A stretch of 64,000 bases of DNA from Candidatus Thorarchaeota archaeon. GTDB taxonomy: Archaea; Asgardarchaeota; Thorarchaeia; Thorarchaeales; Thorarchaeaceae. How positions within the stretch are numbered: position 1 is the first letter of the stretch; each line of letters begins with the position of its first letter. The stretch lies in assembly GCA_019057475.1 (NCBI GenBank), contig DXJO01000052.1, positions 1 to 64,000 of the forward strand. Direction: 5' to 3'. Below the pieces are notes generated by a model, which saw only the letters and a list, made by a program, of their open reading frames with translations, was not told the DNA's origin and did no database searches. Below, one piece after another: positions 1 to 64,000 of the stretch. The position numbers and the translations under genes were made by a program.

Positions 1-40
1 CCTATCTATCGGTATCCTAGGGATAGGAGCAAGGGCAAAG

Positions 41-319
41 CCGTTGCCCGAAGCTTGCACAATCCTGGACATCAATGTCCTTGACTGATGTTCGGTTCCT
101 GATTCATTGAGGTCTGCTCTGCAGATCCTACTGAATCTGCGACTAGTCTCACGTCCTCTCCACAGGCGTTTTCTGTCTCCGTCCAACTGGCGGCGACCGA
201 ATTTCATGCACGCTCTATCAATCAGCATCGAACGTCCATACCACTCAATCCTGAGCAGTATGTTATAACCACCACGTAATTTCCAAGATTGTATAAATTC
301 TTGGCAGCTGTTGCATACC
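41..319. repeat. 279-base dispersed repeat, copy 1
   Basis: This stretch recurs in the same orientation at 63263-63541 with no net length difference. A 54-base block (145-198) is identical in the other copy, and so is a 35-base block from 88. The flanks outside 41-319 are unrelated. Two short inverted repeats lie inside: GGACAT/ATGTCC around 67-80, and GCAGATCC/GAATCTGC around 121-140. In the second inverted repeat the other copy differs by changes that keep it paired. A minus-strand reading frame is open here but has stops in copy 2, and substitutions are not concentrated at third positions, so coding is unlikely. It could be a structured RNA gene or a small non-autonomous element. It fills the gene-free stretch 1-343. 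Confidence 0.8.
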
Positions 320-343
320 TTGGATTCTCCATTTCATCCAGGG

Positions 344-766
344 CTATTCTCTGCATTTCATGCAGGTGCCGTAGAGTTCGAATCGCTTTCCGAGCGTCTT
401 GAAGCCTGTTCTCTCTTCAACTGCTCGCACTATGTCGTCCAGTTCCTCCCAACCATAGTCTTCAACCCGTCCGCAGTTCTTGCAGATCATGTGAATGTGC
501 GGCCCCGTATCAGGATCATAACGGGTAGACTCATCCCTGAAGCCCATCTCGGTAGCAAGTCCAATTTCCGCGAAGAGCCGCAGAGTCTTGTAGACGGTCG
601 CTAGGCTAATGGTGGGGTCTCTCTTTGCCACATACTCGTGAACCTTTGCAACCGTTGGATGCGACCCAGCTTCCCATAGAGCATCGCATATAGCAATCCT
701 CTGAGGTGTGGCACGGTATCCCTTGGTTCTCAAGGCTTCTGCGGTATCAGGTCTGGAGGCTAGCAT
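344..766 (-). CDS. perR: PerR-like Fur-family metalloregulator
   Basis: Fur-superfamily repressor, probably a peroxide sensor. Counting from a possible TTG start at 817, a winged helix covers about residues 34-82 (ATPQRIAI and SLATVYKTL). The metal-sensing segment has Asp101, His107 and His109 in the spacing of PerR rather than Fur. The structural zinc site is two CxxC pairs, 112/115 and 152/155. I prefer the ATG at 766 (140 residues) because the likely promoter, with TATA-like bases near 828-836, would start transcription near 808. It is transcribed divergently from the peroxiredoxin at 914, and a PerR-box-like palindrome lies between them. That strongly suggests it represses the peroxiredoxin and itself. 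PerR versus Fur is inferred from residue pattern and neighbour. Confidence 0.85.
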   Translation of the reverse strand: MLASRPDTAEALRTKGYRATPQRIAICDALWEAGSHPTVAKVHEYVAKRDPTISLATVYKTLRLFAEIGLATEMGFRDESTRYDPDTGPHIHMICKNCGRVEDYGWEELDDIVRAVEERTGFKTLGKRFELYGTCMKCRE

Positions 767-845
767 GGTATGAAGAGGTTCAAACTCACAACTAATAAGC
801 TTATTCTTTGTTACCAAATAGACTCTGTAGATAATAAAACTTAAA

Positions 846-860
846 TAATAATCATTATCG
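846..860. promoter_or_regulatory. PerR/Fur-box-like operator
   Basis: A 7-1-7 palindrome, TAATAAT-C-ATTATCG, closely resembles the classical Per box (TTATAATNATTATAA). It sits between the divergent PerR-like regulator and the peroxiredoxin and overlaps TATA-like bases (about 840-848). A bound repressor would block both promoters. Function is inferred from pattern and position. Confidence 0.7.
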
Positions 861-913
861 TTTACTGGTATATCAATCGTGAATTATGATGAACGATTTG
901 GAGTTGTAAAACA

Positions 914-1561
914 ATGGAAGTACAAGAAGAAAGACGAATGCTCCTGATTGGAGAGGAAGTACCGGATTTCGAGGCAGTCACGACCGATGGCTCAATCAAG
1001 TTCAGTGAGTGGGCAAAGGGAAGTTGGGTCATTTTGTTCTCACATCCCGCTGACTTCACTCCGGTCTGCACAACCGAATTCATGGCATTTGCAGATATCT
1101 ATCCGGACCTTCAGAAGAAAAATGTGAAGCTTATTGGTCTGAGCATTGATAGTGTCTACTCACACATAGCGTGGCTGAGAGCGATCAAGGAGAAGCTCGG
1201 AAAGGAAATTCCGTTTCCAATCATTGAAGACCTGAGCATGAATGTTGCGCATAAATATGGGATGATTCATCCGGCTCAGAGCGGCACGGCAGCTGTTCGA
1301 GCAGTATTCTTCATCGATCCCGAATTCAAACTGAGGGGACTAGTCTACTATCCGCTCAGCAACGGACGCAACATGGATGAGATGCTTCGCATCATAGATG
1401 CATTCCAGACATCCGATGAGCATGGAGTAGCAACACCTGCAAACTGGAGGCCTGGCGATGATGTGATTGTACCTCCCCCCAAGACCAAGAAAGAAGCAGA
1501 GAAGCGATTGAAAGAGGGCTTCGACTGCGCAGATTGGTTCTTCTGCAAAAAGAAGCTATAG
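914..1561 (+). CDS. Peroxiredoxin, Prx6-type archaeal
   Basis: Thiol peroxidase that reduces hydrogen peroxide and organic peroxides in the cytoplasm. The peroxidatic cysteine is Cys52 in the PVCTTE motif. Two C-terminal cysteines (205 and 211, in DCADWFFC) match the resolving cysteines of archaeal Prx6-like enzymes such as the Aeropyrum protein. The length of 215 residues is normal for the group. An ATG at 938 would give an N-terminus closer to relatives, but a GGAG sequence upstream supports 914. Its divergent partner is the PerR-like regulator, with an operator-like palindrome between. A hairpin plus T-run follows the stop. Confidence 0.93.
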
Positions 1562-1573
1562 TCACAAACAAGG

Positions 1574-1610
1574 AGAGCGGGCGTCATCCTGCTCTTCCTA
1601 TCTCTTTTTC
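1574..1610 (+). terminator. Hairpin-T terminator after peroxiredoxin
   Basis: AGAGCGGG (1574-1581) pairs with CCTGCTCT (1588-1595) around a six-base loop, with one G-T pair. A T-rich tract follows at 1601-1610. It lies 13 bases after the peroxiredoxin stop and would separate that gene from the next plus-strand gene. Confidence 0.65.
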
Positions 1611-1649
1611 TAGGCAACAGCTATTACAGCATCACCGTCCTATGACTCT

Positions 1650-2750
1650 GTGGGGAACAATGTATTGGCTAACTCTGCGCTAGTGAACTTGCCCGAGAAG
1701 GTACGCGACCGCGATGTTTTCCATGACAGAACGGGTTATGTCTACGTCACACTGGGACATCTCCAGCCCTACAACAGGATTCTCTCCATTCTGAAGTACG
1801 TACCTGACCCTAATGGCAGATGGCAAGCTGACAACACAAGATACCGACGTCTTTTTCGTGGTGGAGTAGGCTCTGCAGTTGAGGGCATGAATCAAGTACC
1901 ATCCGAATACTTAGTGAGAGACCCCCATCTCGGAGCGACACTCCTAGAAGTGCCAATGAATCATGTGACGAAGTACTTTAGCCCAGAGAAGCGCCTAAAT
2001 GAGATTCTCAGTCATGGCGCCAACGATGCACTTGAAGAGAGTGCAAAGAGGATGTCCGAGGTACTTCATGACGTTCTGGGAATCCCCTTCAATCGTCTGG
2101 GAGTAACCGGAAGCATCGCATGGAACGCACACGACACTGCATTTTCCGATGTCAACATGAACATCTATGGCCTTGAGATGTCAAACCGTCTTCAGGAGGG
2201 CTATGATTCCGTTGCAGAGCAGAATGGACATGTACGTCTGAGAGTCCTCTCAGAATGGAAACGAACGATGTCAAACATTCTCGCCAGGATTCCATTGTAT
2301 CCGGTTGATGATCTGCGGACTCTCTTCAGTAGGAAAAAGGAGCTGTACTACGGTGAGCAATACATCGGAGTGACTCCAGTACTTCTTCCTAATGAGGCAC
2401 CTATCAAATACGGTAGTGAGTCGTATGAGTCACTGAAACCCACGCAAGTCACAATTGAGATGGACATCCAGAAAGACGATTATGGCATCTTTATACCTGC
2501 GATTTACGAGGGAACTTCCTCTCCATTAGCTCAAATTGATGGAGAGCGTGTAACACGAATCATGATCTACGATGGTTCCTTCAGAGGGTTGTTTCGGGAA
2601 GGTGACCGAGTTGAGGTCGTGGGATCCTTGCAGAAGGTTGCCCCTACACGCCTTGGACCGAATGGCGGCAAAGGCATCGAATTCTATCAGATAATGGTGG
2701 GCACAAAGCAAGGCGTGGGGACGGACCGCATCAGAATAATCGAATCCTAG
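1650..2750 (+). CDS. COG1665-type nucleotidyltransferase-like protein
   Basis: A 366-residue protein that resembles the archaeal family annotated as predicted nucleotidyltransferases (COG1665). I recognise the N-terminal block (YVPDPNGRW, then RYRRLF), the EKRLNEIL segment, and the nucleotidyltransferase signature LGVTGSIAWNAH followed by FSDVNMNIYG at about residues 150-173. In relatives as I recall them the last motif reads SDIDLxxYG. Here the second acidic residue is Asn, so the catalytic DxD is incomplete. A C-terminal part (from about 255) has beta-rich character. The start is a GTG; there is no clear Shine-Dalgarno. Substrate is unknown. Trm5 follows 51 bases downstream on the same strand. 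Confidence 0.6.
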   Translation: MGNNVLANSALVNLPEKVRDRDVFHDRTGYVYVTLGHLQPYNRILSILKYVPDPNGRWQADNTRYRRLFRGGVGSAVEGMNQVPSEYLVRDPHLGATLLEVPMNHVTKYFSPEKRLNEILSHGANDALEESAKRMSEVLHDVLGIPFNRLGVTGSIAWNAHDTAFSDVNMNIYGLEMSNRLQEGYDSVAEQNGHVRLRVLSEWKRTMSNILARIPLYPVDDLRTLFSRKKELYYGEQYIGVTPVLLPNEAPIKYGSESYESLKPTQVTIEMDIQKDDYGIFIPAIYEGTSSPLAQIDGERVTRIMIYDGSFRGLFREGDRVEVVGSLQKVAPTRLGPNGGKGIEFYQIMVGTKQGVGTDRIRIIES

Positions 2751-2801
2751 TACTCCATCAAGCTATCAAAACTATCTTAGGCAACTCATCCTGACTCAGA
2801 T

Positions 2802-3866
2802 ATGATGTCACGAGAGCTGCCCTTCATCAAGATTCCTGCAAGAAAAGGAGAGAAAGTCAGGAAACTGCTTCAAGAAGTGCAATTACTAGCAAAAGATTAC
2901 AAGATACTAGCTGAGGGCGTGACACTCCTCATTCCGCTACAACCGGATACCAAAATCGAAAAGATACGTGCACTCCTAGAGGAAGATAGCATTGAGATAG
3001 GGACTAGATTGTTCGAGCCCGCTATTGAGGGACCAAGAACCTTGGCTGAGGCACTTGAGGGAGTCCTAAGTTCGAAAGAGATTGGTTTCCTTCCACGGGC
3101 TTACGATATCATTGGCGATATTGCTGTTCTTGAGATACCGGAGGAGATTGAGGCACATTCCATCCATATTGGGAATGCCTTCCGGTCGGTCCATAGTAAT
3201 TTCTCAACTGTCCTAGCTAAGAGGGGAGCGATCACCGGGGCGACTAGAGTGCGGGAGTACAGACTGCTAGCCGGAGTAGACAAGACTAGGACAGTTCATA
3301 CCGAGTATGGCTGCAAGATTGCAGTTGACCTCGCGAACGCCTACTTCAGTCCAAGACTCCTAGAAGAACACAACCGGGTATCGGACCAGGTAGATGTGGG
3401 CGAAGTCGTTGTCGACATGTTCACTGGCGTTGGTCCATTTGCGTTACATATAGCACGCAAACAGAATGCGCGTGTGGTTGCTATTGACATCAACCCCTTG
3501 GCAATAGAGCTCCTTCATGAGAGCATGGCAATGAACAAGCTAGTAGGCACAATTGAACCAGTTGTCGCGGATGCGCACAAGTATGCTCCTGCGAATTTCG
3601 ACCATGATGTGGACCGTGTGATAATGAATCACCCCTCAGGGGCTTTCGAGTTCATCGCGGATGCATGCCAATCTCTCAGAGAGGGCGGAATAATGCACTA
3701 TTATGATTTCGGAGCCGGCGAGAACCCTGAGGATGAGATTGTGAGCAAGGTTTCAAGGCTCGTAAGGGCGGCAGGTAAGGGCACTCCTGAGGTTCTTCAC
3801 GTTCGACGAGTAAGAGACAGTGCCCCGTATGAATACCAGATGGTAGTTGATCTGGTCATCTCTTAG
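2802..3866 (+). CDS. trm5: tRNA (guanine37-N1)-methyltransferase, Trm5 family
   Basis: SAM-dependent methylation of G37 in tRNA, the first step toward wyosine derivatives in archaeal tRNA-Phe. The family order is visible: N-terminal RNA-binding part, YDIIGDIAVLEIP at about 101-113, YFSPRL at 181-186, and SAM motif I DMFTGVGPF at 205-213. The catalytic-loop motif, usually NLPxxA in this family, reads NHPSG at 276-280, which is unusual. The DMFxGVGPF form favours Trm5 over the aminocarboxypropyl transferase Taw2. Taw1 lies 4 kb downstream on the other strand. The C-terminal end overlaps the convergent DUF371 gene by 11 bases. Confidence 0.85.
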   Translation: MMSRELPFIKIPARKGEKVRKLLQEVQLLAKDYKILAEGVTLLIPLQPDTKIEKIRALLEEDSIEIGTRLFEPAIEGPRTLAEALEGVLSSKEIGFLPRAYDIIGDIAVLEIPEEIEAHSIHIGNAFRSVHSNFSTVLAKRGAITGATRVREYRLLAGVDKTRTVHTEYGCKIAVDLANAYFSPRLLEEHNRVSDQVDVGEVVVDMFTGVGPFALHIARKQNARVVAIDINPLAIELLHESMAMNKLVGTIEPVVADAHKYAPANFDHDVDRVIMNHPSGAFEFIADACQSLREGGIMHYYDFGAGENPEDEIVSKVSRLVRAAGKGTPEVLHVRRVRDSAPYEYQMVVDLVIS

Positions 3867-4281
3867 CATAGCTCAATTGACATTTGATGACAATGTCAGG
3901 GATTCTCAGCTTCTGAACGAACTTCCGGTCTAGATCAGAAGCTACCCTATCAGCACCTACCATGACAGTGCGACCACACTCAAATGAGCTCGTTCTTGCA
4001 ACCATGCTTATCGAGTTCGAGTATGTTAGTCCCGGACTTCCTCTGCCTATAATTCTCTCAACTAGATCATCTACTGACATGGTGAGCTGTATCTGTGATC
4101 TCGTGGACTTGGCCAGTGTTTTAATTTCGTCATCAAGGTCGCGAAGGGTTTGAGTGGTTCGAACTCCAATGATGCACATTCCTTGCGATGTGAGTTCCTT
4201 CTCAGTCGTAATCTCCAGTGTAGTCTTGTGTTCACCGATTACGTTTGGGTGGCCGTAGGCATGGAAGTCTACAGTATGCAT
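3856..4281 (-). CDS. DUF371 family protein (COG2090)
   Basis: Archaeal conserved protein of 141 residues and unknown function. The family pattern is clear: HAYGHPNV near the N-terminus, LTSQGMCIIGV, a mid-protein GRGSPGLT, and a C-terminal block rich in ADRVASDLDRKFV. It is convergent with Trm5 (11-base overlap) and divergent from Pcm. No catalytic residue set is known to me, so no function is assigned. Confidence 0.8.
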   Translation of the reverse strand: MHTVDFHAYGHPNVIGEHKTTLEITTEKELTSQGMCIIGVRTTQTLRDLDDEIKTLAKSTRSQIQLTMSVDDLVERIIGRGSPGLTYSNSISMVARTSSFECGRTVMVGADRVASDLDRKFVQKLRIPDIVIKCQLSYAKR

Positions 4282-4339
4282 GGGTTTGGATTTTCTCTCA
4301 ATGCTTTTATCTTTCCGATGCTTAGTTTCCGTGATTAGG

Positions 4340-5017
4340 ATGTCTAAAGCTCAAGCTCTTGAAGCAAAAGAAAGATTGATTCAGCGGCTCAAGGTCAGAG
4401 GATATCTGAAGACCAGCGCAGTAGAACGAGCTGTTAGAGCCGTACCGCGCGAAGAGTTTGTTCTTCCCGAAGCACGAAAAGAGGCCTACAGGGACACACC
4501 TCTCTCGATTGGGTTGGGACAGACAATCTCAGCGCCTCACATGTGCGTGATAATGTGTGAAGATCTCAACCTAATGCATGGTCACAAGCTCTTGGAAGTG
4601 GGGGGTGGTTCAGGCTATCATGCCGCGCTGTGCGCAGAGCTGGTAGCAGAGAAAGACAAGCCAGACCCCGGTCATGTGTACACAATTGAGATAGTCAAGG
4701 GTTTGATTGAGTACGCCAGGAAGAATCTCGAACGGACTGGATACGCAAAGCATGTGACTTTGATTCATGGTGATGGGGGTGTAGGGCTTCCAGAGCACGC
4801 TCCTTTTGACAGGATTCTTGTCGCGGCAGCTGCACCGAAAGTTCCTCCTCCACTCATTGAACAACTAGCGCCAGAGGGACTTATGCTAATCCCAGTAGGC
4901 TCAAGAGGCTTCTTTCAAGAGCTGATGATGGTGCAGAAAGACGCTAATGGGAATGTCACCATGAAACGATGGGGCGGAGTTGCCTTTGTGCCGCTGACAG
5001 GCAAGCATGGCCATTAG
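4340..5017 (+). CDS. pcm: Protein-L-isoaspartate O-methyltransferase
   Basis: Repairs isoaspartyl residues in aged proteins by SAM-dependent methylation. From the ATG at 4340 (225 residues) the protein shows the TPLSIGLGQTISAP substrate-binding segment at 53-66, SAM motif I LLEVGGGSGY at 84-93, and the GDGGVGLPEHAPFDRI stretch typical of Pcm. An upstream in-frame start at 4280 would add 20 residues with no family counterpart and overlap the divergent DUF371 start, so 4340 is preferred. It ends one base before the convergent RibK stop. Confidence 0.92.
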   Translation: MSKAQALEAKERLIQRLKVRGYLKTSAVERAVRAVPREEFVLPEARKEAYRDTPLSIGLGQTISAPHMCVIMCEDLNLMHGHKLLEVGGGSGYHAALCAELVAEKDKPDPGHVYTIEIVKGLIEYARKNLERTGYAKHVTLIHGDGGVGLPEHAPFDRILVAAAAPKVPPPLIEQLAPEGLMLIPVGSRGFFQELMMVQKDANGNVTMKRWGGVAFVPLTGKHGH

Positions 5018-5018
5018 A

Positions 5019-5699
5019 CTAGGTGACCAAATGAAGTGGTACAACAGTCAGAGTCACATTGTCTCCCCGGCGAAGATGAAGCTTCTTCCTCAGGTTGATT
5101 GGAGCTATCACTTCTATGATGTTTTGACTGTGATGTGTTCGTTGAGCAATCACAAGAGCTCCCTCAACAGCCTGGTTGACTTTGATCCTGTAGCAGATTA
5201 CGTCTCCGAATGTTCGGCTTTCATGACTGAAACCTTTCACAATGAGCGGGGTGGTCTGTTTCATTCTACTGATAGCCTTATTTGACTCCTCGTCCGTCAC
5301 TCGTACGTTTAGTGTCCCAGAGTACGGTACAAAGCCCAATGCCTCTTGAATTCGCGAGGCGTACATATCTACATAGTATGCCCCTTCACCAAGACCATCA
5401 ACCACCTGCCCCTCTATTATGATTTCGTCCTCAGGAGGTGCAAATGCAACTTCCAATCCGTGAAAAACTCTAACGAGTTCCTTTCGCCCCTTCTCAGTCA
5501 GATGAATGACCATGCCGTTGGCGGTGTGTGATCTACCCACAAACCCCTGCTCGAAACAGAACAAGATTCTTCGTGACGCAGTTTGCTGACTCACATTCAG
5601 GGTTTCACCCAACTCACGAGTAGTAAGATTGACTCCTCGATGTATTGCTCCCTTCTTGGCGAGCGCAAATAGGGTGAACCAGATGTCAGGTGAGTTCAT
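5019..5699 (-). CDS. ribK: CTP-dependent riboflavin kinase with N-terminal HTH
   Basis: Makes FMN from riboflavin using CTP, the archaeal route. A winged-helix domain (about 1-75, with LTTRELGETLNVSQQTASR) precedes the DUF120 kinase domain. The kinase part shows GQVVDGLGEGAYYVDMY, a GTLNVRV strand and the VIAPINLRKKL segment of the MJ0056 family. The HTH fusion is common in archaeal RibK and suggests flavin-responsive regulation, as reported for related RbkR proteins; that role is inference here. Its start overlaps the EndoV stop by four bases, so the two are probably co-transcribed. Confidence 0.9.
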   Translation of the reverse strand: MNSPDIWFTLFALAKKGAIHRGVNLTTRELGETLNVSQQTASRRILFCFEQGFVGRSHTANGMVIHLTEKGRKELVRVFHGLEVAFAPPEDEIIIEGQVVDGLGEGAYYVDMYASRIQEALGFVPYSGTLNVRVTDEESNKAISRMKQTTPLIVKGFSHESRTFGDVICYRIKVNQAVEGALVIAQRTHHSQNIIEVIAPINLRKKLHLRRGDNVTLTVVPLHLVT

Positions 5700-6355
5700 T
5701 TCTCCGATACACTTCCCTTGTTCCTTATGATTGACTTCGATATGACATGCGCCTCACGAAGCGGACTGGGGTAACCATCTGGGCTTGACACCTGAACGAT
5801 TCTTATAGCTGTTGCTAAGCTCACCCTATGCCCAATGGACACATAGACAGGCTTCTTCCTTGTACCCAGCCACATTGCCACGCCGAGAATTTCCTCCCCC
5901 TTAGTCACCCAAGCTGAGTTTTCTCTGCGAATGCCCACTTCTCCCAAGAGCAAGCTCTTGGCCACTCCAATGGTCTGTCTATCGGCAGTTACGCCCACGT
6001 ACGATGCAAGACCTATCTTTCGTGGGTGCAAGATTCCGTTGGCATCAATCAGGATCGGTCCTGTTTCATCAAGCTTGTCTATGAGATCAAGCACAACTGG
6101 GCCCTCCCGCATGTGCAAGAAACTCGGAATGTAGGGTGTCATACAATCCGAAGTAGTACTTACAACTTGAACTGTTTCTTGATTGGAGATATCAATCACA
6201 ACCGCACAGCCTGCTGCAATGGAATCCGAATAGGAAACGTCGATTCCTGTAATCAGTGATTCTCCGAATGGCGGGTCATCATAGACAACCACCATCTTGG
6301 CAAGTGCAACCTGTTCCTCTCCTGCCTTGGCCAGCAGCCCATCTAGGTTATTCAT
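5696..6355 (-). CDS. nfi: Endonuclease V
   Basis: Cleaves DNA (or RNA) one nucleotide 3' of inosine, countering adenine deamination. All family motifs are present: GIDVSYSD with catalytic Asp39, PYIPSFLHMREGP with Glu84, and IDANGILHPR with Asp104, followed by GLASYVGV and TIGVAKS. Length 219 is standard. It sits in a minus-strand run translin-nfi-ribK with four-base overlaps at both ends. Confidence 0.95.
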   Translation of the reverse strand: MNNLDGLLAKAGEEQVALAKMVVVYDDPPFGESLITGIDVSYSDSIAAGCAVVIDISNQETVQVVSTTSDCMTPYIPSFLHMREGPVVLDLIDKLDETGPILIDANGILHPRKIGLASYVGVTADRQTIGVAKSLLLGEVGIRRENSAWVTKGEEILGVAMWLGTRKKPVYVSIGHRVSLATAIRIVQVSSPDGYPSPLREAHVISKSIIRNKGSVSEK

Positions 6356-6990
6356 TCCTTACTACCTTTGATTCGTTTCTCGAATCTCTTCAACTCGCTT
6401 ACAAGCTTATTCTGTCGGACAGCAGACGTGATATCGCCTCTAGTGCGTTCTATCAGTGAGCGTGCAACATCACATTTCCTCCTCAAATCCGGAATCAATG
6501 CATTTGGGAAATCAAGTGAATGAAGTTCGTCGAAAATCTCTTCCATAACACCAAGTAGACCCTCTGCCCGTGTCACATCATCGGCACGCAGAGAGTCGAG
6601 ACATGCTCTTCTAAGCTCGCCTACCGTATCAGCCAGTCCAGTTAGGTACGCCCTAATCGGAATCTCATACGGTTGGGGCGGAGTGAATTTGCCATCCTTG
6701 AGTAAGGAGAAGACATTAGCCGCCTCTGCCAATTCCTGATATGCAGTGTCTAGGGCTCTCGACCTTGACATGTAGGCACTACCCGATAGGTTCTTGACAG
6801 CTTCACGGATGACGCTATGCGCCTGACTCAGGGATTCTATTGCCTTTTCATACTGTCCTCTATGAGATGCCTTTATTGATTGACTGCACAATCTCACTGC
6901 GTTTCGAGCTTGCGGCAGGACTTTCTCCCGCACATCATCATCAGCTTCAATCTCTTCTCTAAGAGGTTTCAAAATGTCTGCTAGACTCAT
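6352..6990 (-). CDS. Translin family protein
   Basis: All-alpha protein of the translin/TRAX superfamily (COG2178). Relatives bind single-stranded RNA or DNA as ring oligomers; the archaeal role is unclear. The typical features are the long helical segments, EKAIESLSQAHSVIREAVKNL, the central QELAEAANVF segment and the YLTGLADTVGELRR block. I start it at the ATG at 6990 (212 residues), because the longer reading frame would run 71 bases into the Taw1 gene. The stop overlaps the EndoV start by four bases. Confidence 0.8.
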   Translation of the reverse strand: MSLADILKPLREEIEADDDVREKVLPQARNAVRLCSQSIKASHRGQYEKAIESLSQAHSVIREAVKNLSGSAYMSRSRALDTAYQELAEAANVFSLLKDGKFTPPQPYEIPIRAYLTGLADTVGELRRACLDSLRADDVTRAEGLLGVMEEIFDELHSLDFPNALIPDLRRKCDVARSLIERTRGDITSAVRQNKLVSELKRFEKRIKGSKE

Positions 6991-7006
6991 ATGACTCGCC
7001 GCCAAT

Positions 7007-7981
7007 CTAGAGTTGAATCTTCTTAACTTGTTTGCTCCGTGAGAGCAGTACCACTCTGCTCTCGTTCTGCTCGTCAACCAGATAATAGCCTGTCAGTGAT
7101 GCCAGTTTCTGCGAAAACGCTCGAATTTCCCTATGCGAGGGTGAATTCTGTTTGTCTAATCGCCCCCTCGAGGAACCGAGGTACATGTAGGCCTTAACCT
7201 CGACGAAATCCGGTTCGCCTTTGAGAATCAATGCCGAATAAGACCGCGCATCATGCATGTTACGACCAGCTACCATTGTCAACCTATTCACACTTCGACA
7301 AGACAGAGATTGAAGTAACTCCTGACTCTCGATCAAACGCTCCCAGGCTCCCTTGATTGACGGTTTGCATAGCATTGCATGTGTCTTCTCGTCTGGCGCA
7401 GCGATTGTGACATAAAGCTGAGTAGGAAGTGACATGTCCGCCAACACACCTGGACGGGTTCCATTTGTTACAATGAACGAAGTCATCCCCCTTCGATTAG
7501 CCTCATCAACCAGCTCGCTTAGGAACGGGTATAGAGTTGGCTCCCCCGCGAGCGATATGGCGATGTGCTTGGGGTTTCTTGCCTCAATATACTTCTCTCT
7601 GGAAACGCTGGCTCCTGCCTCTGGGTTGAACCCTCCCAGTGACCTGAGATTCGCCATGATTGTGGCATCAAGCAGCTCATCCGGTCGCATTACATCCTCT
7701 TTTGAAACATGAACCTGGTCCCATCCAATGCCAAGATCGAAGGGCGTTACACGCCAGCAGAACTCACAGTTCTGCGTGCACTTGTCTACAACTGGAGTCA
7801 TCTGTAGACATCTGTGCGATTCGATTCCGTAGAATCTCTCTTTGTAGCAACTATTTCCGTGGAGAAGGCTATTCTTCTGCCATTGACATGCCTTGTATGC
7901 CCCTCTCTGACCGAGAAGATGATATCCCTGCTGTTTCAGCTTCTTGCGCAACTCGTCAGGCATGTTCGAACTCAATGTCAC
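7007..7981 (-). CDS. taw1: 4-demethylwyosine synthase (TYW1/Taw1)
   Basis: Radical SAM enzyme that builds the tricyclic imidazopurine on m1G37 of tRNA-Phe using pyruvate. The radical SAM cluster is C68-x3-C72-x2-C75 (CTQNCEFCWR). The second iron-sulfur site uses Cys32 (KACQW), Cys45 (NSCYKE) and Cys58 (HRCLQM), all at the positions found in archaeal Taw1. The 324-residue length lacks the flavodoxin domain of eukaryotic TYW1, as expected for archaea. It acts after Trm5, encoded about 4 kb away. Translin follows 16 bases downstream. Confidence 0.95.
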   Translation of the reverse strand: MTLSSNMPDELRKKLKQQGYHLLGQRGAYKACQWQKNSLLHGNSCYKERFYGIESHRCLQMTPVVDKCTQNCEFCWRVTPFDLGIGWDQVHVSKEDVMRPDELLDATIMANLRSLGGFNPEAGASVSREKYIEARNPKHIAISLAGEPTLYPFLSELVDEANRRGMTSFIVTNGTRPGVLADMSLPTQLYVTIAAPDEKTHAMLCKPSIKGAWERLIESQELLQSLSCRSVNRLTMVAGRNMHDARSYSALILKGEPDFVEVKAYMYLGSSRGRLDKQNSPSHREIRAFSQKLASLTGYYLVDEQNESRVVLLSRSKQVKKIQL

Positions 7982-8053
7982 AATCGCGATGGGACTTCTG
8001 TGTTCTCTTATCAGCGTTTGGCAGCATTAGCGGATTGATGCGGTGACCACATC

Positions 8054-9319
8054 TTATCTGTCAACTGCAGCCAGCTTCTCAGCCAAGCTCTCTTGATTGC
8101 CCCATGCGCCAGTCAACACCTTACGTCTTGATAGATCTCCCAGAACTCTGCGAGTTTCATCATCTAGTCGACCTGGTGGCATATTCTCGAAACTACTTCC
8201 GGGCAAAGGCATGAACACATGCCCATGCAATCTGGCACCCATATCTACAAGATCATGACAGAGCTTGATGCTTGCATCCACGTCTTCTTTCGCTTCTTCT
8301 GGGAGCCCAAAAATCATGTCTACATGAGGTATGAAACCACAATCCAGCGCAATCCTGACTGCGTCTAGCCCCTCAGCGACGGTGTGCTGCCTGTTTGCGG
8401 TCTTGAGAACCTTATCACTCCCAGATTGCAGGCCTATCTGCAGGGTCTTGTTTGCCACGTAGTGCCGTAATAGCTCGAGAATTTCCTTGCTCACGAATTC
8501 TGGTCTCACCTCTGATGGGAAGGAGCCAAAGAAGACTTCATCAAGGCCTTCAATGGAGGTACTCTCTTTCAGAAGGTGTTCCAGCTTTTCGGGGACCACG
8601 TCGCGGCCCCGTCCTCCATAACAAAGCGCATTTGGTGACAGGAACCATGTGCGCCGAAAGCCTCTCTTTTCCACCACCGTGCGGAGCCACTTCGTGATAG
8701 ACTCCACAGACCTATGTCTAACTCTACCTCCTGTCAGAAACGGCGTACAACAGAATTTGCAGGCATATGGACACCCACGGGTGATCTCTATTGGGCCCAC
8801 GACATTCATGTCCAATGCAAATGGCGGATAGTCATCTAGCTGTATTCGAGGCAAGTCGCGTGGCCTAGGATAGTTCTCAGAGTGCTCTGAAACCACTCCT
8901 GCTATTGTATCAGCATCTTGGTCATTCATGAGGCGCCATAAGAGCTCGGGAAATATCTGCTCACCTTCACCAACTACCACATAGTCAAAACCTGCATCCA
9001 AGAGCTCCCCTGGCCGCGCGCTTGCGTGGGCTCCCCCAGCTATAAGCGTCGCACCACTACCAAGTATCTTCCGAGTCCTTTTCACCTCATGATAGACTCT
9101 CTCAGTTTGGGTCGACATCACTGAGTGGGCAATAATGAGCCGTCCCTGAGCAGCCGTCTTCTCCAGCATACTCTCAGTGAGCTCTAGTGGAGCAACCACG
9201 TGCAGATCTACGAGTCGTGAGTCCGTTTCAACAGCACCAAGAAGAGCTGCAAGACTGTATCTAGATGAGGAATGTACTGAAAAAATAAGTATGTGTGAGT
9301 CCACTTGGTACACACGCAC
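8054..9319 (-). CDS. B12-binding-domain radical SAM protein, MJ1487-like
   Basis: 421 residues: an N-terminal cobalamin-binding-like Rossmann region (about 1-145, with LIAGGAHASARP and VVVGEGEQIFPEL), then a radical SAM domain with C183-x3-C187-x2-C190 (RGCPYACKFC). It resembles the archaeal family with MJ1487 as a member; the substrate is unknown. No DxHxxG cobalamin-ligating motif is evident. It starts with GTG, and TAGTG overlaps the proteasome beta stop, so the two genes are translationally linked. Confidence 0.8.
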   Translation of the reverse strand: MRVYQVDSHILIFSVHSSSRYSLAALLGAVETDSRLVDLHVVAPLELTESMLEKTAAQGRLIIAHSVMSTQTERVYHEVKRTRKILGSGATLIAGGAHASARPGELLDAGFDYVVVGEGEQIFPELLWRLMNDQDADTIAGVVSEHSENYPRPRDLPRIQLDDYPPFALDMNVVGPIEITRGCPYACKFCCTPFLTGGRVRHRSVESITKWLRTVVEKRGFRRTWFLSPNALCYGGRGRDVVPEKLEHLLKESTSIEGLDEVFFGSFPSEVRPEFVSKEILELLRHYVANKTLQIGLQSGSDKVLKTANRQHTVAEGLDAVRIALDCGFIPHVDMIFGLPEEAKEDVDASIKLCHDLVDMGARLHGHVFMPLPGSSFENMPPGRLDDETRRVLGDLSRRKVLTGAWGNQESLAEKLAAVDR

Positions 9320-9912
9320 TAATTCTCTACAATTCGTTCAGAAACCCCGTCCTTGGTCACAGCCATGACTTGGATGGGTCCTCCTGACTGCACGTCTCGT
9401 GCGATACCTGCTTTCACGGCGCGGATGGCAATCTCCTCGGCTTCCTTCACAGTTAGGCCGGCCTTGAACTCATTCTCAAGCACACCGTAGGCAGTGCGTA
9501 GGCCCGTACCTGCGGCGGTGTATTCGTCAGGAATTAGAGAACCTCCCATGTCGAGTGTGTAAAGGGCTGGTCCATCTGCATCAAGTCCGACAATCACAGT
9601 CTGGACATATAGAGGCATCATTCGTCGTGAATAGAGAGTATTTGCAACCATCTTTGACAGAACCTTGACGCCAATCTTCTTCTTCTGGTTCAGTTCGTAG
9701 AGCTTGATTTGAGCCTGCAAGCGATTCACGAGCATTTGATAATCAGAGGTTAGGCCCGCGGAGGCTAGCACTATCGTATCCGTGAGCTTGAACGCTTTTA
9801 CGCCCTTCTCAGTTAGGACCATTGTACCCCAGCTTATCATCGAGTCTGTTGCTACAACGGCTCCGTCACTGCACTTGATACCGACAATAGTTGCGCCTGT
9901 TGGAAGTGACAT
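9319..9912 (-). CDS. psmB: 20S proteasome beta subunit, Thr1 replaced by Ala
   Basis: Ntn-hydrolase fold subunit of the archaeal 20S proteasome, 197 residues. After a short leader (MSLPTG) the mature-type sequence begins ATIVGIK, so the residue aligned with the catalytic N-terminal Thr1 is Ala7 of the precursor. Asp17 (ATD) and Lys33 (GVKAF) of the active site are kept, as is the C-terminal QSGG region. A non-catalytic beta-type subunit with an Ala at this position resembles one of the paired beta subunits of Crenarchaeota. A second, Thr1-bearing beta gene should exist elsewhere. A TATA-like TTTTAAAAA lies near 9963-9971. Confidence 0.88.
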   Translation of the reverse strand: MSLPTGATIVGIKCSDGAVVATDSMISWGTMVLTEKGVKAFKLTDTIVLASAGLTSDYQMLVNRLQAQIKLYELNQKKKIGVKVLSKMVANTLYSRRMMPLYVQTVIVGLDADGPALYTLDMGGSLIPDEYTAAGTGLRTAYGVLENEFKAGLTVKEAEEIAIRAVKAGIARDVQSGGPIQVMAVTKDGVSERIVEN

Positions 9913-10228
9913 TCATTTTTTCCTCCATGGGGTCCTCTTTGGTTCGTTTGGTCATGCCGGTTGTTTTTAAAACATTACCCATACCTGACATTCAATGAGT
10001 GAACTCACTGCAGAAAATATCTCTATTCCACTCTTCTCATGATTGCTGTCCCATTGATTCGACGAATCGAAGTGCATCGGTGAGCTAGGATCCCCAACGA
10101 ACCTCCTAGTTGGGGGATGAGGAAGCTTTACATCTGCACTCAAGTTCAGGAAATCTTGAAGCAATTAGCTGACATGTTTGTGAAGTGCTCGATTAGTAGA
10201 ATACTGATACCAAGGAAGTAATCCATCA
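9913..10228. other. Intergenic region with a hairpin
   Basis: This gap separates divergent psmB and the Nog1-like gene. Besides TATA-like bases for psmB near 9963, it holds an inverted repeat, CCCCAAC (10092-10098) and GTTGGGG (10109-10115), with a ten-base loop; allowing one bulge, the stem extends by two pairs. No T-run follows, so it is not a simple terminator. No protein-coding frame is convincing. A small RNA or leader structure for the GTPase gene is possible but unproven. Confidence 0.4.
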
Positions 10229-11299
10229 ATGCGCCGAATGAATCCTTTTGCAAACATTCCGACCATCATGACTGCAGAGGAGCTTATTGCGTTTGCGCAT
10301 AGCAAATCGACTCGCGCGAGCATGAAGAGTTCGCACAGGCTAAAGAAAGTTGAGAGGACGCGAATCAGAGAGATTACGCGCCTTCAGGAATTCGTGAAAC
10401 ACGTGAAAGCGAAGCTCCGAATAACAGTGGAGGAATTCCCGTCCTTGGAACGTATGCATCCATTCTACCTGGAACTGACAGACGTTCTCGTCGGAACTGA
10501 CAAGCTCAAGCAATCCTTGGGGGCGGTGTATAATTGCATCAGCCTCATCGACGACATAGCCAGCAAGCATCTTGAGGCACTCAAACTGGCTAATGATTTC
10601 AAACAGCTGAAGCGATCACGTAGCGCCGCGAAGGGGCGAATATCGTCAATCTTGAGAGCTACAGCAAAGAACTTGGACTTCATCATCGAGGCCAAGATGG
10701 TCATGTCCCGTCTTCCCGGTATAAGTCCCAACTCGCCCACCATTGTCTGTGCAGGTTTCCCAAATGTTGGCAAGTCCACCCTTGTCAAGGCTGTTTCCAC
10801 GGCAACGCCCGAGATTGCATACTATCCATTCACAACACGTGAAGTCATCGTGGGCCACCTAACTATTGAGAATCATAGTGTTCAGATTGTTGATACGCCG
10901 GGAATCCTCGATCGCCCGATGGCTGAAAGGAACGAAATCGAGAGGTCGGCCATTGCAGCTCTAAAGTATCTGGCTCACGTCATCATCTTCATGGTTGATC
11001 CATCTGAGGCCTGCGGCTGGAGCATCGATGAGCAGGTAAATCTATACAACGAGGTCCGCAGAATGTTCCCCCTCAATCCATTGTTGGTGGTCTTCAACAA
11101 GGTAGACATCACTCCTCCAGAGCACTTGAAGGCAGCAAGAATCAAGTTGCAGCCGAGTCATGAGATTATCGCCAGCGAGGGAGTGGGCATCGACGAATTG
11201 ATGGTTGACGCAGTTGAGGCGGTTGACCTGACTTCTCTTCAGGAGTCAGTGGATGCGTACATTTCATCTCTCTCCAGAGGAAAGCCCAATTCCTTCTGA
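10229..11299 (+). CDS. Nog1-like GTPase
   Basis: TRAFAC-class GTPase of the Nog1 family (COG1084), which in eukaryotes assists 60S ribosome maturation. An N-terminal helical region (about 1-160) contains the family block around RMHPFYLELTDVLVG. The GTPase domain has G1 GFPNVGKS (176-183), a G2 region YYPFTTRE, G3 DTPG (222-225) and G4 NKVD at about 291. At 356 residues it is normal for archaeal members, which lack the eukaryotic C-terminal extension. Alternative ATG at 10238. The 3' end overlaps the convergent RtcA gene by 36 bases. Confidence 0.92.
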   Translation: MRRMNPFANIPTIMTAEELIAFAHSKSTRASMKSSHRLKKVERTRIREITRLQEFVKHVKAKLRITVEEFPSLERMHPFYLELTDVLVGTDKLKQSLGAVYNCISLIDDIASKHLEALKLANDFKQLKRSRSAAKGRISSILRATAKNLDFIIEAKMVMSRLPGISPNSPTIVCAGFPNVGKSTLVKAVSTATPEIAYYPFTTREVIVGHLTIENHSVQIVDTPGILDRPMAERNEIERSAIAALKYLAHVIIFMVDPSEACGWSIDEQVNLYNEVRRMFPLNPLLVVFNKVDITPPEHLKAARIKLQPSHEIIASEGVGIDELMVDAVEAVDLTSLQESVDAYISSLSRGKPNSF

Positions 11300-12343
11300 G
11301 GTCAGGATTCCTGGTGCTCCGATTTTCCCCTCAAGTGTCATCTTGAGACCAAGGATGCGTTCTGCTACCCGGATGTTTGTTTCTAGGTGCGATGTTAGTT
11401 TAGTCACACCGATTCTACTCCTGCCCGATGCTATAGCAAGATATGGCACAAGCATGTCACTCAGATGCGAGTCGATAGCCATCTCTGTTGAAAGTTCACT
11501 CAGGAGATGTTGAGCGGATTCTGCGCCGACAAGCTCTGCTCTCTTTCCTCTCTCTCCAAGCCTGTCAGCCCCAAGCCGGATACCATCGCGAGACTCGGCC
11601 CAGATAACAATGCCACTTCCCGGGCCCAGATGCGGGTCCTTGTTCTTTGGATAGCTCTCGCGAACCATGTGTTCTGTTTCTATGTCGTGTTCAGCTAGGA
11701 TGCTCTCCGCAGATGAAGCCTGTCTCTCCGCAACATGTGAGGGCAGCCTGACACAATGAGAGATGCCATTCACGTACTGCAGCTCGCCAAACTGCACCAA
11801 ATCGAGTGGTTGAATCGTTTTCACAGGGATTATTTCGCACGAAACATTGCCTCCACCTCTGGGGTAGTGGCCGCGTCGATGCTGGACGATTTCTACACGA
11901 GGTCCCATTTGATACAGGACATTGACAAACAGATTGCGCATGTAATCGATTGGTGGACTCCAAGCAACATCAGTACCTCCTCTGAAATTGAAACTTACTG
12001 GGTCTGGCGATAGCACCGCAGGCGGAAGCACGGCTTGAAGGATTAGGGATATGGAACCGGCTGTTCCTACGTCGTAGCTAAACTCACCACTCTGTCTTGT
12101 TCTTGGGATAAACTCGATTTCTGTGCTTCCCACTTCCAAGCCCTTGACAGAAGCGTCGACAAGCTGGGCTGTGAGCTTTATTCCTGCCATGTGCTGTCTT
12201 CTAAGTCCCGGATTACGCCGCCCTGCCCGGATATTTGTGATTTTTACTGGTTTCATAGTTATCGCAGACAATGAAATCGAGGTCCGCAGTATTTGTCCAC
12301 CGCCCTCACCATAGGAACCATCAATCTCAATCATCGCAACCAT
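11264..12343 (-). CDS. rtcA: RNA 3'-terminal phosphate cyclase
   Basis: Converts RNA 3'-phosphate ends to 2',3'-cyclic phosphates in an ATP-dependent reaction through an adenylyl-histidine intermediate. Family motifs: IDGSYGEGGGQILRTS at the N-terminus, RNPGLRRQH, the HYPRGGG segment, and the C-terminal SHLSDMLVPYLAIA that carries the nucleophile His region. Length 359 is standard. The start may be the ATG at 12334, which begins directly with MIEIDG. Confidence 0.93.
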   Translation of the reverse strand: MVAMIEIDGSYGEGGGQILRTSISLSAITMKPVKITNIRAGRRNPGLRRQHMAGIKLTAQLVDASVKGLEVGSTEIEFIPRTRQSGEFSYDVGTAGSISLILQAVLPPAVLSPDPVSFNFRGGTDVAWSPPIDYMRNLFVNVLYQMGPRVEIVQHRRGHYPRGGGNVSCEIIPVKTIQPLDLVQFGELQYVNGISHCVRLPSHVAERQASSAESILAEHDIETEHMVRESYPKNKDPHLGPGSGIVIWAESRDGIRLGADRLGERGKRAELVGAESAQHLLSELSTEMAIDSHLSDMLVPYLAIASGRSRIGVTKLTSHLETNIRVAERILGLKMTLEGKIGAPGILTSEGIGLSSGER

Positions 12344-12468
12344 CTTGGTGGTAGATGTAGGGTCGCTGTTAAGAAACGCTGCGTTTCAATTCAAAGGTCA
12401 TTTCTCAGTCGGCTTTCTCGAACACTCAAGGCTTATCTGGGATGCCATTCCACCCCATCACGATTACG

Positions 12469-12990
12469 ATGCGGTCAGTGTTCATAGGACGCTTCCAGCC
12501 AGTTCACAAGGGACACATTCACACGATTAAGCAGATTCTGGAGCGAGGCGAAGACCTGACGATTGTCATTGGAAGCTCCCAGTACGCTTACACACCTGAC
12601 AATCCCTTCACTGGTGGTGAGCGAGTTATGTTTCTTAAGCGCGCCATAATGGATGAGGGTTTACCGCCAGAGCGCATTGACATAATCCCCCTTCCTGACA
12701 TCAACATTCACCCGATCTGGGTAGCACACCTCAAGAGTTTCGTACCTTACTTCGAAAAGGCGTACACCCATAATCCACTTGTCAGAGAGCTTCTAAAGGA
12801 TGCAGGCATTAGGGTGGACGAAACAGAGCTCTTGGAGCGGGATACGTTCAGTGCACGACATATTCGGGACCTTCTCCGATGGGGTGGCGAGTGGGAGCCA
12901 TTGGTGCCAAAGGGCGTGGCCCAACTGATCAAGAAGCACAGCCTTGACAAGCGGGTCAAAGATATCGGTGAAGTGAAAATTAAACGATAG
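12469..12990 (+). CDS. nadM: Nicotinamide-nucleotide adenylyltransferase, archaeal
   Basis: Forms NAD from NMN and ATP. From the ATG at 12469 (173 residues) the protein opens MRSVFIGRFQPVHKGH with the nucleotidyltransferase HxGH-type motif (HKGH), then GSSQYAYTPDNPFTGGER and a C-terminal SARHIRDLL in place of the usual ISxTxIR loop. The longer frame from 12442 adds nine residues with no family counterpart. NadC, another NAD-pathway gene, lies at 25983. Confidence 0.93.
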   Translation: MRSVFIGRFQPVHKGHIHTIKQILERGEDLTIVIGSSQYAYTPDNPFTGGERVMFLKRAIMDEGLPPERIDIIPLPDINIHPIWVAHLKSFVPYFEKAYTHNPLVRELLKDAGIRVDETELLERDTFSARHIRDLLRWGGEWEPLVPKGVAQLIKKHSLDKRVKDIGEVKIKR

Positions 12991-13012
12991 AAACTCGCTA
13001 CACTCAAGGTAC

Positions 13013-13022
13013 ACTTTAAATA
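13013..13022 (+). promoter_or_regulatory. TATA box, proS promoter
   Basis: ACTTTAAATA in the 160-base gap between nadM and proS fits the archaeal TATA element. It lies about 130 bases before the ProS ATG, so a leader of roughly 100 bases is implied if this is the promoter used. Confidence 0.45.
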
Positions 13023-13150
13023 ACAAGCACAGCCAAAACTCCTTTGGTGAACGATTAATGCTAGGTGAATGTGTTCCGCATTACCAATAGTCTTGTTCTT
13101 CATCCTAGTCAATACTCTATAGTTCAATTCAATGACAAGAAGTTGATATC

Positions 13151-14635
13151 ATGAGCGGATTGGATGAGCAAAAAAAGAGCAAGCAGGTCATCTTCAACAT
13201 AAGCAAGAGGAATGATTTTCCAGAATGGTACAGTGAGATTGTCAAGGTGGCTGAGCTCGCTGACGTCAGATACGGGGTGAAGGGATTCACACCATTCTTG
13301 CCTTGGAGCACTATGACGATGAACCTCATGTTCGATCTTCTTGAGGAGGTCCTCCAGCGCAAGAAGCACCTGCCCATGCTATTTCCGACAGTGATACCAG
13401 AGAGCAGTCTCACAAAGGAGGCAGACCATGTTGAGGGCTTCACGCCCCAAGTGTTCTGGATCAAGGAGTTTGGTGATGGTCAAGAGCTGGAAGAGCGTCT
13501 GGCTCTCAGGCCAACGAGTGAAACCGCCATATATCCAATGTATTCCCTGTGGATACGCAGTTGGAGAGACCTACCTCTGAAACGCTACCAGCGATGCTCA
13601 GTGTTCCGCTCTGAGGTCAAGAGCACTCGGCCCTTCCTTAGAGGAAGGGAGTTCCTATGGATTGAGTCTCACAATGTGTTTGCTACTCATGACGAGGTGC
13701 TAGCACAAGTAATGGAAGATTTGGAAACTACAAAAGAAGTAGTTACAGAAGACTACGGTCTCCCTGTTCTGATCTTCAAGCGTACACAGTGGGACAAGTT
13801 TCCCGGCGGACTCAACACTTATGCAGCAGATACCCTGATGCCTGATGGAAAGGTAATCCAGTTGCCCTCCACACACGACCTTGGCGACAACTTCGCAAAG
13901 GCATTTGATATCAAGTATCTGGATGAAAACAATGAAACTGTCCACCCATTTCAGACGTGTTATGGTCCTGCAATTTCACGAATCTTTGGTGCTATGATCT
14001 CGATACACGGTGACGACAAGGGGCTACGGCTCCCCTTTAGGATTGCTCCCTACCAAGTGGTCATTGTTCCAATCTTCAGAGGGAATGATGCAGATGAGGT
14101 GATGGAGTACTGCCGTGGCATAGAGAGCAAGCTGCGCAAATCAAGCATCCGAGTCCATCTTGACGATTGTGATGCTACTCCTGGCTGGAAGTTTAACTAC
14201 TGGGAGATGAAGGGGGCACCCATTCGTCTTGAGGCTGGCCCTCGTGATATGAAGAAGCAACAGGTTGTGCTCTTCCGCAGAGACCTCCTAGAGCGCGAAC
14301 CCGTTGAACTAGATGGACTGGTTAAGAGGGTGCGTAACCTTGGCAAGGAAATCGACAAGAATCTACGTGCCATGGCCGAAGCCAAATTCGAGGACCTCAT
14401 CGTGGATGCAGATACCATGGGCGGAATCTCTGACGCTTTGGATCAGGGGAAGATTGCCCGAATACCCTTCTGTACCACCGAGATGGAGGGCCTTGCCTGT
14501 GACGAGGAAATCAAAGACAAGACCGGCGGCGAGATCAGAGGTACGAGGATGGACGTTGAGGAACAACCAGAGGGCGTCTGTATCGTTTGCGGTAAACCTG
14601 CCAAAGAAATCGTGTACGTGGCCCGATCGTATTAG
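13151..14635 (+). CDS. proS: Prolyl-tRNA synthetase, archaeal/eukaryal type
   Basis: Class II synthetase charging tRNA-Pro. Visible: the RPTSETAIYPMYSLWIRSWRDLP-type active-site region (about residues 119-140), motif 2 RCSVFRSE followed by TRPFLRGREF, the motif 3 region with GPAISRIFGAMI, an anticodon-binding domain from about 300, and the C-terminal zinc-binding-like end (GVCIVCGKPAKEIVYVARSY). Length 494 matches the archaeal-type enzyme without an editing insertion. A terminator-like hairpin follows. Confidence 0.96.
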   Translation: MSGLDEQKKSKQVIFNISKRNDFPEWYSEIVKVAELADVRYGVKGFTPFLPWSTMTMNLMFDLLEEVLQRKKHLPMLFPTVIPESSLTKEADHVEGFTPQVFWIKEFGDGQELEERLALRPTSETAIYPMYSLWIRSWRDLPLKRYQRCSVFRSEVKSTRPFLRGREFLWIESHNVFATHDEVLAQVMEDLETTKEVVTEDYGLPVLIFKRTQWDKFPGGLNTYAADTLMPDGKVIQLPSTHDLGDNFAKAFDIKYLDENNETVHPFQTCYGPAISRIFGAMISIHGDDKGLRLPFRIAPYQVVIVPIFRGNDADEVMEYCRGIESKLRKSSIRVHLDDCDATPGWKFNYWEMKGAPIRLEAGPRDMKKQQVVLFRRDLLEREPVELDGLVKRVRNLGKEIDKNLRAMAEAKFEDLIVDADTMGGISDALDQGKIARIPFCTTEMEGLACDEEIKDKTGGEIRGTRMDVEEQPEGVCIVCGKPAKEIVYVARSY

Positions 14636-14650
14636 TCAACACAAAGTCAA

Positions 14651-14685
14651 GGCCCCGGGATTCGGGGCTCTACTCTCTTTTTCCT
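14651..14685 (+). terminator. Hairpin-T terminator after proS
   Basis: GCCCCG (14652-14657) pairs with CGGGGC (14663-14668) around a five-base loop. A T-run follows at about 14679-14683. It begins 16 bases after the proS stop. Confidence 0.65.
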
Positions 14686-14760
14686 CCAACCGACGAGGTC
14701 CCCATCCGTATTGTCTTAAGCAACGAGATGCAACTAACAATCCCTTGGGAGTTGAAACTT

Positions 14761-15750
14761 GTGAAGGTGCTTATTCCCTACGAAGATGCAGAGATTGTAA
14801 ACACGATTAAGAGCGTACTTGGAGATGAAGCTGAGGTCGTGGTGTCGTCAAGGGATCCTGAGGCTATGATTAAGGCCGGGGGGGATGCTGTGGCGGTGGC
14901 CTCTGGCCGTGTCCCAGGCGAATACATCCGTGCGGCGTCGAATCTACGGATGATTCAAGCTTTTGGTGCTGGAATCGACAAAATCGACCATGAAGCAGTC
15001 AGAGAGCATGAAGACATAGTTGTATGCAATTCTCATGCAAATGCAGCCGAGGTGTCCGAGTACACGATTATGCTTCTCCTAGCAGCCGCAAAGAACATCA
15101 TTGTGAGTGATCGAGAACTTCGAAAGGGTGACTGGTCTCGTGGATGGGGTGGTTCCAGACCTAACATAGAGATTCGAGGGAAAATTTGTCTGCTCGTTGG
15201 GTTAGGGAATGTCGCGTCTGCGATTGCGAAACGATTGAAGCCGTTTGGGCTGCAACTCCATGCAGTGACTCGCACTGGGAGTGGTATCAAAACAGACTTG
15301 GTCGACAAGATATCTTCAATTAGAAATCTAGAGAGCGCAGTTCGAGACGCAGATTTCATCATCCTTGCTCTTCCGCTTACCAAGGATTCTCGGGGTCTGG
15401 TTGATGACCGTTTCCTATCATGGATGAAACCATCATCTATACTGGTCAATATCTCTCGTGGTCCAATCGTGGACGAGGCGGCTCTTTACGCAGCTCTTGC
15501 AGAAGGTAGGATTGGTGGAGCAGCCCTAGATGTCTGGTGGGAGTATCCCCGCAAGAGGAAGGGCACAATCAAACCACCCTCCAACGACTTTGCATTCCAC
15601 GAGCTCGACAATGTTGTGGTGTCGCCTCATAGGGCAGCGTATTCCGAGGGCATAATGAATGAACAGATCCGTTTTGTTGGCGAGAACATCCTACGCTTCA
15701 TTCGGGGAGAGAAACCTTGGAATGTGGTTGACATGAACCTGGGTTACTAA
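14761..15750 (+). CDS. D-2-hydroxyacid dehydrogenase family protein
   Basis: NAD-dependent dehydrogenase of the phosphoglycerate-dehydrogenase superfamily. Numbered from an upstream ATG at 14728: VGLGNVASAIAKRL is the Rossmann dinucleotide loop (third glycine of GxGxxG replaced), NISRGPIVDEAAL carries the catalytic Arg, and SPHRAAYSEG the catalytic His. I prefer the GTG at 14761 because GGGAG sits nine bases upstream and TATA-like TCTTAAG (about 14714) would place the transcription start after 14728. The substrate cannot be named; no ACT domain is present, so it is not a typical SerA. Confidence 0.85.
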   Translation: MKVLIPYEDAEIVNTIKSVLGDEAEVVVSSRDPEAMIKAGGDAVAVASGRVPGEYIRAASNLRMIQAFGAGIDKIDHEAVREHEDIVVCNSHANAAEVSEYTIMLLLAAAKNIIVSDRELRKGDWSRGWGGSRPNIEIRGKICLLVGLGNVASAIAKRLKPFGLQLHAVTRTGSGIKTDLVDKISSIRNLESAVRDADFIILALPLTKDSRGLVDDRFLSWMKPSSILVNISRGPIVDEAALYAALAEGRIGGAALDVWWEYPRKRKGTIKPPSNDFAFHELDNVVVSPHRAAYSEGIMNEQIRFVGENILRFIRGEKPWNVVDMNLGY

Positions 15751-15867
15751 TTCGTTTAGCGCCAGAGTCTGCCCGGATATTTCCTCAGCTCAATTTTGTA
15801 CGAGGTTTTGAATGTATGTCAGGAATGAATACTCAAGGCGGTATGCACGAAGGAGGTATTTTTCCAG

Positions 15868-18159
15868 ATGGTCAATCGAGAACTACACGACTCATGGCAC
15901 ACGAGAGTCAACGCTTTAAAGGGGCCACCATTGACGACAGAATACAGCTATAACACAGGAGAAGTGAGCTTGAGCATAGATAGTCTATCAACCATTCCGG
16001 GAGTAGGCGAGAAGGTCAGGAAGGCTCTCACAGACCATTTTGGTAGTGAAGCAATCGCTCTCAAGGTCATTCTAGACTCACGTGTAGACCTTGTGGCGGC
16101 TGTGCCAGGAATTGGCTCAAGACAAGCAGTGAATATCGTGAAAGGTGCCTTTGAGGCTGAGTTCGGCGTGAGTGCAAACACGATTCTTCGCAGTGCTGAT
16201 ATGCGCAAGATATTCGATCAGGTGCTCGGAATAATCCGTGGATACGCTAAGACGAGCTATGGCAAGGACAAGCTACTCCTCTATTTTCCGCTGCCTCCAG
16301 AAAAAATCGATGTTATTCGTGAGCGGCAAGAGTATTTTGCAGATGCTGCAGAGATTGCTCGCAATCTCACTCAAGAGTCGATCGATTCGCTCGGAACTCT
16401 CCTAGGCAATGTGCGTGGCCTGTACAGAAGAATAAAACCTAGGAGGCTTGAGGGCAGGGTCATTATCACGAACGACGACAAGGTTTTTGATGCACTGATA
16501 AACGAGCGAGTAGACAGATGGTGCCCGGTCTATGTTCTATCCGAGGGCGAGAGTGGAGCAGACTATGCCAAAGGCTACGACTTGGTGCTCTTCATATCAC
16601 CATTCGGCGTACTCGATGACTCATTGGACATGTTTGACAATGTTGAGATGCTTGGCAAGGACTGGACCGTTGACAAACTCCTGCCCGAAAGAACAGTCAG
16701 TTTCTATTCAAGAAACTACAAAGTCATCGATGCTGCATGCAAACTTGCTGAAACTTTCAATACTCTTCCAGACAACGAATCCATGAAGAGGTTCAGGGAC
16801 AGTCTTGATTTCGAGGATCTCTCCAAGGTGAGCGAGATTCTGGAGAACCTTCAGGAGGATGGAGGTATTACTGAGGGGATGGACTCCGAACTGGATAGAT
16901 TCAGAAAGGCAGTCAAGACCTTCCCGACTGCTGTTGCTGAAATAGAGTCATGGCTGAATGAAGAGATTAGGACAAGAATCACGAAGAGCGAGATCAAGCT
17001 TGGTGGTCAACAAATTATCAATATACTGCAGTCTGCAGATATGGAAGGAGCAGAGGGAAGTGCTCTGCGGAATATGCTGCCCGCAGAGATCATCGAAACA
17101 TTCACGGCAAGCGTGCAAGAAGCCGAGGACAGGCTTGTTCAGATGCTTGGGCTTAGCATAAAAGAGGCCGATTGGACTACAGGAGTAGTCAGCGAGGAAA
17201 TCGCACTTCCGGTGAAGATGGTTCCAACTCAGATTAACACCCTTGAGGATCGGCTCAGACGAATCTATGCAGACAAGCAATTCGTCATCATCAAGAAAAT
17301 TGCGTCGCAGCTTGATGAGCTCAAAGAAACAGTGACCAATGCTGTGCAGACTTTGCTTGAGTTTGATTTGTTCCTAGCAGTTGGATCGTTTGCTAAGGAC
17401 TATAACCTCCAAACTCCAGATCTATCATTGGACTACGAGGGCGTTGGCATCCAAGGGGCCAGTAATGTATTCCTTGTTGAGAGTATGCTGAAGGGCAGAC
17501 ATGGCAAAGTGCAGCCAATTGATTACACCATAGGAAAGACGCCTTTCCAACCGGCTGGAACCCACGGCGAAAATTGTGTCATTCTCTCAGGAGCCAATAG
17601 CGGTGGCAAGACCACGACAATACAGACGCTTGCTCAAATCGTGGCGATGGCACAGACCGGCTTTCCCGTGCCAGCGAGGGAAGCTAATATTCGTGTATTT
17701 GAGGAACTCTACTTCTTCTACAAGAGTCGCGGCGTAGTCAATGCGGGCGCTTTTGAAACGACACTGAAACAGTTCGCAGAGATCGTTGTGTCTACCAAGT
17801 CGAAGATAGTTCTTTTCGATGAAATTGAAGCAATAACAGAACCCGGAAGCGCTGCCAATGTCATTGCCGGCTTGGTTGAGATATTGCAGAGCGACCCAAA
17901 GAGCTGCACAGTTATCTGTAGCCATATGGCAAAGGAAGTCCGGGAATCTACAAACGTGCCCATGAGGATTGATGGCATTGAGGCGAAGGGCCTCGATGAG
18001 AACTTGGAACTCATTGTTGATAGGACGCCCCGCTTTGGTCATCTTGCCAGGAGCACCCCGGAACTCATAGTCGAACGGCTCACAAAGATGGCCAAGGGGA
18101 AGAAACAAGAGGTCTACGCGAAGATATTAGAGAATTTAACGCGAGAACGGTCCAATTAG
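15868..18159 (+). CDS. MutS2-like ATPase with N-terminal helix-hairpin-helix
   Basis: 763-residue MutS-family DNA-binding ATPase. The N-terminus has tandem helix-hairpin-helix motifs (TIPGVGEKVRKAL and AVPGIGSRQAVNI at about 40-95). A long helical core follows, then the ABC-type ATPase: Walker A GANSGGKT at 575-582, Walker B KIVLFDEI at about 645-652 and the ABC-MutS segment. No Smr nuclease domain is present at the C-terminus, unlike bacterial MutS2, so a role in recombination control or ribosome quality control cannot be assigned. A strong AGGAGGT lies ten bases before the ATG. Confidence 0.85.
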   Translation: MVNRELHDSWHTRVNALKGPPLTTEYSYNTGEVSLSIDSLSTIPGVGEKVRKALTDHFGSEAIALKVILDSRVDLVAAVPGIGSRQAVNIVKGAFEAEFGVSANTILRSADMRKIFDQVLGIIRGYAKTSYGKDKLLLYFPLPPEKIDVIRERQEYFADAAEIARNLTQESIDSLGTLLGNVRGLYRRIKPRRLEGRVIITNDDKVFDALINERVDRWCPVYVLSEGESGADYAKGYDLVLFISPFGVLDDSLDMFDNVEMLGKDWTVDKLLPERTVSFYSRNYKVIDAACKLAETFNTLPDNESMKRFRDSLDFEDLSKVSEILENLQEDGGITEGMDSELDRFRKAVKTFPTAVAEIESWLNEEIRTRITKSEIKLGGQQIINILQSADMEGAEGSALRNMLPAEIIETFTASVQEAEDRLVQMLGLSIKEADWTTGVVSEEIALPVKMVPTQINTLEDRLRRIYADKQFVIIKKIASQLDELKETVTNAVQTLLEFDLFLAVGSFAKDYNLQTPDLSLDYEGVGIQGASNVFLVESMLKGRHGKVQPIDYTIGKTPFQPAGTHGENCVILSGANSGGKTTTIQTLAQIVAMAQTGFPVPAREANIRVFEELYFFYKSRGVVNAGAFETTLKQFAEIVVSTKSKIVLFDEIEAITEPGSAANVIAGLVEILQSDPKSCTVICSHMAKEVRESTNVPMRIDGIEAKGLDENLELIVDRTPRFGHLARSTPELIVERLTKMAKGKKQEVYAKILENLTRERSN

Positions 18160-18166
18160 GTTGCAA

Positions 18167-18772
18167 ATGATGGAAACCGTGAAGGTTGGGATAAAAACGC
18201 AGAAAGTTCTGGTCTTTGGCGACACACATATGCCGACTCGAACGGACTCGATACCCGCCAGCTTCTATGAGCAAATAAAACAGACACAGTACAATTTAGC
18301 ACTAGTGACTGGTGACCTAGTACGCGAGCAGGCAATGAGAGCAGCCCTTCCTCCCCTGCCTAAGTGCTACATCGTCAAAGGCAATATGGACTACGGCCAC
18401 GACTACAGATTCCACGAGCAACTGCAAATCGAGGGCCTGAACGTTCTCCTGCTTCATGGCACGCAACTACGGCCAAGGGGTGGCATCAAACAATTTCATG
18501 AAATACTCTGCCGCGTAGGCGCAGACATCGGCATTCATGGCCATACTCACAAGCCCACGATTGACCTCTATGAGGGCAAGCTGATGATTAACCCCGGCAC
18601 AATCTCAGGTGCCACAGGCGGCTGGAGGGGACGTGATGATGCCAGTTTTGTCGAACTTGAGATATCCAGCAGCGATGTGAGAGTGATTCTCTACAACACC
18701 GATTGGCACTTGGTGAAGAAATCGGAGCTGCTATTCCACAAGAGGAATGGCGACATGTTTCGTTCAGAGTAA
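18167..18772 (+). CDS. YfcE/MJ0936-family metallophosphoesterase
   Basis: Small calcineurin-like phosphoesterase. The two-metal ligand motifs are in order: GDTH (about residue 18), GD (VTGDLV), GNMD, an HG pair in LLLHGTQ, and GHTH near 125. Substrate unknown; relatives hydrolyse phosphodiesters in vitro. Start among TTG 18161, ATG 18167 and ATG 18170 is unresolved. It follows the MutS2-like gene by seven bases, so the two are likely co-transcribed. Confidence 0.88.
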   Translation: MMETVKVGIKTQKVLVFGDTHMPTRTDSIPASFYEQIKQTQYNLALVTGDLVREQAMRAALPPLPKCYIVKGNMDYGHDYRFHEQLQIEGLNVLLLHGTQLRPRGGIKQFHEILCRVGADIGIHGHTHKPTIDLYEGKLMINPGTISGATGGWRGRDDASFVELEISSSDVRVILYNTDWHLVKKSELLFHKRNGDMFRSE

Positions 18773-18793
18773 CGGACAACGATCCATACGATT

Positions 18794-19459
18794 TCAAGCT
18801 GCAGGTCCCCACGGGTCAGGACTGAGAAGCTGCACATAGACTTTCACCAGTATCCGCGTGGCTTCTACACTTGCTCTCCGCATTGTAGCATCATCGAGTT
18901 GGGTTGAACCGCCACCTTTCTTCGAGAACATACTCCGGAGCCTACTCATGATTGCGCCTCCCGAGTCGCTAGGTCTGGATATGGCAGCAGTCTTAATCTC
19001 CTCTTCTGGGTCAATGTCCCGCATGAACTTCAGCTCAGAGAAGAACTCAGACAGTGTTCGTTTGACTGCCTTCTTTGGGGGTGTATCCTCCGGTAGGACT
19101 GAGGCCAAATCTAGGGTTTGTTTTCTGAGACGACGCGATATAATGGACTGAACGGTTTCAGCGAACAATCTATTGGTTCCTGAGGCAATGCCTATTCCGA
19201 TCATGAGCATGCGTATCCTGTCAAGGTATAGTCCTGCATCGCTTCCCTTGATTTCCTTGTGGCTCATGGACGCTCGCCAGTCGTCATAGACTTCTCTGAC
19301 CTTGCGAATATCCTCTTCATGTTCACCCAGCTTGCTCAGTTCCTCTGGTGGAATGATTGGGCACCAGAGCATGGGAATCAAATCGCTGTCAGTATCTTGC
19401 GGCGACATAGTCGTTTGTAGGACATCCTCTGTATTATTCCTTAGCTGTATCACTACCAC
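18794..19459 (-). CDS. Uncharacterised alpha-helical protein
   Basis: A 221-residue protein I do not recognise. It is predicted mostly helical, with a middle region rich in charged residues, a low-complexity Gly/Ser/Lys linker (SKKGGGS near 175) and no signal peptide, membrane segment or cysteine cluster. It is convergent with the phosphoesterase gene. The start could be the internal ATG giving MSPQDTDSD (residue 18). It keeps a full-length frame with normal composition, so it is probably a real gene. Confidence 0.55.
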   Translation of the reverse strand: MVVIQLRNNTEDVLQTTMSPQDTDSDLIPMLWCPIIPPEELSKLGEHEEDIRKVREVYDDWRASMSHKEIKGSDAGLYLDRIRMLMIGIGIASGTNRLFAETVQSIISRRLRKQTLDLASVLPEDTPPKKAVKRTLSEFFSELKFMRDIDPEEEIKTAAISRPSDSGGAIMSRLRSMFSKKGGGSTQLDDATMRRASVEATRILVKVYVQLLSPDPWGPAA

Positions 19460-19570
19460 AGCTCGAATTGCTGGAAAATCCAGTATTGCAGGACCAAACT
19501 AATGGCTCTGCGCAGGCAGTCTCTTTCAAATAGGGAGCGGGGATAAACCGGAGTGCCGGTTGTGATTCCT

Positions 19571-19849
19571 ATGCCGAAGTACAATGTGAAGATAGAAGTA
19601 ATTGACATTCTTGGTGAAGGAAAATGCTCCATGGATCAGAAGATTGGAGATGTCTACAGATATCCTGAAGACAGGGGCAAGATGTGCCCGACTTCGTTCT
19701 GCATCATGTGGCCAATGATACTGGTCATGCTATCAGGAGGGAACTTCGACGGTTTTGAAGATGATGGGAATAGTACGACGGTAGGCTGTAGTGACTATAG
19801 CCATCAAGTGGTATACAAAATCACCCGGAATGCGATACCAGATTCGTAG
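19571..19849 (+). CDS. TIGR04076 family protein
   Basis: Small protein of 92 residues from the ATG at 19571. It matches the TIGR04076 pattern: a beta strand with an early GKCSMDQKIGDVY, then FCIMWP, a GGNFDGF stretch and a C-terminal CSDYSHQVVYKI (usually CPDxxxxVxF). The conserved cysteines suggest metal or redox chemistry, but no function is established. A GTG at 19553 is an alternative start. A tRNA gene on the opposite strand follows directly. Confidence 0.75.
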   Translation: MPKYNVKIEVIDILGEGKCSMDQKIGDVYRYPEDRGKMCPTSFCIMWPMILVMLSGGNFDGFEDDGNSTTVGCSDYSHQVVYKITRNAIPDS

Positions 19850-19882
19850 CAGAAGGAGGAGCGCCGCCGGGAGGGCTCGAAC

Positions 19883-19912
19883 CTTTAGCCGTCCGTCACG
19901 AAGTGTAACGAA
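19883..19912 (-). other. tRNA-Asn intron 2 (T-stem)
   Basis: About 30 bases interrupting the T-stem after position 52. It folds as a nine-base-pair helix (GTTCGTTAC/GTGACGGAC, with one or two wobble pairs) closed by the five-base loop ACTTC. The same loop closes the intron of the CAU tRNA at 24243-24272. The 3' bulge is larger than the strict motif, so the boundary could shift by one base. Confidence 0.7.
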
Positions 19913-19927
19913 CTCCGACCAACAACT

Positions 19928-19958
19928 GTCTAACGGCAGAGAACAAATCTCTTACCGA
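19928..19958 (-). other. tRNA-Asn intron 1 (position 37/38)
   Basis: 31-base intron after the base following the GUU anticodon. The inner stem uses CGG/CCG and AGAG/CTCT. The flanking three-base bulges put both cuts after the second bulge base, the normal cleavage position of archaeal tRNA splicing endonuclease. Boundaries are inferred from restored base pairing. Confidence 0.75.
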
Positions 19959-20062
19959 TAACAGGCTGTCGCTCTACCAACTGAGCCACGGCGGCACATG
20001 TTGTGGTCGCCTCCTCCTTGTGGTGGTAATATTAAGATTGCTGTCCCACGCCCTTCGACGAT

Positions 20063-20824
20063 TCACCCAAACACGTTATCCAGAATCATCATGAGTATGA
20101 ATCCTGCCATGAGTCCGATTGTCGCAACTCGCGCAAAGCCGCCAGAATGGCTTTCAGGCACTATCTCATCACTCACTACGAATATCATTGCGCCAGCAGC
20201 GAAGGCTAGGCCATAGGGGAGCAAGAACTGTGCGAATGTGACAACAGAAACTCCGAGAAGGCCTCCGATTGGCTCGACAAGGCCAGTGAGCAGTGCAATA
20301 CCCCCAGCCTTCCACTTTGAATATCCTTCTCTAACAAGTGGAGCAGCTACTGCAAGCCCCTCCGGGATGTTCTGAAGCCCGATTGCTATAGCGATTGCGA
20401 TCCCTGTGCCCATGTCTTCTGCTCCAAATGCAACACCAACTGCAAGCCCCTCAGGGAAGTTGTGGATTGTTATTGCGATAACAAAAAGCCAGATACGTGA
20501 CATCGCAGAGGGAGGGCCCTCAGGTCCCGTTTCGAAGTGCTCATGTGGAATGAACTTATCCGCGACATGAACGAAGAAACCACCAAGTGCAAAGCCTAGG
20601 GCAACAACCCAGACCCCTCCTAGTGGATGTGCCAGTGCCGGTACGAGTAAGCTGAATGCAGAGGCTGCAAGCATCACTCCCGCAGCAAATCCAAGCATGA
20701 TGTCCAGAGTCCTTCGACTAGGCTTGCCACCTATTAGAACTGGAATTGCACCCAGTCCTGTTGCGGCGCCTGCTAGAAGACTTGCTAATACTCCCATTGT
20801 GACGACGTCGGATATCAGCTGCAT
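20063..20824 (-). CDS. ZIP family metal transporter
   Basis: Integral membrane divalent-metal transporter, 253 residues with about eight transmembrane helices. The two ZIP signature helices carry the metal-site motifs HNFPEG (121-126) and QNIPEG (151-156). A His-containing cytosolic loop (IPHEHFET, about 92-99) lies between helices 3 and 4, as is usual. Substrate is probably zinc or iron. It is a single gene with no linked regulator. Confidence 0.93.
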   Translation of the reverse strand: MQLISDVVTMGVLASLLAGAATGLGAIPVLIGGKPSRRTLDIMLGFAAGVMLAASAFSLLVPALAHPLGGVWVVALGFALGGFFVHVADKFIPHEHFETGPEGPPSAMSRIWLFVIAITIHNFPEGLAVGVAFGAEDMGTGIAIAIAIGLQNIPEGLAVAAPLVREGYSKWKAGGIALLTGLVEPIGGLLGVSVVTFAQFLLPYGLAFAAGAMIFVVSDEIVPESHSGGFARVATIGLMAGFILMMILDNVFG

Positions 20825-20908
20825 CTGAACTGCTCCTATGTAGATGTAGAGTGGTGTGAATGTGGTATAAGACCCTTGCTAAAGGAGATAGAAGAATGTG
20901 GGCATCTA

Positions 20909-23023
20909 TTATGGTATTCGCCCTCGTCTTTCTGCAATGGTGAGTACCCCAATAAAACCGATGACTGTCCCTACCATTGAACATACAAAGATGAAAACGA
21001 CTTCTGCAACTAGGTCTCTTGAGATTATAGTGTCATTGGGCAATGGAGTTGTTTCTACCACTTCTGCAATCTCCCAGATTCCGTAGAATCCTCCAGCCCT
21101 ATATATCATACCAGAAGTGAAGTTGACTAGCAAGTCCCCTGGCTCTTGGTACACAGCAGAATGATACCTGCCGGTGAAGGCCGTTGGAACTGCAATATTC
21201 AAGATAGGAGTTATGGACCCATCGACACATACTCTATACTTCATGACATACGAAGCATTGGCTGTATATAGTAAATCATCCTCCACACACATAACATCTG
21301 CGAGAAGAGTTGTCTTCGCAATAAGCTCAGGTGGCGGCATATCTGACCAATCTAGGAACAGTCTGAACACAGACAACTCCTGACCATCCAATACAAACAG
21401 GCTATCATTGCTTACTCTTAGCATAATGAGGTCTGTAGAGAAGTCCATGTTGAACGAAGCCCACTTCAATGTGCTGAGGTTAATTAAGAGCAGGTCGCTT
21501 GTACTCGCGGCGCAGTATAGATCTCCATTGCATTCATGATGCGAGAACCAAGAACTAGAAGCGCCATCGATTTTCAATACTAGCTCTTTCTCGAGGGAAA
21601 CAACCGACTCATTTCCAGAATCAACAATCTTCCATCTCCACAGAGTCGCTGAACGCCTACCCCCGCGAACTCTATAGATAGAGTCGCCATAAGCCTGATA
21701 TTCAGAACCTGGGTGAGTCAGTTCGTAATTGCCATGAACTGGAGGAAGGTTCAATCGTTCCTGTACAGGCTCGTAGAATGGCATCGGTTCGAACCCCTCA
21801 AAAAAGAAGGCATGCGAATCAACTACTTTGATGTCCTCAATGTACCCAACTACAGGTATGGCTGAGTGAACCACTGGATAGCCCCAAGTGTGAGCCATTG
21901 TCACAATGGGGTCTCTCACAGACGGAGCAAATGCTAGGTCCGAAATGTAACCACGGAAGCAGAGATTCTGAACTAGATTGGGGGCCAATGTGTCTATACT
22001 CCAGATGTCGACGAAATTTGAACCCATTCCTGCGATTGCGAGATCAGTATTGAAAATTCTCCTGTACGAGAGAAATCCAGAATAGCGGTCCTCATCAAAG
22101 ACCCTTACTATTGAGATATCGTGTGAATCCGTTGTGTTCAATACGATAAAACCGCTGACACATTCCGGATTGTTCAGACAAGTTGTACGGAGATACAGAT
22201 ACTTGGAATTCCAAGACACGCAAGAACCCGCCATGCCGTGTTGGAGGAATGCCCTCCTTTGAGAGCCAGTACCATCCAGCACCTCCGACAGGTCGGTTAT
22301 CTCGAAGTGAAGCTCCAGGAAATCATCCCAACCCCACCACGCGAGAAGTGGTCCATTAAGCTTGAACCAGTTCGGGAAGGGGTACAATGAAACCCACCTT
22401 ATGACATACGGATTATACGGGTTGGAGAGATTCCATACGTTGAAGCTCCAGTTGAAGTTGGTAATGACATAGCAGGAATCAACAGAGAAGTCGCTCCCGA
22501 GAAGCTCATTGGCCGGCACAAGGTTCTCGTTTGCAATTGCGACAATCTGGATGTTTCCAGTTTCCTCGTTCTTCACGCAGATGAATCCATCGCCAAACTC
22601 AGGTTGGGTCCATGCAGTACCGTTCGTGAAGTGGTCCAAGAGTTCAAGAGAACCGGTTTCATCGATTCGAAGTAGAATTAAGCCCTGTGACTGGCAAGTC
22701 CCCACCAATAGTCCGTCTTCGGAAGCTACCAGCTCAACGATGAAGGCAGGCAGCTGAAACCCTCTGACTTGGTCAGTGCCCCTAGTTCTCACTTCAATCA
22801 CGTTGCCGAGAGCCAGTAGAACCCAGTCGTCCAACAGAACCACGCTAGACGGTTGCCCCGCAACACGATCTATAACCTCTAACTTTGATTCATCGATATC
22901 GTTCTGTGGCGTGAATGTGTCCCCGCTTTGGATGATAGAGGCAGCTGAGAGCATTCCAAACATGGAGAAGACAAGCATGGTTGCGACTAGGAATGCAACC
23001 ACTTCTAGCCGCAGCTGCCTCAT
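20909..23023 (-). CDS. Secreted membrane-anchored beta-propeller-like protein
   Basis: 704 residues. It has an N-terminal signal/anchor helix (about 8-28), a long extracellular region of repeated beta strands with many Trp, Tyr and Asn (propeller-like repeats of about 45-60 residues, my reading), and a C-terminal membrane helix at about 672-695 followed by a short Arg-rich tail. This is the layout of a cell-surface protein with its bulk outside. No catalytic motif is evident. Family not recognised. Confidence 0.7.
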   Translation of the reverse strand: MRQLRLEVVAFLVATMLVFSMFGMLSAASIIQSGDTFTPQNDIDESKLEVIDRVAGQPSSVVLLDDWVLLALGNVIEVRTRGTDQVRGFQLPAFIVELVASEDGLLVGTCQSQGLILLRIDETGSLELLDHFTNGTAWTQPEFGDGFICVKNEETGNIQIVAIANENLVPANELLGSDFSVDSCYVITNFNWSFNVWNLSNPYNPYVIRWVSLYPFPNWFKLNGPLLAWWGWDDFLELHFEITDLSEVLDGTGSQRRAFLQHGMAGSCVSWNSKYLYLRTTCLNNPECVSGFIVLNTTDSHDISIVRVFDEDRYSGFLSYRRIFNTDLAIAGMGSNFVDIWSIDTLAPNLVQNLCFRGYISDLAFAPSVRDPIVTMAHTWGYPVVHSAIPVVGYIEDIKVVDSHAFFFEGFEPMPFYEPVQERLNLPPVHGNYELTHPGSEYQAYGDSIYRVRGGRRSATLWRWKIVDSGNESVVSLEKELVLKIDGASSSWFSHHECNGDLYCAASTSDLLLINLSTLKWASFNMDFSTDLIMLRVSNDSLFVLDGQELSVFRLFLDWSDMPPPELIAKTTLLADVMCVEDDLLYTANASYVMKYRVCVDGSITPILNIAVPTAFTGRYHSAVYQEPGDLLVNFTSGMIYRAGGFYGIWEIAEVVETTPLPNDTIISRDLVAEVVFIFVCSMVGTVIGFIGVLTIAERRGRIP

Positions 23024-23281
23024 CGCAGATAATCACATCCTAACGCAATATGGAATGGGGGATTATGGAACCTTCGATAATAGCATTCTTGTGTGCATAT
23101 TCAAATCCGAAAAGACTTCTGCCTAAACGATAGTGAGCCCGGCGAGATTTGAAAGCTTCTCAACACCTCAATCAATGATGGCCTAAGCCATGGACCTACT
23201 TCTAAGATACTCTATTAACTCTTCAACAAGTTCAAATATTCCAGAGGGGATTTTGTCCTTTGAGATTCTTCAACAACTTGA

Positions 23282-24061
23282 CTATTTTGGATATCCCGGT
23301 CTTGTTTCATTTCCTCTCGACGAAACAGGCCATTTGTATTCCTCTTTTTGAAAGTCAGTTGGAGTATGACAATTATGACACAGAGTAGTAAGTAACTGAT
23401 CTGGATAGTCACTTGGGTCATTTCCCTCATAAATCCAGTCCGCTAGTTTCTTCACATGGTGGACTCCCATTAGGGGAACCTCATCTCTGTGGAATCCACA
23501 ACCTTGACAAGTATGATTGTTTCTCTTTTGAATCTCTTTCGATTTTCTCCTCCATTCTCCAGTGTTTCTATAGGCTGCAGCCAAATCTATTGCTTTTTGG
23601 TACCAACCGGGATTCTTTGGATTTGATGCAAAGTCACGCCATGTTTTACCATCCTTGGTCTGAGGTTCATCTTTTCGCCCAATTCCTCTCTTAGTGTCTG
23701 AAATTTTCTTCCTTGTTTGCGCTGAAATCTCATGTCCTTTGAGTCTTTGACTGTGAAATGCTGCTTGACATCGTTTGCCACAGAAAGCATATTCACTCTT
23801 TTTCTTGCGCCCAGTTCTTACCGGAAAATGGTCATCACAGTTACCACACTTATACCACAACAGTGAGGATTTATTTCGTCCTCCCCTAAAATTGCGAATA
23901 GGAGGGAGTGGAATCACCTTGACTGGACCTGTTGGTGCCCGTTTGGGAAGAATGATAGGTACTGCTCTCTTCTTCTCCTTTTTGCAAATGATTCTCCTTT
24001 TCCTGTCTTTTGGTGGATATTTGTCATAGTAAGGATTCTCACTGCTAGATCCTCCTGACAA
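23282..24061 (-). CDS. HNH endonuclease with NUMOD3-like and zinc-finger motifs
   Basis: 259 residues. Lysine-rich N-terminus (1-60). A zinc-finger-like C72/C75/C94/C98. A NUMOD3-like DNA-binding segment, LKGHEISAQTRKKISDTKRG, from about 108. A C-terminal HNH nuclease with C185/C188, HH at 201-202 and the LCHNCH motif at 227-232. NUMOD3 plus HNH is the architecture of homing-type endonucleases. The gene stands alone, 147 bases downstream of a CAU tRNA that carries a non-canonical intron, on the same strand. It may be a free-standing homing or selfish nuclease rather than a host gene; that is inference. The GGSSSEN N-terminus makes the exact start uncertain. Confidence 0.8.
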   Translation of the reverse strand: MSGGSSSENPYYDKYPPKDRKRRIICKKEKKRAVPIILPKRAPTGPVKVIPLPPIRNFRGGRNKSSLLWYKCGNCDDHFPVRTGRKKKSEYAFCGKRCQAAFHSQRLKGHEISAQTRKKISDTKRGIGRKDEPQTKDGKTWRDFASNPKNPGWYQKAIDLAAAYRNTGEWRRKSKEIQKRNNHTCQGCGFHRDEVPLMGVHHVKKLADWIYEGNDPSDYPDQLLTTLCHNCHTPTDFQKEEYKWPVSSRGNETRPGYPK

Positions 24062-24208
24062 GGGTCAATCCTCCAGCTTCGGAAACCCCTTACTCCACTC
24101 CTGCATCTCGTTTCTCCTGCAAGGTTTCTTTTCTCACATTTAGTTGAATTTGTTATCTTTTGTACTCCTACAACTAATAAAAGTGCGAAAAGACAGAAGG
24201 GATTCTTA

Positions 24209-24315
24209 TGGTGGGCCCGGGGCGATTTGAACGCCCGACCGCTCCCCTGCCCAATGGAAGTCATTGGACATACAGGTTATGAGCCTGGTGCTCTACCAAG
24301 CTGAGCTACGGGCCC
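24209..24315 (-). tRNA. tRNA with CAU anticodon (Ile2 or elongator Met), intron-containing
   Basis: Acceptor GGGCCCG (24315-24309) pairs with 24219-24213; discriminator A at 24212; CCA is encoded (24211-24209). Anticodon CAT at 24281-24279 in an intact loop. The stem CCAGG (24288-24284) pairs with CCTG (24276-24273) plus G at 24242, so 30 bases (24272-24243) are an intron between positions 42 and 43. The mature RNA is 74 nt plus CCA. The acceptor stem is like archaeal tRNA-Ile, so this is plausibly tRNA-Ile2, whose C34 is modified to agmatidine; elongator Met is the alternative. It lacks the three G-C pairs expected in an initiator. Confidence 0.85.
24243..24272 (-). other. Non-canonical intron in CAU tRNA (position 42/43)
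   Basis: 30 bases that fold as TGTCCAATG/CATTGGGCA (nine pairs, one wobble) around the loop ACTTC. Removing them restores the last anticodon-stem pair and a five-base variable region. Length, stem size and loop match intron 2 of tRNA-Asn. The flanking bulges do not fit the strict motif, so boundaries carry some doubt. Confidence 0.7.
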
Positions 24316-24465
24316 TTGCCGCAAGGCCTGTGCAATTCCTTTGGGATATTAACATTGCGAAATCTGGATGACTGCATACTACTATGGTTGGTAGGTATGT
24401 AGCCCGGAACCCTTTGAAATAGATATTCGACTTAGTGGATTGCAAGTGAACTTCTACCTTAGGTT

Positions 24466-25188
24466 GTGCATGGCTTGAACCGAAAGCAGTTAGCAGTGCG
24501 ATTCTCCTCTACAATTGCCACAATTGGGTTGTATCTCCCAATACTTGCAGGCATAGTCACTCCCATGCTGTGGTTACTCCCAGCATGGTATACTGCATGG
24601 AATGTTGTAGGTTTCATTTTCCCTTTCTCAGATATCTGGGGAGGACTGTGGCTGCCATTTTCGGGAGAATCGCCATTTCCGTCAGTTCTATCTCTGCCAA
24701 TCTGGTTGATTGAGGTGACACTTTTCCTAGGAGGGCTTGGCATATCTGTCTGGGCGTTGAGGGAACTGGTAGTGAAGCATGTTGAGGGATGTGGTCTTGT
24801 TACAACTGGTCCATATAGATGGACTCGACATCCACAGCATCTTGGGATTATTCTCTTCCTACTACCAACTGCACTCTTTAACCCTACACACTCCTCCTAT
24901 CTGTCAGGGATTAGACCAGGAAACATACTCTCCTGGTCGTTGATTTCTTTCTTGCTTCTCATTGTGGCGGATTGGGAAGAAATCCGCCTGAAAACAGTGT
25001 ACGGACAGGAATTCGAAGATTACATATCGCGTACAGCCTTCATTCTTCCTGGCTTGAAACTTCCTTCCAAACTTAGGGATGTTAAGAACAAACTAATACT
25101 GTACGTTGTACTCTTTGCTATATACTGGATGTTGATGACGCTAGTGCTGATTGCATTCACACAAGTTCAACTCGAGTGGACTCTCTAG
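24466..25188 (+). CDS. Isoprenylcysteine-methyltransferase-like membrane protein
   Basis: 240 residues with about six membrane helices. The C-terminal half has the ICMT/phospholipid N-methyltransferase-like pattern: GLVTTGPYRWTRHPQHLGI at about 111-129 (SAM-binding HPxY-like motif) and EEIRLKTVYGQEFEDY near 182-197. Such enzymes methylate membrane-bound substrates; the target here is unknown. GTG start, or the TTG at 24475. Confidence 0.75.
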   Translation: MHGLNRKQLAVRFSSTIATIGLYLPILAGIVTPMLWLLPAWYTAWNVVGFIFPFSDIWGGLWLPFSGESPFPSVLSLPIWLIEVTLFLGGLGISVWALRELVVKHVEGCGLVTTGPYRWTRHPQHLGIILFLLPTALFNPTHSSYLSGIRPGNILSWSLISFLLLIVADWEEIRLKTVYGQEFEDYISRTAFILPGLKLPSKLRDVKNKLILYVVLFAIYWMLMTLVLIAFTQVQLEWTL

Positions 25189-25416
25189 AGAGCAATCTCA
25201 CAGTTGAGTATGAAGCAGAAGGTATGCGATTGACCAACAGGTCGTGAGGACTTACGTCCCATACTGTCATGATTGCTGAACATCCATTCCTCTGTTGACT
25301 CTGGCGCCACATGAACAGACTGAACCTAGTAAAACCCACACGAAGTCGACGCTGTATTCCTCCGACCTTAAATGATACAATCGTAACAACGAGGAAAGTC
25401 GCTTGGGGCATAAAGG

Positions 25417-25836
25417 ATGATACTACTGTTCACCTCTCCGCAATGTGCTTGGTGTGATGTCGTCAAGGACATGGTGGAAACCGAATGTGACAGTATTGGG
25501 GAAACCACTAGACTACACGAAATCGACGTAGAGAGGCATACGCATATCGCAGAAACATATGGCGTATTGACGGTACCGACTCTCGTATCCGGGTCCCACT
25601 CGCTATCCGGTGTCCCTTGCTCTGATGATCTTCGTTCGTTCCTGTTTCAGTCCATTGCTGGCAGACCTCTGAACGAGGATGAGGATGCAAGATCAGTTTT
25701 GAGGTCCGCCAGACACAAGAAACATCAATCCAACGGACGCAGACCACAGGTTAAGGCTAATTCGTTTCTGCGCGAGAAGGGGCGTGATAAAGAACGCACC
25801 TGCACCGAGCCATCTGAGATGTCTTGTCGACACTGA
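25417..25836 (+). CDS. Thioredoxin-fold protein
   Basis: 139 residues. The first 85 form a thioredoxin/glutaredoxin-like domain with the redox motif C10-A-W-C13 and the cis-proline segment TVPT (52-55). The remaining C-terminal tail is basic and hydrophilic, with two extra cysteines near the end. It probably acts as a small disulfide reductant or oxidant; partners are unknown. A TATA-like CCTTAAAT lies about 45 bases upstream. Confidence 0.8.
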   Translation: MILLFTSPQCAWCDVVKDMVETECDSIGETTRLHEIDVERHTHIAETYGVLTVPTLVSGSHSLSGVPCSDDLRSFLFQSIAGRPLNEDEDARSVLRSARHKKHQSNGRRPQVKANSFLREKGRDKERTCTEPSEMSCRH

Positions 25837-25892
25837 GAAGCGCTCCGCGGCATAATCTTAATAACTGCTCTGCAGGCTGCACGCCTTACGAC

Positions 25893-25970
25893 GCCCCGGT
25901 AGTGTAGTCCGGCCCAGCATCTAGGCCTTTCGAGTCTATGACCCGGGTTCAAATCCCGGCCGGGGCACCA
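25893..25970 (+). tRNA. tRNA-Glu(UUC)
   Basis: Acceptor GCCCCGG (25893-25899) pairs with CCGGGGC (25960-25966); A73 and an encoded CCA end at 25970. The anticodon loop CTTTCGA (25927-25933) gives anticodon TTC. The anticodon stem is TAGGC/GTCTA with one wobble pair. No intron. TATA-like ATCTTAATAA lies about 30 bases upstream. Confidence 0.95.
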
Positions 25971-25982
25971 TGTACTTCTTGA

Positions 25983-26864
25983 CTATGCAAAAGTCAGTCT
26001 CATATTGAAGTTGGAAGCGTCGTATGAGTGCGTTAATGCTCCTGAGGACACAATGTCGACTCCGCTCTGTGCATAGTCTTTCACATTGCTCTCATCTATT
26101 CCCCCAGATGCCTCTAGGATCACTTTTTCTCGCCAGCCCTTCTTGGTCAGTGCATTGTTCACCTTCGCGATATCCTCGGGTTTGAAATTGTCCAGCAAAA
26201 CTATGTCAGCCCCTGCCTCAACAGCCTCCATAGCTTCCTTGAGATTTCTCACCTCACAAGAGATTTTCTTGCTGAATGATACTGCACCTCTTGCTGCTAT
26301 GACGGCTTTTCTCACTCCTCCTACTGCCGCGATGTGGTTATTCTTTATCAACACCATGTCATCGAGCGCATACCGGTGAGGATCGCCTCCACCAACTTGG
26401 ACGGCCCGTTTCTCGAAGTATCGAAAACCAGGAGTGGTCTTTCTTGTTGCAGCAACGATCAAGGCGGGATTTCCTTCTCTCGCAGTTTCCACCATTCGGT
26501 GCACTTTGGTGGCAATTCCGCTCATTCGCATGATTATGTTTAGGCAGACCCTTTCGACAGTGAGCAGTGTCCCAGCAGGTCCTTTCAGGCGGATGACAGG
26601 CTCGTCTGGTCCCACCCATTTACCCTCATCAGCAAGCACCTCGCAGGCGAGTCCAGTAATTTCAGCTATTGCATCAATCTCAATCGCGCCAGCCAAGATA
26701 GCTTTACTTCTTGCGAATATCGTGCCCGTTCCAAGTGTCATTGGCTGACCTATGGCCTTCGTGGTCAGGTCGCCAGATCTGATATCCTCCTCAAGGTATT
26801 CCTTCAGCGCTTTCATTACTGCTGGCGATGGTCTGTTCATCATATTCACACTCGCTGTTAGCAT
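25983..26864 (-). CDS. nadC: Nicotinate-nucleotide pyrophosphorylase (carboxylating)
   Basis: Quinolinate phosphoribosyltransferase, which makes nicotinate mononucleotide from quinolinate and PRPP. Motifs: EEDIRSGDLTT, the active-site RVCLNIIMRMSGIAT segment, AATRKTTPGFRYFEKRAVQVGGGDPHRYALDD-type core (about 137-168), and the C-terminal VDIVSSGALTHS. Length 293. The N-terminus may begin at the internal Met of MNRPSPAV (residue 9), because the full frame overlaps the AMMECR1 stop by seven bases. The two genes are on the same strand and probably co-transcribed. Confidence 0.92.
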   Translation of the reverse strand: MLTASVNMMNRPSPAVMKALKEYLEEDIRSGDLTTKAIGQPMTLGTGTIFARSKAILAGAIEIDAIAEITGLACEVLADEGKWVGPDEPVIRLKGPAGTLLTVERVCLNIIMRMSGIATKVHRMVETAREGNPALIVAATRKTTPGFRYFEKRAVQVGGGDPHRYALDDMVLIKNNHIAAVGGVRKAVIAARGAVSFSKKISCEVRNLKEAMEAVEAGADIVLLDNFKPEDIAKVNNALTKKGWREKVILEASGGIDESNVKDYAQSGVDIVSSGALTHSYDASNFNMRLTFA

Positions 26865-27487
26865 CTTGGGTGACTGGGGTTTCTAATCACGGTTCCGTGT
26901 GGTGATTCTTCTCCGAAAATCTCTGCCTGGAATGACATGAACTCGGTTTGCGAGTCTTTCCACGCGTCAACAAGTAGCCCTGCCTTGTTGCATGTGTGCT
27001 TCAGATACTCCTCTACGCTCCACCCCCAATCGACCGGGACTTGCGGGAGCAGAAGTCCGCGCCACATACCTCTAGATGCTATGAGGCCGTCGCGCCCGAC
27101 CTCCACCAACTCTAGGAGTTTCATTGGATCATCATACTCAATTTTCACAGGAGGCGTCAGAACGCTGAGCTCAACTAGAATCACGTCCAGCTCCTTCGGT
27201 TCAACTGGGGTGAAGCGTGGGTCGCGTGTAGCGGAATCGACAGCGGAGTCTATCGTGGCACCGATTAAAGGCTGGGTCGGATATGGCTGGCCGATGCATC
27301 CTCTTAGAGAAACACTATCTCCTTTGATGGAGTTAAGGGTCACAAAGACCCCGGATTCTTTCCACAGGTGCTCAGGAGCGTCCTGGGGAGGTTGTGCTTT
27401 CCTCTGATGCAGTACAATCTCATCCACAGTCTGTCTTGCCAGTTCGACTAGGAGTTTGCCATCATCATCAGAGTAAACATGGGTCAT
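26858..27487 (-). CDS. AMMECR1 domain protein
   Basis: 209 residues matching the archaeal AMMECR1 family. The hallmark LRGCIGQPYP occurs near residues 82-91, followed by ATRDPRFTPVEPKELDVILVELSVL and a RGLLLPQVPVDWGW segment. The biochemical role is unknown; in many genomes the family travels with Memo and a radical SAM protein (AmmeMemoRadiSam). Those partners are not seen here. It precedes nadC with a short overlap. Confidence 0.9.
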   Translation of the reverse strand: MTHVYSDDDGKLLVELARQTVDEIVLHQRKAQPPQDAPEHLWKESGVFVTLNSIKGDSVSLRGCIGQPYPTQPLIGATIDSAVDSATRDPRFTPVEPKELDVILVELSVLTPPVKIEYDDPMKLLELVEVGRDGLIASRGMWRGLLLPQVPVDWGWSVEEYLKHTCNKAGLLVDAWKDSQTEFMSFQAEIFGEESPHGTVIRNPSHPRC

Positions 27488-27525
27488 ACAGCATCAACTC
27501 AGGTATCCCCATCCTCTAAACGCGG

Positions 27526-28842
27526 TTATGTCTTTCGCACAGGAACCCTTCCTGCAACTCCGGGGCCGATGAGAAACTGACCGTAGTTATAGACCAGATC
27601 GCCTCCAACAAACGTCATGACCGGTGTGGCCCGGACCTGTCGCCCTTCAAATGGAGTGACTTTGGCCTTTGAATGGAAGAAAGCACCACAAATTACCGAT
27701 TCCTCTTTCTTGACGATGCAAATGTCCGCGTCATAGCCTTTGGCGAGGACTCCCTTAGAGCCAAGCTTGAGTATATGGGCTGGTGCCGAACAACAACACC
27801 TCAAATACTCAACCCATGAAAGTCGCCCCTCTAGGACTTCTGTCAACATGAGGGGTACAGTTGTTTCTAGCCCGGGTATCCCTGATGATGCTTCGAGAAA
27901 CGTGGCTCTTTTCTCCTGTTCCGTGTGAGGTGCATGATCAGAGGCAACACAGTCAATCACACATTGATGGAGGGCTTTCTGCAATGCCTTGTTATCATGA
28001 GGTGACCTAAGAGGTGGTAGCATCTTGGCTGCGCCGTCAGTGTGTGTAAAATCACCTCCTGCTAGAAACAGATGATGAGGTGCAACTTCGGCCGTCAGGA
28101 GGTCCTCAGCCCTATGCTTTTCTATTGTTCTCACGGATGACGCACAGCTAACGTGACAAATGTGCAATCTGCCGCCAACTTCTGACTGTGCAGCCAGGAA
28201 CTGCTGAATCGAATCCCCCTCACTCTCGCAGGTGTGCTGCTTCAGGAATGCATCAAGGGTTTTTGATGAGGAACGTTTTCCACCAGTTTCAGGATGTAGT
28301 AAGAGCGGGATACCATGTTCTTCTGACAGCTTCAAGCAGGCATGTATTCGTTTTTGATTGTATGAAATGCCCTTGATTATTGGCGAATGTGGGTACACTT
28401 TGAACCCCAGAATGTCGGGCACTATCTGCCCATCGAAGTCTGATGATTTCCTTGGTATTCCGGAATAGAAGCCCACGTTAACAAATCGCTTCTCTTTTGC
28501 TCTATCCACTTTCTCTTCTAGGCTATCACGATCAAGTGTAGGAGGGTTGGAATTGGGCATGTCAACTACCGTAGTCACACCGCCTGCAGCGGCAGCTCTC
28601 GTGCCTGTTGCGAAGTCCTCCTTGTCAGAATTATCTAGGTCTCTTAGATGAACGTGGATGTCAATTGCACCAGGAAGGATATAGAGGTCTTCACAGTCTA
28701 TCACTTGCTGGGCTGGTGGTTCACTCCCCGGACTATAAATCCCCTCAATTTCGCCAAGATACAGAGCAACAGCTTTTCGCGCTGGCTCCCCCTCGACAAT
28801 AACCAGACCATTCTTCAGGAGGTAGTCCACAGTCATACGCAA
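27526..28842 (-). CDS. pyrC: Dihydroorotase
   Basis: Amidohydrolase that closes carbamoyl-aspartate to dihydroorotate in pyrimidine synthesis. The metal motif DIHVHLRD is at 61-68, the carbamylated-lysine region is GFKVYPHSP near 147, metal histidines are in LLLHPETG and LHICHVS, and the catalytic Asp is in VASDHAPHT near 310. An allantoinase or other cyclic amidase of the same family is possible. No other pyr genes are nearby. Confidence 0.87.
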   Translation of the reverse strand: MRMTVDYLLKNGLVIVEGEPARKAVALYLGEIEGIYSPGSEPPAQQVIDCEDLYILPGAIDIHVHLRDLDNSDKEDFATGTRAAAAGGVTTVVDMPNSNPPTLDRDSLEEKVDRAKEKRFVNVGFYSGIPRKSSDFDGQIVPDILGFKVYPHSPIIKGISYNQKRIHACLKLSEEHGIPLLLHPETGGKRSSSKTLDAFLKQHTCESEGDSIQQFLAAQSEVGGRLHICHVSCASSVRTIEKHRAEDLLTAEVAPHHLFLAGGDFTHTDGAAKMLPPLRSPHDNKALQKALHQCVIDCVASDHAPHTEQEKRATFLEASSGIPGLETTVPLMLTEVLEGRLSWVEYLRCCCSAPAHILKLGSKGVLAKGYDADICIVKKEESVICGAFFHSKAKVTPFEGRQVRATPVMTFVGGDLVYNYGQFLIGPGVAGRVPVRKT

Positions 28843-28883
28843 TCAACGCCATCCCGGCTGCGTTATGACGCTGTGAGAATACC

Positions 28884-29702
28884 TTATTCAGTCTTCTCAG
28901 TGACCTTGAATTTGTTAGCCACAAAACGAGTGAAATCTGTGGCGCCGATAATCCCCATCAATCTGTTCCCTGAGCCAACAACAGGCAATGTGTTGAGATT
29001 CGCGTCAAGCATGAGTGTTACTGCTTCCTCCAACGAAGCTTCCGGAGAGGTTAGAGGTGGCTGTCTTATCATTGCGTCAACAACACGTATCTGCCTCACT
29101 TGGCTCTTACGATATTTATCGGGCACTTCCACACTAAAGCGAGCCATTGCCTTAGCCACGGCTCTCTCTGTAAGGAGTCCCAATACACGACCGCTGTCAG
29201 TGACAGGAATACCTGAGTGACCTCGAGTAAGCATCTCCATTCTTGCCTTAATCAGCCGCTCAACAGGGTTGACGACTAGGAGTTCTTCCGTTGTCATCAA
29301 ATCTTCCACTTTCACCTTTTTGAACTTCTTCACGAGCTCTGACAGGTCCTTCTTTGTTATGACGCCCACGAGCTTGCCTTCGTTGTCAAGAACAGGACAT
29401 CCGCTCATGCCCTTGTCTATCATAAGTTTGGCGACATCAGTCACGTCATCGTCAGGAGCCACGGTGATCACCGTGTCAGTCATCGCACTGGACACGTGAA
29501 GTCTTCCGATGGAAACCGCCACTACCTTGCTGACTCCCAGTCTATCTGCAATATCTGCATAGGTTAGAATCCCCTTCAGTTTTCCATTCTCGACAACAAT
29601 AAGGCGGTCTACCTTCTTCTTATCGAGTAGGTCTATTGCGTACGACAATCTCTGGTCTTTGTCAATCGTGACAGGTTTGGTCATTATTTGGCTTACCTTC
29701 AT
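28884..29702 (-). CDS. Four-CBS-domain protein
   Basis: 272 residues from the ATG at 29702, made of four consecutive CBS motifs (each beginning with an IMTKP, AMTDT, LMTTE or AMIRQ-like start), forming two Bateman modules. Such stand-alone modules bind adenosyl nucleotides and act as energy or SAM sensors; no effector domain is attached. A TTG at 29717 would add five residues. It is followed upstream by another CBS protein on the same strand. Confidence 0.88.
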   Translation of the reverse strand: MKVSQIMTKPVTIDKDQRLSYAIDLLDKKKVDRLIVVENGKLKGILTYADIADRLGVSKVVAVSIGRLHVSSAMTDTVITVAPDDDVTDVAKLMIDKGMSGCPVLDNEGKLVGVITKKDLSELVKKFKKVKVEDLMTTEELLVVNPVERLIKARMEMLTRGHSGIPVTDSGRVLGLLTERAVAKAMARFSVEVPDKYRKSQVRQIRVVDAMIRQPPLTSPEASLEEAVTLMLDANLNTLPVVGSGNRLMGIIGATDFTRFVANKFKVTEKTE

Positions 29703-29766
29703 CGCATGAATCTCCAACTTTTATGATGAGTTAATATCTGATGCAAATCAAGGAATAGTTCCTCTA

Positions 29767-30330
29767 CTACCTGCGACACTCCTCACAGATATACTCGCCG
29801 TCTGCCAGCGCCAAGTCGATGGAGTACTCTCCACACACATCGCAGACGCCTCCATAGGCGATGAGCTCGTCTTCCTCTTCTACTACTGCGGATCCTTGCT
29901 CGTTTTTGAGACGTAATGATTCCACCATGATGTCGATGAGCTCCGGAGACCAGCGCAGAATGTCTCTGGAAGTGATTATTCCGGCCAGTGAGTCATTCTT
30001 CAGGATTGCCACTCGTCGGATTCCAGCGCGTGTCATCACACGCATTGCTTCTGTGAGGGCCGTGTCAGGAGTGATATGAACTAGAGGTGAGCTCATGACC
30101 TCCTTGGCATTCGTTGTCTTTGGGTCCTTTTGTTCAGCAATGACCCGAGTGACTATGTCGGTTTCAGTTATGATGCCTACGGCACGTTCTTTATCCACAA
30201 TGATTATTGATCCGATGTCCATGCTGGCCATTGACTTTGCAACCTCAAGAACCGTGGCATCGGGTGACATTGTAATGACGTTCACAGACATGATTTCCCT
30301 GACAGGCATCATTGGTGTCGGTTCGGACAT
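29767..30330 (-). CDS. CBS-pair protein with C-terminal zinc ribbon
   Basis: 187 residues. A CBS pair (about 8-130) with IMSVNVITMSPDATV and VMSSPLVHITPDT starts. A short linker follows, then a zinc-ribbon-like tail, CDVCGEYSIDLALADGEYICEEC, whose four cysteines are spaced CxxC...CxxC. The combination suggests a ligand-controlled nucleic-acid or protein contact. It lies 64 bases upstream of the four-CBS gene, likely in one transcript. Confidence 0.85.
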   Translation of the reverse strand: MSEPTPMMPVREIMSVNVITMSPDATVLEVAKSMASMDIGSIIIVDKERAVGIITETDIVTRVIAEQKDPKTTNAKEVMSSPLVHITPDTALTEAMRVMTRAGIRRVAILKNDSLAGIITSRDILRWSPELIDIMVESLRLKNEQGSAVVEEEDELIAYGGVCDVCGEYSIDLALADGEYICEECRR

Positions 30331-30467
30331 TGGAATGACCTCAATTGGGCAGAAGGTTGGTTTGCCACTCTGGATGTATGTGGCTTGGAGTGCCTCTCCG
30401 GCGCACTTCTTTGGAGTGTGTTATTAAATGTGTCTGTGTTCAAGGCTGCAGAATCCACGGTGAATCC

Positions 30468-32477
30468 CTACTTTCGGGTGACTATTTCACCTTCTCCCGC
30501 AGGCAGAACCCGCATCATGTCCTCCTGCGGTATCTGTTCAATAGTGCGTTTCATCTCTTCAGGTACAATTCCAGCAAGATGCTTGAGAATCTTCTTCACC
30601 AGCTGCCCCTTCTTTGTCTTTCCTGGCGCTACTCGAACGAAGAACTCTGTATTCGCCTCTACTGCTGATGGCGGCCCGGAGATGGGGATTACATCCTCTT
30701 CCTCGAATATCACTCCCACTGCGAGTTCCACAGGTACTCTTCGAACGTAATTCTTTGAGCCATAGAGCATAACTCCGCCAGCTGGGAGATACTCTCCGGA
30801 GGGTGGTGAGAAGCTCACTTGTTCCGGGTTCACCCAGAATGCATCCCCACCTGAGAGGCCATCCTGCCAGGCTCTTGAGAAAGTCACAGAGAATTGTGCC
30901 GCCTCTTTGATGGTCTGATCCCCTGGCGCAGTGTCCGGGACTTTGATCACTACATAAGGTGCACCGTGAATCGCTGCATGAAGGAATACATCATTGGCAC
31001 CCATCTGTCGTTTTGCCAAGTGTTCGTTGCTTTTTGCGTCACGACCCCCCAGGACGAGAAAACCCTCCGACGAAGTAAACCACCTGAACTTCTCATACCA
31101 GTGTTTCTTCCGAATCTTCACCTTGATTCTCTGGCTTGCAGGTTTGATGTCGGTGGCCACGAGATCGTCAAGTCGTGCTCGAGTCTTAGATATTTGTTTC
31201 TCAGCCCCTTTGGCCTTTGAGAGTGCTTTCTTTGCTTGATTGTAAGCGAGAGCTGCATTATCCTGTGCATTTTGTCTGATATCTAAGACAACCTTAGTAC
31301 CGTCCAGACATACAATAATCTGACCTCGAGATGGAATGATTTTCTCAATTAGTAGCGCTGATGGATTACCCTGCTTCCTACCATCTTCAATCCTCTGGAC
31401 AATTTCATCCCACGAGAAACCTCCGGCACGAGCCCCTGAAACGGTGTCAAGCACATCCTGCATGGTCTGGAAATGATTGTATATCAGCTCTCCCGTTGCC
31501 TTTAGTGTTTCAGACTTAGTTACCAGTGCTTCAATGCTCTCATGCTGTTTATCGATTATCTTCTGTAGCCTCTGACGCTCCCTTGACATGGCGTCTTGCT
31601 GAGCATCCAGCTCTTCCGTTGACTCTGGTACTCCGAAGAACTCATCGATGGCCTGGCTGAATGTGTCAAATGTTTCAACGTTTTCTTCGCCGTATACTTC
31701 AAATTCGAAGGGAAGAAACGCAATAGACTCTGGCTCTTCTTCCTCTTCATCAGGTTCAGCATATACAACCCGCGGCTCTTTCACTCCCTCTTTGAGTTTC
31801 TCAGTGAAACGTTGGAGACCCGAGTTCATGTCTTTGAGTGCTTGAGAATCGAGTTCGGATACCTTGGTCGTTGGCATTACACCTGCTAGGGCACATATCT
31901 CCTCACAGCTCAGAGAGTTCAGATTCAGCCTGCTTGCTAAAGTTCTGACTACGTTGGCCTTCGACTCGGATAAGATGCTCTCCAAGGAATTCTCCTCAAG
32001 GGCAAAAACATCAACTCCTCTTGGGGGTGGAAACTCGTATTTCGCCTTCGGAATCACATTGCGGTCTCGCATCCTTCGATAACGACGCGCAACGAAGATG
32101 ATGTCCTCGGGATCCAGTAGCAATAGGTTTCCGTTCCCGAATAGCTCAGCAACCAGCTTGTAGGAGCTCTCCTCGTCGCCCACCTCAATCACAACAATTC
32201 GATCCAGTTCGTGCTGGCTGATTGAGATAATTCTCTTCTCGCGCAGGTACTTCCTGAGGACACTACAGAATTTAGACGGTATCCTGGGTGCCACTCGCCT
32301 GTATTCCGTGATGTGGAAACGGCGTCCTGGCTCAATTAGGAGCTGGCTTGTTCCACCTCCTGGTTGATAGAGCTTAAGGACGAAGACATCGCCATACTGG
32401 TAGATATTCTTGATGAAAGACCCAGCTGAAGACGCTCCCACTTCCTGCAGGATGAGTCGTATGTCGATGTTACTCAT
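30468..32477 (-). CDS. rqcH: RqcH/NEMF/Rqc2 homolog
   Basis: Ribosome-associated quality control factor that binds stalled large subunits and, in relatives, directs C-terminal tailing of the stuck peptide. The N-terminal NFACT-N domain (with YQYGDVFVLKLYQPGGGTSQLLIEPG-type strand order), a central coiled coil (about 300-470) and the C-terminal NFACT-R domain (WYEKFRWFTSSEGFLVLGGRDA near 490) are all present. Length about 670 is normal. The ATG at 32477 is preferred over 32489 because the TATA-like TTATAACAATAT near 32507-32515 would start transcription between them. Confidence 0.93.
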   Translation of the reverse strand: MSNIDIRLILQEVGASSAGSFIKNIYQYGDVFVLKLYQPGGGTSQLLIEPGRRFHITEYRRVAPRIPSKFCSVLRKYLREKRIISISQHELDRIVVIEVGDEESSYKLVAELFGNGNLLLLDPEDIIFVARRYRRMRDRNVIPKAKYEFPPPRGVDVFALEENSLESILSESKANVVRTLASRLNLNSLSCEEICALAGVMPTTKVSELDSQALKDMNSGLQRFTEKLKEGVKEPRVVYAEPDEEEEEPESIAFLPFEFEVYGEENVETFDTFSQAIDEFFGVPESTEELDAQQDAMSRERQRLQKIIDKQHESIEALVTKSETLKATGELIYNHFQTMQDVLDTVSGARAGGFSWDEIVQRIEDGRKQGNPSALLIEKIIPSRGQIIVCLDGTKVVLDIRQNAQDNAALAYNQAKKALSKAKGAEKQISKTRARLDDLVATDIKPASQRIKVKIRKKHWYEKFRWFTSSEGFLVLGGRDAKSNEHLAKRQMGANDVFLHAAIHGAPYVVIKVPDTAPGDQTIKEAAQFSVTFSRAWQDGLSGGDAFWVNPEQVSFSPPSGEYLPAGGVMLYGSKNYVRRVPVELAVGVIFEEEDVIPISGPPSAVEANTEFFVRVAPGKTKKGQLVKKILKHLAGIVPEEMKRTIEQIPQEDMMRVLPAGEGEIVTRK

Positions 32478-32564
32478 TGCTTCCTTCATTATGGCTTCTC
32501 CAACTGAACGATATTGTTATAACGTAGTCGATTAACGGGCCACTAACTGGTCCGGTGATAGATT

Positions 32565-32891
32565 ATGGAGCTGGGTTTTCTGCAGAGCTTCTTCAAACAA
32601 GTATATGGTCGATGGGAGCGGGTTCCCAACGATCAGAACTACTATGTCAAGATATCTTTCGCAATCATGACCGCCATAATCTGCGGCGTCGGTGGCAGCT
32701 TCTTCGCCGGAATTCGCGGTCTCATGTTTGGTCTTCTTGTTTATGTGGTGACCCTCTATGTACTGGTCTACCTCATAGAAATTGATGTTAAAGCACTAGG
32801 GGGCCGCCAGAAGCTGATAACGAACGCCCTTCCGTCCTACCTGCTACTCTGGGTGCTGTTCTGGACCCTTCTCTATGCGTTTACACTGTAG
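32565..32891 (+). CDS. EMC6-like membrane protein
   Basis: 108 residues with three hydrophobic helices. The first pair reads FAIMTAIICGVGGSFFAGIRG then GLLVYVVTLYVLVYL. The third, LLLWVLFWTLLYAF, closely matches the C-terminal FTYVLFWTFLYGM of human EMC6, and the overall length (110 in human) and order agree. EMC6 partners with Oxa1-like EMC3 in the eukaryotic ER insertase, and archaeal homologs are known. Here it would help insert membrane proteins. No EMC3/Oxa1 gene is in the window. The assignment rests on recalled sequence. Confidence 0.65.
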   Translation: MELGFLQSFFKQVYGRWERVPNDQNYYVKISFAIMTAIICGVGGSFFAGIRGLMFGLLVYVVTLYVLVYLIEIDVKALGGRQKLITNALPSYLLLWVLFWTLLYAFTL

Positions 32892-32932
32892 TCACGGTCA
32901 TGTGGCCATGTCTGCCCATCCAAGGCTGAGAT

Positions 32933-33457
32933 CTAGCCGACGAACAGAATCTGTGAGATGAAGGGCATCATCTGAACGACCATGTATCCAACAAGAAGCA
33001 GGGGTATGAGCGGGATTACTCTTTCTTCTGAGTTAGTTCTACCTGAGCGCCGACGAATCTGCCAGTAGAGATACCCCACGAATACCATCACAAGAATTTC
33101 AATTGCACCTATCATGACGCCCTCGTAGATTTGATTCTCCCAGTGGGCGTAGACCACTCCAGGGCTTGTTAGGGCGAGTACTAAAAGGGCCTTCACATCC
33201 GCACCACCAAGAGCACCCAGTCTGAATAGCACGTAGGACAGGGCCAGGACAAATGAGAGTGTCGAGAGGTACAGAACGGGAAGACTGAAGATCTGCCCAG
33301 TCAGGATTGACACTACACACCCGACTAGTCCCCCCGCAGAAAGAACACCATTGGACACCTTTCTATCCCTAACATCAAGAAAGCTGAACACTACAAGGAG
33401 TATCATCGCAGTAGCAAAGGAAATGGTAGGAACCATGAGTAGAGTGTCTAGCTGCAT
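32933..33457 (-). CDS. Prepilin peptidase, A24 family
   Basis: Membrane aspartyl protease that trims class III signal peptides of archaellins or pilins. 174 residues with about five to six helices. The catalytic pair is Asp28 in SFLDVRDRKVSN and Asp87 in GGADVK (the GxGD motif, here GGAD). No N-methylase domain, as expected for archaea. It stands alone, convergent with the EMC6-like gene; no pilin genes are in the window. Confidence 0.87.
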   Translation of the reverse strand: MQLDTLLMVPTISFATAMILLVVFSFLDVRDRKVSNGVLSAGGLVGCVVSILTGQIFSLPVLYLSTLSFVLALSYVLFRLGALGGADVKALLVLALTSPGVVYAHWENQIYEGVMIGAIEILVMVFVGYLYWQIRRRSGRTNSEERVIPLIPLLLVGYMVVQMMPFISQILFVG

Positions 33458-33608
33458 TCTGTTGCAATCACCTGTTGTACAAGTCTTGAATACTCACCGT
33501 TTCTTATAGTCCTCACTCATGTTTCATCGGAGTTCATAGTAACATAGATTAAGCCGCATATGGGGTCGCATATTCATCCCGCTGTAAAACCATTGTTCAG
33601 AAGCTGAT

Positions 33609-34499
33609 ATGATGAATGACCCAAGTCAAGTTATCCACGATACAACAGTCCGTCTTTTGAGAAAGGCAGCAACTGTGTTGCCTAAGGAGATTGAAGAAGC
33701 ACTGAAAGCGGCTCATGCGCGTGAAACCGATGAAACCGCGAAAACTCAGTTTTCCGCCATTCTGACGAATATCGAACTGGCAGCCACTGGCGTGCCCATG
33801 TGTCAGGATACAGGCATCATGATATTCTATGTTGAGGTCGGTGATAAGTTCCCATTCCTTGGAGAGATCAAAGAATCTCTTGCGAAGGCAACTCGAAAAG
33901 CCACTGCTGACACTCCGCTCCGGCCAAATGCAGTTAATCCGATTGTTGGCGGGAACTCAGGCGATAACACTGGGAAGAAGATACCATGGATAAACTGGGA
34001 GATTGTATCTGGTGATTCATTGGAGATCACTGTATTCCCAAAGGGTGGTGGCAGCGAGAATGTCTGCATACTTGGCATGTTGAAACCTGGTGTCGGGCTA
34101 ACTGGTGTCAAGAAGCTTGTGGTTGACAACGCAATCTCATACATGGGTAAGGCATGCGCACCCAACATAATCGGAGTGGGAATTGGCGGTGGCTCTGATA
34201 TCGCCCTCAAGATTGCAAAACAGCAGTTGCTCCGGCCGCTCAATGACAAGCATCCAGAGCCCGAGGTGGCAAAGATCGAAGCTGAGATCATGGAGGCCGT
34301 CAACGCTACCGGAATCGGACCCATGGGTCTTGGCGGCAAGACAACTGTCCTCGGTGTCAAAGTAGACTATGCAATGAGGCATCCGGCTAGTCTCCCCGTT
34401 GGGGTGGCCATACAATGTTGGGCCGCACGAAAGAGCACTGCAATCATATCAAAGGATCTTGACGTGAAATACTTGACGCATCCAATGGAGGGTAAGTGA
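33609..34499 (+). CDS. fumA: Fumarate hydratase, alpha subunit (class I)
   Basis: Catalytic half of the two-subunit [4Fe-4S] fumarase. The cluster cysteine is in VPMCQDTGIM near residue 62, followed by NPIVGGNSGDNTGKKIP-type substrate residues and CILGMLKPG. Length 296 is usual. The beta subunit starts one base after the stop, followed by a fumarate reductase pair. The four genes form a fumarate metabolism block. Tartrate dehydratase is a related alternative, but the neighbours favour fumarase. Confidence 0.93.
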   Translation: MMNDPSQVIHDTTVRLLRKAATVLPKEIEEALKAAHARETDETAKTQFSAILTNIELAATGVPMCQDTGIMIFYVEVGDKFPFLGEIKESLAKATRKATADTPLRPNAVNPIVGGNSGDNTGKKIPWINWEIVSGDSLEITVFPKGGGSENVCILGMLKPGVGLTGVKKLVVDNAISYMGKACAPNIIGVGIGGGSDIALKIAKQQLLRPLNDKHPEPEVAKIEAEIMEAVNATGIGPMGLGGKTTVLGVKVDYAMRHPASLPVGVAIQCWAARKSTAIISKDLDVKYLTHPMEGK

Positions 34500-34500
34500 A

Positions 34501-35109
34501 ATGACTGAATATCATCTAACGACACCAATCTCTGAAGAAGACGCCCGAAAGTTGAAGGTTGGAGATATTGTCTACGTCACCGGAGAACACGTCTATACTG
34601 CCAGGGATGAGGCACATGAGCGAGCTCTGGAGATGTACGAGAAGGGCGAGAAACCGCCCGTGGACTTTGAGGGCAGCGTTGTATACCACGTCGGTCCGGT
34701 GGCATGGCAGAAGGACGGCAAGTGGGAAATAGTTTCTGCAGGTCCCACCACAAGCATCAGGATGGAGCTCTTTGAAGATGAGTTCTTGCGGAAGTACAAG
34801 GCCAGAATCATAATCGGCAAGGGGGGAATGGGCGCCAAGACACTCGATGCATTGAAGGAGGTCGGCGCTGTCTATTGCAGCTTCACAGGAGGTTGCGGCG
34901 CACTCGCTGCCAAGGGTCTCAAGGAGGTTCGCGCATACCTCTGGGATGACTTAGGAATGCCTGAAGCATTGTGGGTTATTACTGCAGAAGAATTCGGTCC
35001 CCTACTTGTGACGATGGACTCACATAGCAAGAGTCTTCATGACGATATGGATGAAAAGGTCGCGGCTCGAAAGGCTGATGTCTACGCAAAAATTGGCATT
35101 AAAGAGTAA
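34501..35109 (+). CDS. fumB: Fumarate hydratase, beta subunit (class I)
   Basis: 202 residues forming the C-terminal half of the class I fumarase. LKVGDIVYVTGEHVYTARDEAH near the N-terminus and GKGGMGAKTLDAL and CSFTGGCGALAAKGLKEV further on are typical. It directly follows the alpha subunit with no gap for a separate promoter, so the two are co-translated. Confidence 0.93.
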   Translation: MTEYHLTTPISEEDARKLKVGDIVYVTGEHVYTARDEAHERALEMYEKGEKPPVDFEGSVVYHVGPVAWQKDGKWEIVSAGPTTSIRMELFEDEFLRKYKARIIIGKGGMGAKTLDALKEVGAVYCSFTGGCGALAAKGLKEVRAYLWDDLGMPEALWVITAEEFGPLLVTMDSHSKSLHDDMDEKVAARKADVYAKIGIKE

Positions 35110-35296
35110 TTCTTCAAGGAATGGCTATTGCGAGAAATTAAATGGCAGAGGTCAGAGTTCTGATAGCTCAGGCCACTGGCCGCTCCATGGTTCCGCCGAG
35201 GAGCAACCCGACTCAACCCCAACAGTAAGTCTTAAACGAGGGCCTGTTCCCGCCCTCGGGAAGGAACGGAGAGAAATCTCCATCGGAGGACTTCAG

Positions 35297-36994
35297 TTGG
35301 ACGAACTGCCCTACAAGACGATTCTTTGTGACGTTCTCGTTGTCGGCGCTGGCGGAGCAGGATGCCGGGCTGCAATCGAGGCATCCAGGCTCAACCTGGA
35401 CGTGATAATGCTGAGCAAGGAGCTCATCGGCAAAGCCCACACATCCATGGCTGAAGGCGGCTACAATGTTTCGCTGGGAAATGTGGACCCCGACGATGAT
35501 CCTGAAACCCACTTCAAAGACACAATCGTGGGAGGCAACTACCTAAACAATCAGGAACTCGCAGAGATTCTGGTCAATGATGCCTCACAGAGAGCCTTCG
35601 ACCTTGAGGAGATGGGTGCGCTCTTTGATCGCACTCCCGAGGGTAAGATCGCCCAGAGAGTTTTCGGCAAGCAGAGTTGGCGAAGAACGGCATATGCTTC
35701 TGATAGAACCGGTTCCGAGATAATGATTACCCTAGTAGAGGGAATCAGAAAAGAATCCGTTCGTGTCTTTGATGAGATATTCGCAACGCGATTGCTGGTT
35801 CACGATGGTCGCATAGCAGGGGTCACTGCAATCGACCTGAAGTACGGTGACTATCTTGTCTTTCGCGCTCAGGCAGTGGTGATGGCCACAGGCGGCGCAG
35901 GCCGAATCTTCACAGTCACCAGTAACGCACAACTGGATGTTGGTGATGGATATGCCATGGCTTTCGAAGCCGGATGCGATATTATTGACATGGAGATGAT
36001 TCAGTTCCATCCAACCGGGATGGTAGCCCCTGAATCAGCCAAGGGACGGCTGGTAACCGAAGCAGTCAGGGGTGAGGGTGGAATCCTGCTCAACAACAAA
36101 GGCGAGCGTTTCATGAACAACTACTACCCGGAAGTCATGGAGCTTGCAGGGCGTGACCAAGTTGCACGATCCATCATGACTGAGGTACTCGCAGGCAGAG
36201 GCTCTCCAGATGGAGGAGTCTACCTGAGCATCTCTCATCTTCCAAAGCGCATTGTCGAGTTCCGACTTGAGAGCATGATTGAGCAGTTTGAGGATGCTGG
36301 GGTTGACATTAGAGACGAGCCCATGCAGGTATCTCCAACTGCACATCACTTCATGGGTGGACTCAAGATTGACACCAATGCCCAGACAACGATTCCTGGT
36401 CTCTTTTCCGCTGGTGAGTGCACTGGCGGAATCCACGGCGGAAACAGACTCGGCGGCAATGCTCTGGCAGGCACACAGGTCTTTGGAGCGCTTGCAGGTG
36501 GAAACGCTGCGCGCTTCGCCAAGGAGCATGAGCGCACAGGCGTAGATCGCAAGGAGATTCAGAAGGAGTTCAACCGTCTTGAGGCGATGCTCAAGCGCAA
36601 GGAAGGAATCTCCCCCTCGGTGGCACGAAAAGAGCTCACTGACCTGATGTGGTCAAAGGTCCAAATCTTTCGCAAGGAAGAAGATATGGCCTATGCAGTA
36701 AAGGAACTGAAGCGGATTGAGAAGGAAGTTGTTCCCAACATCAAGGTTGACATGCCAATCAAGCGCTTCAATCCTGGCTGGCACCAAGCAATCGAGTTTG
36801 AACACATGGTCACCACTGCAAGAATGGTTGCTGAGGCGGCATTCATGAGAAAGGGCAGCAGGGGTGCACACTATCGAGTTGATGGTGACCCCAATGATGA
36901 TGGTTATTACAACATCGTGATTCGCAAGGGTCCGAAAGGCAAGATGAAGCTGCAGAAGGAAGACCTAGTGATCACAAAGATTGCACCACCTTGA
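35297..36994 (+). CDS. tfrA: Fumarate reductase flavoprotein, TfrA-like
   Basis: FAD subunit of the succinate dehydrogenase/fumarate reductase family. FAD-binding VVGAGGAGCRAAIEA, the histidyl-flavin region around HTSMAEGGYN, the catalytic RGEGGILLNNKGERF and HHFMGGLKI segments are visible. The open frame runs upstream into fumB, but the best start is the TTG at 35297, preceded at 7 bases by GGAGG (35285-35289); this gives 566 residues. The next gene encodes an iron-sulfur/CCG protein like the TfrB subunit of methanogen thiol:fumarate reductase, so a fumarate-reducing, thiol-oxidising complex is likely. No membrane anchor subunit is present. Confidence 0.85.
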   Translation: MDELPYKTILCDVLVVGAGGAGCRAAIEASRLNLDVIMLSKELIGKAHTSMAEGGYNVSLGNVDPDDDPETHFKDTIVGGNYLNNQELAEILVNDASQRAFDLEEMGALFDRTPEGKIAQRVFGKQSWRRTAYASDRTGSEIMITLVEGIRKESVRVFDEIFATRLLVHDGRIAGVTAIDLKYGDYLVFRAQAVVMATGGAGRIFTVTSNAQLDVGDGYAMAFEAGCDIIDMEMIQFHPTGMVAPESAKGRLVTEAVRGEGGILLNNKGERFMNNYYPEVMELAGRDQVARSIMTEVLAGRGSPDGGVYLSISHLPKRIVEFRLESMIEQFEDAGVDIRDEPMQVSPTAHHFMGGLKIDTNAQTTIPGLFSAGECTGGIHGGNRLGGNALAGTQVFGALAGGNAARFAKEHERTGVDRKEIQKEFNRLEAMLKRKEGISPSVARKELTDLMWSKVQIFRKEEDMAYAVKELKRIEKEVVPNIKVDMPIKRFNPGWHQAIEFEHMVTTARMVAEAAFMRKGSRGAHYRVDGDPNDDGYYNIVIRKGPKGKMKLQKEDLVITKIAPP

Positions 36995-38610
36995 TGGAGA
37001 TGAAAGCGATGACAAAGAAATTCAAAGCTAGCATTGAGAGATACAACCCCGACACTGATGATGCACCATACTTCGAAGACTTCGAGGTGGAGTACGAGCC
37101 TGGAATGACAGTGTTGGACGCATTACTCTATGTACAGGACAAGTATGATTCTAGCCTTGCCTTCCGCTGGGAGTGCAGAGGTGGCCAGTGTGGATCCTGC
37201 GCAGTCAGGGTGAACACTATCGCTAGGATTGCATGCCGGACCAAGGTAGACCCCGATGCGGATCTAATCCTGCAGCCCATGCAGAAGATGCCCGTCATCA
37301 AGGATCTTGTTGTAGACATGACCCAGACGGAGGCCCGGATTAGACGAATCCGTCCATACGTTGCTCGTGATAAGCCACCGGAGAGACCCGAGATAATTCA
37401 TTCTCAAGATATCGAGATACTACGTGAGATTCGCAAGTGCATCGAGTGCAGTGCATGCCTCTCCAACTGCCCCATCGTGCATGAAACCTGGGACTATCCG
37501 GGCCCAATGATTATTCGCCAGCTGGCCCGACTGGAACTCGATCCCCGCGATGTTGAGGACCGAGTTGCGATGGCGATGGATGAGGCCGTGTACAGCTGTA
37601 CTACTTGCAAACTATGTGAGGACATTTGTCCGAAAAGCATCAAGATTCCGAAGTTAGCTGTTGAGCTGCTCAGAGCCAAGGCTGTGGAAGCAGGTTACCC
37701 ACTGTTGGAGGGCCAACGGATATTCGTGGACTCGATGAAAGAAACTGGTCGTTCAGTGCCTGAGAAAAAAACACCGCTTCTCAAGAATCTTGAGACTGAG
37801 GAATTCCTCGTTGAGAATCCAGTTGGCAGAGTTGCCTTCTTCACGGGATGCCTGATTGACTACAGGATGCAGAGTACTGGCAAGGCACTGATTGAAGTGC
37901 TGAACCGCAACAATGTGGATGTGATAGTCCCGAAGGAGCAATGGTGCTGTGCAAGTCCTGCCTTCAGAACGGGCGACATGGAAACAGCAACAATGTGCAC
38001 AGAACGAGTCACCAAGATATTCGAGGATGCAATGGACAAGTACGACCTTGATACTGTGATCATTGCCTGTGCGGGTTGCGGTAAGACTCTACAGGAGGAC
38101 CACAGACCACTGATTGAAGAGATGCGCGGCACACCACCAAGGTTCAAGGTCTACGACATGGCCGAGTATCTGGTCGACGTAGTCGGGATGGACCGAATTG
38201 TGAAGCCTACAGGCAAGCTCGATCTCAAGGTCACCTACCACGAGCCTTGTCACCTCGGTAGGGGTCAATCAGTTGTGGATCAGCCAATCGAGCTTCTCAA
38301 ATTAATTCCGGGGGTTGAGTACATCGACGACCCGTACAAGAATCGGTGCTGCGGTGCCGGCGGCGGTTTGCGTGCTGGCCAGCGCGAACTCTCAATGAAG
38401 ATTGCCAAGACCAAGAAGGAGTACATAGAGGCAACTGGTGCTGATGTGGTCACTACTGAGTGTCCGTTCTGCACAATACAAATCAAGGATATCCTGAAGG
38501 GAACAGACATACCTTGCTTGTACATGCCTGATTTGCTGCTAGAGTCCTACAAGAAGGGCGACGAGAAGAAGGCTGAAGGAAAGACGGCTAAGGCAAAGGC
38601 TGAGGCATAG
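36994..38610 (+). CDS. tfrB: Iron-sulfur/CCG-domain subunit, TfrB-like
   Basis: 538 residues: an N-terminal [2Fe-2S] ferredoxin domain (CRGGQCGSC), two [4Fe-4S] motifs (CIECSACLSNCP and CTTCKLCEDICP), then two HdrD-type CCG domains (CCASPAF near 310; CCGAGGG near 450). This is the SdhB-HdrD fusion of thiol:fumarate reductase. In methanogens TfrB oxidises coenzyme M and B thiols; the physiological thiol here is unknown. The start overlaps the tfrA stop (TGATG). A charged Lys/Ala tail ends the protein. Confidence 0.9.
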   Translation: MEMKAMTKKFKASIERYNPDTDDAPYFEDFEVEYEPGMTVLDALLYVQDKYDSSLAFRWECRGGQCGSCAVRVNTIARIACRTKVDPDADLILQPMQKMPVIKDLVVDMTQTEARIRRIRPYVARDKPPERPEIIHSQDIEILREIRKCIECSACLSNCPIVHETWDYPGPMIIRQLARLELDPRDVEDRVAMAMDEAVYSCTTCKLCEDICPKSIKIPKLAVELLRAKAVEAGYPLLEGQRIFVDSMKETGRSVPEKKTPLLKNLETEEFLVENPVGRVAFFTGCLIDYRMQSTGKALIEVLNRNNVDVIVPKEQWCCASPAFRTGDMETATMCTERVTKIFEDAMDKYDLDTVIIACAGCGKTLQEDHRPLIEEMRGTPPRFKVYDMAEYLVDVVGMDRIVKPTGKLDLKVTYHEPCHLGRGQSVVDQPIELLKLIPGVEYIDDPYKNRCCGAGGGLRAGQRELSMKIAKTKKEYIEATGADVVTTECPFCTIQIKDILKGTDIPCLYMPDLLLESYKKGDEKKAEGKTAKAKAEA

Positions 38611-38988
38611 TTACCTCACAGCGCCCCACTTTTCGCCCCACGTCCTTATCTCGTCCATAATCGGCTTCAAGGCCAACCCCTTCTCAGTCAGGGAGTATTC
38701 GACACGTGGCGGTATCTCTGCAAAAGCCTCTCTTTTGAGAATGCCTTCGCGACATAATTCATTGAGGCGGTCTGTAACTGTCTTTGGACTGCCTCCTATC
38801 TCCTTGACAACTTTGTTGAACCTTGCAACAGGATTGTGTACAAAGAACCTGATCATGTTCAGCGTGTATTTCTTGCCTATGAGCGACAGAATTCTTCTGT
38901 AGAAACAGTCGTCTGTACAAGGCATAGGTTGTCCGTGTGGGCATAACTCAATCTTCTGGTTTTCGACCCTTTCATTCGTCATCGTCAC
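38611..38988 (-). CDS. HxlR-family transcriptional regulator
   Basis: 125 residues. A winged helix of the HxlR type occupies about 30-115 (IGKKYTLNMIRFF, KTVTDRLNEL, VEYSLTEKGLAL). An N-terminal cysteine set (16, 24, 28) may sense redox state or metal. It is divergent from a membrane methyltransferase, and the intergenic gap contains repeated TTACTTCAT boxes that look like its operator. It abuts the convergent tfrB stop. Confidence 0.88.
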   Translation of the reverse strand: MTMTNERVENQKIELCPHGQPMPCTDDCFYRRILSLIGKKYTLNMIRFFVHNPVARFNKVVKEIGGSPKTVTDRLNELCREGILKREAFAEIPPRVEYSLTEKGLALKPIMDEIRTWGEKWGAVR

Positions 38989-39000
38989 AACCTCAATACA

Positions 39001-39036
39001 TTACTTCATTGCAGTGAAGTTACTTCATTACTTCAT
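39001..39036. promoter_or_regulatory. Repeated operator, probable HxlR binding sites
   Basis: ACTTCA (39003-39008) and TGAAGT (39015-39020) form a perfect palindrome with a six-base spacer. TTACTTCAT occurs at 39001-39009, 39020-39028 and 39028-39036, and a further ACTTC-containing half-site lies near 39053-39061 beside the TATA box. Placement between the divergent regulator and methyltransferase genes indicates control of both. Confidence 0.65.
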
Positions 39037-39045
39037 ACTTTCTCC

Positions 39046-39053
39046 TTTAAATA
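39046..39053 (+). promoter_or_regulatory. TATA box, membrane methyltransferase promoter
   Basis: TTTAAATA about 54 bases before the ATG at 39107 would place the transcription start near 39078. This excludes the earlier in-frame codons from 39014 as starts. The HxlR-type boxes flank it on both sides. Confidence 0.6.
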
Positions 39054-39106
39054 CTTCACTTCTTCCCATAGTGCAGTACTTTCTGATAAATTCTCTGGTG
39101 GACTTT

Positions 39107-40012
39107 ATGATTAGAAGTAAGAAACCATACGCCTTCTACATACTCGTTGGTGCTCTTGGCGTGATTGTGATGGCAGCACTCTACTGTGTGGGTAGTGTGT
39201 GCATAGATGGGCTGTCATTCGAAACGGGACTGGGAATTCTCACGATAGCGGTTGGCGCGCTGGCGTTGAGAGAACGCGGATCTGAGAGAGGAATTATTCA
39301 TCGCCTGTGTATCTTGGTGCCTCTGGGTGCAATCATTCTGTTTCCGGTGGGACAAATCATTCACTCGGGGGTTGAAGCCTTTCTGACTATTGGACTTGCT
39401 CCGCTTGCAGTCTTGACACTCTTTGCAGTTCCTCAAGTCGCTCTAGGCATAATCTTGGTTAGGAATAATGAATTCGTGTCTGGAGAAGACAGGCCGGTAC
39501 CGGGCTCCATGTTCAGGATGATGTCAATCTTTCTCAGGGTTCGTGAACCATTCAAGAAGCCTATGCAGCGGCTGCAAAAGGTTGGACTGCAGGAGGGACA
39601 GACAGTCCTAGACTATGGGTGCGGGATAGGGAGCTATGCCATTCCTGCCTCAAAGATTGTGGGGGCGAGCGGCAAGGTCTACGCTCTAGATATTCACCCA
39701 ATGGCAGTTGAACGAGTCAAGAAGAGGGCTGAGAAGATTGGTCTCTCGAATGTTCACACGATTCTCTCGAACATTGATACAAGTCTGCCAGACAATAGTG
39801 TAGATGTTATCTTGCTCTATGATGTTCTCCAAATAATCAAGAACAGAGATGGCTTGCTACAGGAGTTCCACAGAGTGCTCAAGCCGTCAGGATTCGTTTC
39901 AGTCGACTCGGACCACCTGCGACCTGAAGAAGTTCAGGATGTCTTTGCCAGTACAGGCCTGTTCTCGCAGGTTGATTGTGAGAATGGACTGCTCAAGTTC
40001 ATGAAACTATGA
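39107..40012 (+). CDS. Membrane-anchored SAM methyltransferase
   Basis: 301 residues from the ATG at 39107. Three to four membrane helices occupy about 8-125. A class I methyltransferase domain follows, with motif I VLDYGCGIGSYAIPA, an acidic end of strand 2 (YALDIHP) and a UbiE-like LPDNSVDVILLYDVL. It probably methylates a lipid or quinone-like membrane substrate. The divergent HxlR regulator suggests inducible expression. It ends inside the convergent neighbour by 14 bases. Confidence 0.8.
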   Translation: MIRSKKPYAFYILVGALGVIVMAALYCVGSVCIDGLSFETGLGILTIAVGALALRERGSERGIIHRLCILVPLGAIILFPVGQIIHSGVEAFLTIGLAPLAVLTLFAVPQVALGIILVRNNEFVSGEDRPVPGSMFRMMSIFLRVREPFKKPMQRLQKVGLQEGQTVLDYGCGIGSYAIPASKIVGASGKVYALDIHPMAVERVKKRAEKIGLSNVHTILSNIDTSLPDNSVDVILLYDVLQIIKNRDGLLQEFHRVLKPSGFVSVDSDHLRPEEVQDVFASTGLFSQVDCENGLLKFMKL

Positions 40013-40538
40013 ATGACTCGTTGCAGACGCTGCAGGTGATTGTTTCTCCCTTGACTGCAATGCGTTTCATCTCTGTCCTGCAATAGGGGCATGAGGCAAT
40101 GGTCTTTGGAGCCGGTCCTGTGCCCGTGCCAAGCATGAAGTCGCCCGAGTCGTGGTCGATGCGGCCTGATAATTCACGGCCGTCTAGTAGGTCCTGAAGT
40201 ATGCGGGTGACATTGGCAGCTGACACACCAGAGTCCTGTGCGATGCGCTCTATGGGGAGTCTACGCATGTCTTGAACGACCTTTCTTACGGCAGTGACCG
40301 GGTCTGTCATGGTTTCCTTGCCGGCAATCATGGTTGGCGCTTCTGGAGCTGGTTTCAGAGTCGCTCTTGCAGTCGCAAGACCTGTCGGTTCACCACCTGC
40401 AAGCTCAAGTTTGGCTCTTAGATCCGCAACTCTTGTTTTGTAGTCGTCTTCTGATACAAGGCCACGCATGTAGTCGAGATCGAGGTCTTTGATGGCTGCT
40501 TCAATCTTCTTGGCGTCGTCATGTGGTGGTTCCGTCAT
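39999..40538 (-). CDS. PCI-like winged-helix/zinc-ribbon protein
   Basis: 179 residues. A helical N-terminus (1-50) and a Pro/Ala linker precede a winged helix at about 90-135 whose pattern, LPIERIAQDSGVSAANV then LLDGRELSGRID, resembles the wing of PCI-domain subunits of eukaryotic proteasome lid and eIF3. The C-terminus is a zinc ribbon (CPYC...CSVC). This may be a transcription or scaffolding factor; the PCI resemblance is my pattern reading. Confidence 0.6.
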   Translation of the reverse strand: MTEPPHDDAKKIEAAIKDLDLDYMRGLVSEDDYKTRVADLRAKLELAGGEPTGLATARATLKPAPEAPTMIAGKETMTDPVTAVRKVVQDMRRLPIERIAQDSGVSAANVTRILQDLLDGRELSGRIDHDSGDFMLGTGTGPAPKTIASCPYCRTEMKRIAVKGETITCSVCNESFIVS

Positions 40539-40707
40539 TTCAAGAGGTCTCCTAGTTCAATACTGCCAACCTGTCGTGCCATTTCAATATATGTCGAATG
40601 GAATCACTCGGATACGTTCAGGCGAAATTGATGAGATTCAGCGCACTCGAATGATCGCGGAGGGTAAATAGTATGGTCATCACATCAATATAATTGCATA
40701 CTAGGAG

Positions 40708-41898
40708 ATGCGCAGCACGCCAAATGCATTGCTTGTTCAGCCCAGATTTCCCACCCCCCGCAAGAGCAAGAACCACAAGGATGTCTTACCTATAGGGTTG
40801 CTGAAATTGGGGGCGTGGTACAAGAGCAGAGGATGGAAAGTTAGACTCGTTCATGGGAATGAATTATTGACAGACTTCGAACCGGACCATATACTGGTTA
40901 CATCCTTGTTCACATACTGGTCAGAGTATGTCGCAGAAGCAGCGCGATACTACCGATCATTGTTTCCACGTGCAAAATTGCTTGTAGGTGGCATCTATGC
41001 ATCTCTTCTGCCTGAGGACTGCAAAAGGCGAACTGGTGCAGATGAGGTGTTTGTTGGTGTGCATCCTGAGGCAGAAAAATTCGAGGCTGATTACAGTCTC
41101 CTTGATGAAGAACTGGACTATCAGATACTCCATGCGTCAAGAGGCTGCATAAGACGGTGCAAATTCTGTTTCACTTGGAAGCTCGAACCTGAGTACAAGG
41201 CGGTTTGTTCCCTTGATGATAGAATCCACAAGAACAAGGTGGTCCTTTATGATAACAACTTCCTTGCCAACCCGTGCATCAATCAACTCTTGGAGGAGCT
41301 TGCTGAAGTTCGTGTGAACCAAAGAGTAGTTCATTACGAATGTCAAAGTGGATTTGATGGACGCTTGCTGACTTCGAAACTCTCGTCGTTGTTGAAACGG
41401 GCGCGTTTCATCAATCCAAGGATTGCTTGGGACGGACGCTTTGCAGAGGTAAAGCGAATACATGAGCAGATCGAACTACTCATGGATGCTGGATACAGCT
41501 CGAAATCCATCTCAGTCTTCATGCTCTACAACTGGAACATCTCCTTTAACGAGATGGAACGGAAACGGCTGAAATGCTGGGAGTGGAAAGTCCAAATAAC
41601 GGACTGCCGCTTTCGGCCGATGCGTCAGCTCTATGATCGGTTTAATGCTAGGAAAAACCAGACAGTGCTTGACTATTTCATTCACGAAACGTGGACTGAT
41701 GAACAAGTGAAGCGATTTCGGAAGAATGTCCGGCGGCAGAATATCTGTATTCGACATGGCCTTAGGTTTCATTCTCCCATTCTTGAGCGGAAAGGTCTGC
41801 CGAAAGATGAGATCTCATATCTGAAGAATGCCCCCATCGATATGGTTAGATCTAGGTTAACTGATGCGTGGTTTCCAAGCGAAAGTCAAGCAATCTAA
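40708..41898 (+). CDS. Radical SAM protein A of a tandem pair
   Basis: 396 residues: a B12-binding-like N-terminal Rossmann part (LLVQPRFPTP, LLVGGIYASL), then radical SAM Cys147, Cys151 and Cys154 (RGCIRRCKFC). A long C-terminal region ends in a conserved RKNVRRQNICIRHG block shared with the next gene. No DxHxxG cobalamin motif is seen. The substrate is unknown. The neighbour at 41988 is a clear paralog in the same order throughout. Both run toward the PglZ/HerA operon and end just beyond its last gene. Confidence 0.82.
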   Translation: MRSTPNALLVQPRFPTPRKSKNHKDVLPIGLLKLGAWYKSRGWKVRLVHGNELLTDFEPDHILVTSLFTYWSEYVAEAARYYRSLFPRAKLLVGGIYASLLPEDCKRRTGADEVFVGVHPEAEKFEADYSLLDEELDYQILHASRGCIRRCKFCFTWKLEPEYKAVCSLDDRIHKNKVVLYDNNFLANPCINQLLEELAEVRVNQRVVHYECQSGFDGRLLTSKLSSLLKRARFINPRIAWDGRFAEVKRIHEQIELLMDAGYSSKSISVFMLYNWNISFNEMERKRLKCWEWKVQITDCRFRPMRQLYDRFNARKNQTVLDYFIHETWTDEQVKRFRKNVRRQNICIRHGLRFHSPILERKGLPKDEISYLKNAPIDMVRSRLTDAWFPSESQAI

Positions 41899-41987
41899 CG
41901 GTTGCCTGCATGAATCAATTATGTGACACGATCGATACTCTTATCAAACTAAGCGAAATCCGCTTCGTGATAACTCGGTGAGGGAGA

Positions 41988-43367
41988 TTGAAAGGAGTAA
42001 CTCAAAGGCCCGTACGGCCCAAACGCACGAGTACTCGCATTCTCCTTGTCGAACCAGAATTCCCGTTGCCTACGAAAAGCAAGAATCACAGCAACTTCCT
42101 CCCGATAGGACTACTAAAGATAGGCGCTTGGCTTGAAGATAAGAGGTTTGAAGTTGAACTAGTGCGCGGCAATAAACCAGAAGATTCACTTGACTTCAAA
42201 CCTGATGAGGTTTGGATAACATCACTCTTCACTTACTGGTCCAAGTATGTGATTGACACAGCCAAACACTACAAATCATTCTCAAACAAGCCTCGCATTG
42301 TCATAGGTGGAATATACGCTAGCCTCATGGAAGAACACTGCAAGAAGCATACAGGTTGCAATGTAGTATTCAAGGGGGTGCATCCTATCGCAGAACAATA
42401 CTATCCCAAGTATCGCTTACTCGGAAACGACCTCAACTACCAGATTGTTCACGCATCAAGAGGCTGTATTCACAAGTGCAAGTTCTGTGGCGTTCACATC
42501 ATAGAATCAGGCGGATTAATGTCCGAAAGGAGCATTCTTCCACTGATTGCTAAACCCAAGAAAGGCAGTAAGAAAATCTGTGAGATTGATCTCAAATCCA
42601 ACGATTACGTCATCGAGAAGAAAAACTTGGTTTTTTATGACAATAACCTACTGGCAAATGAGAATATAGAATCTATTCTTGAGGAGTTAGTATTTCTGAA
42701 AAAGACACGAAAAATAGGGTGGTGTGAGTCTCAGAGCGGTTTTGATGGTCGAGTCATGCAGAAGAAGCCTCATCTGGCTCTGTTGCTCAAGACGGCTGGA
42801 TTCAAGAACCCAAGAGTTGCTTGGGATTGGGGGTTGAATCAGGGGGTGAGCATCAAGTTACAGATTGATTTACTCTTGGATGCCGGTTATACATCCAAGG
42901 AAATTTACGTTTTCATGCTTTACAACTGGAGCATATCTTTCGAGGAGATGGAACAGAAGAGGATGAAGTGCTACGAATGGAAGGTCCAGATTGCAGATTG
43001 CAGGTTTCGCCCACTAGACCAAGCTTATGATGAATATCGCCCTGGAAAACGGAACCAGATTGAAGGGTACTATGTCCACGAGAAGAAAGGGTGGACCGAT
43101 GATTTGGTAAAGCAATTCCGGAGGAATGTAAGGCGTCAAAATATATGCATAAGACATGGGTTTCCGTTCTATTCCAGACAATTCGAAACAAAGCAGGCCT
43201 TGAAAGAAGAAATACAGATGGTGAAATTGGCAGGAACACTTGAAGAGAAGAAAATGGTCATGAGAGTGTTGGGCTATGAATGCTGGGACCCGATGAACAT
43301 CACCTACCCTAAAACAAGTACAGCTGGGCTTGTATCCGCTCAAACTGAAGTTCAAGAACATGTGTGA
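41988..43367 (+). CDS. Radical SAM protein B of a tandem pair
   Basis: 459 residues, paralogous to the preceding gene. Shared blocks: LPIGLLKIGAW, ITSLFTYWSKYV, GGIYASLMEEHCKKHTG, radical SAM Cys160/164/167 (RGCIHKCKFC), FYDNNLLAN, and RRNVRRQNICIRHG. It has an extra basic insert after the cysteines (about 170-215) and a longer C-terminus. TTG start at 41988 with GGGAG upstream. Its stop lies three bases from the convergent HerA-like stop. Confidence 0.82.
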   Translation: MKGVTQRPVRPKRTSTRILLVEPEFPLPTKSKNHSNFLPIGLLKIGAWLEDKRFEVELVRGNKPEDSLDFKPDEVWITSLFTYWSKYVIDTAKHYKSFSNKPRIVIGGIYASLMEEHCKKHTGCNVVFKGVHPIAEQYYPKYRLLGNDLNYQIVHASRGCIHKCKFCGVHIIESGGLMSERSILPLIAKPKKGSKKICEIDLKSNDYVIEKKNLVFYDNNLLANENIESILEELVFLKKTRKIGWCESQSGFDGRVMQKKPHLALLLKTAGFKNPRVAWDWGLNQGVSIKLQIDLLLDAGYTSKEIYVFMLYNWSISFEEMEQKRMKCYEWKVQIADCRFRPLDQAYDEYRPGKRNQIEGYYVHEKKGWTDDLVKQFRRNVRRQNICIRHGFPFYSRQFETKQALKEEIQMVKLAGTLEEKKMVMRVLGYECWDPMNITYPKTSTAGLVSAQTEVQEHV

Positions 43368-43370
43368 CCT

Positions 43371-44534
43371 CTACTCGGATCCTCCGGGTCTGCTTCTCCT
43401 TGGTGCAACCTTGATCATTAAGGATCTCTCTTCAAAGTCGTCGACAAAGACTGCCTCTCCCGTTCTGGCAATCTTCTCAATAAACACTTTCAATTCACTC
43501 CCCATGTAATCTTTCGTAAGCGCATTAAGGGCCGATTTATCGACCCGTGTTGTCATCGAATGTGATAGTATAACATCCCACTGGGAAAGAACCTCCATGT
43601 CCAGTGCTGATGGCTGTTGAGATGCTATCACCATGGATAGGCCTGGCTGGCGCCCTTCCTTTACCCATCTAATGATCCCTTCCTTTGCTAAAGACGATTT
43701 GCCAGAAGGTGCAAACTGATGAGCTTCGTCGATGAAAAGCCAGATTCTAGGCACATCTGAGGAAAGTTCCAGCTCTTCTCTTCTCCTCGCAATTGAACGT
43801 CTACTAAACAGGTCTCTCACGAGTGTGGAAACAAAAAGAGGGCGTCGTCCGTATCGGCCCGAGTGTATAACGCTCAGATCAAGAACGTTGATATGATCCA
43901 TCGAAAGAACGTCAAGAAGGCTTCGGTAAGTGCCTTCTGAGAACATACCCCATGTCTGAGCGATGTCGAGTTTGTTGGACAGTGCGTCTTTTGTGGTGCT
44001 TCCAGCCCTGCTGTCAGATCCGATTACGTCAATAAGATCTGGAATGAAGAAATTATTCCCCCACTTCTTCTTACATTTCAAATGGGCTTTTGTGATGGCA
44101 ATCCCCATGGGGTCGTTTACCCCGAAACCAAAGGTTTCACACCACCCCTCGGGAGAAACGTCACTAGGATTCAGCTCAAGTGACTTGAATTCCACGTCGC
44201 GCTTCTCCATTTCCTTGATTACGTCCTCCCCGCCATATCGTTCAACGGGGTTTCCTGGAACAAGCAAGCGAGTGGCAAACCCCCTGGCATTCATACCCCA
44301 ACTCCATAAGAGCTCATTCTGTGGCTCATTGGGTTGTGACATTGTGTGGAAGATTCCCATAGGATCCACGACCACTGCCAATGACTTACCTTGCAGCACC
44401 AACTCCTCAGCCAAGGTACCCATAGAATACGATTTCCCACTACCACGTTTTCCACAGACCACTATCACTCTACTCTTAGAGTCATCAATGTAGACATCCT
44501 CATCATTCTCAAGGTTTCTTCCAACGCGCAACAT
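43371..44534 (-). CDS. HerA-like ATPase (DUF87 type)
   Basis: 387 residues of the HerA/FtsK DNA-translocase superfamily. Walker A GKRGSGKS is at 28-35, a Walker B with FIDEAHQFAPSGK near 265-280, and an arginine-finger-like EGRQPGLSMVIASQQPSA segment with the typical sensor strand. HerA hexamers pump DNA or partner with nucleases (NurA, absent here). It is the last gene of the five-gene operon with the BrxC-like and PglZ-like proteins, its ATG one base after the PglZ-like stop. A role in a defence complex is inferred from these partners. Confidence 0.87.
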   Translation of the reverse strand: MLRVGRNLENDEDVYIDDSKSRVIVVCGKRGSGKSYSMGTLAEELVLQGKSLAVVVDPMGIFHTMSQPNEPQNELLWSWGMNARGFATRLLVPGNPVERYGGEDVIKEMEKRDVEFKSLELNPSDVSPEGWCETFGFGVNDPMGIAITKAHLKCKKKWGNNFFIPDLIDVIGSDSRAGSTTKDALSNKLDIAQTWGMFSEGTYRSLLDVLSMDHINVLDLSVIHSGRYGRRPLFVSTLVRDLFSRRSIARRREELELSSDVPRIWLFIDEAHQFAPSGKSSLAKEGIIRWVKEGRQPGLSMVIASQQPSALDMEVLSQWDVILSHSMTTRVDKSALNALTKDYMGSELKVFIEKIARTGEAVFVDDFEERSLMIKVAPRRSRPGGSE

Positions 44535-44535
44535 T

Positions 44536-45549
44536 TTATCTCACCTCTATTTCCAAGAAAGGCACAAATGACTCGTAGATCGAAACACCTCCATGAACAC
44601 CCCATTCGTTCTTCCTAAGCTTTCTGAACACGAATGGGTATTTGAGAAGCGAGTGACTGCGGCCATTCCTCTCCCATACAATGAATCTTGATCCGAAATG
44701 GCATCCTACCAAATGACGCATTCTGCTAGCTCTGCCATAATTGAATACTTCAAAGTCTGATTTGGTTCCTACAGGTGGTCGCCACCAGATCCCATGGTCG
44801 GAAGTCAAGAAGAGGTTGTAGGATAAACCTCGCCCATTGAACTCTCTAATCAACTTGGATAAGAACACTCCAAATATCTGCCTGACTATTGTGTCTACTT
44901 GAGGTCGCCCATGATACCGATGAGAGAGCTGGTCATAACCCTCTAGCAGAATCTGGATGTAGCAGTTGTCCAACTCGTGGTGGGATAGTATCTGTAGAAC
45001 CTCATCGAATTCATCGATCTGATGCATATCTCTGGGTGCGAAACCATAGAAGATACTATTTGCCAATTCGTCATGACCTTTGCGACCCCAGTGCGAAAAA
45101 CCCAATCTTCTCTGATAGCCCTTCGCGTAGAGTTCGAGGGCGATTTTCCCATTCTGTGTTATATTCCTAAAACCATTTGGGGTCGTTGTCGGACCCGGAA
45201 CCAGACATGGCCTGACTTCTGGTATGCCAATGCAGTCGTAGTATGAGAGGCCGTCAACCAAAACGAGTACAACCACATCTGCACGTGACTTGCTGACTAT
45301 GTGATTCTTCACATCAAGCTGCGTGAACATTTGCTCACAGAGCTCGAAGTAACGTTCGCATAAGCTGGAGTTCAATCGGTTGTTGAACCAGTCTGGGTCA
45401 AACCTGACTGACGGAAAGAGGCGTTTCCAGTGCCCTGCGGGCTCTGTTATCAACATCCTTCGACCGTGAAGCCGCGACAATGGGTCGTCAAGCACCCCTT
45501 TGAGATCGACATCACCTCGAACAAGAATGGAGTTCTCTAGGTAGAGCAA
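44536..45549 (-). CDS. PglZ-like alkaline-phosphatase-superfamily protein
   Basis: 337 residues from a TTG at 45549. The full phosphatase-superfamily metal set is recognisable: Asp99 in LVLVDGLSYYD with Ser102 nearby as possible nucleophile, Asp206 and His210 in YDQLSHRYHG, Asp251/His252 in TSDHG, and His319 in VHGGVSIYE. The C-terminal HGGxSxxE matches PglZ of BREX systems. It is much shorter than classical PglZ. The same frame stays open and protein-like upstream to about 45606, after an AGGAGGAGG at the end of the BrxC-like gene, but holds only ACG or ATT near it, so the true start is uncertain. Confidence 0.75.
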   Translation of the reverse strand: MLYLENSILVRGDVDLKGVLDDPLSRLHGRRMLITEPAGHWKRLFPSVRFDPDWFNNRLNSSLCERYFELCEQMFTQLDVKNHIVSKSRADVVVLVLVDGLSYYDCIGIPEVRPCLVPGPTTTPNGFRNITQNGKIALELYAKGYQRRLGFSHWGRKGHDELANSIFYGFAPRDMHQIDEFDEVLQILSHHELDNCYIQILLEGYDQLSHRYHGRPQVDTIVRQIFGVFLSKLIREFNGRGLSYNLFLTSDHGIWWRPPVGTKSDFEVFNYGRASRMRHLVGCHFGSRFIVWERNGRSHSLLKYPFVFRKLRKNEWGVHGGVSIYESFVPFLEIEVR

Positions 45550-45611
45550 GAGGAGATCATTATCAGTGATAATTGGCAGATCGTTTGGGAATGTATCCTG
45601 AATCGTTCGAG

Positions 45612-48600
45612 CTACCTCCTCCTTGATATCAAAAGCCCAATCAGATTCTTCTTGAATAATGAAAGCACATTCCTCATGAATTCGTCCCAGCTGAATTCAT
45701 CGCCCTTTTCTTCCATCTCAGAAATAACTAGTTCACTGATGTCTATCTTGCTGACATCTCTGATCTTGTCCAGAAGTCGTTTCTCTGGTCTTGTTGCCGT
45801 GCCTGCCTCAACTAGATGCGCATACCCCTTTTTCGCATCCCCTATCGCTCGTGTCGCATTGTTCACTGATTCAGAAAGCTTAGTCACCATCTCGTCATTT
45901 CTAAAGATGAGCTTTTTCATACTGTCAGAAGTATTATCCAACAAGTCAGCCGCAACAGCAATACGATTGAGTTGATCAGAGCAATCTTTCCCAAGCACAA
46001 TCGCCGCGAATCTAAGATCGGTTCTGATTTTTTCCACGTCAGTCACAAGCTCACACACATAGTGTTCCATTTTCTCACGTGCTTCCACTTGCATGTTCTC
46101 AAGGGACTCAGCTGGTCCTTGATGGTCGTACATGGATCGCAATTTGTGGTGTGGCACACCGACATCCGAGAGGATTTGTTCTATCCTTGCCTTGTGTTTA
46201 TGAAACTCCTCTCTGCGACCGAATTCGTGTTTCTTTACTTCCTTCTCGATTTCCTCGAGCTTCATCATGTATATCTCGTAGTCCGAGAGCATGGAAAGCT
46301 TCATCGATCTCATTGCTCCCACGATATCTTGATTGAGCTCATCGAGGCGGAGCTTAAATCGGTCTTCTTGATGAACATTTTCCAAGTTAATGGCTGCTTT
46401 CTGCACTTCGTTGGCATTATTCATCAATGTCAGCCAGGAATCGAATTCCTGCGCATGTCTATCAAACTCATTCATTCTTGTATGTGTTTTCGATTCTTCT
46501 ATCTCGCCATGCTCAAGCAGTATGCTGATTCTATCTTGAACACTGTCTACCTCTTCAATTTCCTCAATTTCAGTTTTCAGGCGTTTCTTCTCCTTCTTCG
46601 CACCAATGACTATCTTGTGGAACTCGGTAAGCAGTATCTGCCTGCATGACTCTAGTTCACCAACCCAGCTCACGGTTCCCTTGACTTCGGAGTTTAGATA
46701 CCGTGGCATAATCCTGCTCATGAGACTCTCCATTGTTGAGTCATCTGACTCCAACTTTCCGAGAATCTTGGTTGTGGCCACGATAAGCTTCTCTTTTAGC
46801 TTGTCCTCAACCGCTCTTAACTCATCCTCGATTGAGTCAGTTTCAGAGATTGTGGAGGCGACTTCAATGTTCAGCTTCAGAGGAAGATCAGGGATTTCAG
46901 ATATCGCAGAACTCTCTATCACTGATTTGGACTCCGACAAGTGCCCCTCTAGGCTAGTCCGCCACAAGAGAAGCGCGTTCTTTCTTTCATCTACATTCTC
47001 GATGACGCGCTCCAGAATCTCATCTACCTTCAGCACCATCCCTCGGGCACAAAGAAGTTCAATAGCCGCATTGACTTCGCGTTTGATGTAGCCTCTCGAT
47101 TTACTCTCTTTCCAGACATCAATGACTCTTACATACGGAATTTCAAATCCCTTTTTCGAGCGCTTTTCCCCTTTCTCTAGTAGATTCAGAATCAAGTCCT
47201 CTAGGGGGTGCCTTCTCAATGTTATGACTAGGCAATCCGGCTCATCTGATTCAGCATACTCTAATAGACCTGCCATCGTATCAAGCCGGTTGCTCTGTGA
47301 TTGCCATTTCTTGGCCGCCACTATTATTCCCATCTCATCTTTTGTGATTGTGAATTCTCTACCACCTTTCTTCGCAGACGGGCGCACTCTTGAATCTTTA
47401 AGCAGATTGGTATACAGAGAGAGGGTTCGCTCCCATTGACTATTCATAATCATGGTATCATACTTGGGGTAAAGCATTGAACAAAGATCGTTTACGATTT
47501 CCTTTAGCGTGGAATCGCCGAAGATCGTAAGTCGCAATGATTTGGGCGTTTCGATTGACTCGCTGAAAAGGTGTGCTAACACCAAATCACCAAGACTTCG
47601 CAAGAAATATTCAACCCTTCCGACTTCGCTCTTTGGAATAAGTTCAACATTGTCACCCAGTGCATACATCATCCCAAGCACGAAGAGAACATCAATCTTC
47701 GTTTCCGGATACAAGCGAACAATCGGGATTGGTACTTCATATCCTAGAATCTTCTGCGGATTGAGTCTAATTCGGACACGATTTTTCTCAACGACAATGC
47801 TGCCATGGCTTGTGCTGGCCATTGTAAGGTCAAGAAGAATATCAACCACGATGCCTTCGAAGCTTTCCTCAATTAAGTCGTCTTCGTCGGCAGTCACAGT
47901 GATAAGTGCTTGACGAAATGGGTACCTTTCGCTAAACGCGCCCTCTTGAATGGTGCGGAATCCTCCCGAGTCTAGGTGCTCTGTTTCGATGGAACGCCAA
48001 GCGTTGGATATTTGCGCTCCTTTAGCTTCAGGAAATAGCCGAGGGATAATCCATGTTGAAAAAGATTGGAGGGCGTGACAAATCTGTTCATCAGTCCGAG
48101 CATAGACTCGCATGAAGTTCCTGAGCATCCGATCGTACGAAGGCTGGATTGCAGTATCATCAGTTGCAAACGCAGTTAATGTGAAGCCCTCGGAAAGCTC
48201 CACTATCATCTCCCCATAGAATTTGATCCTCACTTCTTCAAACGTCTTCTTGAATCCGTATTTCTCGATTGTTTGACCATTGCAGCCGTACATGGGATAT
48301 GCCGCAAGAAGTTTAATGAGACCTCCTCGATCTGCCTTTCCTTGAACCGCATCAAGTTGAAGCATATTACGAGTAGCCGAAACAAGCTGGGAATTCTTTG
48401 CAGAAATGAGATATCCATTAAGGAAATCATCGATCAGATCAATGGGTGTGTAGATCTTTTGCTTTTGAATGTAATTCTCAGCTACCCGTTTGAATGCCTC
48501 GATGACCCCTCTTGGACCTGCTCCTAATCCTCTTTTAAAACAGATCTGGGCAATGCTATCAAGAGTTTCAGACTCGACAACCTGCATCGCTGGAAATGAG

Positions 48601-49466
48601 AATATATCCGAGTACTTAGACCATAACTGGGTCGGGAACTGTCGGCTGTAGATATCTTCACACTGTACATAGATCTTGCGCGCCTTCATCCTATCGACTA
48701 TATCTGAACGCTGATCCAACAACAAAGTTAGTGTAGTCATTGGTATTCCAAAGACGATGCCATACATGCCCTTGCGGGAAATCAATCCATTGGCCAAGGC
48801 ATACAGATCTTCGTAGAATCGTGGCAAGCTCTCATAGCTATCCACAGTCCTCTGGAGTTCGTCTGTGAAGACTACCAGACCTGAATACCCTCCCTCCAAA
48901 GCTATGTTAGTCACCTCATCCATGAATCTGAGAATATCCGCGGGAGTTACGGATGTCAAGCGTGCAATCTCAGCTTTAGTGAGGTTTTCGAGAAGTTTCT
49001 GAGCATTCGCATCTATTTTCCTAGCAATTGATTCCAAGCTCTTATTCCTGATTTTCCCATATAGGGCGTCGAGCCTCTTCTTGAGTGCTGGTTTTCGACT
49101 GAACTCAAATCGACACCATCCATATATTCCGTCCACGAGTTCACCCGTACTCATCCAGGAGAAGGGAGGCACAGCAAGTATTCCCTCCCCCCTACAGCCC
49201 GCCCAGAGATGCACTAAGAAACTGGTCTTGCCATATCCGTAGTCACCAATGACTGCACCCACTGCAGCGCTCTTGTTTTGAGTAACCCATTTTACAAGAT
49301 TGTTGAAAACGGCATCGGATTCTCCGATTTCTATGTGAGTTGCATTGTGGACCTCATATATCCTCTTCACATCCGCTGGGATCTTTCTTAGCTGCTCGGC
49401 TTCAAACGTAGCAATGATCGTTTCCTTATCCCTGATTACCTTCAAGTTATCCAAAAAATTATTCAT
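45612..49466 (-). CDS. BrxC-like large P-loop ATPase
   Basis: 1284 residues. An N-terminal STAND/AAA-type ATPase has Walker A GDYGYGKT at 74-81 and Walker B VVFTDELQ at 198-205, as in BrxC/BrxD-type ATPases. A long middle region (about 400-900) has wHTH-like segments. The C-terminal third is coiled coil (about 900-1250). Size and layout resemble BrxC, the central ATPase of BREX phage defence. It overlaps the small P-loop gene by four bases upstream and is followed by a PglZ-like gene. Family assignment is by architecture and neighbour, not a profile. Confidence 0.7.
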   Translation of the reverse strand: MNNFLDNLKVIRDKETIIATFEAEQLRKIPADVKRIYEVHNATHIEIGESDAVFNNLVKWVTQNKSAAVGAVIGDYGYGKTSFLVHLWAGCRGEGILAVPPFSWMSTGELVDGIYGWCRFEFSRKPALKKRLDALYGKIRNKSLESIARKIDANAQKLLENLTKAEIARLTSVTPADILRFMDEVTNIALEGGYSGLVVFTDELQRTVDSYESLPRFYEDLYALANGLISRKGMYGIVFGIPMTTLTLLLDQRSDIVDRMKARKIYVQCEDIYSRQFPTQLWSKYSDIFSFPAMQVVESETLDSIAQICFKRGLGAGPRGVIEAFKRVAENYIQKQKIYTPIDLIDDFLNGYLISAKNSQLVSATRNMLQLDAVQGKADRGGLIKLLAAYPMYGCNGQTIEKYGFKKTFEEVRIKFYGEMIVELSEGFTLTAFATDDTAIQPSYDRMLRNFMRVYARTDEQICHALQSFSTWIIPRLFPEAKGAQISNAWRSIETEHLDSGGFRTIQEGAFSERYPFRQALITVTADEDDLIEESFEGIVVDILLDLTMASTSHGSIVVEKNRVRIRLNPQKILGYEVPIPIVRLYPETKIDVLFVLGMMYALGDNVELIPKSEVGRVEYFLRSLGDLVLAHLFSESIETPKSLRLTIFGDSTLKEIVNDLCSMLYPKYDTMIMNSQWERTLSLYTNLLKDSRVRPSAKKGGREFTITKDEMGIIVAAKKWQSQSNRLDTMAGLLEYAESDEPDCLVITLRRHPLEDLILNLLEKGEKRSKKGFEIPYVRVIDVWKESKSRGYIKREVNAAIELLCARGMVLKVDEILERVIENVDERKNALLLWRTSLEGHLSESKSVIESSAISEIPDLPLKLNIEVASTISETDSIEDELRAVEDKLKEKLIVATTKILGKLESDDSTMESLMSRIMPRYLNSEVKGTVSWVGELESCRQILLTEFHKIVIGAKKEKKRLKTEIEEIEEVDSVQDRISILLEHGEIEESKTHTRMNEFDRHAQEFDSWLTLMNNANEVQKAAINLENVHQEDRFKLRLDELNQDIVGAMRSMKLSMLSDYEIYMMKLEEIEKEVKKHEFGRREEFHKHKARIEQILSDVGVPHHKLRSMYDHQGPAESLENMQVEAREKMEHYVCELVTDVEKIRTDLRFAAIVLGKDCSDQLNRIAVAADLLDNTSDSMKKLIFRNDEMVTKLSESVNNATRAIGDAKKGYAHLVEAGTATRPEKRLLDKIRDVSKIDISELVISEMEEKGDEFSWDEFMRNVLSLFKKNLIGLLISRRR

Positions 49467-49963
49467 TGTATCACCTCACAAGCTCTCACTAATTCCCATA
49501 GAGTATCATACTTCCTCTCGGGCACGAATAAATCGATCTTGAACAGATTGGAGCGTGCAATTGCAACGTCTTCTTGCGTAAGCTCAAGTTGGATCGCCCA
49601 CACATCATCTTCAACTCTCTTATCGCTAAGAGCAACAATCTGTTCAATTCCCTGAATTCTCATTTGGTTCAATATCCTCCTTGTGAACTCCCGCGAGTAC
49701 TCAAAGTCATCCAGAATTGCAGCCTCGGCGCCAATAGGCACACCCTTGAACGACTTGTAATAGCCACAGTTCCATGACCGAGCAAGAAGCCAACCCAAGA
49801 ATGTCTTGCCAACGCCGAAGTCCCCGTACACATTCAAGATAGCACCCCGACCGGGGCCTCTAGCATCTTGAACTTGCTTCAGTGTGCTCCGCTGGGAATC
49901 GGTCAACCAGTCTTCATTGAAGTGTTCTTTTATGAGGTCAATTGCACGGGTGAAAGCACTCAT
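49463..49963 (-). CDS. Small P-loop ATPase of the PglZ/HerA operon
   Basis: 166 residues from the ATG at 49963. Walker A GDFGVGKT at 47-54 and a Walker B-like AAILDDFEY near 86. It is a single compact nucleotide-binding domain without lid extensions. Its start overlaps the stop of the preceding gene (TAATG) and its stop overlaps the BrxC-like start (ATGA), showing translational coupling. Probably a loader or switch for the large ATPase; no family recognised. Confidence 0.75.
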   Translation of the reverse strand: MSAFTRAIDLIKEHFNEDWLTDSQRSTLKQVQDARGPGRGAILNVYGDFGVGKTFLGWLLARSWNCGYYKSFKGVPIGAEAAILDDFEYSREFTRRILNQMRIQGIEQIVALSDKRVEDDVWAIQLELTQEDVAIARSNLFKIDLFVPERKYDTLWELVRACEVIQ

Positions 49964-50889
49964 TATCCCTCGCCTCCCGGATTGTCCATTGTATAGGCCT
50001 TGTCTAGGAAAACGGACCTGCCCCACTGACTAGATTGCAATCGCACATTGAAATCCATGTCTAGGACAAGGGTGAGTATGTCGTCAAATACATCCAAAGA
50101 AACTAACCCCGTCCGACAGATTTCATCTATGCTATCATCAGTCAGTAAGAGCGGAGAACCCAGCTTGAGGTTCTTTCTTCCATATAACAGATTGATGCTA
50201 AGTGTGAGTAGTTCAGGTGAACAGAAGCGACGCCCTCGAGTTGTGGTTGTGCGACCAGCAATCACTTCTAGAAACGGGGGGGTTAGCTGCCCGACCCAAT
50301 TCTTAACCCCATCAATAGCGTAATGGCTCAAGGAAATTTCCTCAGCTCCCTCAAATGATTCTTCGGCGTTGAACAGGACCTGATCGATTATGTTCTTCTT
50401 GATTATCGGTCTTGGCCGCTGTTTCCAGAGCACATCACATATCTGCTGGTAAGTCCAAGAGAACGCCCTCTCCAGGCCGCCCTCTAGTTCGTAGGCTGTA
50501 TAATGGAGGAAATGAAGTGCCTCAGCAAATAGGCTCTGCTTGAATCTAGAGAGGTACCTTACTCTCTTGCCTTCAAGGGTCAGCTCATGCAAGAATGAAC
50601 TGGAGTTTCGAATCTCTGAGATCAACCCTAGGGCTTTCATCGTTTTCAAGTTTTTCCTCAAATAGTTTCTTTGCTGTACAGTTCTGAGTGTGGGCCAAAG
50701 CTGATTGCCGATCTGAGACCAGATTTCCGTGGTGTCAAGAAGACATTCTTCATCAAGGAGCTGGAGTATTGCCTTCACAGCAGCTGGTTTGACATTTTGT
50801 TCAATGTGCAGCTTGGGACTAGGCAATGTGATTCCCCCGGCCAAATGGTTTCTAATGTGGTAACAACTAGCGAAACCATCAAAGGCCAC
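49963..50889 (-). CDS. Winged-helix protein of the PglZ/HerA operon
   Basis: 308 residues, GTG start. The N-terminal half has helix-turn-helix character (TVQQRNYLRKNLKTMKALGLI near 65-90 and the segment FLHELTLEGKRVRYLSR). The rest is helical with no catalytic motif or transmembrane segment. First gene of the operon. It could be the recognition or regulatory subunit, in the position BrxA or BrxB-like proteins take in BREX, but sequence similarity to those was not evident to me. Confidence 0.65.
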   Translation of the reverse strand: MAFDGFASCYHIRNHLAGGITLPSPKLHIEQNVKPAAVKAILQLLDEECLLDTTEIWSQIGNQLWPTLRTVQQRNYLRKNLKTMKALGLISEIRNSSSFLHELTLEGKRVRYLSRFKQSLFAEALHFLHYTAYELEGGLERAFSWTYQQICDVLWKQRPRPIIKKNIIDQVLFNAEESFEGAEEISLSHYAIDGVKNWVGQLTPPFLEVIAGRTTTTRGRRFCSPELLTLSINLLYGRKNLKLGSPLLLTDDSIDEICRTGLVSLDVFDDILTLVLDMDFNVRLQSSQWGRSVFLDKAYTMDNPGGEG

Positions 50890-51057
50890 GCAGTCCTAGA
50901 GGGAATGCTCCGATCTAATAAGCATTGAGTGGACTTCTATCACATGATTTTGGAATCACGCATCTCTGTGTCATTCAGAAAGCTTCAAAGCACAATATAA
51001 TGGGCAGGATGGCTTTTCCGAGTTTCGTCGCTTCAATCAGTGACATTGTTAGGTGTA

Positions 51058-52266
51058 TCACAGAACCATCCTTACTGCCTTTAAGGGATGCATTCTCAGC
51101 ATTCTCTTGACCATTCGATTCCGTGACTGCTTGCTCGACTTCAATCCCATGATCATGTCGAACGTATAATCATTCATCACATCGTCATCATGCGCCATCT
51201 GGCAGACCAGCTCCATGCTCTTGATAGAGTGAAACATCATTCCCGCAAGAAACTTGGCCACCCCGAGGTCTTTGCCAAATGCATCCCGACATCTCCGATG
51301 ATAGGTCCTCGTACTCACGCCGCTAATACCAGACAGCATCTCCTTGGTGACCTCAGCAGCAATCTTACCTGACTCTATTGAGTAGTAGATACCCTCCCCG
51401 GTCACAGGAGATACGCAACCCGCAGCATCCCCAATCAACATGATTTTCTTGGAACACGTGTTCTCAATAAATCCACTCAACGGTACTCTAGCGGCCGTGA
51501 CCTCAGAGAGGTCGCACTTCACACCGTTTCTTTTCTCAAAGTCCGACACGAACGTCTTCCAGACACCTTTCAGGTCCTTCAGCTCACTAATCAGGGCGCC
51601 AAACCCAAGGCTGATCTCCTCTTTCTTGGCGAACGCCCAGCCATATCCATGGGGGAGCGCTCCGAAGTGGATCTCGGTCAATATCCGGTTATTTGGCCCT
51701 CCAAAGATACGCTCTATGTCCGAGGGGTCCATTGGTACGGAGGCCTCCATGCATAGCACAACCTCATCATCCTGCCAACGCGGCTTTATCCCTGTCTTCC
51801 TTGCTATTGTGCTGTTGACACCATCCGCCCCGGCCAAGAAACCGCCTCTGTACGATCCATCATCAGTAGTCACGATTACTCCGTCGGACTCCTCACTGAC
51901 ATCAACCACCTTAACACCTTGCAGGACCTCTGCACCAGCCTCCTCCGCTTTCTTAATTAGAAGATAGTCAAAGTCTTCGCGGCGAACTGTGAATCCGGTG
52001 GTTTCCTCTCTGGTATTTTCCACCACCAACCCCGAGGGCGAAAAGAGGCGAAGGCCACATTGCTCTCTCTCAACGACCGATGAGAAGTCAAAGTCAAGCT
52101 GGTCTCTCACCCTTAACGTAACATAGCCTGCACAGGCTTTCCTGCGGGGATGGTGTGCCTTCTCAAGCAATAAGACATCCAAACCCAGCTGAACAGCTTT
52201 CCGGGCACAAGTGGCACCGGCAGGTCCACCGCCAACAACAATCAGGTCATGGGTCACTCTACTCAT
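51058..52266 (-). CDS. Geranylgeranyl reductase family flavoprotein
   Basis: 402 residues from the ATG at 52266. FAD-binding GGGPAG at 12-17, the RKAC loop near 42, AGADGVNST, and GDAAGCVSPVTGEGI are family hallmarks. Members saturate the isoprenoid chains of archaeal membrane lipids. A broader GGR-family role such as quinone or chlorophyll-type substrate is possible. An earlier TTG-type extension to 52317 is not needed. It sits upstream of the PglZ/HerA operon on the same strand, 168 bases away. Confidence 0.88.
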   Translation of the reverse strand: MSRVTHDLIVVGGGPAGATCARKAVQLGLDVLLLEKAHHPRRKACAGYVTLRVRDQLDFDFSSVVEREQCGLRLFSPSGLVVENTREETTGFTVRREDFDYLLIKKAEEAGAEVLQGVKVVDVSEESDGVIVTTDDGSYRGGFLAGADGVNSTIARKTGIKPRWQDDEVVLCMEASVPMDPSDIERIFGGPNNRILTEIHFGALPHGYGWAFAKKEEISLGFGALISELKDLKGVWKTFVSDFEKRNGVKCDLSEVTAARVPLSGFIENTCSKKIMLIGDAAGCVSPVTGEGIYYSIESGKIAAEVTKEMLSGISGVSTRTYHRRCRDAFGKDLGVAKFLAGMMFHSIKSMELVCQMAHDDDVMNDYTFDMIMGLKSSKQSRNRMVKRMLRMHPLKAVRMVL

Positions 52267-52446
52267 CTCTCCTATGTTAGAGTTGACTGCGCACACGGAC
52301 TTTTGTTTCTGTTGCATCTAAGCGAGAACGCATATGCCAAAACGGACAAGTTTCAAGGCTTTAAAGGGTCCATAAAGCCTCAAATAGTGCAAAACGCCCT
52401 CATAATACCCAAAAACATCGATTTAACGCATTCTGTAGAATGTTCG

Positions 52447-52455
52447 TTATATAAA
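52447..52455 (+). promoter_or_regulatory. TATA box, surface protein promoter
   Basis: TTATATAAA 37 bases upstream of the ATG at 52492. A GGTG-containing ribosome site, AGGTG (52476-52480), lies between. This fits the start at 52492 rather than earlier in-frame codons. Confidence 0.65.
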
Positions 52456-52491
52456 CAATATTCGCGGTCAACATTAGGTGAACACAATTTG

Positions 52492-53658
52492 ATGAACAGA
52501 AGAAACCTGTTACTGGGTGCATTTCTTGCATTGTTCTTGATTGCGCCCACAGTGCTTCAAGTAAGCGCGCAAAATCCTACCGGTCCCGGCATGATGCCAG
52601 ATCCTGGGATGATGCCAGACCATTACCGAGATGAAGGGAACGTCTGGATCAGCACGGACATAATCACGATTATGGCCAACGAAGAGATTCCCCTATTCCA
52701 TTTCTGGTACTCGGCAGATGAGAACGGCACCAATGCGAAGTTTATGATGTCCTACACAATGCTGGTGGAGTTTGAGGACGAGAATGGCGATGACGCGTTC
52801 CAGTCAAATGAAACTCTCTACGCAGCACCTCTTGCAGCATACGAATGGTCTGTGCAGACGGGCAGTGTGACAAATGACGATGGCTTGGTCACTGAGGTCT
52901 GGCTGAAGTACACCAAGGGCGGAGTGCGAGACGGTGGAATGCATCCCGAATCGATGCTGGATGAAATGCCAGATATGGCCGATGTTCAGAGATTCGCGGA
53001 TGTGACCTTACAAATTTGGGCTCACATATACCTCTTCGACTATGAGGGTAATGTCACCGATGATCATGGTGTAAAGGCAAACTTCACCGTGGCAGGAGGC
53101 TCCGAACTGAAGATGGACATCTCCATTGGTAACTTCCCCTTCAGCAGCGAGAGCACAAGTATGGCTATTCAGACGCTGATGCGTGAGAATGTGGCCTCAG
53201 GCCCGCAGCACACTCACCGACACAGGGTCGAAACCCGCGAGAGCGTCCGGAACACGACCCTCGATTCCGACATGAACTGGAACACTGAGGGTGGCAATGA
53301 GTCAAGGTTTGAAAACATGGTGGGCGACAATACCCAACAGGTCGACTTTGTCGACGCCGAAACCGGTATGACACAGGGCTTCTTCAGCTGGCTCGACAAG
53401 GCCCTAATAACTTGGCCCGGCGGTGAAACTGAAGCGGTGAACGTGACAGCCTCATACATACCGACTGGAACTGGAGTTGCGGTTTACTTGGCTTATCCCA
53501 ACTTTGACGATGGATTGCTGCTACATGATCCATCCATTGGTCTAATCGAGGGAGCAGCACCATCCGTTGGACTAACTCCTACAGAAACGCTTGTTCTATC
53601 AGGCGTTGGAGCAGTCGTCGTGATTGCAATCGTAGTGGTCCTTATCCGACGAAGGTAG
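52492..53658 (+). CDS. Secreted surface protein with C-terminal anchor
   Basis: 388 residues. A signal peptide (about 1-27) is followed by a Met/Pro-rich spacer and an acidic, beta-rich extracellular domain, then a C-terminal membrane helix (about 364-385) ending in RRR. There are several N-glycosylation-type NxT/NxS sites. Acidic composition and the anchor are typical of archaeal S-layer-associated proteins. Function unknown. A hairpin terminator overlaps its end. A membrane-anchored HTH regulator gene follows 121 bases later. Confidence 0.75.
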   Translation: MNRRNLLLGAFLALFLIAPTVLQVSAQNPTGPGMMPDPGMMPDHYRDEGNVWISTDIITIMANEEIPLFHFWYSADENGTNAKFMMSYTMLVEFEDENGDDAFQSNETLYAAPLAAYEWSVQTGSVTNDDGLVTEVWLKYTKGGVRDGGMHPESMLDEMPDMADVQRFADVTLQIWAHIYLFDYEGNVTDDHGVKANFTVAGGSELKMDISIGNFPFSSESTSMAIQTLMRENVASGPQHTHRHRVETRESVRNTTLDSDMNWNTEGGNESRFENMVGDNTQQVDFVDAETGMTQGFFSWLDKALITWPGGETEAVNVTASYIPTGTGVAVYLAYPNFDDGLLLHDPSIGLIEGAAPSVGLTPTETLVLSGVGAVVVIAIVVVLIRRR

Positions 53659-53688
53659 TGGATACATTCCACTACCATCCACTTTTTT
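53654..53688 (+). terminator. Hairpin-T terminator after surface protein
   Basis: GGTAGTGGA (53654-53662) pairs perfectly with TCCACTACC (53668-53676) around a five-base loop. A run of six T follows at 53683-53688. The hairpin overlaps the stop codon. Confidence 0.75.
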
Positions 53689-53779
53689 ACTGATTGAAAC
53701 CTGTGAATCTAGCTGCAAAAGACCATGAGAACCGACTAAGAATGAAACAGCGCAACCGTACGGAAGCTGGTGACCACAG

Positions 53780-54772
53780 ATGAAGCGGACATTATTCCTA
53801 TTGATGACATGCATCCTATTCCTGCTTCCTAGTGGGCCGGCTGCAGCTCGGACTCAATTAGCACAAACAAATGACATAGTTCTCAGCCCTATCGACATTG
53901 TCGCTGAAATGCACGCTAATGGTTCCACAACAATCACAGTCGACGCAATAGTGAACAATAAGGGGGACACGGCTGTTTCATCACTTGAGTGCCGCGTTGA
54001 CTCCATGAGCGTTGAACTCATTAAAATGGAGATTGATGGTGAACTGGCAGATGGCTTGGTGACACCTCAGGATCGGTTCTCTTTGGTTTCATCCATATTT
54101 CCAAGTCCTCTTGCCGCAAATGAATCACTGCTATTTCACATGGAGCTTAGAGCCGCTGACCTGCAATCAGAACTCTTGGTAGGGAATGATGGCATTAGCC
54201 TTCAAGGTGATTTCATTTTCTACGTGCGTCCTCTAACCGTCCTCAACAACCTCACATTCACAGCCATCCTGCCCCCCTTCACTATGCTGTCGCAGGAGTC
54301 CGTTGTTCCACTCTTTCCAAGCCCTGAATTGAACTTCACGAATGGGCAATCGCTAGCTTTCATCTGGGAAATACAATCGCTTCAACCGGGTCAGGAAAAG
54401 GTCTTCATTGTCAAGTATCAGGTTCCAAGCGCCCAGATAGATTCACCCACGTTCTCAGCCTTGAATGCCATTCTTCTTGCACTGTTGGGTGTGGCCTTTG
54501 GGGTTGTTCTGACGATCGGAGGTCCCAAATTGCTCGCAAGAGCCAAGCGTATGGGTGAGGTTCGGTTCGTGGGAGTGACCAGCGAAGAAGAGGAGGTTAT
54601 AGAGATAATTCGTAGAAAGGGCGGCTCGTGTTCTCAGAAGGATCTCTACAACGGTCTCAACCTGTCTCAGGCAAAGGTTAGCATTATGCTCAACAATCTG
54701 GAGGAAAGAGGAGTAGTGCGGCGATTTCGTGAGGGCAGGGAGAACATGGTCCATCTGATTGAAAAGCTCTAA
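53780..54772 (+). CDS. Membrane-anchored HTH regulator
   Basis: 330 residues. A signal peptide or first membrane helix (about 3-22), a beta-rich extracellular domain (about 30-220), a membrane helix (about 232-252), then a cytoplasmic winged helix at about 265-330 (EEVIEIIRRKGGSCSQKDLYNGL, KVSIMLNNLEERGVVRR). This is a one-component transmembrane regulator: outside sensing linked to DNA binding. It follows a secreted surface protein, which may be its target. The exact ligand is unknown. Confidence 0.8.
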   Translation: MKRTLFLLMTCILFLLPSGPAAARTQLAQTNDIVLSPIDIVAEMHANGSTTITVDAIVNNKGDTAVSSLECRVDSMSVELIKMEIDGELADGLVTPQDRFSLVSSIFPSPLAANESLLFHMELRAADLQSELLVGNDGISLQGDFIFYVRPLTVLNNLTFTAILPPFTMLSQESVVPLFPSPELNFTNGQSLAFIWEIQSLQPGQEKVFIVKYQVPSAQIDSPTFSALNAILLALLGVAFGVVLTIGGPKLLARAKRMGEVRFVGVTSEEEEVIEIIRRKGGSCSQKDLYNGLNLSQAKVSIMLNNLEERGVVRRFREGRENMVHLIEKL

Positions 54773-54791
54773 CCACACATCTAGGTATTCA

Positions 54792-55403
54792 TCACCCATC
54801 TAGGCGTCTACCTTCAGGCAGTTCATCCAGCAAGAAACCCGCAATTTCAGCCTTTTTGACTGCCTTCTGAGCCTTGCGGCCGCCGATGTTCACCAGCGCC
54901 CTAGCAAAAGATTGCCGAACAAATAGTGATTCATCATTGAGGGCATCTATAAGAGGTTGCACTGCTTTCTTGTCCCGACGTTCGCCCAGCTGTGCGGCGG
55001 CATATATTCGCACCATGTATCTTGAGTCTGCTAGACAACCAATCAAGTGAGATGTAGCTGAAGAACCGTCAATTCTACCAAGATGGCCAATAGCGCCCAG
55101 ACGTACCTGCTCGTCATCACTCTGGAGCTCAAGCACCAGTTCATCAATCATAGTCGAGCGGTCCTTTGCAGTTCTCTTCCTCATTGTAGGTTTTCTCCTT
55201 GGTTTTACTGGGGATTTCACTGCTTTCTTCTTTGTCTTTGCAGGCTTCTTTTTGACCTTTGAACCCTTTTTCTCTGCAACTTTCTTCTTGGGGGCAGTCT
55301 TCTTTACGGGTTTCTTTTTCGATTTTACCCTCTTGGAGCCTACAGTCTTCTTCTTCGCCTTGGTTCCTTTGGCTTTGCTTGCTTTGGAAGAAGACTTTGG
55401 CAC
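54792..55403 (-). CDS. HEAT-repeat protein with histone-H1-like tail
   Basis: 203 residues. Residues 1-80 are almost purely Lys, Ala, Ser, Thr and Pro in KKK and AKK-type runs, like a linker-histone or bacterial HU-tail. Residues about 85-185 are two to three HEAT repeats (ELVLELQSDDEQVRLGAIGHL, CLADSRYMVRIYAAAQL, ALNDESLFVRQSFARAL). The tail could bind DNA or RNA and the HEAT part partner proteins. No named family covers the fusion as far as I know. Confidence 0.75.
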   Translation of the reverse strand: MPKSSSKASKAKGTKAKKKTVGSKRVKSKKKPVKKTAPKKKVAEKKGSKVKKKPAKTKKKAVKSPVKPRRKPTMRKRTAKDRSTMIDELVLELQSDDEQVRLGAIGHLGRIDGSSATSHLIGCLADSRYMVRIYAAAQLGERRDKKAVQPLIDALNDESLFVRQSFARALVNIGGRKAQKAVKKAEIAGFLLDELPEGRRLDG

Positions 55404-55541
55404 CTACATCCCATCCCAAGACCGATACGGTACAACATCTAACATTCCCTAACTCTCCATATAAACAGTTTCGGCTTCCAATGCCGCAACAAAAACGCCT
55501 TAACCGGCTCCCACGTTGCCTGTTGAGAGGAATAACACAGC

Positions 55542-55937
55542 ATGCACGAGTTCTCTGCAGCCTGCTCAATTGTGGACACGGCAGTTGAGGCTGCAAAGAA
55601 GCACAATGCCATAAAAGTCACGGCAGTCAATGTGGAGATAGGGGAATTCACATTCCTAGTGCCAGAACAACTGGAGTTTAACTTCGAGATTGCAGGTCGG
55701 AACACCATACTTGAAGGAGCCAAACTCAATATCATGATGATCAAGGGTAGACTGCAATGTCATGATTGCGGAAACGAGGGTGAAGCTCAAAGTGATCCAG
55801 ATCTACCGCCGCAGATTGCGATGTTTGCTCCGATGAAATGTCCTAAGTGTGGAAGTAGCGCTACAGAAATCACCGGGGGAAAAGACTTTTTCATAACGAA
55901 CCTAGAGGCTGAGATTGCAGATGCTGCATCTGGTTAG
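55542..55937 (+). CDS. hypA: Hydrogenase nickel-insertion protein HypA
   Basis: Delivers nickel to [NiFe] hydrogenase. Begins MHEFS, with the N-terminal Met-His-Glu nickel site, and has a zinc loop with CHDCG and CPKCG. 131 residues. HypE is encoded at 56513, with S8e in between on the other strand. No hydrogenase structural genes are in the window. Confidence 0.93.
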   Translation: MHEFSAACSIVDTAVEAAKKHNAIKVTAVNVEIGEFTFLVPEQLEFNFEIAGRNTILEGAKLNIMMIKGRLQCHDCGNEGEAQSDPDLPPQIAMFAPMKCPKCGSSATEITGGKDFFITNLEAEIADAASG

Positions 55938-55982
55938 CATGCTTTCTGCAAGGCAGCAATTGCGAGAAGTGGAAACAATACT

Positions 55983-56360
55983 CTAGATTAGTACTGCATT
56001 CAATATGCCCTCTTGACCAGGCCGACTCGTTACTTTCGCTCGACCCTTTGAGGTTTTTATGATTGTGCCGCGCGTTATGACTTTGCGGCGCTGGTAGTCC
56101 ATGCTGGCCTTGTTCTCTTCGACATCCTCGATTACAGCACGGTAGGTGATGTTCTTTTCGGGATCCGTGACATTGACCTCTTGTATGCGTAAGGCTGGTT
56201 TCTTCTTGTGGCGCCCATGACTATCTACGATTCTTTGTTTTGGCTCTCCCATTACGGTTTCAGTTGGAGTGCGGCCTAGCTCGTACTTTCTTTTGCTCTT
56301 GAACCGCTTTTTTCGCGCTCCTGTTGATGTACGGCCTGAACCGCGATGCCAAACACCCAT
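55983..56360 (-). CDS. rps8e: 30S ribosomal protein S8e
   Basis: Archaeal/eukaryal ribosomal protein of 125 residues. It begins MGVWHRGSGRTSTGARKKR and shows the KRKYELGRTPTET and RGTIIKTSKGRAKVTSRPGQEG blocks. Length and sequence match archaeal S8e closely. Confidence 0.97.
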   Translation of the reverse strand: MGVWHRGSGRTSTGARKKRFKSKRKYELGRTPTETVMGEPKQRIVDSHGRHKKKPALRIQEVNVTDPEKNITYRAVIEDVEENKASMDYQRRKVITRGTIIKTSKGRAKVTSRPGQEGILNAVLI

Positions 56361-56512
56361 CTTGAACTACCTCTTGGTCGGGTCACTGACGCACTCTGCT
56401 GAGTCGTTTTAAATGTTGCTTAGTAGCCAAGCCGAGCAAGGCCAAGTACAAAGCATCTTCTTCATATATGCGGCTCTTTGTCATCAGTGCACTCCTAGCT
56501 GGAGGCATAAAG

Positions 56513-57526
56513 ATGGCAAGAATTGAGTCTGCGCACGGTGGCGGCGGGAAGATAATGCAGCGTCTTCTGGAAGAAATCATAATTCCCTCCTTTACACGAA
56601 GAAAGCTTGGGACAATCGGCCTTGACGAAATGGACGATGGGGCAACATTGCAGACAAATGGGGATGGACTCATTGTATGCACAGACGCACATACTGTGCA
56701 GCCATTCTTCTTCCCGGGTGGCAATCTAGGAACACTTACCGCCTGCGGCACCATCAATGATCTGTCAGTAATGGGGGCGAAGCCTCTTGCCATGACGAAC
56801 ACTGTGATAGTCGAAGAGGGCTTTGAGATTGACATGCTGCAGACGATTCTGCAATCAGTCAACAGCATCATTGAGCCTCTAGACGTAGCGATGATTGCCG
56901 GTGATACGAAGGTCATGCCCCGCGGGACACTCGATGGCATTGTGATGTCTACCACAGGCATTGGTACCGTCTACCTTAACGATCCCATTTCAGACAGTGG
57001 AGCGCAACCTGGCGATGATATAATCGCCACTGGGCCTGTTGGAAACCATGGAACGGTAATTCTGGCCCATAGAGAGGGGCTCAAGTTCGATACAGACCTT
57101 GTGAGTGATGTAGCTCCTCTCTGGATGCCCATACGTGACTGTCTTGATGTAGGTGGAGTTCATGCAATGAAGGACCCCACACGGGGAGGAACAGCTATTG
57201 CGTTGAATGAAATCGCTTCGAAGTCAGGAGCAGAAATCTCGATTGAGGAGAATCAGATTCCAATAAGACAAGCAGTCAGGTCGCTGTGTGACATTTTAGG
57301 GCTTGATCCTCTCCACATGAGTTGTGAGGGGGCAGCAATAATGGCAGTGGACTCTACAAAGACAGACGGTGTCCTCAAGGCACTTAGAAAACACAGGGCC
57401 ACAAAAGATGCCCAAATCATCGGACACGTCCGGGACGGAAAGCCAAGAGTCATCATGACAACCAGCATTGGCGGGACAAAGGTTGTGCAGGTCCCCTATG
57501 GTGAGCCGGTACCGCGCGTGTGCTAA
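56513..57526 (+). CDS. hypE: Hydrogenase maturation protein HypE
   Basis: Makes the thiocyanate precursor of the hydrogenase cyanide ligands by dehydrating a carbamoylated C-terminal cysteine. It begins MARIESAHGGGGKIM, has the PurM-like GDDIIATGP-type core and DPTRGGTAIALNEIA, and ends PRVC with the essential Cys. 337 residues from the ATG at 56513; the frame from 56468 would add 15 residues not seen in relatives. The end overlaps scpB by four bases. Confidence 0.95.
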   Translation: MARIESAHGGGGKIMQRLLEEIIIPSFTRRKLGTIGLDEMDDGATLQTNGDGLIVCTDAHTVQPFFFPGGNLGTLTACGTINDLSVMGAKPLAMTNTVIVEEGFEIDMLQTILQSVNSIIEPLDVAMIAGDTKVMPRGTLDGIVMSTTGIGTVYLNDPISDSGAQPGDDIIATGPVGNHGTVILAHREGLKFDTDLVSDVAPLWMPIRDCLDVGGVHAMKDPTRGGTAIALNEIASKSGAEISIEENQIPIRQAVRSLCDILGLDPLHMSCEGAAIMAVDSTKTDGVLKALRKHRATKDAQIIGHVRDGKPRVIMTTSIGGTKVVQVPYGEPVPRVC

Positions 57527-58077
57527 ACCTTTCCTGGAATGGGCTGGCTCTCTGCCGCTTGCTGTGCATCCAGTATTCTTCGCATCTGGTGTTTTAGCTG
57601 TGCCTTGAGTCTGATTTTATCGGTGTCTAGTCCGAAGTAGTCTGAGAAGAGGGGAGTCGTGCTGAGTAACTTGCTCCTTCCCTGAGGAGCTGCCTCAACG
57701 AACTTCTTCTCCACCAGTTCATGTACATGATCATAGCAGTGTGTTCCTCTCTGTTCTATTAGCTTGGATTGAAGAATTGGTTGCCTCAGAGCAATGAACA
57801 CCAGCGTCTGCAATGTGCTGAATGCGAGCAGTCCGCCTGGGATGAGTTTTCCCACTCGGGGCGTTAGTTCTGGCCTTAACTGAAGTACGTATCTCTTTCT
57901 CGGAAGAAGGACCACCTCAAGAGCACCTTTGCGCTTATCGTATTCATACATGAGGTTCTCCAACAGCTTTGTGGTTGTGGATTCAGCCTTTCCAATGATT
58001 CCTGTAAGCTCCTCCAAGGTCAGTGGACGACCGGCAACGTACAGCGCTGCCTCAAGCGTTGCGAGGTCTTCATCCAA
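57523..58077 (-). CDS. scpB: Segregation/condensation protein ScpB
   Basis: Dimeric winged-helix kleisin partner. 184 residues with LEAALYVAGRPLTLEELTGIIG at the N-terminus and ALRQPILQSKLIEQRG near 95. It lies nine bases after scpA in the smc-scpA-scpB operon, so it completes an archaeal condensin. Confidence 0.9.
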   Translation of the reverse strand: MDEDLATLEAALYVAGRPLTLEELTGIIGKAESTTTKLLENLMYEYDKRKGALEVVLLPRKRYVLQLRPELTPRVGKLIPGGLLAFSTLQTLVFIALRQPILQSKLIEQRGTHCYDHVHELVEKKFVEAAPQGRSKLLSTTPLFSDYFGLDTDKIRLKAQLKHQMRRILDAQQAAESQPIPGKV

Positions 58078-58086
58078 TCAAATCAC

Positions 58087-58809
58087 CTACTTCCTGACCT
58101 CAGCATGGAGCTCCACCTCAGTGCCATCCGCTTCTGCCTTCTCTGGCAAGGGTAGTAGTTTGACAAGAATCACCGCATCATCATCCATCCAGATATCCAC
58201 GTACACCCGAGCATAGAGATGAAGCAGAGCGAAGAAAATTCGCACAATCTCCCTTCGTGTGCGATTTACGAGCACGTCTATGAATTTGATGGTTTCACCA
58301 ATCTCCATTATCATGCAGAGGTCTCCATACACCTCAGCCAAGCTCTCCTCAACGTAGGCACGTGACGCATCTAGCTCGAATTGAAGCGGACTAGTGTCAC
58401 CCCGATATCTTCGCCTAGCAGGTCGGGCACGTTGTCGCACGCCCTTGCTGAGCACACGGTCCATGGCGATAAGCAGTTCTTGCAGAGTGACTCGTCGGTT
58501 TGTTAACCTAAATGGCGGGCGAATCAGGGGGATGGCAAGCTTCTCTTCCTCCTCATCGACCTCTGGAGGCAAAATCCCATATTCAACGAGCTCTCTGGTC
58601 TTTCTCATGAATATGACTGATGCAGAGTAGAGTGCGTTGCCCGATATGCGAAAGTCAATGTCCCCGATGCGTTTCATCTCGTTGAGAAAACCACCAACAA
58701 GTTTTCCCACATTAACCTGCCAGGGGTCCACTTTGTCAAGCTGTAGTACATCGGTCAGTAGAATGTACGGCGGTGAAGCCCAGAATGGGGACTCTTCATT
58801 GCCACTCAT
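58087..58809 (-). CDS. scpA: Segregation/condensation protein ScpA
   Basis: Kleisin that bridges SMC heads. 240 residues. N-terminal LQLDKVDPWQVNVGKLVGGFL-type segment binds the SMC neck; the C-terminal winged helix includes LVNRTRREIVRIFFALLHL. Its start overlaps the smc stop by four bases. Confidence 0.9.
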   Translation of the reverse strand: MSGNEESPFWASPPYILLTDVLQLDKVDPWQVNVGKLVGGFLNEMKRIGDIDFRISGNALYSASVIFMRKTRELVEYGILPPEVDEEEEKLAIPLIRPPFRLTNRRVTLQELLIAMDRVLSKGVRQRARPARRRYRGDTSPLQFELDASRAYVEESLAEVYGDLCMIMEIGETIKFIDVLVNRTRREIVRIFFALLHLYARVYVDIWMDDDAVILVKLLPLPEKAEADGTEVELHAEVRK

Positions 58810-61800
58810 GCCATTGCCTCCACTTCCTCAAGGTCAACCGATACAACCCTTGAGATACCATCTTGGTTTGTCACGCCAATCAAGAGATCAGCCTTTCTGA
58901 CAGTCGTATCTCTGAGTGACACAACGATGAATTGTGATGACTTCGACATCTCCGATATCAACGAAGCAACGTTGTGTGCATTCACGTTGTCAAGAGCGGC
59001 ATCAATCTCATCGAAAACGTAGAAGCTTGAAGGACTGTACATCTGAATAGCAAAGATCAGTGCCAAACCGGTGAGCGTCTTTTCACCCCCGCTCATAGCA
59101 TCTAGTGTAACGAGATCTTTTCCTCTCGGCTTGGTCTTTACAGTGATTCCACCCATTAGTGGGTGTTCGGGGTTTTCAAGCATTAAATGGCCCTCGCCCC
59201 CTGGAGATAGCCTTGCGAACACCGTAGAGAAGTTATCAGCTATGTCATTGTATACTTGGAGGAACTTGCGAGTTTTCTCAGCTTCGATCTCTTCCATGAA
59301 CGAGAGTATCTCCTTGTGTTCCTCCTCTAAACGGGTCTTCTTGTCGACTATCTCGTCGTACTTCTCCCTCTCTGCATCGTAGTCTGTCAGGGACTTCAGG
59401 TTGACAGGTCCCATTGCTTCGAGTTCTCTCTCAAGCTCTCTGATCTTCTCATCCATCTCGTCAATCTCTCTGCGAGTGAGCTCTCGCATCTTCTCCCGCT
59501 TCTTCGTTTCCTCTTCTGCATCGGCCAAGTTCTCGAGCTCAGCCTTGAGGGCCACGAGGTCAATATCAAGGCGTGATTGCTCTGTTTGCAGTCGGTAGAC
59601 AGCCTTCTCATTAGAGGTCTGTCCCTCCCTTATTTCTTCATGTTGAAGACGAAAGTTTCTCAAGGTTTCCTTCATCTCTAGTTGACGAACTCTCTTGTCT
59701 TTGACAGCTTCGTTAATTTTATCCCTCTCGGACTTGAGCTCCTTGAACTCGTTCTCTCTCTCTGCAAGCTCCAACTCGACGCGTTTCACGCCATCATTCA
59801 ATCCTGGTAGTGCGTCTTTCAATGACTGAAGGGCCTTTTCCAGTTCAATAGCCTTAGGCCCGAGTCGTTCATCAATCGAAACGCGTAGCTTCGTCGCCTC
59901 GGTACTGATTGCTTCGCGCTTTCGCTTATTGTGTTCAAGGACCTCCTTCAAATCCTTAATCTCCTGATTGAGCTTCGCAGCATCAGATTTCACGAGGGCT
60001 TCATTGCACTCATCTCTCTGTGTTCGTACATGCTCACGCTGAGTCGTGATTTCATCATCCCTCTCTCGAAGCTCCTTGATCTGAGCCTCGAGCTCACCAA
60101 TCGTGAGGTTGATTACCTCTATTTTGTTTTTCAGTGACTCTACTCGTTCTTCTTTCCCCTCAAGGCTCTCTCTCTGGCCCTTGACCTCAATTCCCGCCCG
60201 ATAGCTACTTCTGGAGAGGTCTTCAATATTCTTCTCCAGTCCTATCTTCATCTCGTGCATTTCATCCTGTTGCTCTCTGAGATCGTTGTGAATCGCCTCG
60301 AGCCCCTTGAGCCGTTCTGCAACCTCAGGGCTAGTATCTACTATCTGGAGTGAAAGTCCAGTTGCCCTTCTCTGGTAATGGCCTCCCGTGACAAGCCCGG
60401 ACCTCTCCACTAAGTCACCATCGAGCGAAACAGCCCTCCACTGGCTGAAGCCCATGCGTTTAGCGGTTTCGAAATTTTCGGTGACCAGAGTGTCCGAGAA
60501 AACAAACTCGAATGCGGGTTTCATTTCGGGCTTGAAGGTAACCAAGTCAAGTGCAAATCCAATAACTCCTTTTTCCTTCGAGGCCTTTCCTGGTGCTCGC
60601 GTCCGTATTTTTGTAAGCGGAATGAATGACGCGCGGCCTATCCGATCTCTCTTCAAAACGTCTATGCATTGTGTAGCAACATTTTCATTCGCGACGACTA
60701 TGTGAGAGAGTCTGTTTCCTGCGGCGACCTCCAGTGCCACAGAGTAGTCGGGATTAATCGTGCCGAGCTCAGCCACAGTACCATGAATGCCATCAATAGT
60801 CCCTGAATCACGGAGCTCTAGGATTTTGGCAACAGCTCGCCTTCGCTTCAGGAATGTATCCTCTGCTTCCTTCAAAGCATCGTGACGGGCCTGTATTCTA
60901 ACTAGCTCCTCTCGTGTTGCAGCCAGTATCTTACCAGACTCAGCAACCTCCGCATCTAGAGCTACGAGGTGATTTGTTACTTGCTCGAGTTCTGCTCTCT
61001 TCAACTCCTCAGTTTTCTCTGCCTCTTGAAGCTCAGCTTCCTTTGCTGGCACGACTTGGTTTAGCTCGTGAAGTTCTTTTTCTGTTCTTGTCAGACCATC
61101 CTCCGCATCTCTGAGTTCCTCGTACGCAATACCGAGCTCTCTAGAGTCACTCTTGATGGTTGAGCGAATCTCAGAAACTCCTTCATCAAGCAATCGCATC
61201 TGATTGTTGAAATCTTGAAGTCGGAGTGTGTTCTCGTAATAGGAATCCTGTTCACTCTCAAGGCGTTCCTCCAGCTTTGAAATGGTTCCTGAAACCTGCT
61301 TGATTTCCTTATCGAGTTCGGTTAATTCGCCATCTCTTTCCTTCATCCGACTCTCTGAACCTTGCATCTCATTCTGGACTGAGCCGAGCTCTTCCTCAAG
61401 GGATTTACATTCCTCACCAGTCTTCTCAAACTCTTCTCTTTTTCTATCCATCTCGCCTTTTGCATGGTTAACCGCTGCCGAAACGATACCATACTGTTCT
61501 GAAACTCTGGATGAATCGCCACCGGTTATTTCGTCGATCAGAGTATCGATTTCCTCTATCTCGGCGTCAGTTTGCTCAAGACCCTGCTCTACTTCGATTA
61601 GATCTCTAGCGAGTTTTTCCGCCTCTTCTACCCGTTCAGCAAGGGTTTCGTTTATTGTCTGAGTTCTGCTTTTGCCCTTAATCATATTCCATGCAAGGCT
61701 ATCAACATGGATTTCCTGAATTCGCTTTCGGACTTCGCTATAACGCAGTGCGCCCGTTCTTTCTTCTTGCAGCTTCTCCAGTTGACGACGACGTTCCTGA

Positions 61801-62396
61801 AGCTGCATTTCCACCTTTCCAAGATTTGATTCGCTCTCGGTCAGTTTCTTCAGAGCTCTCTCTTTCTGTTCATCGTAGGCCGAGATTCCTGCAATCTCCT
61901 CTATCAGCTTACGACGGTCATTGGGGTTGACCTTGACCATTTGTGCGATTTCACCTTGCAGGACCAGATTGTATCCATTCGGGTCCACTCCGATGCCACC
62001 CAAGACGTCCAACACAGAGGCTCTCGTGACGGTCTTATCGTTGATTTTGCACACCGACTTGCCAGAGTCATCAAGCCGCCTCGCGACAACAACTTTGTCC
62101 GCGTCAACCTGTAGGCCCCTGTCTCGGTTATTGAAGTGAAGCTCCACTACTGCAGATTTGGCTTTTGCAGGCATGCCTGGCTTCGGAGGCGAGTAAAGAA
62201 GGTCCGAGAATACGGTTGCTCGGAGTGTCTTTGCACTCAGCTGTCCAAGAACAAAGAGAAGGGCATCAACAACGTTGGATTTCCCAGATCCGTTAGGACC
62301 AACGATACATGTGAACCCTCGTCTGAACTTGATGGTGACGTTGTCTCGACCGAATGACTTGAAGCCCTTGCATACAAGCTTTTCAATCCAGACCAA
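58806..62396 (-). CDS. smc: Chromosome segregation protein SMC
   Basis: 1196 residues. Walker A GPNGSGKS at 33-40, two long coiled coils with a hinge at about 520-670 (SGTIDGIHGTVAEL and SLDGDLVERSGLVTGGHYQRR), then the ABC signature AMSGGEKTL and Walker B FYVFDEIDAALD near the C-terminus. Forms the ring of archaeal condensin with ScpA and ScpB, encoded downstream with overlaps. A Roadblock gene lies 189 bases upstream on the same strand. Confidence 0.97.
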   Translation of the reverse strand: MVWIEKLVCKGFKSFGRDNVTIKFRRGFTCIVGPNGSGKSNVVDALLFVLGQLSAKTLRATVFSDLLYSPPKPGMPAKAKSAVVELHFNNRDRGLQVDADKVVVARRLDDSGKSVCKINDKTVTRASVLDVLGGIGVDPNGYNLVLQGEIAQMVKVNPNDRRKLIEEIAGISAYDEQKERALKKLTESESNLGKVEMQLQERRRQLEKLQEERTGALRYSEVRKRIQEIHVDSLAWNMIKGKSRTQTINETLAERVEEAEKLARDLIEVEQGLEQTDAEIEEIDTLIDEITGGDSSRVSEQYGIVSAAVNHAKGEMDRKREEFEKTGEECKSLEEELGSVQNEMQGSESRMKERDGELTELDKEIKQVSGTISKLEERLESEQDSYYENTLRLQDFNNQMRLLDEGVSEIRSTIKSDSRELGIAYEELRDAEDGLTRTEKELHELNQVVPAKEAELQEAEKTEELKRAELEQVTNHLVALDAEVAESGKILAATREELVRIQARHDALKEAEDTFLKRRRAVAKILELRDSGTIDGIHGTVAELGTINPDYSVALEVAAGNRLSHIVVANENVATQCIDVLKRDRIGRASFIPLTKIRTRAPGKASKEKGVIGFALDLVTFKPEMKPAFEFVFSDTLVTENFETAKRMGFSQWRAVSLDGDLVERSGLVTGGHYQRRATGLSLQIVDTSPEVAERLKGLEAIHNDLREQQDEMHEMKIGLEKNIEDLSRSSYRAGIEVKGQRESLEGKEERVESLKNKIEVINLTIGELEAQIKELRERDDEITTQREHVRTQRDECNEALVKSDAAKLNQEIKDLKEVLEHNKRKREAISTEATKLRVSIDERLGPKAIELEKALQSLKDALPGLNDGVKRVELELAERENEFKELKSERDKINEAVKDKRVRQLEMKETLRNFRLQHEEIREGQTSNEKAVYRLQTEQSRLDIDLVALKAELENLADAEEETKKREKMRELTRREIDEMDEKIRELERELEAMGPVNLKSLTDYDAEREKYDEIVDKKTRLEEEHKEILSFMEEIEAEKTRKFLQVYNDIADNFSTVFARLSPGGEGHLMLENPEHPLMGGITVKTKPRGKDLVTLDAMSGGEKTLTGLALIFAIQMYSPSSFYVFDEIDAALDNVNAHNVASLISEMSKSSQFIVVSLRDTTVRKADLLIGVTNQDGISRVVSVDLEEVEAMA

Positions 62397-62585
62397 GACA
62401 GATTCCCATCCAACAAATGCTGTATAGCTTAACCAACTACTATGGCGTGCCCATCATTGACAATCCGAGTGCCTTCTTTTGCGTAAGTAATACCCAGATG
62501 ATACCCAGATATGCTCTGTTGGGTGGCGTGTGTATTATGTCTACTCTACAAAAAGGTAACTCTAGGGAAGACATCACTCGTTCTC

Positions 62586-62948
62586 TTACTCAAGTATCGC
62601 TAGCAATGCGCGCCTAAGCGCCATCCGGATGAGTCCCATCGACTCTCTTGCAGATTCACCTGCCAATCCAGCGAGGACAATCTTGACGTCGCCAAGGATA
62701 AGAACGAAGCCCTTCTCGGATGCAATGCTGACCTCCTTGAGGCCGCCCTTGTCCAGACCGTTGGCCAACTGAGAGGAGTTAGAAGCTATCTGAACAACCA
62801 GTTTCGCAACATCTGTAAACTTGATATCTCCAGTTATGGTGTGACCAAACAAAACCTTCCCCTTTGCGTCACAGACTATCATGCCTTGGATGTCAGCGTT
62901 TGATGCCATCGTTTCCGAAACAATTCTCTCAAGTTTGGCTTTGTCCAT
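62586..62948 (-). CDS. Roadblock/LC7 domain protein
   Basis: 120 residues forming one Roadblock/LC7 fold. The central strand pair IQGMIVCDAKGKVLFGHTI and the C-terminal FVLILGDVKIVLAGL are typical. Such proteins scaffold small GTPases and are numerous in Asgard archaea. TATA-like ATATAAAC on this strand near 63007-63015 could be its promoter. Confidence 0.85.
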   Translation of the reverse strand: MDKAKLERIVSETMASNADIQGMIVCDAKGKVLFGHTITGDIKFTDVAKLVVQIASNSSQLANGLDKGGLKEVSIASEKGFVLILGDVKIVLAGLAGESARESMGLIRMALRRALLAILE

Positions 62949-63116
62949 GGTTGACCATACTCCATCAAGGCAATCAGGTGTTTGCCGATTTGTGCTGTCT
63001 TGAATCGTTTATATCTTCTGTGCTATCAGACTCTATCGTATTATTATTGCAGACAGTTCTCTCACTATGGTTATGTTAAGTCCTGCACCTCAGCTGCAGC
63101 GGACGAGGTGTCAACT

Positions 63117-63173
63117 ATGAACTTGGCACAGATGAAACGCAGCTCAAAGGACCTCTTTGAGGACGAGGAATAG
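63117..63173 (+). CDS. Possible 18-residue small protein
   Basis: ATG at 63117 with GAGGTG upstream (about 63104-63109) gives a peptide beginning MNLAQMKRSS and ending in acidic EDEE. A hairpin terminator follows 16 bases after its stop. The unit could instead be a small RNA, or the coding frame could begin earlier (62982). Evidence is limited to the ribosome site and terminator. It sits in the gene-free stretch 62949-63262. Confidence 0.3.
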   Translation: MNLAQMKRSSKDLFEDEE

Positions 63174-63188
63174 GTCCTTAGCTGTGAT

Positions 63189-63226
63189 GGGGGTTGCTGC
63201 TCCTCGTCACAAGCATCCCCCTTTTT
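63189..63226 (+). terminator. Hairpin-T terminator
   Basis: GGGGGTTGCT (63189-63198) pairs with AGCATCCCCC (63212-63221) with one mismatch, and five T follow (63222-63226). It implies a plus-strand transcript ending here, upstream of repeat copy 2. Confidence 0.65.
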
Positions 63227-63262
63227 CAGAACTCCAATCCGGTATTATACGGAGTCTTATTT

Positions 63263-63541
63263 CCGTTGCCCGAAACCTGTGCAATCCTAGACATCAATGT
63301 CCTTGACTCATGTTCGGTTCCTGATTCATTGAGGTCTGCTCTGCGGATCCTACTGGATCTGCGACAAGTCTCACGTCCTCTCCACAGGCGTTTTCTGTCT
63401 CCGTCCAACTGGCGGCGACCAAATTGCATGGAGGCCCTAGCAACCAGCATCGAACATCCACAATACTTAATCCTGAGCATATGTTATAACTACCTACAAA
63501 ATGTCCAAGATTGTACAGGTTCTTGGCAGCTGTTGCATACC
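63263..63541. repeat. 279-base dispersed repeat, copy 2
   Basis: Same orientation and net length as copy 1 at 41-319. The identical 54-base block is at 63367-63420. The hairpin corresponding to copy 1's 121-140 is GCGGATCC/GGATCTGC, where a G-T pair and a new C-G pair replace the mismatched position of copy 1, so pairing is kept. The minus-strand frame that is open in copy 1 is interrupted here. Flanking bases are unrelated. Confidence 0.8.
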
Positions 63542-63675
63542 CTCTCCGAGAGTCTAAATGAGTGTGCAATTGCGCAAAACGTCATCATAACGCAGAGCAC
63601 ATCATCACAACTCTCAAATAGCAAACTGCGGCGTAGAGAGTGCAAAAAGGACAACTCCAGCGAGGACTCCATAGT

Positions 63676-63966
63676 TTGATAACCCAAGAGAAACTTCAAG
63701 CGATTCTTTCCAAGCTGAAAGCACAAGAAGGGTTCAGAGGGGTGGTAGTGACAACAATGGAGGGTCTCCCGCTGAGCAGTGACTTGGATGCGGCAACAAC
63801 TGAAAATGTAGCTGCAATCATAACCTCTCTCGTCGGCAAGGCATTTGATGCCGTAAGTGAGATGAAAGAGGGGACACTATCATTCCTGACTCTCGATACG
63901 TCGCAGGGTCAAATTAACATCGCACCGAACGAAGAAGAGGGTTTGATATTAGTAGTCCTCAAGTAG
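63676..63966 (+). CDS. Roadblock/LC7 domain protein
   Basis: 97 residues from the TTG at 63676, with an upstream ATG at 63640 as alternative. The domain core is FRGVVVTTMEGLPLSSDLD, then the helical VAAIITSLVGKAFDAV and a final strand LILVVLK. Like the gene at 62586 it belongs to the Roadblock/LC7 fold, but the two are not close paralogs. Another start codon 24 bases later suggests an operon, possibly with a GTPase or another scaffold. Confidence 0.8.
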   Translation: MITQEKLQAILSKLKAQEGFRGVVVTTMEGLPLSSDLDAATTENVAAIITSLVGKAFDAVSEMKEGTLSFLTLDTSQGQINIAPNEEEGLILVVLK

Positions 63967-63990
63967 AAAGAAGTGAAAGAGGGTATTAGC

Positions 63991-64000
63991 ATGACCGATG
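63991..64000 (+). CDS. Start of a downstream gene, truncated by window edge
   Basis: An ATG at 63991 preceded by GAGGG (63979-63983) about seven bases upstream begins a reading frame (MTD...) that runs off the end. It follows the Roadblock gene by 24 bases and is likely in its operon. The product cannot be identified. Confidence 0.5.

Follow-up and report, generated by a model that had tools for sequence, protein, structure and literature searches.

How would an operon that combines BrxC-like, PglZ-like and HerA proteins tell host from foreign DNA if it encodes no methyltransferase? The question is raised by a locus at 43371-50889 of the 64,000-nucleotide stretch of Thorarchaeota DNA analysed here (the window), which the initial annotation had taken for a BREX-like operon, a reduced or divergent PglZ-based defence or DNA-processing system.

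Locus layout

All five minus-strand ORFs of this locus are present, intact and closely packed, encoding a wHTH protein (308 aa; 49963..50889), a small P-loop ATPase (166 aa; 49463..49963), a BrxC-like ATPase whose C-terminal half is a long coiled coil (1284 aa; 45612..49466), a PglZ-like phosphatase/nuclease (44536..45603, the start being tentative) and a HerA-type DNA-pumping ATPase (387 aa; 43371..44534). The tight linkage first described was confirmed on the ORFs: a TAATG overlap holds the ATG start of the small ATPase gene (making the listed GTG at 50026 unnecessary), an ATGA overlap joins this gene to the BrxC-like gene, at whose stop sits AAGGAGGAGG, and the HerA gene starts one base past the PglZ stop. 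The PglZ-like gene is present and ends at 44536 as annotated, but the TTG at 45549 is an unlikely start for it, because homologues align approximately 20-25 residues further upstream, an invariant proline included. Given the strong ribosome-binding site, translation more likely begins at a non-standard codon, which may be the ATT at 45603.

No methyltransferase was found in the operon, in agreement with the initial annotation, and the nearest candidate, a ubiE/PrmA-like gene at 39014-40012, has Pfam matches that are not of the DNA type. Directly downstream of the operon, on the plus strand, lie two genes for B12-binding-type radical SAM proteins, namely protein 1 (396 aa; 40708..41898) and protein 2 (459 aa; 41988..43367), the latter our proposed self-marking enzyme; its gene converges with the HerA gene, with 3 bases between them. 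Taken with this pair, which falls outside the stretch first annotated, the locus is probably not mark-less, the two genes being its likely marking module. The pair and the five-gene block form a lower-GC island (40708..50889) with a gene GC of 46.4% versus 49.7% for the remaining window (p = 2.7e-5), the radical SAM genes sharing the low GC of the operon; GC3 did not differ between the island and the rest of the window.

Assignment to the BRC systems

The five-gene block is strongly supported as a BREX-Related Capture (BRC) system, a rare kind described only in 2026 and by computation alone (Rakesh & Krishnan 2026, PMC12839542). There, BRC is composed of PglZ, a BrxC-like (DUF6079) ATPase, a small, active NTPase of the STAND type with kinship to BrxB, a BrxA-like/DUF4007 tripartite DNA-binding wHTH protein and HerA, with a HerA/FtsK translocase universal among the systems and a PglZ free of the extra domains of BREX PglZ. 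Since the block matches this architecture, published in January 2026 (PMC12839542), its kind is already known, and a separate system replaces the reduced BREX of the initial annotation. The BrxA/BrxB-type partners reported there as missing have putative counterparts too, the wHTH and small P-loop proteins occupying the BrxA/DUF4007-like and BrxB/STAND-like positions respectively (PMC12839542).

Profile searches supported the grouping of a BrxC-like, a PglZ-like and a HerA protein in this operon. HerA matched PF01935 (E = 1.3e-9) and the PADLOC HerA model (4e-22), and shares 47-59% identity with its counterparts in other BRC loci. The BrxC-like protein matched BrxC_BrxD (PF10923) weakly, under the cut-off (E = 4.5e-4; the Haloplanus homologue lies above it, 2.3e-6), gave no match to the DUF6079 model and has full-length homologues at 22-27% identity. 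The PglZ-like protein, which is short, matched PF08665 at a sub-threshold level (E = 3e-3), and the PglZ metal and nucleophile residues of this protein (P0002; D99, T121 or T123, D206, H210, D251, H252 and H319) are invariant in three homologues. Its AlphaFold model is poor (pLDDT 53) and still resembles alkaline-phosphatase/NPP folds; given the quality of the model, we take this match as supporting evidence only. The small ATPase showed weak BrxD-like/AAA matches and a Walker A motif (GDFGVGKT) conserved among its homologues. A single-sequence HMM search with the wHTH protein returned no match, DUF4007 included; the protein aligns with same-position homologues in loci L002, L003, L006 and L008, and wHTH profile matches were found in all BRC loci. 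The window locus appears to be a complete, intact BRC member.

The co-occurrence of the five genes, proposed as a check on the initial annotation, was found in 14 further loci (15 with the window), with identical gene set and order and approximately 18-59% protein identity, from haloarchaea, Chloroflexota and a deltaproteobacterial group. Because the order recurs in so many loci, the linkage is not due to chance. A scan of genome contigs with the single BrxC-like sequence gave no match; using the HerA alignment as query succeeded. The HerA paralogues L007, L009 and L010, located outside such operons, were dropped. Searches among phage records and viral contigs detected, at the sensitivity applied, no relative of the window HerA. 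HerA of locus L006 is the sister of the window HerA (100/98). The BrxC tree interleaves L040, in whose 19.5 kb no radical SAM gene was found by blastp, so the radical SAM-associated BRC loci form a clade by HerA and not strictly by BrxC.

Marking modules beside the block

The block keeps different company in different genomes. A DpdA-like TGT adjoins it in the haloarchaeal and Chloroflexota loci, and in the deltaproteobacterial relatives it directly follows SspC-SspD (PADLOC 2e-289 and 3e-110). Modification modules are therefore exchanged between loci, and the five-gene effector block pairs with at least two of them, TGT and Ssp phosphorothioation; we propose the radical SAM pair as a third. 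The window locus contains no TGT, GNAT, DpdB or Ssp genes. Two TGT matches occur in this genome; they were rejected as the source of the mark, one being clearly of the tRNA type and both lying on other contigs. Matches to the PAPS-reductase family also exist on other contigs of the genome, one of which might be a marking enzyme.

The radical SAM pair and its relatives

Radical SAM proteins 1 and 2 are paralogues (52% identical). The CX3CX2C cluster motif is present in protein 1 and invariant in 22 relatives in the protein 2 alignment; the B12-binding domain (PF02310) fell just below the Pfam cut-off for both proteins, and PF04055 was significant in relatives. The AlphaFold model of protein 2 (pLDDT 80) combines a cobalamin-type Rossmann domain with a radical SAM barrel and matches cobalamin-binding proteins, MtaB and NifB. 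These features place the pair in the radical SAM superfamily, with a predicted cobalamin-binding type. Among solved structures, the top profile match, a weak one (E = 1.1e-3), was TokK, one of the B12-dependent radical SAM methylases. The substrate of TokK is a small molecule in carbapenem synthesis.

Relatives of the pair are rare, detected in 11 of 224 genomes of the phylum (10 of 223 besides the window's own), where they adjoin DrmA-DrmB-DrmC, PbeA/PbeC, DruE-like or DpdB-like genes, neighbourhoods drawn from few contigs, some of them short. The clade thus recurs in modification-dependent defence operons. Within the contigs read, neither a methyltransferase nor DndC was detected in those carrying radical SAM genes with DISARM, Pbe or DruE; another relative, L069, is accompanied by two methyltransferases, and the related segments L071 and L072 bear nucleotide-metabolism genes. 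In L006, a radical SAM gene has the same convergent layout beside HerA, and in reciprocal searches between the window and L006 the operon-adjacent gene was the best or only match each way. The L006 protein falls on a separate deep branch of the tree; orthology of the two was dropped, and we therefore claim a parallel association only. Relatives were also found in 123 viral stretches, some adjoining C5-methyltransferases or DpdB-like genes; on plasmids, no relative of protein 2 was found.

A proposed self-marking system and its alternatives

That radical SAM genes recurrently occupy the slots of other defence systems' marking enzymes suggests an as yet unknown self-marking route. We give an even chance to the reading that the island is a BRC restriction system whose self-mark comes from the B12-binding-type radical SAM pair, and not from a methyltransferase, TGT or phosphorothioation module; the marking role is proposed from genomic context. 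We infer an antiviral function, an action of the enzymes on DNA and the chemistry of the mark, and every step of the following mechanism is equally conditional. The radical SAM enzymes would modify host DNA; the wHTH, BrxC-like and small ATPase proteins might assemble into a scaffold that senses DNA and reads whether the mark is there; HerA would pump or hold incoming unmarked DNA; and PglZ would nick this DNA or otherwise block its replication.

Counting against a marking role are the methyltransferases beside L069, the deep branch of the L006 protein, the sub-threshold B12-binding matches, the PAPS-reductase-family matches and the small number of contigs read; in addition, the radical SAM genes lie on the opposite strand, outside the operon. 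This placement would suit a BRC that needs no self-mark, the five genes acting alone on some feature of the invader (such as its replication, packaging or conjugation), with the radical SAM genes as unrelated neighbours or as a module of their own, serving defence or anti-restriction. Such an arrangement, which we consider rather unlikely, is also consistent with the restriction of TGT and GNAT to a subset of BRC loci, where they are not obligatory (PMC12839542), and with the frequency of relatives in viruses, which may make them passengers of mobile DNA. It accounts less readily for the convergent radical SAM genes beside HerA that the window and L006 have in common, for the mutual best or only matches between these loci, and for the recurrence of the clade in other modification-dependent defence operons.

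Viperins are antiviral radical SAM enzymes that make a modified nucleotide, and the window pair might likewise comprise effectors or small-molecule enzymes instead of DNA markers, as the nucleotide-metabolism genes of L071 and L072 could also indicate. We regard this as quite improbable, since the genes adjoin mark-requiring systems that lack the usual marking gene in the contigs read, relatives adjoin DpdB-like genes and viral DNA methyltransferases, and viral carriage better suits the protection of viral DNA than an antiviral effector. Even less credible is a decaying BREX that has lost its methyltransferase: BrxC-like and PglZ-like parts without that enzyme are what such decay would leave, but all five genes are intact, with catalytic motifs retained, in an architecture conserved across archaea and bacteria.

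Returning to marking by the radical SAM pair, a broader proposal, held at somewhat short of even, is that this clade represents DNA-modifying (self-marking) enzymes of a class not recognised before, which can take the place of methyltransferases, TGT/DpdA or phosphorothioation modules in systems of the BRC, DISARM, Pbe and Druantia types, and which viruses carry for escape. If radical SAM enzymes do mark DNA, the viral carriage of related genes would thereby be explained, and the radical chemistry would be a form of DNA modification not yet seen.

Comparison with known systems

The window shares with BRC the PglZ, BrxC-like ATPase and HerA proteins in one locus, with a small NTPase and a wHTH protein in the corresponding places, but has a convergent B12-type radical SAM pair where a TGT or GNAT may adjoin. 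Neither radical SAM enzymes, nor Ssp pairing, nor Druantia appears in connection with BRC in the main text of PMC12839542; what looks new here is the radical SAM pair beside BRC in place of known marking modules. The Dpd 7-deazaguanine systems (DpdA TGT, DpdB) have their TGT in common with the haloarchaeal and Chloroflexota BRC loci, and their DpdB with the neighbourhoods of some radical SAM relatives. SspBCD acts with SspE or with SspFGH, the latter including the translocase-like SspH; the window proteins gave no match to the PADLOC SspF, SspG and SspH models, and the five-gene blocks that follow SspC-SspD are candidate partners for orphan sspBCD loci. DISARM (DrmABC with a methyltransferase), PbeABCD (paired with DndCDEA) and Druantia (DruE) are represented in related genomes by loci in which the radical SAM clade occurs, whereas their effector genes are absent from the window.

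The radical SAM-DUF483 module of a Thermus phage, for which its authors suggest a possible role in installing an unidentified modification on DNA, resembles the window pair in proposed role, but is DUF483-linked and not located in cellular defence operons (PMC11437467). Canonical BREX (types 1, 2, 3, 5 and 6) differs in its PglX/BrxX methyltransferase, absent from the window operon. BREX type 4 (BrxP/PAPS reductase, BrxC, PglZ and BrxL) has BrxP and BrxL where the window operon has neither and carries HerA, and it provides the precedent for a BREX-like system with its methyltransferase swapped for another DNA-marking module.

The conserved five-gene block

The block of five minus-strand genes at 43371-50889, which the initial annotation read as a BREX-like operon without a methyltransferase, has by its architecture the composition of a BREX-Related Capture (BRC) system. 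BRC comprises PglZ, a BrxC-like ATPase, an active STAND NTPase, a BrxA-like DUF4007 protein and HerA, with TGT and GNAT genes in a subset of loci, and was found in 45 taxa (Rakesh and Krishnan, PMC12839542). The block matches this published architecture and its kind is therefore not new; by their positions the small ATPase and the wHTH protein are the putative counterparts of STAND/BrxB and DUF4007/BrxA, respectively. Among the encoded proteins, HerA was clearly assigned, and the large ATPase (1284 amino acids) is a divergent BrxC-like protein, whose homologue in Haloplanus scores above the Pfam cut-off. The PglZ-like protein gave a sub-threshold HMM match, keeps the alkaline-phosphatase ligand residues and has a low-confidence structure model matching the alkaline-phosphatase fold family. 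The small ATPase displayed weak BrxD/AAA matches, and the wHTH protein had no HMM match.

An ORF check of the window found all five genes real, intact and packed as initially described, with two gene starts needing correction. For the small ATPase the start is ATG 49963, and the PglZ-like start was placed upstream of the listed TTG because homologue alignments extend further upstream. Where these homologues start (45549-45627, minus strand) there is a strong ribosome-binding site and no ATG, GTG or TTG. Translation probably begins at a non-standard codon near 45603, behind AAGGAGGAGG, which shares bases with the end of the BrxC-like gene; the anomaly may reflect either a non-standard start (ATT 45603) or an error in the assembly.

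The five genes occur in the same order at 15 loci, window included, one of which (L078) carries an extra inserted ORF. A tblastn search against plasmids detected full-length BrxC-like homologues on one Haloplanus and one Oscillatoria plasmid, the former with the same five genes in the same order, preceded by TGT and followed by GNAT. The HerA alignment search revealed the block in an Anaerolineales genome (L006) and a deltaproteobacterial MAG (L008), while a BrxC profile built from five sequences detected eight loci among 394 haloarchaeal-class genomes, further Chloroflexota loci (the block of L076 being cut by the contig end) and another locus from the same phylum as L008. Within the window's own phylum the block occurred in 1 of 228 genomes, plus a divergent relative in genome G164 (L031:6534-17805) encoding HerA, a small ATPase, a 1409-amino-acid BrxC-like and a 1475-amino-acid PglZ-like protein in a different order.

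Marking modules beside the block

A TGT gene lies directly upstream of the wHTH gene in each of the eight haloarchaeal loci, on the Haloplanus plasmid and in Chloroflexota L076-L078. In the deltaproteobacterial locus L008/L045 this place is taken by SspC and SspD (PADLOC 2e-289 and 3e-110), preceded by a gene read by eye as SspB/DUF4007-like, and in L044 by the end of an SspD-like gene; the stretches in which the block directly follows phosphorothioation genes are L045:11610-19501 with L008:1-11167, both from the deltaproteobacterial MAG, and L044:3-8284. As judged from this gene order, the BRC block is a candidate restriction partner for sspBCD, a pairing with no mention in the main text of the BRC paper (PMC12839542). 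At three loci of Cyanobacteria and Chloroflexota (L002, L041 and L042), GNAT-TGT-wHTH-BrxC is linked to Druantia-type genes, and PglZ and HerA are absent; DruE, DruF and DruL models match L002 proteins (L002:9750-26518), and L041 contains an additional, divergent wHTH-BrxC pair. In the window operon, TGT and Ssp genes are both missing.

The radical SAM pair and its relatives

Directly downstream of the window's HerA gene, 3 bases away and convergent with it, lie two paralogous B12-binding-type radical SAM genes (40708-43367; 40708..41898 and 41988..43367) on the strand opposite to the block. Pair and operon together have a lower GC content than the rest of the window (46.4% vs 49.7%, p=2.7e-5), with no difference in GC3. 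In L006, whose HerA is sister to that of the window (100/98), a radical SAM gene accompanied by a degenerate paralogue is arranged in the same way, convergent with the block, and in reciprocal searches of both genomes the operon-adjacent radical SAM genes were the best or only match. The proteins of the two loci fall on separate deep branches, and the linkage is thus a parallel association. The CX3CX2C motif is invariant across 22 relatives, and in the predicted model (pLDDT 80) a Rossmann domain of cobalamin-binding type is joined to a radical SAM barrel; its fold matches include an MtaB-type model, cobalamin-binding proteins and NifB. The top PDB profile match was the B12-dependent methylase TokK (E=1.1e-3). 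Methylation-type chemistry is thereby suggested for the putatively B12-binding pair.

Of 224 genomes searched in the phylum, 11 encode relatives of the window protein, the window's own genome included. In L066 and L068 DrmA-DrmB-DrmC is followed by an 870-amino-acid protein and the radical SAM gene; this protein adjoins a radical SAM gene in three genomes (L066:7995-10610, L068:8913-11519, L069:11279-13891) and had no PADLOC match in any. Other relatives accompany PbeA and PbeC together with a small protein that takes the place of PbeD (L065), PbeC with a small protein (L070), a DruE-like helicase of 2049 amino acids (L067), MkoA-like and DrmC-like genes plus two methyltransferases recognized by eye (L069), or DpdB-like genes (L073, L075). 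Two lie in virus-like segments with nucleotide-metabolism genes, as read by eye (L071, L072), and L074 has a single decayed copy. The queries and motifs applied to the contigs of the DISARM, Pbe and DruE loci, of which that of L070 is short, detected no homologue of a methyltransferase, DndC or SspD. In the tree, one viral protein groups with the window pair and the proteins of L065-L069 in a clade (94/85) within a 99/97 group.

Relatives are also encoded by 123 stretches of the viral collection, and 80 of these were retained. Among the closest, a C5-type cytosine methyltransferase gene directly follows in the near-duplicates L080 and L081 and lies close by in L082; of the nine C5-methyltransferase matches across the viral loci, five immediately neighbour the radical SAM gene. 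Cassettes of DpdB-like, radical SAM and GHKL ATPase genes (L097:6938-11317, L102:6935-11194; also L096, L100 and L122), which in L097 and L102 have ParB-like and SNF2-type genes in their vicinity, are possibly a Dpd-like modification module in which radical SAM replaces TGT. In Marinitoga camini virus 1 (L046:11992-15818) a radical SAM gene of this family faces a HerA-nuclease gene pair convergently.

Comparison with known systems

Beyond the family assignments, our reading draws on genomic context, taken from small samples in which some loci are short contigs. The most economical view is of a BRC restriction block whose putative self-mark would be made by the radical SAM pair. We found no report in the open-access literature tying radical SAM enzymes to marking in DISARM or BRC. 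The idea of radical SAM DNA marking has precedent, since an unknown DNA modification was earlier suggested as the product of a radical SAM locus in a phage (PMC11437467). The proposed exchange of marks would be analogous to type 4 BREX, in which phosphorothioation replaces methylation, and to sspBCD, which pairs with several restriction modules and at most of its loci has no known partner (PMC8092258).
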